Positions 1 through 40,016 of a stretch of 40,016 nt of DNA are shown here, piece by piece. The DNA comes from Polyangia bacterium. GTDB lineage: Bacteria > Myxococcota_A > Polyangia > Polyangiales > Sandaracinaceae. The stretch lies in the NCBI GenBank assembly GCA_030426845.1, contig JAUHXR010000047.1, forward strand, positions 1 through 40,016. The letters run 5' to 3'. The notes below the pieces were generated by a model. It was not told the origin of the DNA. It did not search any database and saw nothing but the letters and a program-made list of their open reading frames with translations. The translations under genes were made by a program, and so were the position numbers. Numbering within the stretch: position 1 is the first letter of the stretch; every line of letters begins with the position of its first letter.

Positions 1-47
1 CTCGCCATCGGCTTCGGCTGGCACGCGCGCGGCTCGATCTGGCAAGC

Positions 48-743
48 CTATCGCGGGGCCGGAGCGGCGGGCTTTGCGGCGGGGGCCGGAGCGGCGGCGG
101 CTGGACGCTGCGCCGGGGCGGGCTCGCCACGCGTGACCGCGGGGCCGGCGGGCCGCTTCGAGATGGGCTTGCCGAAGGTCCCGCGCACGGTCGGCGCGGG
201 CGTGGGCTCGGAGGCCGGCTTGGGGGGGCGTCGCGCGTCGCCGCCGAGCGCGAAGGGGGAGAACGCGCTGAGCGCGCTGCGCCGGACCGCGTTGGCCCCG
301 CTCTGGTTGGTCAGCGCGTTGATCGCCGCGTCGATCTCGTTGTCCTGGGCGAGGTCGTCGACCTCGATCTCGATCTCCTGGTCGAGGTCGAGCTCGAACT
401 CCTTGACCGCCGCCTCGTCGGGGCGGGGCCGCACCGAGCCCCGGCGCCGCCGCGCGCGGTGCAGATCGCGGGCGTAGGTCCCCTCCTCGATCTGGCGCGC
501 GATCCGCCCCCAGTAGGTGGCGTAGGTGTTGTAGCGCGCCTGGAGCTGCTGGAAGCGGAAGCGCGCGGCGGTGTTCCGCGGCTTCTCCTTGCGAAGGAGG
601 ATGAGGTGCCGGTCGAGGTCCTTGCGCACGATGAGCGGCTCGAGACGCTCGATGCCCTGGAACCACTGCTCGTACAGCGCCTTGAGGCGCTTCAGCTTGA
701 CCTCGACGTCGTGCAGCTGCTGGTCGAACTCCTTCAGATCCAT
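48..743 (-). CDS. MXAN_5187-like coiled-coil/basic protein with Pro-Ala tail
   Basis: A 231-residue protein of unknown function. The first ~110 residues are charged and helical, and contain a block around residues 60-95 (RFRFQQLQARYNTYATYWGR, then a RQIEEGTYARD-like stretch). I associate this block with the myxobacterial MXAN_5187 C-terminal-domain family; that assignment is from memory. An acidic middle (E/D/L-rich, ~115-135) is followed by a low-complexity Pro/Ala tail with no predicted fold. No signal peptide or membrane segment is present, so it is probably cytoplasmic. It starts 12 bp after the stop of the upstream lipoprotein gene and is likely the last gene of a minus-strand operon. 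The 47 bases beyond its stop hold a reverse-strand ATG at 8..6 that could open another gene, but too little is visible to call it. Confidence 0.8.
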   Translation of the reverse strand: MDLKEFDQQLHDVEVKLKRLKALYEQWFQGIERLEPLIVRKDLDRHLILLRKEKPRNTAARFRFQQLQARYNTYATYWGRIARQIEEGTYARDLHRARRRRGSVRPRPDEAAVKEFELDLDQEIEIEVDDLAQDNEIDAAINALTNQSGANAVRRSALSAFSPFALGGDARRPPKPASEPTPAPTVRGTFGKPISKRPAGPAVTRGEPAPAQRPAAAAPAPAAKPAAPAPR

Positions 744-755
744 CGTGCCCCTGGC

Positions 756-1376
756 CTACAACGGCACGATCCGGAGGTTGTCGAAGTAGAGGTCCGCTTC
801 CCAGTCGTTGAACGCGAAGTGATCGTGACCGCGGCCCTCGAGCGGATCGGGGTCCACCATCTCGGCGAGCGGCTGATCGTCCACCCACGCGCTGATGGTG
901 TCGCCCCGCCGCTCGATGCGCAGGTGATAGACGCGGCCCGGCTCGACCCGGCGCGCCGGCCCGACCGCGCGGTCCTCGGCGTGCTCGTCCATCCGCGCGA
1001 TGAGGTTGAGGCTGTTGTTCCAGCCGCCGAAGATCACCACGTAGCTCGTCGCGGTGTAGCTCTCGCTCGTCGCTCGCGAGCTGCCGTCGCCGAACACCTC
1101 GACCTTGATGTCGCCCTGCGGGCTCTCCGAGCGGACGTCCATCTCGATGCGCACGTCGCGCGGCAGGCGTCGGCGCAGCCACAGCGGGCGGTTGCGCGCG
1201 CCCTGGATGTTCAGCCAGCCGTCGACGATGCGGTAGCGGCCCCCGGTGTTGTGCCAGTCCTCGCCGACGTCCTCGCGCTCGAAGTCGTCGAGGAAGCCGC
1301 TCGGGCCGATCGCGGGGTCCCCCTGCGGGGTGCAGCCCACCAGCGCGCACACGGCGATGATCTCGCGCAGCCTCAC
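756..1376 (-). CDS. Lipoprotein with LamG/DUF1080-like jelly-roll domain
   Basis: A 206-residue exported lipoprotein. The N-terminus is short and hydrophobic with a lipobox (LVGC, Cys15). The rest resembles a concanavalin-like beta-sandwich: FLDDFEREDVGEDW at the start, then a run of beta strands (RIEMDVRSE, SYVVIFGGW, YHLRIERRGDTISAWVDD) and a typical end (ADLYFDNLRIVPL). In DUF1080/LamG-type domains this pattern usually means carbohydrate or extracellular-ligand binding; no catalytic residues can be assigned here. It lies 43 bp after the HEAT-repeat gene and 12 bp before the MXAN_5187-like gene, so co-transcription is likely. The family call is fold-level inference. Confidence 0.82.
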   Translation of the reverse strand: MRLREIIAVCALVGCTPQGDPAIGPSGFLDDFEREDVGEDWHNTGGRYRIVDGWLNIQGARNRPLWLRRRLPRDVRIEMDVRSESPQGDIKVEVFGDGSSRATSESYTATSYVVIFGGWNNSLNLIARMDEHAEDRAVGPARRVEPGRVYHLRIERRGDTISAWVDDQPLAEMVDPDPLEGRGHDHFAFNDWEADLYFDNLRIVPL

Positions 1377-1419
1377 GGGTTCGGAATGTAGCAGGCTCGG
1401 GCGCCGCTCGGGATCCTCG

Positions 1420-2358
1420 TCACCGCGCGCCGGCCGAGGAGATCGCCCGGGCCGCCCCGCTCATCGCGCTCCGCACCGCGCCCACGAGGGCCTGCTGCGC
1501 GAGCTGCTCCTCCTGGTCGCGCCGGCGCCCCTGCTGTGGCTGGCTGCCGGTCGCGGCCCCGTTGAGCACGCCCCGCAGGTTGCGGCCCTCGTCGTCCATG
1601 AGCATCAGCGAGACCTCGCAGCGCACCGACACCTGCCGGCGCCGGCTCTCGCGCTCGACCCGGTTGAGGCTCCCCTCGAGGCGGAGCTTCGGCAGGCGGC
1701 GGCGCTGGATCTCGCGGGTGGCCTGCTCGGGGATGCGGCCGTCGGGGAGCGCGGCCACGCCGCGGAGGACCAGGAGGTTGCGGTTGACCTCGGCGAGCAT
1801 CGCGCGGCCCAGGGCGTCGTCGCCGAAATTGCTGCGGTTCTCCATCTGCCCGACGATCACGACGTAGCGGACGCGCGGCCAGTAGATCTCTCGCGCCCGC
1901 GGCACCACCGCGATCTCCGGCATCCGCTCACGCCCGCGCCGCCGCCCGGTGGGCATCTGTCCGCGGTTGGCCTCCTCGATGCGGCGGATCGCGCGCTGGG
2001 CTTCGGTGCGCACGATGCGCTCCTGGTCCGACACCGCCGCGCGCAGGTGCGACAGGGCGGTCGGGTCGCCGAGCCGCCCGAGGCCGGTGGCGGCGGCGGC
2101 GCGCACCGCGGGGTGCTCGTCGCGAAGCGCGCCGATGAGCTGCGGAACGACGGTCCGGTCGTTGCTGCTGCCGAGCGCGAGGGCGGCCCGGGTGCGCGCG
2201 CGGAAGTCGGAGCTGCCTCGCAGCACGCGAATGACGGTGGAGTGATCGGTCTGGGCCCACCCGATCGGCGCGACCGCGAGGGCCGCGACCGCGATCGCGA
2301 GAACCACCACCCCTCGTTGGATCGCCACCCGGCGAGCTCTGTGAGCGCGTCGCACCAC
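1420..2358 (-). CDS. Exported HEAT-repeat protein
   Basis: A 312-residue protein. A basic N-terminus and hydrophobic segment (~17-33, ending APIGWAQ) look like a cleavable signal peptide. Residues ~40-130 are two to three HEAT/PBS-lyase-type repeats (RARTRAALALGSSNDRTVVP; HPAVRAAAATGLGRLGDP; RIVRTEAQRAIRRIEE). HEAT repeats of this kind mediate protein-protein contacts. The second half (from RYVVIVGQMENRSNFGDDAL) carries alternating strands and ends in a Gln/Arg-rich and Ala-rich tail. It faintly recalls the anticodon-binding-like fold of CsgG/TolB-N proteins, but that is a guess. It is the second gene of the minus-strand run, 145 bp after the TSP3-repeat protein, and is probably periplasmic. 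Confidence 0.8.
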   Translation of the reverse strand: MVRRAHRARRVAIQRGVVVLAIAVAALAVAPIGWAQTDHSTVIRVLRGSSDFRARTRAALALGSSNDRTVVPQLIGALRDEHPAVRAAAATGLGRLGDPTALSHLRAAVSDQERIVRTEAQRAIRRIEEANRGQMPTGRRRGRERMPEIAVVPRAREIYWPRVRYVVIVGQMENRSNFGDDALGRAMLAEVNRNLLVLRGVAALPDGRIPEQATREIQRRRLPKLRLEGSLNRVERESRRRQVSVRCEVSLMLMDDEGRNLRGVLNGAATGSQPQQGRRRDQEEQLAQQALVGAVRSAMSGAARAISSAGAR

Positions 2359-2503
2359 CCTGCCTCGGCCCCTATGACTGTACCCGGGGGCCCGGTGTTC
2401 AGGTCAAACCGGATCTTGTTCGCGCAACGATCTCGCGGCTCTACCCACCGTCCGATCGGCGCAGGGCGCGAGGTCGCCCCCGAATGGCCCGTCGCGCGGG
2501 GGC

Positions 2504-4366
<1,863 letters not shown>

Positions 4367-4434
4367 CGGGCCGCGAGCATAGCCGAAACCAGCCCTTGCG
4401 GTCGGCCGCGAGACGCAATACTCCGGTCGCACCG

Positions 4435-6069
4435 ATGAGCACGGGCACCCAGAACCAGGAGGCAGCGCCCCTCGAGCGGGTGGCCCCGGGCTACCTGGCC
4501 AACCTCCGCCACGACGTGCCGGCCTCGGTGGTTGTCTTCCTCGTCGCGCTGCCGCTCTGCCTCGGCATCGCCCTCGCGTCCGACGCGCCCCCGCTCTCGG
4601 GCCTCATCGCCGGGGTCGTGGGCGGGGTCGTGGTGGCGTGGATCAGCCGCTCGGCCCTCGCGGTCAGCGGCCCCGCGGCCGGCCTCACCACGATCGTGGC
4701 CGCCGGCATCGCGCTCGAGTCGGCGGGCGGGCTCGGATACCGCGGGTTCCTCCTCGCGGTGGTGCTGGCGGGCGTCTTCCAGATCGGCTTCGGCTTCGTG
4801 CGCGCGGGTCTGGTCGCCTACTACTTCCCGTCGAGCGTCATCAAGGGGATGCTGGCCGCGATCGGGCTCATCCTGATCGGCAAGCAGATCTCCCACGCGA
4901 CCGGCTTCGACGACGACTGGGAGGGCGACCTCACGCTCTTCCACTCGGGGATCTTCGAGGAGATCGAGCACCTCAAAGCCGCGCTCAGCCACATCGGCAG
5001 CTTCTTCGAGGCGTTCCATCTCGGCGCGCTCGCGGTGTCGATGGTCGGCCTCGTCGTCCTCATCGTGTGGCCGCGCATCCCGAAGGTCCGCGACCTGAAG
5101 TGGCTCCCCGCGCCTCTCGCCGTCGTGCTGATCGGGATCGGGCTCAACGAGCTGCTCCTCGCGACGGCGCCGAGCTTCGCGATGACGGGCGAGCACCTCG
5201 TCCAGCTCCCGGAGGGTGGCCTCGGCGAGCTCGTCCAGGAGCTGTCTCTGCCGGACTTCACCCGCGTCGCCGACCCGGCGGTGTTCACGACCGCGCTCAC
5301 GATCGCGCTGGTGGCGAGCATCGAGACCCTCCTCTGCATCGAGGCGATCGACAAGCTCGACCCGTACAAGCGCAGCACGCCCACGAACCGCGAGCTGGTG
5401 GCCCAGGGGGTCGGCAACGTCTGCGCGGGGATGATCGGCGGGCTGCCGCTCACCGCCGTGATCGTGCGCGGCTCGGCCAACATCCAGTCGGGCGGGCGCA
5501 CGCGGATGAGCGCGTTCCTCCACGGGGTCTGGCTGCTGCTCGCGGTCGTCCTGCTCCCGTGGCTGATCAACCGCGTCCCGCTCGCCGCGCTCGCCGCGGT
5601 GCTGCTCCACGTCGGCTACAAGCTCGCGCGCATCGATCTGTTCAAGCACATGCTGCGGCAGGAGATCGATCAGTGGGTGCCGTTCGTGGTCACCGTGATC
5701 GCGATCCTGGTGACCGATCTCCTCAAGGGCGTCGGCATCGGCATGGCGGTGAGCGTGTTCTTCCTGCTCCGACGCAACCTGCAGGTCCCGTACTTCATCC
5801 ACACGCGTGAGCAGCACGAGGAGTCCGACGGCCAGCACATCCACATCGAGCTCAGCGAGAACGTCTCGTTCCTCAACAAGGCGTCGGTGAACAAGGTCTT
5901 GCACCAGCTCCCCGAGGGCAGCGTGGTGGAGATCGACGGGCGCACCGCCCACTACATCCACCCCGACGTGCTCGAGCTGATCCACGAGTTCCACGAGACG
6001 GCGCACACCCGCAACATCAAGTGCACCCTCATCGAGATCCCCGACACCGAGGCGGGGCCGGGCCACTGA
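4435..6069 (+). CDS. SulP-family inorganic anion transporter with STAS-like C-terminus
   Basis: A 544-residue inner-membrane transporter of the SulP/SLC26 family, which moves sulfate, bicarbonate or related anions. The start at 4435 (MSTGTQNQ) gives the usual short soluble N-terminus; an in-frame upstream extension is Arg-rich and unlikely. The membrane part begins RHDVPASVVVFLVALPLCLG, typical of the family, and has about 10-12 hydrophobic segments up to residue ~450. The C-terminal ~80 residues (HIHIELSENVSFLNKASVNK to CTLIEIP) form a short STAS-like domain. This variety is often linked with carbonic anhydrase, suggesting bicarbonate, but no carbonic anhydrase gene is nearby. It ends 46 bp before the sigma-54 activator gene, possibly in the same transcript. 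Confidence 0.93.
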   Translation: MSTGTQNQEAAPLERVAPGYLANLRHDVPASVVVFLVALPLCLGIALASDAPPLSGLIAGVVGGVVVAWISRSALAVSGPAAGLTTIVAAGIALESAGGLGYRGFLLAVVLAGVFQIGFGFVRAGLVAYYFPSSVIKGMLAAIGLILIGKQISHATGFDDDWEGDLTLFHSGIFEEIEHLKAALSHIGSFFEAFHLGALAVSMVGLVVLIVWPRIPKVRDLKWLPAPLAVVLIGIGLNELLLATAPSFAMTGEHLVQLPEGGLGELVQELSLPDFTRVADPAVFTTALTIALVASIETLLCIEAIDKLDPYKRSTPTNRELVAQGVGNVCAGMIGGLPLTAVIVRGSANIQSGGRTRMSAFLHGVWLLLAVVLLPWLINRVPLAALAAVLLHVGYKLARIDLFKHMLRQEIDQWVPFVVTVIAILVTDLLKGVGIGMAVSVFFLLRRNLQVPYFIHTREQHEESDGQHIHIELSENVSFLNKASVNKVLHQLPEGSVVEIDGRTAHYIHPDVLELIHEFHETAHTRNIKCTLIEIPDTEAGPGH

Positions 6070-6115
6070 ACCGCCCGGGTTAGCGTATCCTTCGGGGCGG
6101 AGGACCCTGACCGAC

Positions 6116-7471
6116 ATGCCTCGCGTGCTCGTCGTCGACGACGAGGAGAACATCCGCCTCGTGCTCCGGACCTTGCTCCGCAAGCACGGCTACGAGGTCA
6201 GCGTCGCGTCGAGCGGTGAGGAGGCGCTGGAGCGGCTCGAGGACGCGGCCCCCGACTTCGTGCTCGCGGACGTCCGGATGAGCGGGATGAGCGGGATCGA
6301 GCTCACGCGCGAGCTCTCCGGCCGCGAGGCGCGGCCGACCGTGATCGTGATGAGCGCCTACGGCTCGGTCGACCTCGCGATCGAGGCGATCAAGGCCGGC
6401 GCCTACGACTACGTCTCGAAGCCGTTCAAGCAGGACGAGGTGCTCCTCGCGCTGCGCAAGGCGGAGGAGCGCGAGTCGTTACGGCGCGAGAACGCGCAGC
6501 TCAAGGCGCGCATCCTCGAGCAGTCGTCCTACGCGGGGATGATCGGCACGAGCGAGGCGATCCAGAAGGTCTTCCGCATGATCGAGAAGGCGGCCGGCTA
6601 CGCGACGACGGTCCTGATCCAGGGCGAGAGCGGGACGGGCAAGGAGCTCGTCGCGCGCGCGCTCCACGAGCGCGGCGAGCGGGCACCGCGGCCCTTCGTG
6701 GCCGTGAACTGCGGCGCCATCCCCGAGTCACTGATCGAGTCGGAGCTCTTCGGGCACAAGCGCGGCGCGTTCACGGACGCGAGCCAGGACAAGCCCGGGC
6801 TGTTCGAGGAGGCCGACCGCGGGACCCTCTTCCTCGACGAGATCGGCGAGCTGCCGCCGGGCACGCAGGTCAAGCTCCTTCGCGTACTCCAGGAGGGGAC
6901 GTTTCGTCGGCTCGGGGAGACGCGCGATCGCGAGGCCGACGTGCGCGTGGTCGCCGCGACGGTCCGCGTGCTCAAGGACGAGGTGGACGAGGGGCGCTTC
7001 CGCGAGGACCTCTACTACCGCCTCAACGTCCTGCCGATCGTGGTCCCGCCGCTACGCTCGCGACGCGAGGACCTGCCGCTCCTCGTCGACCACTTCCTCG
7101 CGCGCAACAACCAGCGCCTGGGCACGCGCATCCGTGGGGTCGACCCGAAGGCCCACAAGCTGCTGCTCGCCTACCACTGGCCGGGCAACGTGCGCGAGCT
7201 CGAGAACGTCCTCGAGCGGGCGATGGTCCTCGCGGACGGCGACGTGCTCGTCGAGGGCGACCTGCCGGAGCGCCTCCGCGAGCCCGACCCGGTCCAGGCG
7301 GTCCTCGCGACGGGCGAGCTGTCGATCAAGAAGACCCACCGCTACATTGAGGAGACCCTCATCCGGAAGGCGCTCGAGAAGACCGGCGGCAACCGCACGC
7401 AGGCGAGCAAGCTGCTCGAGATCAGTCACCGCGCGCTGCTCTACAAGATCAAGGACTACGGGCTGAGCTGA
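6116..7471 (+). CDS. NtrC-family sigma-54-dependent response regulator
   Basis: A 451-residue transcriptional activator with three domains. Receiver: residues 1-115, with acidic DDEEN at the start, phospho-acceptor Asp52 (LADVRMSG) and conserved Lys102 (SKPFK). AAA+ core: ~140-380, with Walker A GESGTGKE (171-178), sigma-54 contact loop GAFTDA (218-223) and Walker B TLFLDEIGE. C-terminal Fis-type helix-turn-helix: ~411-450 (GGNRTQASKLLEISHRALLY). Proteins of this family hydrolyse ATP to open sigma-54 promoters after phosphorylation by a partner histidine kinase; no kinase gene is adjacent. The contact loop has Asp in place of the second Gly of GAFTGA. Its targets are unknown; the upstream SulP gene is a candidate by proximity only. 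Confidence 0.96.
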   Translation: MPRVLVVDDEENIRLVLRTLLRKHGYEVSVASSGEEALERLEDAAPDFVLADVRMSGMSGIELTRELSGREARPTVIVMSAYGSVDLAIEAIKAGAYDYVSKPFKQDEVLLALRKAEERESLRRENAQLKARILEQSSYAGMIGTSEAIQKVFRMIEKAAGYATTVLIQGESGTGKELVARALHERGERAPRPFVAVNCGAIPESLIESELFGHKRGAFTDASQDKPGLFEEADRGTLFLDEIGELPPGTQVKLLRVLQEGTFRRLGETRDREADVRVVAATVRVLKDEVDEGRFREDLYYRLNVLPIVVPPLRSRREDLPLLVDHFLARNNQRLGTRIRGVDPKAHKLLLAYHWPGNVRELENVLERAMVLADGDVLVEGDLPERLREPDPVQAVLATGELSIKKTHRYIEETLIRKALEKTGGNRTQASKLLEISHRALLYKIKDYGLS

Positions 7472-7474
7472 GCG

Positions 7475-7558
7475 GCGCCGAGCTGATCGAGCCGAGCTGT
7501 TCGAGCCGAGCTGGTCCAGCCGAGCCGGTGGAGCCGAGCTGGTCCAGCCCAGCCGAGC
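7475..7558. repeat. 14-bp tandem repeat (six copies)
   Basis: Six consecutive 14-bp units, consensus GAGCCGAGCTGGTC, begin three bases after the activator stop codon and end 25 bp before the stop of the convergent biotinyl-carrier gene. The units are imperfect, differing at one to five positions. The length is not a multiple of three, so it is not a coding repeat. The GAGCTC/GAGCCGAGCT core is partly self-complementary and could form transcript hairpins. Confidence 0.85.
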
Positions 7559-7583
7559 GGCGCCGGTCGAGCGGCGCGGGCGC

Positions 7584-8081
7584 TCACTCGAAGCTGACGA
7601 GGAGCGCCTGGCCGTCGACCGCCGCGCCCTCGGTCACGTGGACCTTCTTGATGGTCGCGTCCTTCGGGGCGCGGAGCTCGTTCTCCATCTTCATCGCCTC
7701 GACGACCACGCACGGGTCGCCGGCGCTCACCGACTGGCCCTCGCCGACGAGGATCTTCACGACGCGTCCGGGCATCGGCGCGCGGATCTCGTCGCCGGTC
7801 GCGCCCATCGCGCCGCCCCGCTTGCGGCGGGTCGTCATCCGGGGGGAGACCACCTCGGCCACCGCCCGCGCATCGCCCGACGCGAGCTGCATGGCGCTCG
7901 GGTCGCCGCCCGCGAGGACGTCGTAGACCTTGCCGTCGAGGGTGAGGCTGACGCCGCCGGGAATGGGGCGCGGGTCGCACGCGATCCGCTCTCCGCCGGC
8001 CGACACGACCACCGATCCGTCGGGGGCGACCACCACGTCGATCTCCCGCTCGCTTCCGCCCAGGGTGACCCGGTACTTCAT
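7584..8081 (-). CDS. Biotin/lipoyl carrier protein (acyl-CoA carboxylase BCCP-like)
   Basis: A 165-residue protein whose last ~70 residues are a biotinyl domain ([20 protein letters not shown] followed by [12 protein letters not shown]). Lys131 in the AMKMEN motif is the biotin attachment site. In acetyl-, propionyl- or pyruvate-carboxylases this domain shuttles carboxybiotin between the two half-reactions. Here it is a stand-alone gene, with no carboxylase or carboxyltransferase subunit adjacent. The N-terminal ~80 residues are a beta-rich region as in other separate carriers. The start at 8081 (MKYRV) is chosen because the 61-residue in-frame upstream extension has no family character. It is divergent from the CPBP protease gene (118 bp between starts). 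Confidence 0.9.
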
Positions 8082-8199
8082 CGTGCGCGGAACGTATCCG
8101 ACTTGGACTTTCGGGTCACGCGCCGACGCGGCGCTTGGCCTGGCGGACCGGCCGTGCGAGGAATCGGGATCGGAGCCCACGTGTAGAGGACGAGGGGAC

Positions 8200-8967
8200 A
8201 TGGCGCGCGCCGATTCCGACAAGCCCGCCCGGCGAACGAAGGGCGACAAGCCCGAGGGGGACAAGCCCCGCGGCGGGCTGCTCGGCTACCTGCGTCACCG
8301 CCACGACCCGCTCACCGGCCTGCTCCTCACCGTGCCGGTGTTCTTGCTCTACCACCTCGGCATTCTCCTCATCGACCTGCGCAACGGCGTGGACCTCGTC
8401 AGCGGGCTCACCTTCCAGCTCCTCGAGCAGAGCCTGCCCGCCTACGTCGGGGTGACCTTCGCCTACGCGGCCGCGATCGCGCTCGCGGTCTACGTCCTGC
8501 GCCGCCGCGGCAAGGTCCGACCGGCCGAGCTGCTGCCGGTGCTCGGCGAGAGCGCGGTCCTCGCGGTGGTGATGGTCTTCCTCGTCGGCTGGGCCACCAA
8601 CCAGCTCTTCGACTGGCAGGCGGGGCCGCGCGCGATGGGGCCGGTCGAGAAGCTCGTGATGAGCGCGGGCGCGGGCTTCCACGAGGAGCTGGTCTTCCGG
8701 GTCGGCCTCTTCGCGGGGGGCACCTGGCTGCTCGCCAAGCTCGCCAAGGTCGCCGAGTGGAAGGCCGCGGTCGTCGCCGCGGTGGGGAGCTCGCTGGCGT
8801 TCAGCGCCATCCACTACGTCGGGCCGTTCGGCGACCCGTTCCAGCTCACGAGCTTCACGTTCCGCGCGATCGCGGGGCTCTACCTCGCCGCGGTCTACCG
8901 CTTCCGCGGCTTCGCGGTCGCGGTCTACACCCACGCGATCTACGACGTGATCGTGTTCTTCCTCTGA
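8200..8967 (+). CDS. CPBP-family intramembrane protease
   Basis: A 255-residue multi-pass membrane protein of the CPBP (Abi/Rce1-like) family. Family motifs are visible in order: EExxxR at residues 162-167 (HEELVFR), His205 in FSAIHYV, and His245 in YTHAIYD. In Rce1-type enzymes the glutamates and histidines form the catalytic site for peptide-bond cleavage in the membrane. The N-terminal 35 residues are Lys/Asp/Pro-rich and soluble, followed by about seven hydrophobic segments. The ATG at 8200 is preceded by a GAGGACGAGGGG purine stretch that fits a ribosome binding site. The substrate is unknown. It is convergent with the flavodoxin gene, 25 bp apart. Confidence 0.9.
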
Positions 8968-8992
8968 CGCTCCTGCGGTGGAGCGTCGGGGG

Positions 8993-9445
8993 TCAGCCCT
9001 CGAGCGCCGCGAGGTAGGTCGGCAGCCACGCGATCGCGTCCTCGTCGGGCGTCGGGTTGTCCGTCGCGTCGAGGAGCAGCGTCTCGCAGACGCGGCGCGC
9101 CCCGAGCTGCTCGAGGATCCCGTCGACCTTGCGCGGGCCACCGCAGTAGCTGTCCTTGTAGTTCCGGTCGCCCATCCCCACCACGCCGTAGCGGAGGTGC
9201 GACAGGTCCGGGCGCTCCTCGACCAGCGCGTCGTAGATCGGCTCGAGGTTCTGCGGCACGTCGCCGAGGCCGGTGGTCGAGGTCACCACGAGCACGGCGT
9301 CGCGATCCGCGAGGCCGAGGGAGTCGAGGTCGCCGTCGGTGATCATCTCGACCTCGTGCCCGCCGGACTCGAGCTCGTCCTTGACCAGGTCGCCGACCAT
9401 CTCGGCGTTGCCCATCTCCGAGCCCACGATCAGGAGGATCTCCAT
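8993..9445 (-). CDS. Flavodoxin
   Basis: A 150-residue flavodoxin domain protein, an FMN-dependent electron carrier. The phosphate-binding loop is at the N-terminus (IVGSEMGNAEMVGDLV), and the two isoalloxazine loops follow as TSTTGLGDVPQN and GMGDRNYKDSYCGGPRKVD. Length and motif order fit MioC-like/short flavodoxins. It is cytoplasmic. A likely functional partner is the ferredoxin/adrenodoxin-type NADP reductase encoded 1 kb away (10226-11527), which could reduce it; that pairing is inference. It is divergent from folE with 120 bp between the starts. Confidence 0.92.
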   Translation of the reverse strand: MEILLIVGSEMGNAEMVGDLVKDELESGGHEVEMITDGDLDSLGLADRDAVLVVTSTTGLGDVPQNLEPIYDALVEERPDLSHLRYGVVGMGDRNYKDSYCGGPRKVDGILEQLGARRVCETLLLDATDNPTPDEDAIAWLPTYLAALEG

Positions 9446-9565
9446 GGCGGGCCGAACCTAGTGTCCGGCGCCCCTCCATGCCCGTGCGCACGGTCACGCC
9501 TCCGGGCCCCGCGGGGTGGCGATTACCCGTCGACATCGGACCGGTGAGGGACTAGGTCCCCGCGC

Positions 9566-10165
9566 ATGGCGAAGTGGGAACGCAACCCCGAGCAGGTGGC
9601 CGCGGCCGAGGCGCACGTGCGCGGACTGCTCGAGTACATCGGTGACGACCCGGCCCGCGAGGGCCTCCAGGACACGCCCTCGCGCGTCGTGAAGGCCTTC
9701 AAGGAGCACTTCGCGGGCTACGCGATCGACCCGCGCGAGTACCTCGAGACGACCTTCGCCGAGACGAACGGCTACGACGAGCTGGTGCTGGTGAGCGACA
9801 TCCAGCTCCACAGCCACTGCGAGCACCACATGGTGCCCTTCGTCGGCAAGGCGCACGTCGCCTACATCCCGCAGGGCAAGATCGTCGGCCTCAGCAAGCT
9901 CGCCCGCGTCGTCGACGCCTACGCGAAGCGGCTGCAGGTGCAGGAGAACCTCACCGCGCAGGTCGCCGACTGCATCAACGAGGCGCTCGCCCCGCAGGGG
10001 GTCGCGGTGATCATCCAGTGCCAGCACTTCTGCATGTGCTACCGCGGCGTCCGCAAGCCGGGCTCGTGGACGACCACCTCGAAGCTGCACGGCGTGTTCC
10101 TGCGCGACGCGGCGGCGCGCATGGAGCTGTTCACGCTGATCGGGATGAAGCCGGAGATCGGCTAA
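9566..10165 (+). CDS. folE: GTP cyclohydrolase I
   Basis: A 199-residue homolog of GTP cyclohydrolase I (FolE type IA), which converts GTP to 7,8-dihydroneopterin triphosphate and formate, the first step of tetrahydrofolate or tetrahydropterin synthesis. The catalytic zinc ligands are visible as Cys85 and His88 in [11 protein letters not shown] and Cys156 in QHFCMCYRG. The family blocks [15 protein letters not shown] and [18 protein letters not shown] are intact. Length is normal for the family. No other folate gene is nearby. The stop codon overlaps the left arm of a perfect hairpin, a probable shared terminator with the convergent reductase gene. Confidence 0.97.
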
Positions 10166-10190
10166 GAGAAACGCCGCAAGGCGTTTCTCT
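10165..10190. terminator. Bidirectional hairpin terminator after folE
   Basis: A perfect 11-bp inverted repeat (AGAGAAACGCC / GGCGTTTCTCT) closes on a GCAA tetraloop. It lies between the convergent folE and reductase genes. The A-rich left arm and T-containing right arm suit termination in both directions, although no long T-tract follows. Confidence 0.75.
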
Positions 10191-10225
10191 CCTGTGCCCT
10201 TGCCCCTGCGCTTGCGTGTGCCCGG

Positions 10226-11527
10226 CTACTCGAGCGCCTTCAGCATTGCCTGGAGCGAGGTGAGCTTGCGCCGCGGCGCGCCCTCGGGGGCGGCGCCGAT
10301 CTCGGCCGCGTCGATCCGCTCCCAGCCGTCGAAGTCGACGACCCGGGCCCCGCGCGAGGCGAGGAGCGCGTCGAGCTCCCTCGCGCCCGCCTTGGGCTCG
10401 ACGCCCGCCAGCGCCTCGAGGATCCGCTCGGCGACCTCGGTGCTGTCCTTGCGGTTGGTCGCGATGACCCCGCTCGGGCCGCGCTTGGCCCAGCCGACCG
10501 CCCACAGGCCGTCGCGGATGTGGCCGTCCTGGTTCTCGAAGCACGTCCCCCACTTCGCGACCGGGACGCCCTCGAGGGGCTTGGCGAGGTAGCCGATCGC
10601 GGTGATGACCGTGCCGACCTCGAGGATCGTCGTCTCGCCGGTCGGGACCGCGCGGTCGCCCTCGAGCCGGGTGCCCATCAGCTCGATGCCGGTGACGTGG
10701 TCGTCGCCGAGGATCCGGACGGGCGACGAGAAGAACCGCAGGTGGAGCCGGCGCGGCTTCGAGGCGGGGTCGTTCGTGGAGTACTCGCGGAGCGTGTCCA
10801 CGATCTTCTCCATCTTCTTCTGCTGCTTCGGGTCCGGGACGGAGAACGACTCCGGGAGGTGGGCCGGGTCCACGACCGCGACCGTCTGGCGCATGTCGCC
10901 GAGCTCGCGCAGCTCCGCGGTGGTGAAGCTGGCCTGCACCGGCCCGCGGCGGCCGACCATGTGGACGTCGGTGTAGTCGGAGCCGACGATCTTCTTCATC
11001 GCGTAGTCGGTGACGTCGGTGGTCGCCATCTCCTCGGGCGTGCGGCTCAGGACGCGCACGATGTCGACCGCGACGTTGCCGTTGCCGATCACGGCGATGC
11101 CCGGCCCGCGCAGCTCCGGGTCGAGGCCCTCGAAGTCGGGGTGGCCGTTGTACCAGGCGCTGATCGCGCGCGAGCCGTAGACGCCGGGGAGGTCCTCGCC
11201 CTCGACGCCGAGCTTGCGGTCCTCGGTGACCCCGAGCGCGAGCACGACCGCGTCGTAGACGCTCTCGAGCTCGGCCACGCTCACGTCGCGACCGACCTCG
11301 ACGTTGCCGAGGAAGCGGACCTGCTCGCGCTTGGCCGTCCGCGCGAAGACCCGCCACACGTTCTTGGTGCCCGCGTGGTCGGGGGCGACGCCGCTGCGCA
11401 CGAGCCCGTAGGGGGTCGGGAGCCGGTCGATGATGTCGATGCGGATCTCGGGGTCCGCCTTGCACAGGGCCTCGGCGCAGTAGAAGCCGGCCGGTCCGCT
11501 GCCGATGATCGCGACGTGTCGGTGCAT
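10226..11527 (-). CDS. Ferredoxin/adrenodoxin-type NADP+ reductase (FprA-like)
   Basis: A 433-residue flavoprotein of the adrenodoxin-reductase/FprA group, transferring electrons between NADPH and a ferredoxin or flavodoxin. The N-terminal FAD fingerprint is VAIIGSGPAGFYCAEAL, followed by PTPYGLVRSGVAPDH. The NADPH-binding fold is marked by AVIGNGNVAVDIVRVL, and the second FAD contact by WAVGWAKRGPSGVIATNRKDS. I start it at 11527 (MHRHVAIIG), which places the FAD motif at the N-terminus; a start at 11542 is also possible. It is cytoplasmic. The flavodoxin at 8993-9445 is a plausible redox partner. It is divergent from the NTF2-like lipoprotein gene. Confidence 0.94.
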   Translation of the reverse strand: MHRHVAIIGSGPAGFYCAEALCKADPEIRIDIIDRLPTPYGLVRSGVAPDHAGTKNVWRVFARTAKREQVRFLGNVEVGRDVSVAELESVYDAVVLALGVTEDRKLGVEGEDLPGVYGSRAISAWYNGHPDFEGLDPELRGPGIAVIGNGNVAVDIVRVLSRTPEEMATTDVTDYAMKKIVGSDYTDVHMVGRRGPVQASFTTAELRELGDMRQTVAVVDPAHLPESFSVPDPKQQKKMEKIVDTLREYSTNDPASKPRRLHLRFFSSPVRILGDDHVTGIELMGTRLEGDRAVPTGETTILEVGTVITAIGYLAKPLEGVPVAKWGTCFENQDGHIRDGLWAVGWAKRGPSGVIATNRKDSTEVAERILEALAGVEPKAGARELDALLASRGARVVDFDGWERIDAAEIGAAPEGAPRRKLTSLQAMLKALE

Positions 11528-11693
11528 GAGGCCGCGCACCATAGCAGCCCGCCCCGGGGAGGCAGGTGATGGACCTCGCGGCGCGCGCGGGTTGCCGTCG
11601 GGGCCACGGCGGGGCAAAAATGCCGCCCGCCGGCCCCCCCCGGAATATCCTCCGGACGGCTCGCCGTTGGCCGGTCGCTTCTCGAGAATCTTC

Positions 11694-12188
11694 ATGCGTC
11701 ACGCCCATTCGCTCGTCCGGCTCGCGCTCGCCCTCTCCGTCGTCGGTGCCCTCGGGGGCGCTCTCGCGGGCTGCGGCGGCGAGAACATCCCGAACACCGA
11801 CGTCCCCGACAACGCCGAGAACCGGGCCGTCCTCACCTTCGTCGAGGACTACCGGCACGCCGTGGAGCGGCGCGACGTGGGGGCGATCCTCTCGCTCGTC
11901 TCGCCTCGCTTCTTCGACGACAACGGGACGATCAGCTCGGACGACGACCGGGACTTCGACGCGCTCAGCGAGCAGCTCGCGCGCTTCGAGCAGATCCTCG
12001 ATGTCCGCTACGAGATGCGCTACCGCAACGTGACGTACCGCGCCGACCGCATCCTCGTGGACTACACGTACACGGCGAGCTTCAAGGTCGCGACGCCCCA
12101 GGGCGATCACTGGGAGACGCGCCTGCGTGACAACCGGCTCGAGCTGGTCCGCGAGGATGGCGAATTCCGCATCATCTCGGGTATCTGA
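11694..12188 (+). CDS. Lipoprotein with NTF2-like fold
   Basis: A 164-residue predicted lipoprotein. The signal sequence runs through residues 1-25 and ends in a lipobox (ALAGC). The mature part begins acidic (ENRAVLTFVEDYRHAVERRD) and continues with alternating strands (VTYRADRILVDYTYTASFKV; NRLELVREDGEFRIISG), the pattern of NTF2/SnoaL-like proteins, in which a cone-shaped fold binds small ligands or acts as a scaffold. No catalytic residues can be assigned. It precedes the MshEN-REC-TPR gene by 67 bp and may share its transcript. The start at 11694 is chosen because it opens the signal peptide. Confidence 0.85.
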   Translation: MRHAHSLVRLALALSVVGALGGALAGCGGENIPNTDVPDNAENRAVLTFVEDYRHAVERRDVGAILSLVSPRFFDDNGTISSDDDRDFDALSEQLARFEQILDVRYEMRYRNVTYRADRILVDYTYTASFKVATPQGDHWETRLRDNRLELVREDGEFRIISGI

Positions 12189-12255
12189 GGGGCCTCGGCC
12201 CCCCCGAAACACCCGTTGAACCCGGGGCGCCCGCCGGGATACCATCCGGGCGCCA

Positions 12256-13767
12256 GTGGCAGGGTCAGGCGACAAGAAGCAGCTGGGCAAGATCCTGCTC
12301 AGGCAGAAGCTCGTCACGCCTGATGAGCTGGACGAGCTGCTCGACGAGCAGCGCCGCACGCCGGGGGCGCGCCTGGGGTCGACGGCCGTGATGAGCGGCA
12401 AGGTCGACGAGGTCGACATGCTCCGCGCGCTGAGCGAGCAGCACGGCCTGCCGGGGATCGACCTCGCGCAGACCGTCATCCCGCTCGAGAACCTCCAGCT
12501 CATCCCCCACGACATCGCGCGGCAGTACCTGATCCTGCCGTTCAGCGTGAAGGACGAGCACCTCTTCCTCGCGATGGCCGACCCGGCGGACAAGCGGGTG
12601 ATCGACGAGATCGAGTTCGTCACCGGCCGCAAGGTGTTCCCCTACGTCGGGGTGAGCGGACCGCTCGAGCACACGATCGAGGAGGCCTACGCCCAGCTCG
12701 AGCGGGGTGAGCAGTACTACGTCGGCCCGCACGCGCCGGAGGAGTACCTCAAGGACCTCGGCCTCGTGCGCGCGACCCCGCGCCCGCCGCCGCGCGACCC
12801 GAAGCACCGCCCGTCGTCGCCGCGCTTCCGGCCGCCCAGCACGCCCGCGATGGCGGTGGTCACCAAGGAGGACTCGGGAGTCCTCGCGGCCCCGGAGGTG
12901 CCCGTGCAGCGGAGCGCGCCGCGCAAGATGCCGACCCTCGACGACGCCTTCGCCTCCAAGGTGGCGCCGCTGCCGACCCGCGACGACGGCACCGGGGCGA
13001 GCGCGGGCAGCCGCTGCGTCCTGATCGTCGACGACGAGGACGACATCCGCCGCATGCTCCGGCGCGTGCTCAACGAGCGCGACATCGAGGTCGTCGAGGC
13101 GTCGCGGGGGAGCGAGGCGCTCGCCGCGGTGCGCGAGCGCGAGCCCGACGTGATCCTGCTCGACGCGATGCTCCCCGAGATCCACGGCTTCGACATCTGC
13201 CGCCGCATCAAGGGCAGCAAGAAGTATGGTCACATCCCGATCATCATGGTCTCGGCCGTCTACCGTGGCTGGCGGTTCGCCGAGGACCTGAAGCAGTCCT
13301 ACGGGGTGAACGAGTTCCTCGAGAAGCCGTTCAAGATCTCCGACGTCGTGACCGCGGTGGAGCGGGCGCTCGAGGGCAAGGACCCCGACGAGGCAGCCGA
13401 GACGCTGTCGGAGGAGGCCTCGGATTGCCTGGAGCAGGGGATCAACGCGTATCGCGCCGGCGACCTGGACACGGCGATCCAACACCTTCAGCGTGGGATA
13501 GGGCTCGACCCGCTCGCGTTTCGCTTACACTACCACCTCGGCTTGCTCTACGGCCGGCGTGAGCAGCTCTTCGAAGGCATCCAGGCGCTGGAGACGAGCG
13601 TGGACCTCTCGCCGCGCAACTTCTCGGCTCTGAAGAACCTCGCGGTCCTCTACCAGCGCGCGGGGTTCAAGCACAAAGCGCGCGAGATGTGGGAGCGGGC
13701 CCTCGGCGCCGCGCCCGACGACGAAACTCGTCAGGGGATCAAAGACCACCTCGTCAGCTTGCTCTAA
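12256..13767 (+). CDS. MshEN-REC-TPR fusion protein (putative c-di-GMP-responsive regulator)
   Basis: A 503-residue protein with an unusual domain order, starting at a GTG. Residues ~1-155 are an MshEN domain (the N-terminal domain of type II/IV secretion ATPases). It shows two tandem copies of the LG-x5-8-G-x6-L-x3-L-x2-Q nucleotide-binding signature at residues 9-32 and 39-62; in MshE-type proteins such paired motifs bind cyclic di-GMP. A Pro-rich linker (~175-250) follows. Residues ~252-375 are a receiver domain (CVLIVDDEDDIRR, phospho-acceptor Asp303 in ILLDAMLPE, Lys in LEKPFK). Residues ~390-495 are about three TPR repeats. There is no ATPase, DNA-binding or output enzyme domain, so it is probably an adaptor. 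Ligand binding is inferred from motif match only. Confidence 0.9.
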   Translation: MAGSGDKKQLGKILLRQKLVTPDELDELLDEQRRTPGARLGSTAVMSGKVDEVDMLRALSEQHGLPGIDLAQTVIPLENLQLIPHDIARQYLILPFSVKDEHLFLAMADPADKRVIDEIEFVTGRKVFPYVGVSGPLEHTIEEAYAQLERGEQYYVGPHAPEEYLKDLGLVRATPRPPPRDPKHRPSSPRFRPPSTPAMAVVTKEDSGVLAAPEVPVQRSAPRKMPTLDDAFASKVAPLPTRDDGTGASAGSRCVLIVDDEDDIRRMLRRVLNERDIEVVEASRGSEALAAVREREPDVILLDAMLPEIHGFDICRRIKGSKKYGHIPIIMVSAVYRGWRFAEDLKQSYGVNEFLEKPFKISDVVTAVERALEGKDPDEAAETLSEEASDCLEQGINAYRAGDLDTAIQHLQRGIGLDPLAFRLHYHLGLLYGRREQLFEGIQALETSVDLSPRNFSALKNLAVLYQRAGFKHKAREMWERALGAAPDDETRQGIKDHLVSLL

Positions 13768-13847
13768 CCTTCAGAATGCCCGCGCCCGGTCGTCCGCCTG
13801 AGGACCGGGCCTCTTCGAGAGAGAGCCTCCAGGAACCCGACCACGCG

Positions 13848-15653
13848 ATGAAGTTCCTCTGCCCCAACTGCAAGGCCAAGTACCAGATCTCCGACGAGAA
13901 GATCGCTGGCCGCACACTCAAGATGGACTGCCGCCGCTGCAGTCATCCGATCGTGATCCGGGGCACCTCGAACAGCGCCAGCCCGCCCGCGTCCGGCGGC
14001 TCCCCGTCCAGCCCCCCGCGCGGGTCGCGCGGGTCGATCGCGAGCCCGAACCGGCGGCCCGGCTCGCACGTGGGCCCGGCGCCGTCCTCGCGCAGCTCGC
14101 GCTCGGCCCTCGGCTCGGACTTCCGGCGGCAGGCCGCCTCGCCGCCCGCGTCGCAGCGCCCGACCGCGCTCGACCAGTGGCACGTCGCGATCAACGACGT
14201 CCCCGTCGGCCCGATGAAGCGCGACGAGGTGGCCAAGAAGATGGCCAGCGGCGCGATCCACGGCGACTCGCTCTGCTGGCGCGAGGGCTTCGACGACTGG
14301 CGCGAGGTCCGCAAGGTCCCCGAGCTGGCCGCGCTCATGCGGCACAACGCGCCGCGCCCGGTGGCGCCGCCGCCGCCGCCGCCCAAGCCCGCGTTCCCGG
14401 CGCCGTCGCGCCCGCTCGGCCGCGGGGGCGCCGCGTCCCGCCCGGGTCGCCCGCCCACCGGTCGTGTCCACGCGGCCGCGCCCGCGCGTCCTCAGCCTGT
14501 GCGCCCGGCCGCGGTCGCGCAGAGCCCCGCTTCCGCTCCGTCGAACGTCGTGCCGATCGGCGGGCGCCTCGGGGCGGCGGCCGCGCCCGCCTTCGACGAG
14601 CCGGTCGGCGACTTCGTGGACGACGAGGAGCCGACGCGCGTCGGTTCGACCTTCGACTTCGACGCGCTCGAGGCGGCCGCGGGCGCTCCGGCGGCCCCGG
14701 CCAAGCCCCCGCCGGAGGACGAGCCCGTCGCGGCCGCGCTCGCGCCGGCCGAGGAGGCCTTCGATCCCTTCGCGTCGAGCGCCGGCGCGGCCCCGGCGCC
14801 CGCGCCGACCCCCGCGCCGACCCCCGCCCCTGTCGAGGCGGTGCCGGCCGAGGCGCCCGAGCGCCGGCGGCGCGCCATCCCGATCGGCGCGTGGATCGCC
14901 ATCGCGGGCGCGATGGCCTTCGGCGTGGCCCTCGCGGTCATGGTCGGGACTCACTTCCTCACTCAGCCGCCTGCGGTCGCGACCGCGCCGGCTCCGACGC
15001 CGCCTCCGGCGGATCCCACGCCCGATCCCACGCCGGCCACGCCCGAGCTCGAGGTCCCGGCCGAGGTCGAGGAGCCCGGGGGCGAGGAGGGCGAGACGCC
15101 GGCCGATCCGGACCCCGAGGCCGAGGGCTCCGCGCAGACCGGCGCGGGCGGGAGCCGTCGCGCTGGCGGCGGAGGCCGCTCGACGACGACCACGGTGGGC
15201 AGCGCTGGCGCCGGTACGGGCACGACCCGTCCGTCGGGGGGCGAGTCCCTCACCGCGGCCCAGCGCGAGGCGCTCGCGCGCGCTGGCGCGGACACCTCGG
15301 CGCCGGCTCAGATCTCGGGCGCCCGCAACCCGCTCCTCGAGGGGGGCGGATCACGCGCCGCCGCCGCAGAGCTCACCGCCGACCAGATCCGTACGGTGGT
15401 CAACCGCAACCGCTCGAGCGTGCAGCAGTGCTACGAGACCGAGGCGCGCCGCGCCGGGACCGCCCCGACGGTCCGCATCAACGCGGCCGTCACGATCGGC
15501 GCCTCCGGCACCGTGACCCGGGTCTCGTCCCAGGGCGGCAGCTTCGGCACCCTCGGGAACTGCATCGAGCGCGCCGTGCGGCGCTGGGTGTTCCCGCGCT
15601 CGAGCGGCCCGACGAGCACGTCCATCCCGTTCGTGTTCAGCGGCCAGGAGTAG
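13848..15653 (+). CDS. AgmX/GltJ-like protein: zinc ribbon, GYF, TM, TonB-like C-terminus
   Basis: A 601-residue envelope-spanning protein. It begins with a zinc ribbon with Cys5, Cys8, Cys28 and Cys31 (FLCPNCKAKYQISDEKIAGR is family-typical). A GYF_2/DUF4339 domain lies at ~105-160 (WHVAINDVPVGPMKRDEV to DWREVRKVPEL). A Pro/Ala-rich cytoplasmic linker precedes one transmembrane helix at ~345-370. The periplasmic part is Pro/Glu/Gly-rich and ends in an AgmX/PglI C-terminal domain (NRNRSSVQQCYETEARR to CIERAVRRWVFP). In Myxococcus xanthus this architecture is that of GltJ/AgmX of the gliding machinery. Other glt genes are absent here, so a paralog with another envelope role is possible. It starts 80 bp after the MshEN-REC-TPR gene. 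Confidence 0.9.
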   Translation: MKFLCPNCKAKYQISDEKIAGRTLKMDCRRCSHPIVIRGTSNSASPPASGGSPSSPPRGSRGSIASPNRRPGSHVGPAPSSRSSRSALGSDFRRQAASPPASQRPTALDQWHVAINDVPVGPMKRDEVAKKMASGAIHGDSLCWREGFDDWREVRKVPELAALMRHNAPRPVAPPPPPPKPAFPAPSRPLGRGGAASRPGRPPTGRVHAAAPARPQPVRPAAVAQSPASAPSNVVPIGGRLGAAAAPAFDEPVGDFVDDEEPTRVGSTFDFDALEAAAGAPAAPAKPPPEDEPVAAALAPAEEAFDPFASSAGAAPAPAPTPAPTPAPVEAVPAEAPERRRRAIPIGAWIAIAGAMAFGVALAVMVGTHFLTQPPAVATAPAPTPPPADPTPDPTPATPELEVPAEVEEPGGEEGETPADPDPEAEGSAQTGAGGSRRAGGGGRSTTTTVGSAGAGTGTTRPSGGESLTAAQREALARAGADTSAPAQISGARNPLLEGGGSRAAAAELTADQIRTVVNRNRSSVQQCYETEARRAGTAPTVRINAAVTIGASGTVTRVSSQGGSFGTLGNCIERAVRRWVFPRSSGPTSTSIPFVFSGQE

Positions 15654-15848
15654 CCGCGGCGCCGGCGGCCGCGCCCCGAGACGTCGTCACCCTCGGACGG
15701 GCGAACGTGGACGCGTTTGGCGCCGATCGTCGCGTGCTCGCGCCTCGCGTGGCCGGGCCCGCCCGGGTGCCCCACGCCGAGCGGGCGCGGGCACGGGGCT
15801 GACCGCGGGGCTGACTCGAACGCCCCGCGGGCGCTGTTCGTCCGCCGG

Positions 15849-16502
15849 CTACGGGAAGAACGAGGCCGCGAAGCGGTCGCTGAGCCCGCGCTCCTCGGCC
15901 AGCTCGTCGAGCGCGTTCTGCGTGTTGGCGCGCACCGCGCCGGCCGTCTCGAGCCACGCCTCGACGCGAGCCTGCAGTCGCCCGAGCCCGGCGTAGGACT
16001 CGGCGCGTCCGGTGATCGCCTGGTGGGCTGCGGTGAGGCACGCGCGCATCGGCGCGATGAACGCGACGAGCGGATCGGGGATCTCGCCGCCCTCGTCGAG
16101 CTGGGCCATCACGAGGCTCGCGCCGGGGAGCTCGCCCTCGAGGCCGAGCGACACGAGCCGCTCGTGGTCCTCGGGGAAGAACCGCCGGTAGAGGTCGTGG
16201 TCGCGGTCGCCCTCGGTCAGCTCGAGGAGCGTCTCGCCGACGCGGGCCAGCGTGCGGTCGAGCGCGGCGTCCGCCACGCGGACCATCGCGCGGGCCTCGA
16301 TCGCGCGGGCGCGGAGCGCGCGGCGGTCGGCCTCGATCGCCTCCCAGTCCGCGAGCACGCCACGCACGTCGTCGAACAGCTCGGTGAGCTCCTCGTCGGC
16401 CGCCTGCGATCGGAGCGCGTAGGCGGTGAACGAGAGCTGCTCGTAGGCGTCTTCCCAGAGCGCGGCTGCCGCGCTCGTCGTCAGCTGGAGTACCGTCGAC
16501 AT
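15849..16502 (-). CDS. Hypothetical alpha-helical protein
   Basis: A 217-residue protein that I do not recognise. It is rich in Ala, Leu, Glu and Asp, predicted almost entirely helical, with no signal peptide, membrane segment or Cys pattern. It ends ERGLSDRFAASFFP. The start at 16502 is supported by a strong GAGGAGGAG ribosome binding site upstream. It follows the 246-residue Gly-rich gene by 11 bp on the same strand, so the two are probably co-expressed. A 195-base space between it and the convergent GltJ-like gene shows only GC-rich inverted repeats and no gene. Confidence 0.75.
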   Translation of the reverse strand: MSTVLQLTTSAAAALWEDAYEQLSFTAYALRSQAADEELTELFDDVRGVLADWEAIEADRRALRARAIEARAMVRVADAALDRTLARVGETLLELTEGDRDHDLYRRFFPEDHERLVSLGLEGELPGASLVMAQLDEGGEIPDPLVAFIAPMRACLTAAHQAITGRAESYAGLGRLQARVEAWLETAGAVRANTQNALDELAEERGLSDRFAASFFP

Positions 16503-16513
16503 CGCTCTCCTCC

Positions 16514-17254
16514 TCAACCCTTGAACAGCTGCCCGAGGACCCCGCCGAGCCCGCCCGGGATGGTCGCGCTGACCCCGCCCGCGCGCGGCTTCGCCGCCGG
16601 CTGGCCGCCCGTCGAGGGCTTGGCCTTGCCGCCGCCGTACATCCGGGCCTTGCTCTTCTTGCCCGTGGTCGCCGCCTTCTTCGAGCGGTTGGCCTGCTTC
16701 GGTCCGCCCGCGGGCGCGCCGCCCCAGCCACCGCCGCCCTGGCCGAGCATCCCCGCGAGCGCGCCGCCGCCCATAGCGGCCGCGCCGCCCGCGCCGAGAA
16801 GGGAGCCGAGGTTGAGGCCACCGCTGCCCGCGCGCTCCCACACGTAGTCGATGATGAGCGGGGTCACGATCGCGCCGACCGTCCCGGCCACGCGCTGCGG
16901 CAGGCCGAAGCGCTGCGCGAGGACCTGCGCGACGTGGCCGCCGGCGACGCCCTGCATCCCGTCGACCGCCGAGCCCATCAGGCCCTCGCCGCGGACCAGG
17001 CCCGCGACGGCGCCGCTGAGGAAGTTGGTGACGTAGTGGCTGCCGCCGAGGTCGAGCATCCCATTGGGCCCGCCCGGCCGCGCGGGCTGCGCGCCGCCGC
17101 TCTGGGCCTGCGCGAACGCCTGCGCCGCGGTGGGCACCGCCGCTCCGAGGAGCTGCTGCGCCATGTTCGGCGCGAAGCCTTGCGACTGGAGACGGCTCAG
17201 CGCCGTCTGCCCCTGTCGCGACGTCATGAATCCTTGAACGAGCTCTTGCAGCAC
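16514..17254 (-). CDS. Hypothetical Gly/Ala-rich protein with basic tail
   Basis: A 246-residue protein of unknown function. It starts at a GTG at 17254 with a GGGAGG ribosome binding site five bases upstream; an internal ATG at 17227 is the alternative. Residues 1-50 are helical and recall DUF937/YidB-type N-termini (weak resemblance). The middle is Gly/Ala-rich and moderately hydrophobic (~70-165), which could be membrane-associated or a glycine-zipper. Residues ~170-225 are Lys/Arg/Gly-rich with a KKAATTGKKSK stretch, suggesting nucleic-acid or polyanion contact. It is the upstream gene of a two-gene unit with 15849-16502, and divergent from the TrmH-type methyltransferase. Confidence 0.7.
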   Translation of the reverse strand: MLQELVQGFMTSRQGQTALSRLQSQGFAPNMAQQLLGAAVPTAAQAFAQAQSGGAQPARPGGPNGMLDLGGSHYVTNFLSGAVAGLVRGEGLMGSAVDGMQGVAGGHVAQVLAQRFGLPQRVAGTVGAIVTPLIIDYVWERAGSGGLNLGSLLGAGGAAAMGGGALAGMLGQGGGGWGGAPAGGPKQANRSKKAATTGKKSKARMYGGGKAKPSTGGQPAAKPRAGGVSATIPGGLGGVLGQLFKG

Positions 17255-17369
17255 CTGGGCCTCCCGGATCGTCGAGGCCGGACTCTACCGCACGGCGCCG
17301 GCCTTGCGCGCCCCGATCTCGCGGGCCCGCGAGGGCGCGCACGCGCGACGCTGCTACGGTGACGCGGCC

Positions 17370-17918
17370 GTGGCCAAGGTCCCTCCGTTCGGCATGCCGC
17401 TCGACGCGATCCAGCGCGAGCTGGCGCGCATCCGCCACCCCTTCCGCGTCGCGATCCGGCGCAGCAAGAACCCCTTCAACGTCGGGGCGGTGATCCGCAC
17501 CGCGCACAGCTTCCTCGCCAAGGAGATCGTCCTCATCGGGGACGCGGACTGGTACCGCCGCGCGGCGATGGGGATGCAGCGCTACGAGCGCATGGTCGAG
17601 GTCCCATCGGAGGAGGCCTTCGTCGCGCACGCGCGCGAGCGCGGGTGGTTCCTCAGCGCGCTCGAGAAGGACCACGACGCGCCGGTTGGCCTGTGGGACG
17701 CGCAGCTCCCGGAGGACGCGGTGATCGTGATCGGCAACGAGGAGGACGGCGTGGGCCCCGAGATCCTCGCGGCCGCGGACGAGGTCGTGGCGATCCCGAT
17801 GTTCGGCATCAACCACAGCTACCCGATGACCGTCGCGGCGGGCATCGCGATGGCGGAGTGGGCGCGCCGCCGGTACGCGGGTGAGGGCCGCGTGGTCGTC
17901 ACCCCGCGCGAGCCCTGA
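17370..17918 (+). CDS. TrmH/SpoU-family RNA 2'-O-methyltransferase
   Basis: A 182-residue member of the SPOUT/TrmH family, which methylates ribose 2'-hydroxyls in tRNA or rRNA using S-adenosylmethionine. Motif 1 is visible as NPFNVGAVIRTAHSF, motif 2 as VIVIGNEEDGVGPEIL, and motif 3 as IPMFGINHSYPMTVAAGIAM; together they form the knotted cofactor pocket. I start it at the GTG at 17370 (AKVPPFGMPLD); a TTG at 17304 in the same frame is an alternative, the extension being Arg-rich without family character. It lies ~85 bp upstream of the tRNA-His gene on the same strand; a specific link to these tRNAs is not shown. The exact target is unknown. Confidence 0.92.
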   Translation: MAKVPPFGMPLDAIQRELARIRHPFRVAIRRSKNPFNVGAVIRTAHSFLAKEIVLIGDADWYRRAAMGMQRYERMVEVPSEEAFVAHARERGWFLSALEKDHDAPVGLWDAQLPEDAVIVIGNEEDGVGPEILAAADEVVAIPMFGINHSYPMTVAAGIAMAEWARRRYAGEGRVVVTPREP

Positions 17919-17961
17919 GGCGGCCGCGCTGGGCGGCATCGCGGAGCGTGCGCGTGGGCGC

Positions 17962-17989
17962 TTGCCTACCGGACCGATCTGACTACACT
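17962..17989 (+). promoter_or_regulatory. Putative sigma-70 promoter of tRNA-His
   Basis: TTGCCT and TACACT separated by 16 bp, ending 12 bp before the first tRNA-His base. The position and fit are reasonable for a housekeeping tRNA promoter; this is consensus matching by eye. Confidence 0.5.
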
Positions 17990-18001
17990 CGCGCTCTCTG
18001 T

Positions 18002-18074
18002 GGTGGCTGTAGCTCAGTGGTAGAGCACTGGATTGTGGCTCCGGTGGTCGCGGGTTCAAGTCCCGTCAGTCACC
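18002..18074 (+). tRNA. tRNA-His (GTG)
   Basis: A full cloverleaf can be drawn. The 7-bp acceptor stem is GTGGCTG with CAGTCAC. The D arm is GCTCAGTGGTAGAGC. The anticodon stem CTGGA/TCCGG encloses the loop TTGTGGC with anticodon GTG, and the T arm contains GGTTCAAGTCC. The extra 5' G (18002) opposite discriminator C (18074) is the hallmark of histidine tRNA and the synthetase identity element. CCA is not encoded and must be added enzymatically. Confidence 0.97.
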
Positions 18075-18086
18075 CTCAGCACCGGC

Positions 18087-18106
18087 CCCGGCGGATCTCC
18101 GCCGGG
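18087..18106. terminator. Hairpin between tRNA-His and tRNA-Arg
   Basis: A perfect 9-bp inverted repeat (CCCGGCGGA / TCCGCCGGG) with a 2-base loop lies 12 bp after tRNA-His and just upstream of the tRNA-Arg promoter. It could be a terminator or processing signal; there is no proper T-tract. Confidence 0.45.
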
Positions 18107-18111
18107 TCCAT

Positions 18112-18139
18112 TTGACAGCACGTCGGAATCCAGTAAACA
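18112..18139 (+). promoter_or_regulatory. Putative sigma-70 promoter of tRNA-Arg/tRNA-Lys
   Basis: A perfect -35 hexamer TTGACA is followed after 16 bp by TAAACA, ending 11 bp before the tRNA-Arg gene. The local drop in GC content around it stands out. tRNA-Lys follows 27 bp after tRNA-Arg without its own promoter, so both are likely transcribed from here. Confidence 0.6.
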
Positions 18140-18150
18140 CCGGCCTTCCT

Positions 18151-18224
18151 GCGCTCGTAGCTCAGCTGGATAGAGCGTCGGACTTCGAATCCGCAGGTCG
18201 GGGGTTCGAATCCCTCCGAGCGCG
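18151..18224 (+). tRNA. tRNA-Arg (TCG)
   Basis: The acceptor stem GCGCTCG/CGAGCGC is perfect. The D arm is GCTCAGCTGGATAGAGC. The anticodon stem CGGA/TCCG encloses the loop CTTCGAA with anticodon TCG (reads CGA and related Arg codons). The T arm is GGGGGTTCGAATCCCTC. The discriminator is G at 18224, and CCA is not encoded. Confidence 0.97.
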
Positions 18225-18251
18225 CTCGCCCCTCCGGGGGCCCTGAAAACC

Positions 18252-18324
18252 GGGTCATTAGCTCAATTGGTAGAGCAGTGGACTCTTAATCCATTGGCTG
18301 AAGGTTCGAGTCCTTCATGACCCA
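18252..18324 (+). tRNA. tRNA-Lys (CTT)
   Basis: The acceptor stem GGGTCAT/ATGACCC is perfect. The D arm is GCTCAATTGGTAGAGC. The anticodon stem TGGA/TCCA encloses the loop CTCTTAA with anticodon CTT, which reads AAG, the favoured Lys codon at this GC content. The T arm contains GGTTCGAGTCC. The discriminator is A at 18324, and CCA is not encoded. Confidence 0.97.
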
Positions 18325-18329
18325 CTTCG

Positions 18330-18356
18330 AAAAGCCCCCGCAGGTCGGGGGCTTTT
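18330..18356 (+). terminator. Rho-independent terminator of the tRNA cluster
   Basis: A perfect 11-bp stem (AAAAGCCCCCG / CGGGGGCTTTT) with a 5-base loop starts six bases after tRNA-Lys and is followed by GCTTTTC. It is a textbook intrinsic terminator. Confidence 0.92.
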
Positions 18357-18659
18357 GCTTTTCCGTCGTCGAGGCTGCCCCAGAGCGGTCGGTGCTGGTG
18401 TCCCGGCCGGTGTCCCGGAAGCGCAGCGTGTGCGGTCTTCGCACCCGCGTGTTAGCGCGCACCCCGGCCGAGGTGTTCGAGCCCGACTTCGCGCAGCCTG
18501 CGTGAGGGAGTCGAGCCCGCCGACACCGAGATGTCCCTCGTCGAGCTCTTCGCCGTGCAGCGTGACGCGGCTGGAGTCGCCGGCCGGAGGCGGGGCATCG
18601 GCGCGGGGCCGGTCGACGGAAGTAGGGAGAACGGAACAGACCAGGCCGTAGACGGGAGC
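18357..18659. other. Intergenic stretch with no convincing gene
   Basis: About 300 bases between the tRNA terminator and the TPR gene. On the reverse strand it reads without stops for a long way, including a peptide-like stretch (SSRVTLHGEELDEGHLGVGG at ~18580-18520), but no start, family or ribosome binding site can be assigned. It could be the decayed end of a gene formerly adjacent to the tRNA cluster. On the forward strand a frame is open from 18531 into the TPR gene, but this part lacks TPR character. Confidence 0.4.
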
Positions 18660-19103
18660 ATGGAGCTGAGCGACGCCGCGCACGCGGAGATCACGCGTCT
18701 CTGCGCCGCGGGCGACGACCTGGCGGACGAGGGACGCTTCGAAGAGGCCATCGCCGAGTACTCGCGAGCCTGGGCCTACCTGCCCGAGCCCAAGCAGCAG
18801 TGGGAGGCGGCCACGTTCATTCTCGCGGCGATCGGGGACGCGAACTTCCTCCGCGGTGCGTTCGCCCATGGCCGAGAGAGTCTGGCCGCGGCGATGCATT
18901 GCCCGGGCGCGATCGGGAATCCGTTCCTCCACCTGCGCCTGGGCCAGTGCCAGCTCGAGCTGGGTCAGCACGAGCGGGCCGCCGACGAGCTCGCTCGGGC
19001 CTACATGGGCGCGGGCTACGACATCTTCTCGAACGACGACCCCAAGTACTTCGCGTTCCTGAAGACTCGCCTCCAGCCGCCGCCGGGCGGCTGGGAGGCG
19101 TGA
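18660..19103 (+). CDS. Small TPR-repeat protein
   Basis: A 147-residue soluble protein made of about three TPR-like helix pairs (RFEEAIAEYSRAWAYLP; LRGAFAHGRESLAAAMHCPG; LHLRLGQCQLELGQHERAAD). It has a conserved-looking end (GYDIFSNDDPKYFAFLKTRL then PPPGGWEA). Small stand-alone proteins of this type often occur near polymorphic-toxin genes, where they are thought to act as immunity or chaperone factors; that association is from memory. No toxin gene is visible here, only fragments downstream. The ATG at 18660 is chosen because the TPR pattern begins there; an upstream ATG at 18531 gives a Gly/Arg-rich extension. Confidence 0.82.
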   Translation: MELSDAAHAEITRLCAAGDDLADEGRFEEAIAEYSRAWAYLPEPKQQWEAATFILAAIGDANFLRGAFAHGRESLAAAMHCPGAIGNPFLHLRLGQCQLELGQHERAADELARAYMGAGYDIFSNDDPKYFAFLKTRLQPPPGGWEA

Positions 19104-19313
19104 GCGCTAGCGCGAGGCGTAGGCGAGGACATCCGACCGACCTTGTCTTCGAGGCCCGCGAGGGTGCTCGAGAACCCCAGTGGTCCGGTGATCGGCGGCC
19201 GCCGGCGGCCCTCCACCCCATCCGCCGGTCCGCGCCCGCGACTCCGCGGAATCACACGAGCGCAATCCGGTACGCGGCTTGCGGTCTCGAGGTGCCCGGG
19301 GCCCCCGCGATGA

Positions 19314-19529
19314 GACAAAGACGACGAGCTGCGCCGACGCGTCCAGGAGCGCGTCGCGCACTACGAGGCCGACGCGCTCGCCCGCGCGAAGCGCGAGGCC
19401 GAATCTTCCTCGGCGCCCGCCGACGTGAGGCGCTTCGCCGTCAACGACCGCGCCGGCTCGTGGGAGGAGCTGGGGGCGCCAACGTCGGATGGATCTTCCT
19501 CCTGCGCTCCCTACAATCTCGTGCACTGA
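19314..19529 (+). pseudogene. 5'-truncated gene remnant, charged C-terminal fragment
   Basis: A 71-codon open frame directly follows an in-frame TGA at 19311 and contains no plausible start codon near its beginning, yet it has coding character. It is charged and helical (DDELRRRVQERVAHYEADAL, then ARAKREAE), followed by VRRFAVNDRAGSWEELGAP and a Ser/Cys-containing end (CAPYNLVH). I read it as the 3' end of a lost gene, possibly the toxin-like or unknown partner of the TPR gene 210 bp upstream. Its stop overlaps the end of the convergent Cys-rich lipoprotein gene by 19 bp. The 210 bp before it hold nothing recognisable. Confidence 0.4.
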
Positions 19530-20029
19530 GCGGCGGCGACCTCGACGCAAGCTTCTCGAAGCGCGTCATCGAAGCACTCGTTCCAAGCTGCGATCTCGGG
19601 GGCGCACTCGATGTCGAAGCAGTCGAGGTTGAGTCGGTTGGGCGCTTCGTAGATGGACGCACCCGCGCAACGCTCGTCGATGCAGCACGAGACCTCTGCC
19701 CAGACGTCGTCGCAGTCGGCCCGCCGATTGATGCATGCGACGGTGTGGAGCGCGTTGCAGACCGAACAGGTCTCCACGTCGGCGTCATCGACGGTAAACG
19801 CGCGCAGGCATTCCAAGTTGCGGTCGGGGCACCCTTCGAGAGATCGGTTGGCCGCCTCGCTGCACGGACGGCAGTCGGGCCCGACGACACGTTCTCCACA
19901 TTCGTTCGGCTGCTCGATATCCCAATCGCGGCAGCCGGCGTCGGGGAGGGGATCCGAGGCATCGAGGCTGAACGATTGGAAACAACCCGTCAGCCCGACT
20001 GCGGCCACGATCAACAAAGCAAAGCGCAT
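19511..20029 (-). CDS. Cys-rich lipoprotein
   Basis: A 172-residue predicted lipoprotein with a clean signal sequence and lipobox (MRFALLIVAAVGLTGC, Cys16). The mature protein has about 20 cysteines, many in close pairs (CRPCSEA, CSVCNALH, CCIDERC), consistent with a disulfide-rich surface domain as is common in large myxobacterial genomes. It has no known family that I can name. Base composition is noticeably less GC-biased than its neighbours, with more A/T at wobble positions, which could reflect later acquisition. It is the only minus-strand gene in this part. Confidence 0.82.
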   Translation of the reverse strand: MRFALLIVAAVGLTGCFQSFSLDASDPLPDAGCRDWDIEQPNECGERVVGPDCRPCSEAANRSLEGCPDRNLECLRAFTVDDADVETCSVCNALHTVACINRRADCDDVWAEVSCCIDERCAGASIYEAPNRLNLDCFDIECAPEIAAWNECFDDALREACVEVAAAQCTRL

Positions 20030-20164
20030 CGCCCGCTCCGTAGCGAACCCCACGGGCCTTGTCGACTCGCTGCCTGCAGCAACGCCGGAGCCTCCCGCCG
20101 CCCCTCGGCGCGGCTCGGTAGTCGAGGACTCCAAGGTGGAACGTCGCTCGCGGTCGAACCGCCC

Positions 20165-20629
20165 ATGACCCCTCGACTCGTCGCCCTTCTCGCCGGCCTC
20201 GCCGCTCTCACCGTGGTCGTCGCGGCCGCGCCCGCCCACGCCTGCCGGTGTGGGGGACCGACGCGCGCGGGGGAGGCGCTGCGCGACGCGGACGTGGCGT
20301 TCCTCGGGACGGTGACCGCGGTGCGCTATCGCGAGGTGAACGGGATCCGCATCGAGGCCGAGGCGGACTTCCAGATCGAGCGCTCCTATCGCGGGGTGAG
20401 CGCGCCCACGTACACGGCGACCTTCGACGGGACGAGCTGCGACCTCGGCGGGCTCGAGGTGGGGGAGACCTGGTTGGTGTTCCTGCGCGAGGGCAGCGGG
20501 CTCCACCTCCGGAAGTGTCAGGGCTCGCGTGAGGGTCGGGCCGCGCGGCGATGGGCGCGCGCGCTCGACCGGGCCGCCGCGGAGCGACCGGGTCGACGCA
20601 GCCCCAACGCCCGCCGCCCCACGCCCTGA
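20165..20629 (+). CDS. Secreted TIMP/NTR-like protein
   Basis: A 154-residue exported protein. The signal peptide (MTPRLVALLAGLAALTVVVA to AHA) is followed directly by CRCGGPTRAGEALRDADVAF. A mature N-terminal Cys-x-Cys followed by VAFLGTVTAVRY and a beta-barrel-like strand pattern is the signature of netrin-like/TIMP-type domains, in which the free N-terminal Cys can chelate a metalloprotease zinc. Two further Cys residues (TSCDLGG, RKCQGS) could pair with the first two. A basic Arg/Pro tail follows. The TIMP-like assignment rests on this motif arrangement, not on a search; the inhibitory role is speculation. Confidence 0.82.
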   Translation: MTPRLVALLAGLAALTVVVAAAPAHACRCGGPTRAGEALRDADVAFLGTVTAVRYREVNGIRIEAEADFQIERSYRGVSAPTYTATFDGTSCDLGGLEVGETWLVFLREGSGLHLRKCQGSREGRAARRWARALDRAAAERPGRRSPNARRPTP

Positions 20630-20646
20630 GAGGCGCCTGGCGCCCG

Positions 20647-20662
20647 CCGTTCTCGAGAACGG
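20647..20662. promoter_or_regulatory. Perfect 16-bp palindrome upstream of a lipoprotein gene
   Basis: CCGTTCTCGAGAACGG is exactly self-complementary, lying 18 bp after the TIMP-like gene stop and 40 bp before the MopE-like gene start. It could be a dimeric regulator operator or a short terminator stem; there is no T-tract. A purine stretch GGAAGGAGG follows immediately. Confidence 0.4.
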
Positions 20663-20702
20663 AAGGAGGTTTGCGGCGCCGCGCTGCGCTACCCTGGTGC
20701 CC

Positions 20703-21896
20703 ATGGTGAGCCGGGCGAGCGGCCGTCGCGTCCTCCTGTGGGTCAGCCTCCTCGGAGCGGGCTGCGCGCAGGTGCACGTGCCGGCCGGGGACGCGAGCGG
20801 TCGGGACGCGGGCTCGAGCGCCTACGGGACTCGCTACCTCGCGGGCTCGGACCCGTGCAACGACCAAGGGTGGACGAGCTGCGACTGCGCGGTCGGTGTC
20901 GGGATCGCGCGCTGCGCGGGGGGCGCGCAGGGGCCGTGCGAGTGCAAGCCGCCGCTAGCGCCCGACGGGCCCGAGCCGCCCGGCGGCTGCGCGGGAGAAG
21001 CGGAGCAGTGCGACGGCTACGACCGCGACTGCGACGGCGAGGTGGACGAGGCCTGCCTCGACGCGACGGTGCGCGGGACGCTCCCGTTCACGGGGACCGT
21101 GTGGCGCTTTGGCTACGCGCTCGAGTCGGGGAGCTGCAGCGAAGGCTCGTTCCAGTCGTTCTGGCCGACGATGGAGCCCCCGATCCTCGGCGACGTGCCG
21201 TGCATCGAGAGGTACCCGGGCGGGCCGTACCGCGTGGGCCCCGACGGCGCCGTGTACTTCGGCGCGTTCTTCCCGAGAGCTCCGACGGGGATGAGCGGCC
21301 TCCGTCGCGTCGCGCCTGACGGCACGCAGACGGTCGCGGAGACGCCTCCGTGTACGGGCCGCGCCATCCCGCGCTGGGGTGGCTTCGCCTTCGGAGCGGA
21401 CGGGGCCCTCTACTACCGCTGCGGCGACACGGTCTATCGCGACGGCGTAGAGCTCCCCGTCGAGGGGCGGATCGAGGCGGTGCTGGAGTCCGGCGCGCTG
21501 CTGCTGACCGGTGGGGTGGTGGAGGCGATGGCCGACCTCGCCTGGCTCGTCCGCCCCGACGGAGAGGTCCTCTGGGAGCACGCGGTCTCCGGCGTGCGCC
21601 TCGGGATCGACTCGGCCACGGTGGCGGGCGACAGCGTGTTCCTCGCCGCCATCCCGATCGGCGGTCCGGACGAGTGGTGGATGCTCCGGATCGACGCCGA
21701 CGGAACGGAGACGCGGGTTCGCCGCGTCCCCGAGCCCGTCGACTCACGCCTGTGGGCGGACGAGCGGCTGCTCGCGCTGCCCGACGGGCGCTTCTACTAC
21801 GGCAACCTCGAGATCCCGGTCTCCGGCCCGCCGCGCGAGGTCGAGCCGGCGCCCGCGCACCGCTACTGGGCCCACGTCTCGTTCCCTGGACCGTGA
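20703..21896 (+). CDS. Lipoprotein with MopE-like metal-binding motif and propeller-like body
   Basis: A 397-residue predicted lipoprotein (lipobox LLGAGC at ~17-22). After a short linker come Cys-rich segments (CNDQGWTSCDCAVGVGIARC) and a MopE-type motif (EQCDGYDRDCDGEVDEAC), in which an Asp/Cys loop is thought to bind metal. The remaining ~250 residues are strands with repeated G-DGxxYY/xFG units (VGPDGAVYFGAFF; FGADGALYYRCGD; VRPDGEVLWEHAV; IDADGTETRVRRV), a beta-propeller-like pattern. It is probably surface-exposed. I start it at the ATG at 20703 because it opens the signal sequence. It is followed by an RCC1-like gene after 86 bp. Confidence 0.88.
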   Translation: MVSRASGRRVLLWVSLLGAGCAQVHVPAGDASGRDAGSSAYGTRYLAGSDPCNDQGWTSCDCAVGVGIARCAGGAQGPCECKPPLAPDGPEPPGGCAGEAEQCDGYDRDCDGEVDEACLDATVRGTLPFTGTVWRFGYALESGSCSEGSFQSFWPTMEPPILGDVPCIERYPGGPYRVGPDGAVYFGAFFPRAPTGMSGLRRVAPDGTQTVAETPPCTGRAIPRWGGFAFGADGALYYRCGDTVYRDGVELPVEGRIEAVLESGALLLTGGVVEAMADLAWLVRPDGEVLWEHAVSGVRLGIDSATVAGDSVFLAAIPIGGPDEWWMLRIDADGTETRVRRVPEPVDSRLWADERLLALPDGRFYYGNLEIPVSGPPREVEPAPAHRYWAHVSFPGP

Positions 21897-21982
21897 CCTC
21901 CACGGCGGGCCGGGTCACCGAGCCGAGGCCTCGCATCGTTCCGCGCGGACTCGGAGCGTCGTCTCGTGCGACGCTCCTCCGG

Positions 21983-24148
21983 GTGACCTCCTCGACGCGG
22001 TACGCGTGCCTCCTCGCGCTGCTCACGTCCGCCTGCGGCTCGTCGCCGACCGCCGGGGTGGAGGCGCCCGTGCCGGAGCAGGCCCCAGCGGAGGCCGATG
22101 CGCCGGGCGCCTGGACCGCGCAGCGGCTGGCGCGTTCGGGCGAGGGATACGACTCGACCGCCACGGGCTTCTGCTCCATCGACGCCGCGGAGCGCGTGGT
22201 GTGCTGGGGCGCGGCATGGGGCGTGGCCCCTCGGACGGTCGAGGGGCTCGACGACGCGGTCGAGGTGGTGGCCACGCCCACCCACGTCTGCGCGCGGCGG
22301 CGGAGCGGTGAGGTGGCGTGCTCCCGTCGAGGCGGGGGCGACGCCGAGGTGGTGCTCGAGGACACGGTCGACGTCGCGGCGCTCGGCTACGAGCTGTGCG
22401 CGGTGACCCGCGCGGGCGAGGTCACGTGCTGGGGCGGCCCGTGGAGCGAAGACCATCCGTCGTGGCGGCGCTTCCGTGGAGCGGTCGAGCGCTCGCACGC
22501 GATGGCCGGCACGCCCGAGACGTGGCGCCGGCGCGCGCGGCTCGACGGCCTGACCGATGCTGTCGCGCTGCGGGCCAGCGGGCCCGCCGCGGCCCCCCGC
22601 TGGTGTGCGCTGCGGCGCTCGGGCGCGGTCACGTGTTGGGGCGTCGACGAGGAGGCGGGACCGCTGGAGGGGATCGGAGACGCGCTCGATCTGACCCTGG
22701 CGGGGCCGGCGCCGTGTGTGCTCCGCCGCGCGGGTGGCGTCGTGTGCGAGGAGGCCGCCGCCCCCGGCGAGACGTCTATGTGGCGTGCGATCCCACAGAG
22801 CAGCGACGCCCGGGCATTCGTCCGGGGTGCGCCGCTCCGGGACGCCGAGGTCTGCGCGCGCGTCGCCGCGGGCGACCTCGCCTGCTGGCACGCCGACGAT
22901 CGCTTCACGCCTCCGCTCCCCGAAGGGCTGACGGACCTGACGGAGGTGGCGCCGGTGCGCGAACCCGACGCCGTGCGCGGCGCGGCGCGGGCGGACGGGC
23001 TGCCGGAGGCCGGCTGCGCTGCGACGCCCCGCGGGCCGTGGTGCTGGGGGCCGCTCGCGGCGGCGGGTCGCGCGCCGGAGGCCGCGCGCGGACCCGTGGC
23101 GCCCGTCGGGCTGTCTGACGTGGTCGAGCTCACAGCGGGCGACTGGCACACCTGCGCGCGGCGCCGCTCGGGGGAGATCCTGTGCTGGGGCCGCAACGCC
23201 TACCAGGCGCTCGGGGAGCCGACCTACGACCCGCGCGCCGAGGACGCGGTCCCAGCCGTGGCGTCCCCGACCCCGCTCGCGACGCCGGAGGGAGCGCGCG
23301 TCTTCGCCGGCGCAACCGATGTGTGCGCGGTGGACGCGCGCGGCCGGGTCGCGTGCCGGGGGCAGGTCGCCCACGCGATGGAGGCCGGCGGCGCCGCGCC
23401 CGACGACGGCTGGGTCCCCGCGGTCGGGCTCACCGCGCCCGAGCGGCTCGTCACGGGCGTCTACACGTTGTGCGGCCTGCGCCGAAGCCGGGTGTCCTGC
23501 GCGGGCCGCGACGTCCGCCAGCCGGGCCCGCAGCCGCTCGAGGTGCCCAACCGCTTCGCGCCGCTCGCCGCGCTGGGCCCGGCCGTCGATCTGAGCGCCT
23601 ACGCCAACCAGATCTGCGCCGCGGGGCGCGACGGTCGCGTGCGCTGCGTCGGCTCCTACGTCGTCGGGCGACGAGGGGACGCGCGTGCGGCGATGGAGCT
23701 GCCCGCGATCCGCGGCGCCACGCGCGTCCTCCTCGGCGAGCGCAGGGTCTGGGTGCTCGCGGAGGGTCACGTGCGCGCGCTGGCCGAGGAGGCGGAGCCG
23801 CCCTTCGCTTCGCTCGAGGAGGGCGACGGCTGGTGGTACGGCGAGCTCCCCGGGATCGACGACGCCGTCGACCTCACCCCGAGCTGCGCCCTGCGGGACG
23901 GCGGCGCCGTGGTGTGCTGGGGCTGGCTGGCCCGCCTGCTCGGGGCGGAGACCTTCCACCCCGTGACCGTCCCCCTCGAGGGGGCGGCGACTCAGCTCGT
24001 GGGCGCGCCGGGGCACGCGTGCGCGCTGCTGGACAATGGACAGGTTCGTTGCTGGGGCGACGACCGCTTCGAGCAGCTCGGCGACGGCCCGGCCGCGCGG
24101 TGGCTCGACACCCCGGTCGCGGTCGACGGAGAGTGGACCGGCGGCTGA
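21983..24148 (+). CDS. RCC1-like repeat lipoprotein
   Basis: A 721-residue exported protein. The start is placed at the GTG at 21983, which opens a lipoprotein signal (TSSTRYACLLALLTSACGSS). The body shows about 13 copies of a paired-Cys motif Cx(5-9)GxVxCWG, for example CAVTRAGEVTCWG, CARRRSGEILCWG and CALLDNGQVRCWG. Adjacent repeats begin with LxDAVxL-type strands. This is the bacterial regulator-of-chromosome-condensation (RCC1/BLIP-II-like) propeller pattern, seen in many secreted myxobacterial proteins, where cysteines presumably form disulfides. Several copies are degenerate (ACSR, VCEE, ACWH). The role is probably surface binding; the ligand is unknown. Confidence 0.88.
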   Translation: MTSSTRYACLLALLTSACGSSPTAGVEAPVPEQAPAEADAPGAWTAQRLARSGEGYDSTATGFCSIDAAERVVCWGAAWGVAPRTVEGLDDAVEVVATPTHVCARRRSGEVACSRRGGGDAEVVLEDTVDVAALGYELCAVTRAGEVTCWGGPWSEDHPSWRRFRGAVERSHAMAGTPETWRRRARLDGLTDAVALRASGPAAAPRWCALRRSGAVTCWGVDEEAGPLEGIGDALDLTLAGPAPCVLRRAGGVVCEEAAAPGETSMWRAIPQSSDARAFVRGAPLRDAEVCARVAAGDLACWHADDRFTPPLPEGLTDLTEVAPVREPDAVRGAARADGLPEAGCAATPRGPWCWGPLAAAGRAPEAARGPVAPVGLSDVVELTAGDWHTCARRRSGEILCWGRNAYQALGEPTYDPRAEDAVPAVASPTPLATPEGARVFAGATDVCAVDARGRVACRGQVAHAMEAGGAAPDDGWVPAVGLTAPERLVTGVYTLCGLRRSRVSCAGRDVRQPGPQPLEVPNRFAPLAALGPAVDLSAYANQICAAGRDGRVRCVGSYVVGRRGDARAAMELPAIRGATRVLLGERRVWVLAEGHVRALAEEAEPPFASLEEGDGWWYGELPGIDDAVDLTPSCALRDGGAVVCWGWLARLLGAETFHPVTVPLEGAATQLVGAPGHACALLDNGQVRCWGDDRFEQLGDGPAARWLDTPVAVDGEWTGG

Positions 24149-24170
24149 ACGCGCCGGGCTGCGCGAGAGC

Positions 24171-24529
24171 TCAGAAGCGGACCTCGTCGTCGACACAGCC
24201 GCGGACCACTGTGCCTACGCGGTGCACGTGGCCGTCCGCGCTGCCCTCCGCGCTGCCCTCCGCGTTGCCCTCCCGGTTGCCGACGAAGACGTTGAGGCTG
24301 TCCGCGGTTGGCCTCGATGCAGGGGCGGGCAGAGGTCGCTCCCCGTCCGTCGCCGCCGCTCCACCGCCGCTTGGCGGCGCCGCCCCCCGTCGCTTGGTGG
24401 CGCTGCCCCGTCGGCTCCGACGTTCGGCGCGCCGGGGCCGGCGTCGTCGAGGGCGGGGGTGGGGCTCGGCGCAGCGGCCGCGAGGAGGAGGGCGAAGGCG
24501 CGGGCTCGGGTCGTGGGTGGAGGATGCAC
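24171..24529 (-). pseudogene. Frameshifted small secreted protein gene
   Basis: On the minus strand an ATG at 24529 opens a signal-peptide-like stretch (RARAFALLLAAAAPSPTP), but that frame soon becomes Arg-rich. A different frame carries a sensible end (SLNVFVGNREGNAEG, then HVHRVGTVVRGCVDDEVRF) with the stop at 24171. Between them, at ~24366-24411, a ~21-23-bp sequence (CGCTTGGCGGCGCCGCCCC / CGCTTGGTGGCGCTGCCCC) is duplicated with an indel, which would explain the frame change. I read this as a slipped, inactivated gene of the exported-protein type that fills this region, though it may be non-coding. It ends 22 bp from the convergent RCC1-like gene. Confidence 0.4.
24229..24276. repeat. 12-bp tandem repeat (about four copies)
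   Basis: Four 12-bp units close to CTGCCCTCCGCG run in phase with codons of the minus-strand frame, where they would encode the (GN/GS)AE-type repeat near the C-terminus of the frameshifted gene. Units 2 and 3 (24241-24264) are identical; the first and last have two to three changes. Confidence 0.75.
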
Positions 24530-24585
24530 CGCGGTCGCGACGGCTCACCGATCGCGCGCGACCCGTGAGCGCGGCTCGTCTCGCG

Positions 24586-24873
24586 CTACGGGCCGGGACA
24601 CACGAAGTCGGGGGGGCACTCGCCCTCGAGGCCGCAGATGCCGCAGCTCGCGTCGCAGCAGATCTCAGCCCCGCGGCACCGGTTGGGTCCGCACACGACG
24701 CCGGCGCCCGGGGGTGTCGAGGTGGTGGGCGCGCCGGTGTCGGGGCCCGCGTCGTCGGCGGTGGCGGCGTCGGAGATGACGGCGCCGGCGTCCCGATCAC
24801 GCCCGTGGCTGTCCGAGCAGCCGAGGAGCGCGAGGAGCGCGAGCGCGCCGAGGAGCGTGCACGCGCGCCTCAC
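24586..24873 (-). CDS. Small Cys-rich lipoprotein
   Basis: A 95-residue predicted lipoprotein beginning at a GTG at 24873. The signal sequence RRACTLLGALALLALLGC ends in a lipobox Cys. An Asp/Ala/Thr/Pro-rich spacer is followed by a compact C-terminal Cys cluster (CGPNRCRGAEICCDASCGIC then EGECPPDFVCPG), ten Cys in ~40 residues, resembling small disulfide-stabilised modules common in myxobacterial lipoproteins. The start codon overlaps the stop of the upstream FG-GAP gene (GTGA), so translation is probably coupled. The start is chosen for this overlap and for the signal sequence. Confidence 0.82.
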   Translation of the reverse strand: MRRACTLLGALALLALLGCSDSHGRDRDAGAVISDAATADDAGPDTGAPTTSTPPGAGVVCGPNRCRGAEICCDASCGICGLEGECPPDFVCPGP

Positions 24874-26366
24874 GGCCGCCCCCGCCACACGTAGAACTGG
24901 CCGTAGTACTGGCCCAGCCGGCTGACCATCACGAGGTCGTCGTATCCGTCGCCGTCGAGGTCGGAGCCGGCCGCGACGCTGTTGCCGAGATGCCAGCTCC
25001 ACGCGCCCAGCTCGTCCGCGCCGCCGTTCGCGTAGGTCCGGCCGAGGAAGGCGATGGATTGGTCGAGGTCGAGCGACGCCGCGCGAACATCTACGGGGCC
25101 GAGGAAGAGATGGGCCGCCCCGCCGCCGCCCTCGGCGCCCGTCGGATCGACGTACAGGAAGTCATCGGCGCCGTCTCCGTTCACGTCGCCCGCGGGCAGC
25201 AGCGCGGAGGGCCTGGCGTGCGCCTCCGCGTCGCTCGGCTCCCGTCGGAGGGTCAGCGAGCCTTGCTCCGCTCGGAACATGTCGGGCCACCCCGAGCCGC
25301 CCGGGATCACGAAGCCGGTCGGCTGGTCCGGCAGGCGGGTCACGCCGAGCTCGTCGCGGCCATCCCCGTCGAGGTCGCCGACGCCGTGCGCCAGCGCGGC
25401 GTCGAGCGAGGTCGCGTCCGAGAGGGTCACCTCGCCGCGCAGTCGCGCGCCGCCCGGGAGGATCCACCAGCGTACGGTCTCGGCGATCGTGTCCTCGCTC
25501 GGCGCCGACGAGACGAGCAGGTCGTCGAGCCCGTCGCCGTCGAGGTCGCCCGCGGGCTGCGCGGGCCCGAGGCGCGCGCCGTCCAGCCCGCGCAGGACCG
25601 CGTCGGCGTCGGCCTCCGAGAGGCGCCCCGTGGGTCGCTCGGCCCGCCCGTAGTAGAGGTAGGCCGCGCCGGAGTCCGGGGCCGCGACGACCAGGTCGCC
25701 GCGTCCGTCTCCGTCGAGGTCGCCCACGCCGACCGCTGTCCCGAAGCCGGTGCACGAGCCTTGCTCGCGCATGAGCGACGCGACGTCGCGTACGTCCACG
25801 ACGCCGTTCAGTCGCGGCCCGCCCCAGAGCGTGAGCACGTTGCCCTGCTCGCAGAGGCCGCCGACGCTGACCAGGAGATCGTCGCGTCCGTCACCGTCGA
25901 GATCGCCGGCGGGCGCGATCCAGTGTCGCAGGGTGTTGATGTGCCAGCCGAGGATCGTCGCGTCGGGGACGATGCGGCCCTCGATCCCGATCTCGGGGCC
26001 GCCGTAGTCGATGTAGGCGACGAGCTGCGTGAAGCTGGGGCAGCCGTCGTCGCACGGGACCGTGTCCGGCGGGTTGTAGCGGTACGTCCAGAAGACGACG
26101 TCCCCGAAGCCGTCTCCGTCCAGGTCGCCGGGCATCACGACCCCGCTGACGTACTCGTTGTGCACGCCAGGGTGAAAGACGGCGGCCGCGTCACCGACGT
26201 CGCGGCGCTGACCGGGTTCGAAGGGCGCGTCCGGATCGATGTCTTGCGCGCCGGGATCGACGTGCGAGTCGACGGGATCGGCGGACGGGTCGAAGGTGCC
26301 GGGCACGCCGGGGTCTCCGCACGCCGCGAGCGCGAGCGCGAGCAGGAGCGTGGTTCGATCTCTCAA
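24870..26366 (-). CDS. FG-GAP/VCBS repeat lipoprotein
   Basis: A 498-residue predicted lipoprotein (signal MRDRTTLLLALALAAC, Cys16). After an Asp/Pro-rich spacer it carries seven FG-GAP units spaced ~55-65 residues, each with a calcium-binding DxDGDGxxD loop: PGDLDGDGFGDVVFW, AGDLDGDGRDDLLVS, VGDLDGDGRGDLVVA, AGDLDGDGLDDLLVS, VGDLDGDGRDELGVT, AGDVNGDGADDFLYV and GSDLDGDGYDDLVMV. Seven such units close an integrin-alpha-type beta-propeller, so this is a complete propeller. It is probably surface-exposed and adhesive or ligand-binding. It overlaps the following small lipoprotein gene by 4 bp. Confidence 0.93.
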   Translation of the reverse strand: MRDRTTLLLALALAACGDPGVPGTFDPSADPVDSHVDPGAQDIDPDAPFEPGQRRDVGDAAAVFHPGVHNEYVSGVVMPGDLDGDGFGDVVFWTYRYNPPDTVPCDDGCPSFTQLVAYIDYGGPEIGIEGRIVPDATILGWHINTLRHWIAPAGDLDGDGRDDLLVSVGGLCEQGNVLTLWGGPRLNGVVDVRDVASLMREQGSCTGFGTAVGVGDLDGDGRGDLVVAAPDSGAAYLYYGRAERPTGRLSEADADAVLRGLDGARLGPAQPAGDLDGDGLDDLLVSSAPSEDTIAETVRWWILPGGARLRGEVTLSDATSLDAALAHGVGDLDGDGRDELGVTRLPDQPTGFVIPGGSGWPDMFRAEQGSLTLRREPSDAEAHARPSALLPAGDVNGDGADDFLYVDPTGAEGGGGAAHLFLGPVDVRAASLDLDQSIAFLGRTYANGGADELGAWSWHLGNSVAAGSDLDGDGYDDLVMVSRLGQYYGQFYVWRGRP

Positions 26367-26420
26367 GAGGGCCTCCGTTCAGGTGCACCCTCCCGACGCC
26401 TCGGCGGGGCGGTTTGGCTC

Positions 26421-26485
26421 AGGCTTTTCGACCAGGCTTTTCGACCAGGCTTTTCGACCAGCATCTCGACCGGGCATCTCGACCG
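26421..26485. repeat. 13-bp tandem repeat (five copies)
   Basis: Five 13-bp units lie in the gap between the M50 protease stop and the FG-GAP gene start. Three are identical (AGGCTTTTCGACC, 26421-26459); then two variants follow (AGCATCTCGACCG, GGCATCTCGACCG). The unit is not a multiple of three, and the T-runs are conspicuous in this GC-rich DNA. Confidence 0.9.
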
Positions 26486-26514
26486 GGCGGCGGTCGAGGC
26501 CGCAGCGCGGAGGC

Positions 26515-28740
26515 TCAGGGCTGACCGGCGACGGCACCGACGTCGGCGCAGCCGATCGCGCAGAGGTGATCGAGGACCTCGCTCGGGGCCGGCGCCTCGC
26601 CCGGCTGCTGCAGGAGGGTCAGCCGCTCGGGCGCGCCGTGCTGGAGGAGCTGCGGCGTCTCGCACCCGTCGGCGCCGAGACGCGCGGCGAGGGCGACGCG
26701 CGCCTCGGGGTCGGCCTCGCCGCGCCAGCGTTGGAGGAGCGTGACGGCCTCGGGGTCGACGCCCGGCTCGGCGGCGAGGCGCTCGGCCACGCGGGCGTAG
26801 TGCGCCTCGCGGCTGAGCACCGCGCCGCCCTCCGTCCAGGGCATCTCCTGGTCCAGGGCGTCGAAGCGGGCGTGGGTGTCGTGGGCGAGGCGCGCGCCGG
26901 GGGTGTCCGTCTGCGCGGTGAAGGCGGAGCGACCGCACAGCTCGAGCAGCCGCACCTCGTCGCCGACGCGGCGCCGCGCGGCCTCGCTCGCGCCTTCGCA
27001 CGCGTAGACGACCGCGGTGGGCTCCGTCGGCGCCTCGAGCGCCGCCTCCGCAGGCGCGCGCCCCGCGTCGCAGGCGTAGACCGGGACCTCGGACGGGTCG
27101 TAGGTGGCGACCGCGATCGCGAGCCAGACCACGCCGGCCGCGATCGGCGTGCTGAGCAGCGCGCCGTAGCCGAGCAGCCACGGGACGCGGTGCCAGAGCG
27201 GCTCGTCGCGCCGCCGCAGCCGCTCCTCGACCTGCGCGGCGAGGGCCTCGCGGGCGGTGAGCGGCATCCGCGCGGTGGCGACGTCGGCGAGCAGCGCGCG
27301 GTGGATGGTCGCGAGCTGCGCCCCCCGCGGGAGCTCGGCCACGCCCTCGGCGCGCAGGCGGGCCGCGAGCCGCCCCGCGCGCCACGCCGTCCGGGTCCCG
27401 AGCGCGACGATCACCGCGAGCGATCCGAGGAGCGGATCGCCGAACCCGAGCGCGCCGAGGCCGAAGCCGACGATCGCGAGGAGGCGCAGCGCGAGGTCCA
27501 CCCACGGGCCGTCCACGTGGAGGAGGCGGTGGACGATGCGGCCGCCGTCGAGGGGGAAGAAGGGCAGCAGGTTGAGCCCGTTGAGCGCGACCGCGAAGCC
27601 GCCGAGGTCCGTGAGCCATCCGCCGCCGCCCGGGCGGAGCCCGTCGATCACGAGCAGGCCGAGCCCGAGGAACAGGCCAGGGACGGGGCCCGCGAGCAAG
27701 ACCAGGATCTCCTGCCAGAGCTTCGCGTCGCGCTTCTGTCCGCTCGCGGCCGCGCCGAAGAACGGGATGAAGAAGATCGCCGTGTTGCGGTAGCCGAGGA
27801 GGCGCATCGCGGCCCAGTGGCCGAGCTCGTGGACGAGCAGGACCAGGACGAGCGTCGGGATGAACGTGCCGCCCCAGACGAGCGCGCCGAGGCCGGCGAA
27901 CGCCGCGCCGCTCACCGCGAGCACCCCGAGGAGGAGCGGCGCGGGGAGCGTCCGCGCGTCGAGCGCCTCGCGCAGGAGGTGGCGCTCGGCGAGCTGCTCC
28001 GGCGTGGCGGGGGGGGCGCCGGCCGCGGTGCCCGTGGCGAGCTGCGGCAGCGCCTTGATGCTCCGCCGCGCGGCCCCGAACGTGGCGAACGCGCCGCGCA
28101 GCGTCAGCCGGAGTGAGCCGTCTCGTGCCGTCGTCGCGAGGCCATCCGACGCCGCAGCCTCCCACGCCTCGCGCTCGCGCGCGTCGACGCGGCTCCACAG
28201 CGCGTCGGGGTCGGCCGTCGCGTCGAGCGCATGGCCCTCGGCGGTGAGCGCGTCGAGCGTCGCGCGGTGCGCGAGCAGCGCGTCCTCAAACCGCGGCGTG
28301 TAGACCGCGTCGACGCGATAGCCCGGACGCGCCGGGACCCACGGGGGATCGCCGCCCTGGCGCGTCTCGATCGCGATCGCGCCCTCGTCGGCGGTGGAGT
28401 AGAACCCGACGTAGACCGCGGTCGCCGGGTTCGTGCCGAAGAACACCCGGGCCCAGACCTCGCCCGCGTCGTCGCGGTAGAGCCGCGTCACGGTCGGCCG
28501 CGCCGGCACGGGGCCGCCCTCGACGAGCACCGCGACGGGCTCCAAGCCGAGCGCGCCGAGCACCTCGTCGGCGTAGGCGCCGTGGGCCTCGAGGTGGGCC
28601 GGGAGCTCTGGAAGCGGCTCGCGTGTGTACGGCCCGTACCGCAGCCGGAGCAGCGTCCGGAGCTGGACGAAGAGCGCGAACACCCGCAGGCCCACGAAGA
28701 GCCCCGCCCCGACCAACCCCCACACCCAGATCGTGTCCAT
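26515..28740 (-). CDS. Site-2-type (M50) zinc metalloprotease with large extra domains
   Basis: A 741-residue membrane protein. The zinc motif HELGH is at residues 304-308 in a hydrophobic helix (LVLLVHELGHWAAMRLLGY). The third ligand is Asp398 in NLLPFFPLDGGRI. Several more transmembrane segments surround the two motifs, and one lies at the N-terminus (IWVWGLVGAGLFVGLRVFAL). These are the family hallmarks of intramembrane proteases cleaving anti-sigma factors or other membrane substrates. The ~270 residues before the catalytic core and ~200 after (Ala/Glu/Arg-rich, with cysteines) are soluble regions of unknown role, making the protein longer than standard RseP. No cognate anti-sigma factor is nearby. 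Confidence 0.93.
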   Translation of the reverse strand: MDTIWVWGLVGAGLFVGLRVFALFVQLRTLLRLRYGPYTREPLPELPAHLEAHGAYADEVLGALGLEPVAVLVEGGPVPARPTVTRLYRDDAGEVWARVFFGTNPATAVYVGFYSTADEGAIAIETRQGGDPPWVPARPGYRVDAVYTPRFEDALLAHRATLDALTAEGHALDATADPDALWSRVDAREREAWEAAASDGLATTARDGSLRLTLRGAFATFGAARRSIKALPQLATGTAAGAPPATPEQLAERHLLREALDARTLPAPLLLGVLAVSGAAFAGLGALVWGGTFIPTLVLVLLVHELGHWAAMRLLGYRNTAIFFIPFFGAAASGQKRDAKLWQEILVLLAGPVPGLFLGLGLLVIDGLRPGGGGWLTDLGGFAVALNGLNLLPFFPLDGGRIVHRLLHVDGPWVDLALRLLAIVGFGLGALGFGDPLLGSLAVIVALGTRTAWRAGRLAARLRAEGVAELPRGAQLATIHRALLADVATARMPLTAREALAAQVEERLRRRDEPLWHRVPWLLGYGALLSTPIAAGVVWLAIAVATYDPSEVPVYACDAGRAPAEAALEAPTEPTAVVYACEGASEAARRRVGDEVRLLELCGRSAFTAQTDTPGARLAHDTHARFDALDQEMPWTEGGAVLSREAHYARVAERLAAEPGVDPEAVTLLQRWRGEADPEARVALAARLGADGCETPQLLQHGAPERLTLLQQPGEAPAPSEVLDHLCAIGCADVGAVAGQP

Positions 28741-28842
28741 CGTCCGCCTCCCGCGATGCTACCCGCTTCGGTCGGACGGCGCCGCGGTTGCGTCGCATGT
28801 GCGCGGCTGGACGGCGTGCAGTCATCTTGCTTGGATCGACAG

Positions 28843-29451
28843 ATGGAGACGTCCCTCATCCTGGAGAACTACGCCGCCCAGCGCGCGGTGTGGCCCGAGG
28901 AGGGCCGCGTGATCCTCGCGCAGCACGACGCGGAGCACGTGGTCGTCTACCAGGCGTTCCATCCGGTCACCGCCGCGTATGCGGTGCACCATCAGCGCCT
29001 CGGTGGTCCGCGCTACTCGTGGACACGCATGAGCTGGATCAAACCAGGCTTCCTCTGGATGATGTACCGCTGCGGATGGCTCACGAAGGACGAACAGCAG
29101 GGCCGCGTGCTCGCGATCTGGCTCGACCGCGCGTTCTTTGACGAGGTCGTCGCGCGGGCGGTCGAGTCGGGCTGGGATCGCGAGCGCTTCGCTTCGCGCG
29201 AGGCCTGGAAGGCGGCGGTGGGCGCTTCGGAGGTCCGTGTCCAGTGGGACCCCGACCACGATCCGATGGGCGAGAAGCAGCCTCGCCGCTCGATCCAGCT
29301 CGGCTTGCGCGGCGAGACCCTGCGTCGCTTCGCGGAGGAGGCGACCTGGCGCATCGAGGACATCAGCCCGCTCGTCCAGCGCGAGCGGGCACACCGCGCG
29401 GAGACCTCGCGGCTGATGATCCCGCGGGAGCGCCCGTATCGCACGGCGTGA
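28843..29451 (+). CDS. DUF4291 domain protein
   Basis: A 202-residue cytoplasmic protein that I recognise as DUF4291. Family-typical segments are IVYQAF-like VVVYQAFHPVTAAYAV, the strongly conserved RMSWIKPGFLWMMYRCGW, and VRVQWDPDHDP, RRSIQLGL. Its biochemical function is unknown to me. No signal peptide or membrane segment is present. It starts ~100 bp from the divergent M50 protease gene and ends 59 bp from the convergent PP2C gene. The start at 28843 (METSLILENYAAQRA) fits the family N-terminus; the open frame upstream is a chance extension. Confidence 0.88.
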   Translation: METSLILENYAAQRAVWPEEGRVILAQHDAEHVVVYQAFHPVTAAYAVHHQRLGGPRYSWTRMSWIKPGFLWMMYRCGWLTKDEQQGRVLAIWLDRAFFDEVVARAVESGWDRERFASREAWKAAVGASEVRVQWDPDHDPMGEKQPRRSIQLGLRGETLRRFAEEATWRIEDISPLVQRERAHRAETSRLMIPRERPYRTA

Positions 29452-29510
29452 GCCCGCAGAGAGCGCTCACAGGGCGCGGCTCACGGAGCCCCCTCCCACG
29501 AACAGGCTGC

Positions 29511-30362
29511 TCACACGATCGCGACGACGACGGTCACGTTGTCGGAGGCCTCGCCCGCGAGGGCGGATTGCAGGAGACGGGTCGCGATCTCCTCGGCGCT
29601 CCCGCGCGCGAGGTGCTCCTGGATCGCCTCATCGCTCAGCTCCTTGGTGAGCCCGTCGCTGCACAGGAGGTAGCGGTCGCCCTCGCGCAGCTCGAAGCTC
29701 GGCCCCTCGACCTTCGGGTCCTCGTCGCTGCCGCCGATCGCGTTCGTCAGAGCGTGCGCGAAGCGGGGCGCGATCTGGGTCGCGCCGCTCGCGCGCGCCG
29801 CGGTCTCGATCGTGTGGTCGGTGGTGAGCTGGTGGAGCGCGCCGTCGCGGAGACCATAGGCGCGCGAGTCGCCGACGTGGGCGAGGGCGACCGCGCCGTG
29901 GTGCGCGTAGAGCGCGGTGAGGGTCGTCCCGAGCGACGTGGGCTGACCCTTCTGCGTCGCCACCTCGCGCATGCGGCGCTGGCACTCGAGCGCCGCGCGC
30001 TGGAAACCGGCGCGCACGAGCTCCGGCACGACTCCGTCGCCGATCGGGATGTGGCGCATCGCGTAGTCGGCGATCGTGTCGACCGTGACCGCGCTCGCGA
30101 GCTCGCCGTTCGCGTGTCCGCCCATCCCGTCGGCCACCATCAGGAGCGTGGCCTTCGCGCCCGCGCGCCCGTCGAAGGCGCCGAGGCTGGACTGCGGTGC
30201 GCGCACCCGCCGCTCGAGCTCGAGCACCATGAAGTGGTCCTGGTTCTCGTCGCGCCGGTGGCCGGGGTGCGTGATCCCGAACACGTCGGTGAACGGGCCG
30301 CGGGCGGCTGCGGCGCGGTGGAGACCGGGGAGGGTGCTGGCGGAGTGCGTGGGCTGGGTCAT
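29511..30362 (-). CDS. PP2C-family Ser/Thr protein phosphatase
   Basis: A 283-residue PPM/PP2C phosphatase. Motifs in order: THPGHRRDENQD (metal-binding Asp), LLMVADGMGGHANGE (metal-binding Asp and Gly), GTTLTALY, HVGDSRAYGLRDG, RYLLCSDGLT (metal-binding Asp), and EASDNVTVVV at the C-terminus (metal-binding Asp). This set gives a complete active site for Mn/Mg-dependent dephosphorylation of Ser/Thr. It is cytoplasmic. It could oppose the Ser/Thr kinase encoded at 32258-33415, with only the PhoD-like gene between them; that pairing is inference. The start at 30362 (MTQPTHSAS) is divergent from the PhoD-like gene. Confidence 0.95.
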   Translation of the reverse strand: MTQPTHSASTLPGLHRAAAARGPFTDVFGITHPGHRRDENQDHFMVLELERRVRAPQSSLGAFDGRAGAKATLLMVADGMGGHANGELASAVTVDTIADYAMRHIPIGDGVVPELVRAGFQRAALECQRRMREVATQKGQPTSLGTTLTALYAHHGAVALAHVGDSRAYGLRDGALHQLTTDHTIETAARASGATQIAPRFAHALTNAIGGSDEDPKVEGPSFELREGDRYLLCSDGLTKELSDEAIQEHLARGSAEEIATRLLQSALAGEASDNVTVVVAIV

Positions 30363-30506
30363 TCTCAGGGGCACCGCAAGACGCGATCCGACCGCGCGCG
30401 CGCGCTGCCCAACGGTGCGGGTGAGGCGCGATGCATCACCTGGGGCGCGCAGGTCGCGGCCCGATGGGTCGCCGCGCTCGCCGTCGGTCCCGGCACGCCT
30501 CCTGCG

Positions 30507-32087
30507 ATGCGCCCGCGCATGAGTCAGGACGAGCTTCCCCTGCGCGTGCGCTCCCCGCGCGACGCCGGCCCGCACGCGGCGTTCTTCACCTCACCGCTCT
30601 CGACCATGGTCGCGCCAGGCCTCACGGGGCCGACCTCGGTGCGCGTCGGGGCGCGCACGCGCTGGCGCGGGCCGCACCGGCTGGTGGTCCGCTCGCTCGC
30701 CTCGGACGCCGGCTCGCGCTCCGTCGCCGCGACGCCCCCCGAGGCGATCCTCGCCAGGGACGGCACCTTGTCGCTGGACTGCGATGGCCTCGAGCCGGAC
30801 ACGGACTACGCCTTTCGGGTCGAGGCCATGGCGGTCGACGGCGTGCTCGGTGAGGGACGCTTCCGCACCGCACCGCCGACCTCGCGCGCCGACGGCGTCT
30901 ACCGCTTCGGCATCCTGAGCTGCAACAACCCGTTCGCGCCCGACGGCGGCCTCGACCCGGCCGGCCTCCGCGTCCTCTCGTTCGCCGAGCGGACCCTGCG
31001 CGCCGAAGGTGTCAGCCGCGTGTTCTGGATGGGCGACCAGATCTACGGAGACCTCCCCGAGCCGCTCTCGCTGTTCGACCCGGAGTTCTTCCGCGCGATC
31101 GCGCCCGCGGGCCGCGACTCGATCTTCGACTGCTCGGCCGATGAGGTGCGCGCGCTCTACCAGGAGCGGCACCGGATCTTCTTCAAGCCGCGGCCGTTGA
31201 CCGACCTCCTCGCGGGCTTCGCGTCCCACGCGATCCTCGACGACCACGAGATCATCGACAACTTCGGCTCCGACCCGAAGCACCACGGCCCGCGGTGGCG
31301 CGCGGTGCGCGAGGGCGCGCTCGACGCCTTCCACGACTACCAGGCCCGCCGCGTCTTCGGAGAGGCGCGACCCGCGAGCTTCGACCACGGGGTGCGGCAC
31401 GGCCCGATCGCCTTCTACGTGCTGGACCTGCGGAGCCCGCGCACCGCCACCCACGAGGCGATCGACCTGATGGGGGACGCGCAGCGCGCACGCCTCGAGG
31501 CGTTCCTCGCGCGGAACGCCGACGCGGCGGCGGTCGTACTCGTGCTCAGCGTCCCGATCCTCCACGTCCCCGACTGGATGGCCACCGTCGCCGCGAGGCT
31601 GAGCGGGGAGGGCAGCGACGCGGCTGACCGCTGGAGCTGCGCCCGCGCGCAGCCCTGCCGAGATCAGCTGCTGGACGCGCTCGCGCGGCACACCCAGCGC
31701 CACCCCGCGCAGCGCGTCTTGCTGGTGGGCGGCGACATCCACGTCGGCGCCGCGATGCGGTTCCGGCTCGGCGAGGACGGTCGGGACATGCTCCAGCTCG
31801 TCTCGAGCGCGATCTCCAACGTGCAGGGGCGCGCGCACGAGGTCGCGGCGGAGGCGCTCCCGCGCATGCGCTCGGTCATGGGCCGCCACAGCCGCACCTA
31901 CGCGCGCGCCGAGCTCCTCGAGGGCGTCGGTCCCGAGCGCCACAACCCCTACGGCGGCCTCAACTTCGGCGTGGTGGAGATCGACGCGCGCCCCGCAAGC
32001 GACGCCGGCGTCCGGCTCCGCCTCTTCGGCGCCGACGACGCCGTGATCCCCGGCCCGCGCGTCGTGTTCGACTCCGGCTGGATCTGA
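30507..32087 (+). CDS. PhoD-like alkaline phosphatase/phosphodiesterase
   Basis: A 526-residue PhoD-family metallophosphatase. An N-terminal beta-sandwich (fibronectin-like, ~30-130, GLEPDTDYAFRVEAM) precedes the catalytic core with FGILSCNNPF, VFWMGDQIYGDLPEP, ASHAILDDHEIIDNFG and LLVGGDIHVGAAM; these motifs provide the metal ligands of the family. Related enzymes hydrolyse phosphate mono- or diesters, including teichoic acids and phospholipids. Unlike classical PhoD there is no obvious Tat signal peptide, so the cell location is uncertain. I start at the ATG at 30507; 30519 is an alternative. It is divergent from the PP2C gene with 144 bp between the starts. Confidence 0.9.
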   Translation: MRPRMSQDELPLRVRSPRDAGPHAAFFTSPLSTMVAPGLTGPTSVRVGARTRWRGPHRLVVRSLASDAGSRSVAATPPEAILARDGTLSLDCDGLEPDTDYAFRVEAMAVDGVLGEGRFRTAPPTSRADGVYRFGILSCNNPFAPDGGLDPAGLRVLSFAERTLRAEGVSRVFWMGDQIYGDLPEPLSLFDPEFFRAIAPAGRDSIFDCSADEVRALYQERHRIFFKPRPLTDLLAGFASHAILDDHEIIDNFGSDPKHHGPRWRAVREGALDAFHDYQARRVFGEARPASFDHGVRHGPIAFYVLDLRSPRTATHEAIDLMGDAQRARLEAFLARNADAAAVVLVLSVPILHVPDWMATVAARLSGEGSDAADRWSCARAQPCRDQLLDALARHTQRHPAQRVLLVGGDIHVGAAMRFRLGEDGRDMLQLVSSAISNVQGRAHEVAAEALPRMRSVMGRHSRTYARAELLEGVGPERHNPYGGLNFGVVEIDARPASDAGVRLRLFGADDAVIPGPRVVFDSGWI

Positions 32088-32102
32088 GCCGCTCGAGCAG
32101 AT

Positions 32103-32241
32103 GGGGACGGACCGAGCTCCCCGAACCTTCGATGTCACCGAAGCTCGGCGCCCGCCGGGCGGACGAGGGGACGGACGAGGGGACGGACCGAACCTCTCGA
32201 GCTCTCTCCTCAAACAAGCTCGAGAAGCTCGGTCCGTCCCC
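32103..32241. repeat. REP-like inverted-repeat element
   Basis: A perfect 16-bp inverted repeat (GGGGACGGACCGAGCT at 32103-32118, AGCTCGGTCCGTCCCC at 32226-32241) brackets ~107 bp. Two more direct copies of GGGGACGGAC lie inside (32167-32176, 32179-32188), and an inner pair CTCGAGCT/AGCTCGAG at 32196-32203/32217-32224. It occupies the convergent gap between the PhoD-like and kinase genes and resembles repetitive extragenic palindrome clusters mobilised by RAYT-type transposases. Such GGGGACGG motifs are a plausible REP head, but no transposase lies nearby. Confidence 0.75.
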
Positions 32242-32257
32242 GTTCCCAAGCTTGGGC

Positions 32258-33415
32258 TCAGCGCGCGGCGGGGCTCGTAGGGGTCGCGGTGAGCTCGGTG
32301 GCAGCGTCGCCGACGCTCAGCGCGGCCGCTCTGACGGGCTCGAGGTAGCGGGCCGCCGAGTCGAGCGGTCGGTCGCCGAGCGCGACGTAGCCGGCGGCGC
32401 CGGCGAGGCCGATCACGGCCGCGAGGGCCGCGCCCTTGGCCCAGGGGACGCCGCTCCACCACGCCTCGCCGACCAGCGGGGCCGGGAGGTCTTCGAGCCG
32501 CAGGCGGGGGAGCGATCGCGTCTGCACGCTCCCCGGCGGGGCGAGGCGCTCCGTCTCGACGGTCGCGCACACCTCCGACGCCGACGCGGGGCGGTGCTTG
32601 CCGAGCTTCGAGAGGAGCCGGCCGACGAGCGCGTCGAGCCACATCGGGCAGTCGTCGCGGAGCGCGCGCGCGGGCGGCGGCTCATGCGTGCGCGTCCTGG
32701 CCAAGATCGCCTCGAGCGACGGCTCGAGGGCGTCGTCCGCGCCGACCTCGACGTCGAACGGCATCACGCCGGTGAGCGCCTCGTAGAGCGTCACCCCGAG
32801 GGAGAACAGATCGCTCTTCTCGGCGACCGCGATGCCGAGGGTCTGCTCGGGCGACATGTAGCCGGGCGTGCCGATCTTGCTTCCGGGGTCGCTCAGCGTG
32901 GGGCGCCCCATCGCCGTCGGCAGGAACGCGCAGATGCCGAAGTCGATGAGCTGGACCCGGAGGCGGCCGTCGCTGTCTTCATGGAGAAGAACGTTGTCGG
33001 GCTTCACGTCGCGGTGGACGAAGCCGGCGCCGTGGATCGCCTCGAGCGCGCGGGCGAGCTGCGCCGCCACCTCGATCACGTCGGCGATGGGGAGCGGGCC
33101 GCGGAGGATCCGCGCCGCGAGCGTGTCCCCGTGGCAGCGCTCGATCGTGAGGTAGGGGCGCCCGTCCTCGAGGCGACCGCTGTCGAAGAGCTGCGGCACG
33201 TGGCTCGAGCGGACGCCGACGAGGGCCTCGATCTCGCGCTCGAAGCGCGCCACGAGGGTCACGTCCTTGGCCAGCGGGGCGCTGAGGACCTTCACCACCG
33301 CCGGCTGATCCGACGACACGTGGGTGGCCGCGAACACCTCGGCCATCCCGCCCTCGGCGATCGGCTCGCCGCACACGAAGCGTCCGAGGACGCGCCCTTC
33401 GATGGAGTCGCTCAC
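32258..33415 (-). CDS. Hanks-type Ser/Thr protein kinase with one TM helix
   Basis: A 385-residue kinase starting at the GTG at 33415. Nucleotide loop: GEPIAEGGMAEV (16-27). ATP-anchoring Lys42 (AVVKVL). Helix-C Glu ~61. Catalytic loop HRDVKPDN (134-141). Metal-binding DFG at 158-160. Activation segment/APE-equivalent: GTPGYMSPEQ. All residues for activity are present. One transmembrane helix (~335-355, AALAAVIGLAGAAGYVALG) is followed by a short ~35-residue extracytoplasmic tail without a sensor domain. Myxobacteria carry many such kinases. A PP2C phosphatase is encoded one gene away. The GTG is chosen because the kinase fold begins a few residues later. Confidence 0.95.
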   Translation of the reverse strand: MSDSIEGRVLGRFVCGEPIAEGGMAEVFAATHVSSDQPAVVKVLSAPLAKDVTLVARFEREIEALVGVRSSHVPQLFDSGRLEDGRPYLTIERCHGDTLAARILRGPLPIADVIEVAAQLARALEAIHGAGFVHRDVKPDNVLLHEDSDGRLRVQLIDFGICAFLPTAMGRPTLSDPGSKIGTPGYMSPEQTLGIAVAEKSDLFSLGVTLYEALTGVMPFDVEVGADDALEPSLEAILARTRTHEPPPARALRDDCPMWLDALVGRLLSKLGKHRPASASEVCATVETERLAPPGSVQTRSLPRLRLEDLPAPLVGEAWWSGVPWAKGAALAAVIGLAGAAGYVALGDRPLDSAARYLEPVRAAALSVGDAATELTATPTSPAAR

Positions 33416-33668
33416 ATGCGCTCCACAGAGCAAGCGACGCGCCACGCGCCCGCGTGTGCGCTGGCGAGTGACACGGCGGTGCAACTTGCCCCAGGTGAGC
33501 CCCCGCGCGCGGGCGGAGCGGCGCCGGCCGGGTGTGGGGGCAGGCTGCCACGCCGGCGGCAGCGAGGCCCCGGCCGGGCCCGCTCGGGGCGGGCGAGGGC
33601 GGCTGGCACGGACCCCGCAGTGATCTCCGAGCGACCTGAACCCCACCCCAATCCCACAAGGAGACCTC

Positions 33669-33836
33669 ATGTTGAAATGGACCGCGATCTTCCTCGTTCT
33701 CGCCCTCATCGCCGGCGTGCTCGGCTTCGGCGGGATCGCGGCCGGCGCCTCCTCGATCGCTCAGATCCTGTTCGTCGGCTTCCTCATCCTGGCCGCGGTC
33801 TCGCTCGTGTCCAACCTCCTCCGCCGCGCGAGCTGA
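33669..33836 (+). CDS. DUF1328 small membrane protein (YtjA-type)
   Basis: A 55-residue membrane protein ([20 protein letters not shown], then [20 protein letters not shown] and a basic end LLRRAS). Two hydrophobic helices with this GFGGIAAGA turn are the DUF1328/YtjA signature. These proteins are often found in stress-related gene clusters with CsbD, BON and OmpA-type genes, as here; the molecular role is unknown. The start has an excellent AAGGAG ribosome binding site six bases upstream. A 253-base gap to the divergent kinase gene probably contains both promoters; I see no clear consensus in it. Confidence 0.92.
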
Positions 33837-34710
33837 GGGGTCGACGACGCGACCGCGCGAAAGCCGATCTTCTTCGCCGCGCTCGCGCTCGTCGCGGGCC
33901 TCGCGCTGCCCCGCGGGAGCCTCGCCCAGGAGAATGAGGCGCCCGCGCCGCGCGTCCGCGAGCCCCTGTTCGTGACGACCGAGCTCGGCGTCTCGGGCCC
34001 CCTCAACAACCCCGTGAACGGCCTCTTCGGCGTCGGCATGTCCGGCGGCGTCGGCGCCTACCACGCGACCCTCCCGGAGCTCGCGGTCGGTGGCCGCGTG
34101 CAGGCGGGCTTCCTGGGCGAGGGTAACGACATCCCCGAGGAGCCGGTCGATCGCGACGTGCTCGACTGCGCAACGATCGGGCCCGCGCTCCGCGTCCGCC
34201 CGCTCGCCTCGCACCACGAGCCCGACGACCGCGCGACGGGCCTCTACGTCGACATCGCGCCAGGCCTCGCGCTCGCGGACGGTCACGTGATCCCACTTCG
34301 ACCACGACAGCGCAGAGCTCCGCCCCGCGGGGTGCGGGCAGCTCGACGCGTTCGTCGAGCACTACGAGCAGCACGGCGACCGCTACGATCTCCTGGTCAT
34401 GACGGGCCACGCCGACGCGCGCGGGCCGAACGACTACAGCGAGGAGCTCAGCCGGGAGCGCGCCCTCGCGGTGCGCGACTACCTCGTGCGCCACGGCGTT
34501 GACGGCGACGTGCTCCGCACCGAGGCGTACGGCGAGGCCCGGCCGACCGTCGGTCCGGCGACCACGCCCGGCCAGCACCAGCTCAACCGACGCGTCGAGC
34601 TCCGCGTGGTGTGGCAGCCGGGCGAGCGTCCCGAGGGGGTCGCGCCCGAGGCCGACCCGACCGATCCGTCCTACGTCGACGCGGCGTCGGTGCCCCAGGC
34701 CTCCCGCTGA
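33837..34710 (+). pseudogene. Broken OmpA-family gene (start lost, internal deletion)
   Basis: Two frames together spell an OmpA-type protein. Immediately after the DUF1328 stop, in the same frame, comes a signal peptide (ARKPIFFAALALVAGLALPR to SLAQ) and the first half of a beta-barrel (LFVTTELGVSG to GLYVDIAPGLALADGHV). No ATG, GTG or TTG exists between the DUF1328 stop and the signal sequence, so the start codon is lost. At ~34290 the reading shifts by one frame directly to the peptidoglycan-binding domain (HFDHDSAELRPAGCGQ, MTGHADARGP, NRRVELRVVW), which ends at 34710. The missing second half of the barrel indicates a deletion, not a simple slip. A GTG at 33972 could still express a short product without signal. 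Confidence 0.8.
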
Positions 34711-34747
34711 TCGCTGTCCCGCCGACCTCGCGTCGGCGCACTCCGCT

Positions 34748-34784
34748 GAGAGCCGCCCCGCGCCGCGTGCGCCGGGCGGCTCTC
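34748..34784. terminator. Hairpin after the OmpA pseudogene
   Basis: A perfect 11-bp inverted repeat (GAGAGCCGCCC / GGGCGGCTCTC) with a 15-base GC-rich loop starts 37 bp after the OmpA stop and 135 bp before the channel gene. It is a likely transcription terminator, lacking a T-tract. It would separate the DUF1328/ompA unit from the channel unit. Confidence 0.55.
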
Positions 34785-34918
34785 GCGCGTTCTGCGTACG
34801 CGAGGGCGTGGGAGGCATCGTGTGGGGCAGATCGCGCCGAGGGGGGCGGCCCGTCACGCGCCCATCGCTCCCCGGGCCGACCCGCGCGGTGCGCACGCCT
34901 CTTGCTCATCGAGGTCGC

Positions 34919-36184
34919 ATGACCCTCCGCCTCACCGCCGCTCTCGCGCTCGCCCTTTGCGCCGCGCCGCTCGTCGCCTCGGCGCAGGACGCGTCGTCCG
35001 AGCCCTCGGTCGCCTCTCGCCTCGCGTCGATCTACGACACGGTGCCGAGCTTCGAGGGGATCTCGGTGGAGGAGGAGGACGGCGTCGTCCACCTGCGTGG
35101 GGACGTCGCGACGTCCGAGGCCCACGAGGACGCGGTGGAGATCGCGTCCTCGCTCGACGGCGTGATCTACGTCGACGATCAGCTCGCCGAGACGGTCGCG
35201 GTCGGTGATCGCATCGGTCCGCTCCGCGCGCGGGTGAGCGGCTGGATCGAGGGCGCGGTCGAGCGCCTCCCGCTCATCGGCCTCGCGCTCTTCGTGTTCC
35301 TCGCGATGGTCGGCCTCGGCCGCCTCCTCGCGCGCCGCGAGCGCCTGATCGGGCTGCTCGTCCGACGCAACCTCCTGCGGACGCTCGCCCAGCGCATGGT
35401 GGCGCTCTCCTTCTCGGCGGTCGGGCTCCTGCTCGCGCTCGAGATCCTGGACGCCACCACGCTGGTCGGGACGCTCCTCGGAACGGCTGGAGTCATCGGG
35501 ATCGCGGTCGGCTTCGCGTTCCGCGACATCGCCGAGAACTACCTCGCCTCGCTCCTCCTCGTCACCCGGCGCCCGTTCGCCCAGGGCGACTCCGTGAAGA
35601 TCGGAGAGCACGAGGGGAAGGTCATGCGCCTCACGATGCGCGAGACGGTCATCATGACCTTCGACGGCAACCACCTCAGCCTACCCAACGCGCAGGTCTT
35701 CAAGGCGTCGATCCTCAACTACACGCGCAACCCGAAGCGGCGCATCGACTTCGCGGTGGGTGCGGGGGTGGACACCGACCTCGTCGCCGCGCAGGACCTC
35801 GGGGTCGAGACGCTCGCGCGCTCGCCCGGCGTGATCGGCGAGCCGGCGCCCCTCGGCGTGATCGAGCAGCTCGGCGACTCGAACGTCGCGCTCCGGTTCT
35901 ACGCCTGGATCGACCAGCGCGAGACCGACTACTTCAAGGCGCGCAGCGAGTGCATCCGCCGGGTGAAGACGGCGCTCGAGGCCGCGGGCGTGGACATGCC
36001 CGAGCCGATCTTCCGCGTCCACCTCTCCGAGGGCCAGGCGGCTCCGTCCCCGGCTCGCGCCGCGGCGACGCGGCCGCGACGGCAGCCCGAGGCCGCCGCG
36101 GACGTCGCACCCGACGACCACATCGACCGTCAGATCGCCGCCGAAGCGCGCGACGACCACAACCTCCTCGACGACGCCGCCTGA
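34919..36184 (+). CDS. MscS-family mechanosensitive channel with N-terminal BON domain
   Basis: A 421-residue protein. A signal peptide (1-22, ending ASAQ) is followed by a periplasmic BON domain (~30-95; GISVEEEDGVVHLRGDVATS), then three transmembrane helices. The third carries the MscS pore pattern (TAGVIGIAVGFAFRDIAENY), followed by the conserved beta-domain (RPFAQGDSVKIGEHEGKV) and the cytoplasmic alpha/beta domain. A disordered Pro/Ala/Asp tail ends it. MscS channels release solutes on hypo-osmotic shock; BON domains are thought to attach to envelope surfaces. This combination suggests an osmotic-stress valve tied to the outer envelope. It is followed after 53 bp by a DUF1206 gene. Confidence 0.93.
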   Translation: MTLRLTAALALALCAAPLVASAQDASSEPSVASRLASIYDTVPSFEGISVEEEDGVVHLRGDVATSEAHEDAVEIASSLDGVIYVDDQLAETVAVGDRIGPLRARVSGWIEGAVERLPLIGLALFVFLAMVGLGRLLARRERLIGLLVRRNLLRTLAQRMVALSFSAVGLLLALEILDATTLVGTLLGTAGVIGIAVGFAFRDIAENYLASLLLVTRRPFAQGDSVKIGEHEGKVMRLTMRETVIMTFDGNHLSLPNAQVFKASILNYTRNPKRRIDFAVGAGVDTDLVAAQDLGVETLARSPGVIGEPAPLGVIEQLGDSNVALRFYAWIDQRETDYFKARSECIRRVKTALEAAGVDMPEPIFRVHLSEGQAAPSPARAAATRPRRQPEAAADVAPDDHIDRQIAAEARDDHNLLDDAA

Positions 36185-36237
36185 GGCCGCCTCGACCGCG
36201 CACCCATCACCGAAGAGACAGAAAAGGACCGAAGAGA

Positions 36238-37050
36238 ATGAGCAAGCCCGTACGCAACGAACCTTCCCGATGGCTCGAGCTCCTCGCCCGCGCCGGATAC
36301 GCCACGAAGGGCGTGGTCTACGGGCTCGTGGGCGGCCTCGCCGTCGCAAGCGTCGTCGCCGCCAGCGGCTCGGTCGGCGGCGCGGAGAACGCTGTCCACA
36401 CGGTGGGCCGCGCACCCTTCGGCCAGGCGCTCCTCGTCCTCCTCGGCGTGGGGCTCTTCGGCTACGCGCTCTGGCGCTTCGTCGCCGCCTACTTCGACCC
36501 GGAGAACGTCGACCGTGAGAAGCTCGGCACGCTCAAGCGGATCGGGTACGTGATCAGCGGCGCGATCCACGTAGGTCTCGGCGTGGTGGCGTTCCAGCTC
36601 GCGAGCGGCGCGGGCGGCGGCGGAGGCGGCGGCGGGACGACCCTGCTGCGCGAGGCGATCACCCTGGACACGATCGGGCCGGCGCTCGGCGTGATCGGCG
36701 GCCTCGTGACGCTCGGCTTCGCCGCCTACCAGATCAAGAAGGGGGTGACAGCGGACTTCACCGACAAGCTGCGCACGCACACGATGAGCCGCGGCGCGCG
36801 TCGGGCGGTGATCACGATCGCTCGCGTCGGGCTCATCGCCCGCGGCGTCGTCTTCGCGATCATCGGGATGGGCGTGATGCGCGCGTCGATCTACCAGAAC
36901 CCGTCCGAGGTCCAGGGCGTCGGCGGCGCGCTGCGCGACCTCGGCACCGAGCCGTTCGGCGCGGTCCTCCTCGTCGTGGTCGCGGCGGGTCTGGCCGCCT
37001 ACGGCGCCTACCAGGTGGCGATGTCGCGCTACCGCCGCCTCCCCGTCTGA
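36238..37050 (+). CDS. DUF1206 membrane protein
   Basis: A 270-residue membrane protein with three repeated two-helix units, each with a Gly-rich [AR]xGYxxKGxVY/GxVFxIIG-type start: ARAGYATKGVVYGLVGGLAV; KRIGYVISGAIHVGLGVVAF; ARVGLIARGVVFAIIGMGVM. Each is followed by a helix containing GYALWRFV / GFAAYQIKKG / AYGAYQVAMS. This is the DUF1206 family pattern. Function is unknown; it is a fully hydrophobic protein with an octaglycine loop at ~124-131. Gene order places it in the stress-type envelope series. The ribosome binding site is AAGAG just before the ATG. Confidence 0.92.
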   Translation: MSKPVRNEPSRWLELLARAGYATKGVVYGLVGGLAVASVVAASGSVGGAENAVHTVGRAPFGQALLVLLGVGLFGYALWRFVAAYFDPENVDREKLGTLKRIGYVISGAIHVGLGVVAFQLASGAGGGGGGGGTTLLREAITLDTIGPALGVIGGLVTLGFAAYQIKKGVTADFTDKLRTHTMSRGARRAVITIARVGLIARGVVFAIIGMGVMRASIYQNPSEVQGVGGALRDLGTEPFGAVLLVVVAAGLAAYGAYQVAMSRYRRLPV

Positions 37051-37074
37051 GCGCACCCGAGAGGAGATCGACCC

Positions 37075-37173
37075 ATGCCCAACACCCCGTTCCACGCGCG
37101 TACCGCGCTGCTCCTCAGCCTCGCGGCCGCCTTCGGCATCGCCTTCATGAACGTAGTCGCGGCGGCGCAGTAG
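37075..37173 (+). CDS. Tiny membrane or secreted peptide
   Basis: A 32-residue frame with a good GAGAGGAG ribosome binding site and ATG at 37075. A basic start (MPNTPFHARTALLLSLAAAF) leads into a single hydrophobic segment (GIAFMNVVAAAQ) ending at a TAG. It resembles a bare signal or single-helix peptide. It sits 24 bp after the DUF1206 gene and ahead of a strong hairpin, in the position of an operon member. No family is recognised. Confidence 0.55.
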   Translation: MPNTPFHARTALLLSLAAAFGIAFMNVVAAAQ

Positions 37174-37212
37174 AGGCGCGCCGCCCCACGCGACGAAAGA
37201 TCGCCACACCCC

Positions 37213-37244
37213 GCCGGGCCCGCGCGCGACGCGCGAGGCCCGGC
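37213..37244 (+). terminator. Hairpin terminator after the DUF1206 unit
   Basis: GCCGGGCC pairs with GGCCCGGC (8 bp) around an inner 6-bp CGCGCG/CGCGCG stem, followed by ACGCAATTT. It is a strong GC-rich stem with a weak T-tract, and it precedes the lipoprotein gene by 25 bp. Confidence 0.65.
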
Positions 37245-37269
37245 ACGCAATTTGACGTGTAGGAGTCCC

Positions 37270-37860
37270 ATGACGATTCGCCCGACCCTCACGCTCCTCG
37301 CGCTCGGCCTCGTGGCCGGGTGCGGCGCCTCCCGCCCGCCCGCGGAGGCGACCCCCACCCCCCTCGTCGCCGACGGCGAGCTCGGCTGCGGCCTCGACGT
37401 GCACGCGCCGCCCGACGAGGGCGCGATCGTCGTCCTCGAGGAGTCCACCGAGCTCACTGGCGCGCGTCAGCGCTACCTGATCGACGGCTACGGCGAGATC
37501 GCCACGAGCGGCTCCACCATGGGCCCCAGCGCGCTGCCCGCGCGCCCGGACGGCGCCGAGCGCGCAGCCCAGCTCTCGCGCGAGCTGCGTGCAACGGGCG
37601 TCTACGCGCTCGAGCCCGGCTGCTACGCCGAGGAGCTGGGCGCCTACGACACGCACGTCTTCAGCCTCGCGCTGACCGACCGGGGTCGAGTGCTGCGCTT
37701 CGCGACCACGCGAGGCGAGGGGCCGCTCGCGCTGCGGCGCGCGGTGGCGCTCGTGCAGGCCTATGTGAACGAGAACCTCCGGACGCCCATCGCCGAGGTG
37801 CGGCGTGAGGTGGAGGTCGCGCCCGAAGGTGAGACGACGGTCACGGTGGTGCGCCAGTGA
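37270..37860 (+). CDS. Hypothetical lipoprotein
   Basis: A 196-residue predicted lipoprotein. The signal MTIRPTLTLLALGLVAGC ends in a lipobox (VAGC, Cys18). The mature protein has strand-rich sequence (AIVVLEESTELTGARQRYLI; FSLALTDRGRVLRFATTRGE) and a single Cys pair (CGLDV, GCYAEELG). No family is recognised. The start at 37270 has AGGAG five bases upstream; a TTG at 37252 is in frame but not needed. Its stop overlaps the next gene start by 4 bp (GTGA), so the two are translationally coupled. Confidence 0.85.
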   Translation: MTIRPTLTLLALGLVAGCGASRPPAEATPTPLVADGELGCGLDVHAPPDEGAIVVLEESTELTGARQRYLIDGYGEIATSGSTMGPSALPARPDGAERAAQLSRELRATGVYALEPGCYAEELGAYDTHVFSLALTDRGRVLRFATTRGEGPLALRRAVALVQAYVNENLRTPIAEVRREVEVAPEGETTVTVVRQ

Positions 37861-38489
37861 GCGCGCGGTCGGAGGAGCGGGCCGGAGCCTGGGACGAGGT
37901 CGCGGGCTGGATCGCCGAGGACGCACTGGGACTGACGCCCGAGGCGACCGAGGCCTACCTCACGCAGCTCGCCGAACAGACGGCGGAGGGCGCCGACCTG
38001 GGGGAGGCCCTCGAGACGCGCCTCCGGGTGCGAGCCGCGCTGAGCGGCGTCCTGTCGGGGCTGCGCGGTGATCTGCGACCTCGCCTCGTCGCGGCCGCGC
38101 TCGAGCACGTCGAGTGGACACGTCGCGACGCGCGGATCCGCGCGTGCCGTGCCCTCGCCGAGGATCCGCGTGCCGGAGCGGGGCCCGCGTGGGGTCGCCG
38201 CGTCTTCGGGGAGAGCCCGATCCGCGTGGCCGCGCGCCACGCCGGCCGGGTCACGGCGCGCGCGCTCGCGATCGGCGCCGCGCGGATCGCCGGTCGGCTC
38301 ACCCCGGTCGGCTGGCTTGGAGCCGACGCGGTCGCGGGCGGCGCGGCGGGCGCGCTCTTCAACTGGATCGAGCTGCGCCGGGCCTGCGACGACGCGCGAG
38401 GCGTGCCGCTCGCTCGGACGGCCGCGCGGTCGGCCGCGCGGACGAAGGGCCCCGAGGGCGCGCCGCCGTCGGCTCGCCTCGCAGGGTAG
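37857..38489 (+). CDS. Hypothetical Ala/Arg-rich protein
   Basis: A 210-residue protein starting at a GTG that overlaps the stop of the upstream lipoprotein gene. The first ~110 residues are helical and charged; residues ~130-170 form a hydrophobic Gly/Ala stretch (LTPVGWLGADAVAGGAAGAL) that may insert in the membrane as a glycine zipper; the end is basic. No family is recognised. Overlap with the lipoprotein suggests the two proteins act together at the inner face of the membrane. Confidence 0.78.
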   Translation: MSARSEERAGAWDEVAGWIAEDALGLTPEATEAYLTQLAEQTAEGADLGEALETRLRVRAALSGVLSGLRGDLRPRLVAAALEHVEWTRRDARIRACRALAEDPRAGAGPAWGRRVFGESPIRVAARHAGRVTARALAIGAARIAGRLTPVGWLGADAVAGGAAGALFNWIELRRACDDARGVPLARTAARSAARTKGPEGAPPSARLAG

Positions 38490-38514
38490 AGGAGCGCATC
38501 CCAGCTTGCCCCAC

Positions 38515-38550
38515 GCGCGGGGGCCTCGGCGGACGCCGGGGCCCCCGCGC
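38515..38550. terminator. Hairpin after the 210-residue gene
   Basis: A perfect 11-bp GC-only inverted repeat (GCGCGGGGGCC / GGCCCCCGCGC) with a 14-base loop starts 26 bp after the stop. It is a likely terminator for the lipoprotein pair, without a T-tract. Confidence 0.6.
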
Positions 38551-38667
38551 TGCGTTGGGTGGGGCCTCGTGGGGGCCGGGCGCCTCGGGCGTGACGTCGT
38601 GCCACGACCCAGGGCTCACGGGCTCGGTCCGGGCGTCCTGGTTCGGATCTTGATGTGTTGAACAGAC

Positions 38668-39408
38668 ATGCAGAACACGACCATCGGAGAGGGCGACCAC
38701 GAGGCGGGTCGCCGATACCAGAAGCGCACGACGGAGTTCACCAAGTCGACCGACGTGGAGACGATCGCGCGGGGCGCCGCGGCGGAGCTCGACGACGAGG
38801 CCGGCCGGCGGATCACGCCGACGAGCGGCTTCGAGCTCCGGCTCACCCTGAGCGAGGACGACCTGTTCGCGATCGTGAAGCAGGCGACCCCCATGCGGAT
38901 CCACCTGTCCGGGCCGGACGGACCGGAGCGCTGGGTCGAGCTGGAGAAGCCCCGCGGCCTGACGCTCGTCCCGGACGTAGGCGCGCGGGTGACCGCGAGC
39001 GGCAAGTTCCACTTCTCGGCCGGCGTGCCGATCCAGGACTACATCAACGAGATCCGCGTCACGCTGCGCCCCGAGATCGACACCGACGAGACGGGCTCGC
39101 CGTCGCTCGCGCTGCACCTCGATCTGGACGAGGCGGACCTCGCGACCATCCCCGGCCTCCTTGACCGCGGCGTCACCAAGCTGGTCGACCGCGCGCTCGA
39201 GGCGAAGGCGACGCGCCTGATGATCCCGTTCGGGGATCTCCTCGCGACGCGAGGCGCCCTCTCGCCGCGGATCCAGCCGCTGAGCGAGGCGCGCCTCTCG
39301 GTGGCCCGCGGATCGATGACCGTCACCGACGACAAGATGATCTTCGCGGTCGACCTCGACCTCGAGCTCACGACTCACGGCCGGATGGGGGAGCACCCCT
39401 CCGCCTGA
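38668..39408 (+). CDS. Hypothetical soluble protein
   Basis: A 246-residue protein without signal peptide or membrane helices. It has an acidic start (MQNTTIGEGDHEAGRRYQKR) and three to four long amphipathic strand/helix blocks (FELRLTLSEDDLFAIVKQ; GKFHFSAGVPIQDYINEIRV; LALHLDLDEADLATIPGLLD; MIFAVDLDLELTTHGRMG). The sequence has an internally repeated look, alternating strands and loops, as in lipid-binding BPI/SMP-like tubular proteins, but this is a guess. It lies in the stress-type envelope series, 61 bp upstream of the CsbD gene on the same strand. Confidence 0.82.
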   Translation: MQNTTIGEGDHEAGRRYQKRTTEFTKSTDVETIARGAAAELDDEAGRRITPTSGFELRLTLSEDDLFAIVKQATPMRIHLSGPDGPERWVELEKPRGLTLVPDVGARVTASGKFHFSAGVPIQDYINEIRVTLRPEIDTDETGSPSLALHLDLDEADLATIPGLLDRGVTKLVDRALEAKATRLMIPFGDLLATRGALSPRIQPLSEARLSVARGSMTVTDDKMIFAVDLDLELTTHGRMGEHPSA

Positions 39409-39469
39409 CCGCGGCCGCCGCGCGCGGCCAACACCTCAAGCACGAACGAACACCCTCCAAGGAGAGATC

Positions 39470-39799
39470 ATGAAGAACGACAACAGCAGCAAGCCCCAGG
39501 ACATCCACGAGAAGAAGCGCGACGGTAAGGTCGAGGAGATGAAGGGCGCGCTCGAGAAGAAGGCCGGCCAGCTCCTCGGCCGCGACGACATGGAGCAGCG
39601 CGGCCGCGCCCGTAAGGCCCGCGGCGAGGACAAGCAGGAGAGCGCCGCGGCCGAGGGCCGCGTGAAGGGCAAGGCCAACGAGGTCGCCGGCCGGCTCATC
39701 GAGCAGGCGGGCGAGGCGCTCAAGAGCAAGGCCCTGCGCAAGAAGGGCGAGGCGCGCCGGCTCGAAGGCGAGGCGCAGCAGTCCGCCGCGAGTCAGTGA
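39470..39799 (+). CDS. CsbD-family stress protein, two-repeat form
   Basis: A 109-residue hydrophilic, highly charged protein of the CsbD family (members are often general-stress induced). Two CsbD-like units are visible: DGKVEEMKGALEKKAGQLLG with RGRARKARGED, and GRVKGKANEVAGRLIEQAGE with KGEARRLEGEAQ. Typical CsbD proteins of 60-70 residues have one. It has an AAGGAG ribosome binding site. The family forms helical hairpins; the mechanism is unknown. It is the last gene of the plus-strand series and ends before a very strong terminator. Confidence 0.9.
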   Translation: MKNDNSSKPQDIHEKKRDGKVEEMKGALEKKAGQLLGRDDMEQRGRARKARGEDKQESAAAEGRVKGKANEVAGRLIEQAGEALKSKALRKKGEARRLEGEAQQSAASQ

Positions 39800-39823
39800 G
39801 CCTGACTGCGCGCGATCCCGCGC

Positions 39824-39868
39824 ACGACGAAGCGCCCCCGAGGCCTGGCCTCGGGGGCGCTTCGTCGT
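39824..39868. terminator. Strong bidirectional terminator
   Basis: A perfect 21-bp stem (arms 39824-39844 and 39848-39868, with core AGCGCCCCCGAGGC) closes on a 3-base loop. It lies between the CsbD gene and the convergent gene at the window edge, and works in both directions by symmetry. Confidence 0.88.
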
Positions 39869-39932
39869 GGTGGTGGCGCGCCGCTGCGCAGTGGTCGTCG
39901 GCTCGCGGCGCCCCGTCGGGGCGCGCTCTCGG

Positions 39933-40016
39933 TTACTCCGCGGGCGGGGCGGGCGGAGCGGGCGGGGCGGGCGGCGCGGGCGCGGCCGGGATCGCAGGGC
40001 GCGCGGGGGGCGCCGG
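39933..40016 (-). CDS. Partial Pro/Ala-rich protein, C-terminal end only
   Basis: The reverse strand reads without stop from the window edge to a TAA at 39933. The visible 27 codons are mostly Pro and Ala (PAIPAAPAPPAPPAPPAPPA then E). Such tails occur in many exported or envelope proteins of these bacteria. The convergent placement against the shared terminator supports a real gene. Nothing more can be said because the rest lies outside the window. A 7-bp hairpin (39908-39924) directly follows the stop. Confidence 0.5.
   Translation of the reverse strand, partial: PAPPARPAIPAAPAPPAPPAPPAPPAE

Follow-up and report, generated by a model that had tools for sequence, protein, structure and literature searches.

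The MRT locus and its two proteins

The window, by which we mean the whole 40,016-nucleotide stretch of Polyangia DNA analysed here, encodes an MshEN-REC-TPR protein, hereafter MRT, in which an MshEN domain is followed by a linker, a receiver domain containing Asp303 and three TPRs (Table 1). Each of these domains was matched by Pfam above its cut-off: MshEN at residues 63-149 with 73.5 bits (cut-off 23.1), Response_reg at residues 255-368 with 86.7 bits (cut-off 30.2), and the TPRs with 37.8 bits for TPR_2 and 37.6 bits for TPR_11 (cut-offs 27 and 26.8). A sequence-only reading of this DNA had described the gene as an MshEN-REC-TPR fusion without a secretion ATPase, and the open reading frame, the domain order and the Pfam domains agree with that description, including the assignment of the N-terminal region to the MshEN family PF05157. 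Pfam matched no secretion-ATPase family in MRT, and its sequence gave no match to a Walker A motif. In the AlphaFold2 model (mean pLDDT 83), the MshEN, receiver and TPR domains are ordered. By sequence, the MshEN domain matches the structures of PilB, PilF and MshE, with PilB-type domains the nearest; among the 50 matches listed from fold searches of the PDB with MRT, only the receiver and the TPRs were represented, and the whole architecture was absent.

In the receiver, Asp303 occupies the phospho-acceptor position, and the acidic pair Asp259/Asp260, Ser333 and Lys357 are all present. Across 83 distinct orthologues, Asp303 is retained in 81, Ser333 in 82 and Lys357 in all 83, so that the earlier placing of a phospho-receiver beside the TPRs is borne out by near-invariant active-site residues. 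The rarity of the fusion had, on the other hand, been overstated: MshEN joined to REC, or to other non-ATPase domains, is already published (PMC5013675), and the organism's own genome holds further MshEN proteins without an obvious ATPase. That genome gave nine MshEN matches (L001-L009), some of them ATPase-like; L007 looks fused to an HD-type domain, and L006 and L008 are without an obvious ATPase.

Table 1. Features of the MRT locus and other frames in the window (positions in the window).
Feature	Positions	Strand	Description and basis
NtrC-type response regulator	6116-7471	+	REC, sigma-54 activation domain, Fis HTH
SnoaL/NTF2-like predicted lipoprotein	11694..12188	+	weak sub-threshold SnoaL matches; lipobox LAGC read from sequence
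MshEN-REC-TPR protein (MRT)	12256..13767	+	503 aa, GTG start; ORF, Pfam, NCBIfam, orthologues
c-di-GMP motif I, residues 9-32	12280..12351	+	Gln9 for Arg, Lys18 for Gly; NF053729 and sequence
c-di-GMP motif II, residues 39-62	12370..12441	+	Arg39, Gly41, Gln62 retained; Met55 for Leu; NF053729 and sequence
MshEN C-subdomain, residues 63-149	12442..12702	+	Pfam PF05157; retained in motif-less orthologues
proline-rich linker, residues 150-252	12703..13011	+	mostly disordered; pLDDT <50 at 186-249 (AlphaFold2)
phospho-receiver domain, residues 255-368	13018..13359	+	Pfam PF00072; Asp303 codon 13162-13164
TPR repeats, residues 392-492	13429..13731	+	Pfam TPR_2 and TPR_11; helices in AlphaFold2 model
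partner protein	13848..15653	+	zinc ribbon-GYF-membrane helix-AgmX/TonB-like C-tail, 601 aa; Pfam, NCBIfam, synteny
partner zinc ribbon, residues 1-35	13848..13952	+	Zn_ribbon_4; 7zok match
partner GYF_2 domain, residues 111-160	14178..14327	+	Pfam GYF_2; 7z3c match
partner predicted membrane helix, residues about 343-369	14874..14954	+	hydrophobic stretch by eye
two adjacent genes, 221 and 246 aa	15849-17254	-	no Pfam match
RCC1-like repeat frame	21350-24148	+	RCC1_2 63.7 bits
OmpA-type C-terminal domain-like frame	34290-34707	+	by eye only

Directly downstream of MRT lies a conserved gene that the earlier reading did not include, and which we refer to as the partner. Its product was matched by Pfam to Zn_ribbon_4 (41.8 bits) and GYF_2 (57 bits), and by NCBIfam to myxo_SS_tail (55.8 bits) and MJ0042_CXXC (29.1 bits), both above cut-off; the C-terminal tail is of the AgmX/PglI type. 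The zinc ribbon resembles the solved zinc ribbon of Myxococcus xanthus AgmX/GltJ (7zok, E 8e-8), and the GYF domain resembles the solved GYF domain of the same protein (7z3c, E 2e-10). Identification of the partner as GltJ itself was rejected, as it scored 90.3 bits with the GltJ family model NF033761 against a cut-off of 450 bits, and no protein of the genome exceeded that cut-off. A scan for promoters and terminators found nothing.

The linker of MRT was also compared among orthologues. A short hydrophobic-acidic motif (e.g., GVVVDD) occurs in 36 of 76 orthologue linkers as compared to 2.6 in shuffled sequences, a difference that overstates the evidence because the pattern was picked after the sequences had been inspected. 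The linker of the window's MRT has the motif in a diverged form only. That the partner's GYF domain might bind this motif is only an idea suggested by the sequences, and the linker is not consistently GYF-ligand-like.

The c-di-GMP motifs and their loss among orthologues

Genomes sampled at three ranks contained MRT orthologues: 74 of 115 for the order, 87 of 192 for the class and 17 of 112 for the phylum. The named orthologues belong to Myxococcota or ‘Deltaproteobacteria’, many of them to Sandaracinaceae, Polyangiaceae, Labilithrix and Polyangium. All three domain types were present in each of the 27 relatives scanned with Pfam, and the domain combination is thus far above chance.

Tandem c-di-GMP-binding motifs had been reported for the N-terminal region; both copies are present at the positions claimed, in an imperfect form. 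Motif I reads QLG...K...Q and motif II reads RLG...G...Q, Ala44, Lys49 and Met55 occupy consensus hydrophobic positions in motif II, and the spacer between the motifs is 6 residues as compared to 5 in MshE. The NCBIfam model for this motif, NF053729, nevertheless scored the window's MRT at 51.3 bits over residues 9-62 (cut-off 38) and, in a comparison of eight MRT members, at 53.7 bits, the highest score of the set; the relatives scored about 37-43 bits and two of the eight gave no match. In MshE, Arg9 stacks on guanine, the motif glycines provide backbone hydrogen bonds, and the motif glutamines contact the ribose and phosphate of c-di-GMP (PMC5013675). The window's MRT retains the glycine at position 3 of each motif (residues 11 and 41) and the two glutamines. 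Gln9 had been considered as proof of non-binding, and this was softened because PilF GSPII-B, which has neither motif arginine and retains both glycines, binds c-di-GMP with a KD of 324 nM. By this yardstick, the window's MRT, which is among the best-preserved copies, may bind c-di-GMP.

Most of the family has departed further from the consensus. At motif I position 9, Arg is found in 1 of 83 distinct orthologues; at position 41 of motif II, Gly is found in 3 and Ala in 59. The motif region is altogether absent from several MRT lineages. On a 71-row tree built without the motif columns, by a quick method and with long branches, the raw minimum was 9 changes between presence and absence; about 8 is the safer figure, since the row L161 was counted as lacking the region only through a partial alignment. 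A count of this sort cannot on its own tell gain from loss, and repeated loss of the motif region is the simpler reading. In the AlphaFold2 model of a motif-less orthologue (L025), residues 1-21 are disordered and the four-helix pocket is gone, while the MshEN C-subdomain, the receiver and the TPRs are modelled with confidence. Motif-less orthologues retain these three elements, and mostly the partner gene too. With the motifs eroded or deleted in most orthologues and the receiver near-invariant, c-di-GMP sensing was rejected as the core function of the family, and since so many relatives have lost the presumed pocket, the second messenger is probably not the core job of MRT. A match to MshEN, even above a curated motif cut-off, is therefore not equivalent to c-di-GMP binding as a conserved function.

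Conservation of the MRT-partner gene pair

The partner lies directly after MRT in 20/20 loci fetched. In a larger set of 80 named loci, all from Myxococcota, it follows MRT immediately on the same strand in 73, with a gap of 12-278 nt; 59 of these carry a complete partner, 13 are cut by the contig end but begin with the zinc ribbon, and 1 is split between frames. The remaining seven comprise four Polyangium loci with the C-terminal part of the partner only and three without a partner. GYF_2 genes are few per genome (3 in the window's own 9.4-Mb genome, 1 to 12 in other genomes of the order), so adjacency to MRT by chance would be expected in about one in thousands, an estimate to be read with the loci being related and hence not independent trials.

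The other neighbours vary between families: a SnoaL lipoprotein and an NtrC-type regulator in the vicinity of Sandaracinaceae, and queA-tgt elsewhere, the identities of QueA and Tgt being read by eye. By synteny, the upstream SnoaL-like gene is linked to the MRT-partner pair mainly in nearer relatives. Several relatives carry a homologue of the window's NtrC-type regulator close to MRT, and in genomes without MRT such a homologue adjoins the partner gene. In three genomes viewed at the locus, the partner without MRT lies beside an NtrC-type gene (L164, L167) or tgt (L166). Among the 20 MRT-less genomes listed, the partner was matched strongly (E 1e-50 or better) in at least 14; the list of 20 includes G004, whose MRT appears to be truncated at a contig end and not missing. 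Because the partner persists in MRT-less genomes, it may be the core membrane protein and MRT its accessory regulator.

MRT without an adjoining partner is found mainly in one deeper branch, whose members include f23 and f48 and which has the same architecture. The loci of this branch that have no zinc ribbon-GYF neighbour are L142-L148, L150, L152, L153, L160 and L161.

A proposed adaptor function and its relation to known systems

We put at about even the chance that MRT is a phosphorylation-controlled cytosolic adaptor for the GltJ-like inner-membrane protein and that c-di-GMP is no more than an extra input in particular lineages. We infer a phosphorylation step, a contact between MRT and the partner, a docking role for MshEN and a link to gliding or the envelope. 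In the proposed mechanism, Asp303 would be phosphorylated by a histidine kinase encoded at another locus, and the phosphorylated receiver would alter the presentation of the TPRs and perhaps of the linker. The presentation of the TPRs would then decide whether MRT docks on the cytosolic zinc ribbon-GYF arm of the partner, such that MRT would regulate or recruit the GltJ-like protein encoded next to it. The MshEN C-subdomain would serve as a docking surface, and in lineages that keep the pocket, such as that of the window, c-di-GMP may tune docking as a second input. This adaptor model is consistent with the near-invariance of the receiver active site, with a partner that adjoins MRT while the other neighbours differ between families, with the persistence of the partner in MRT-less genomes, as would fit a core protein and an accessory regulator, and with the retention of all but the motif region in motif-less orthologues. 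Against it stand the deeper branch, which indicates that the MRT architecture can work without the partner, and the seven exceptional loci among the 80. No histidine kinase linked to MRT was identified, and the adjacency of the two genes may reflect shared expression alone.

Other explanations place the output of MRT elsewhere or give its N-terminal domain more weight. The sequence-only reading had joined second messenger and phosphorelay in one adaptor; the receiver beside the TPRs stood, and the c-di-GMP half did not hold for most orthologues. As a dual-input integrator, in which c-di-GMP at the tandem motifs and phosphorylation of Asp303 would jointly set the TPR output, MRT would draw support from the window's copy, with its retained glycines and glutamines and its NF053729 score, from binding by PilF GSPII-B without both arginines, and from the MshEN domain of M. 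xanthus PilB, which binds c-di-GMP (PMC11656802). However, PilF GSPII-A, a non-binder, has Ala at the second glycine, the residue that most MRT orthologues carry at position 41, and there a change from Ala to Gly was needed for high affinity (PMC12002112). Given the rarity of Gly41 and the loss of the whole pocket in many lineages, joint control cannot serve as the family-wide function, and we consider it unlikely.

A further alternative is that the MshEN C-subdomain docks MRT on the stator of a type IV pilus or type II secretion system (PilM/GspL-like), where MRT would compete with or localise the extension ATPase under phospho-control. Extension ATPases are believed to touch the stator through their MshEN/N1 domains, a contact that is made in the T2SS homologues (PMC11656802), the MshEN domain of MRT is nearest to PilB-type domains, and a PilB-like ATPase (L001) is encoded in the same genome. 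Yet no pilus gene was seen among the conserved neighbours, the constant one being the GltJ-like gene, and we regard stator docking as very improbable. Slightly less improbable is that MRT and the partner are co-transcribed within one regulon without contact, MRT acting on an unrelated target. MRT members of branch B without an adjoining partner and the existence of partner-only genomes would fit such an arrangement, whereas the adjacency of the two genes outlives changes of all other neighbours.

Carried further, the adaptor model would have Polyangia and near relatives use MRT and its partner as a two-gene module for envelope signalling: the adaptor, with its phospho-receiver, TPRs and repurposed MshEN domain, would switch the GltJ-like protein, and its pocket would have been repeatedly discarded as a sensor became a docking domain; we offer this larger reading tentatively, as possible and somewhat less probable than the adaptor role. 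If true, it would show a route by which phosphorylation reaches a GltJ-like envelope protein in bacteria other than the Myxococcus model, and the orthologues, whose pockets range from full through eroded to deleted, would form a natural series in which a non-nucleotide job of MshEN could be tested directly. A search for MglA-like GTPases (Arf family) returned only weak matches that were uninformative. In open-access full text, where most subscription papers are missing, we found no description of the MRT-partner gene pair.

In M. xanthus the GltJ machinery has a cytosolic partner of receiver type, AglZ, which combines a pseudo-receiver with a coiled coil and is a possible functional analogue of MRT. 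Unlike MRT, AglZ to our knowledge carries neither MshEN nor TPRs. Two counts put the number of MshEN proteins in M. xanthus at 17-22 (PMC8844925, PMC5013675). With the MshE/PilB extension ATPases (PF05157; PMC5013675), MRT shares the two-subdomain MshEN fold, by sequence and model, and the window's MRT has tandem 24-residue motifs, in an imperfect form, as they do; it differs in having no ATPase, in the erosion or deletion of the motif half in most orthologues, and in the receiver and TPRs that follow MshEN. The MshEN-REC fusions of Wang et al., 2016 (PMC5013675) likewise join MshEN to a two-component receiver, a likeness drawn from a passage that gives no detail of architecture, TPR or partner gene. 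In M. xanthus, gltJ of the G1 cluster directly follows the giant TPR gene gltI, and not an MshEN-REC-TPR gene (PMC3169522). The partner is most like GltJ/AgmX of M. xanthus (NF033761; 7z3c, 7zok), with the same order of zinc ribbon, GYF domain, membrane helix and AgmX/TonB-like tail, at a score below the GltJ family cut-off.
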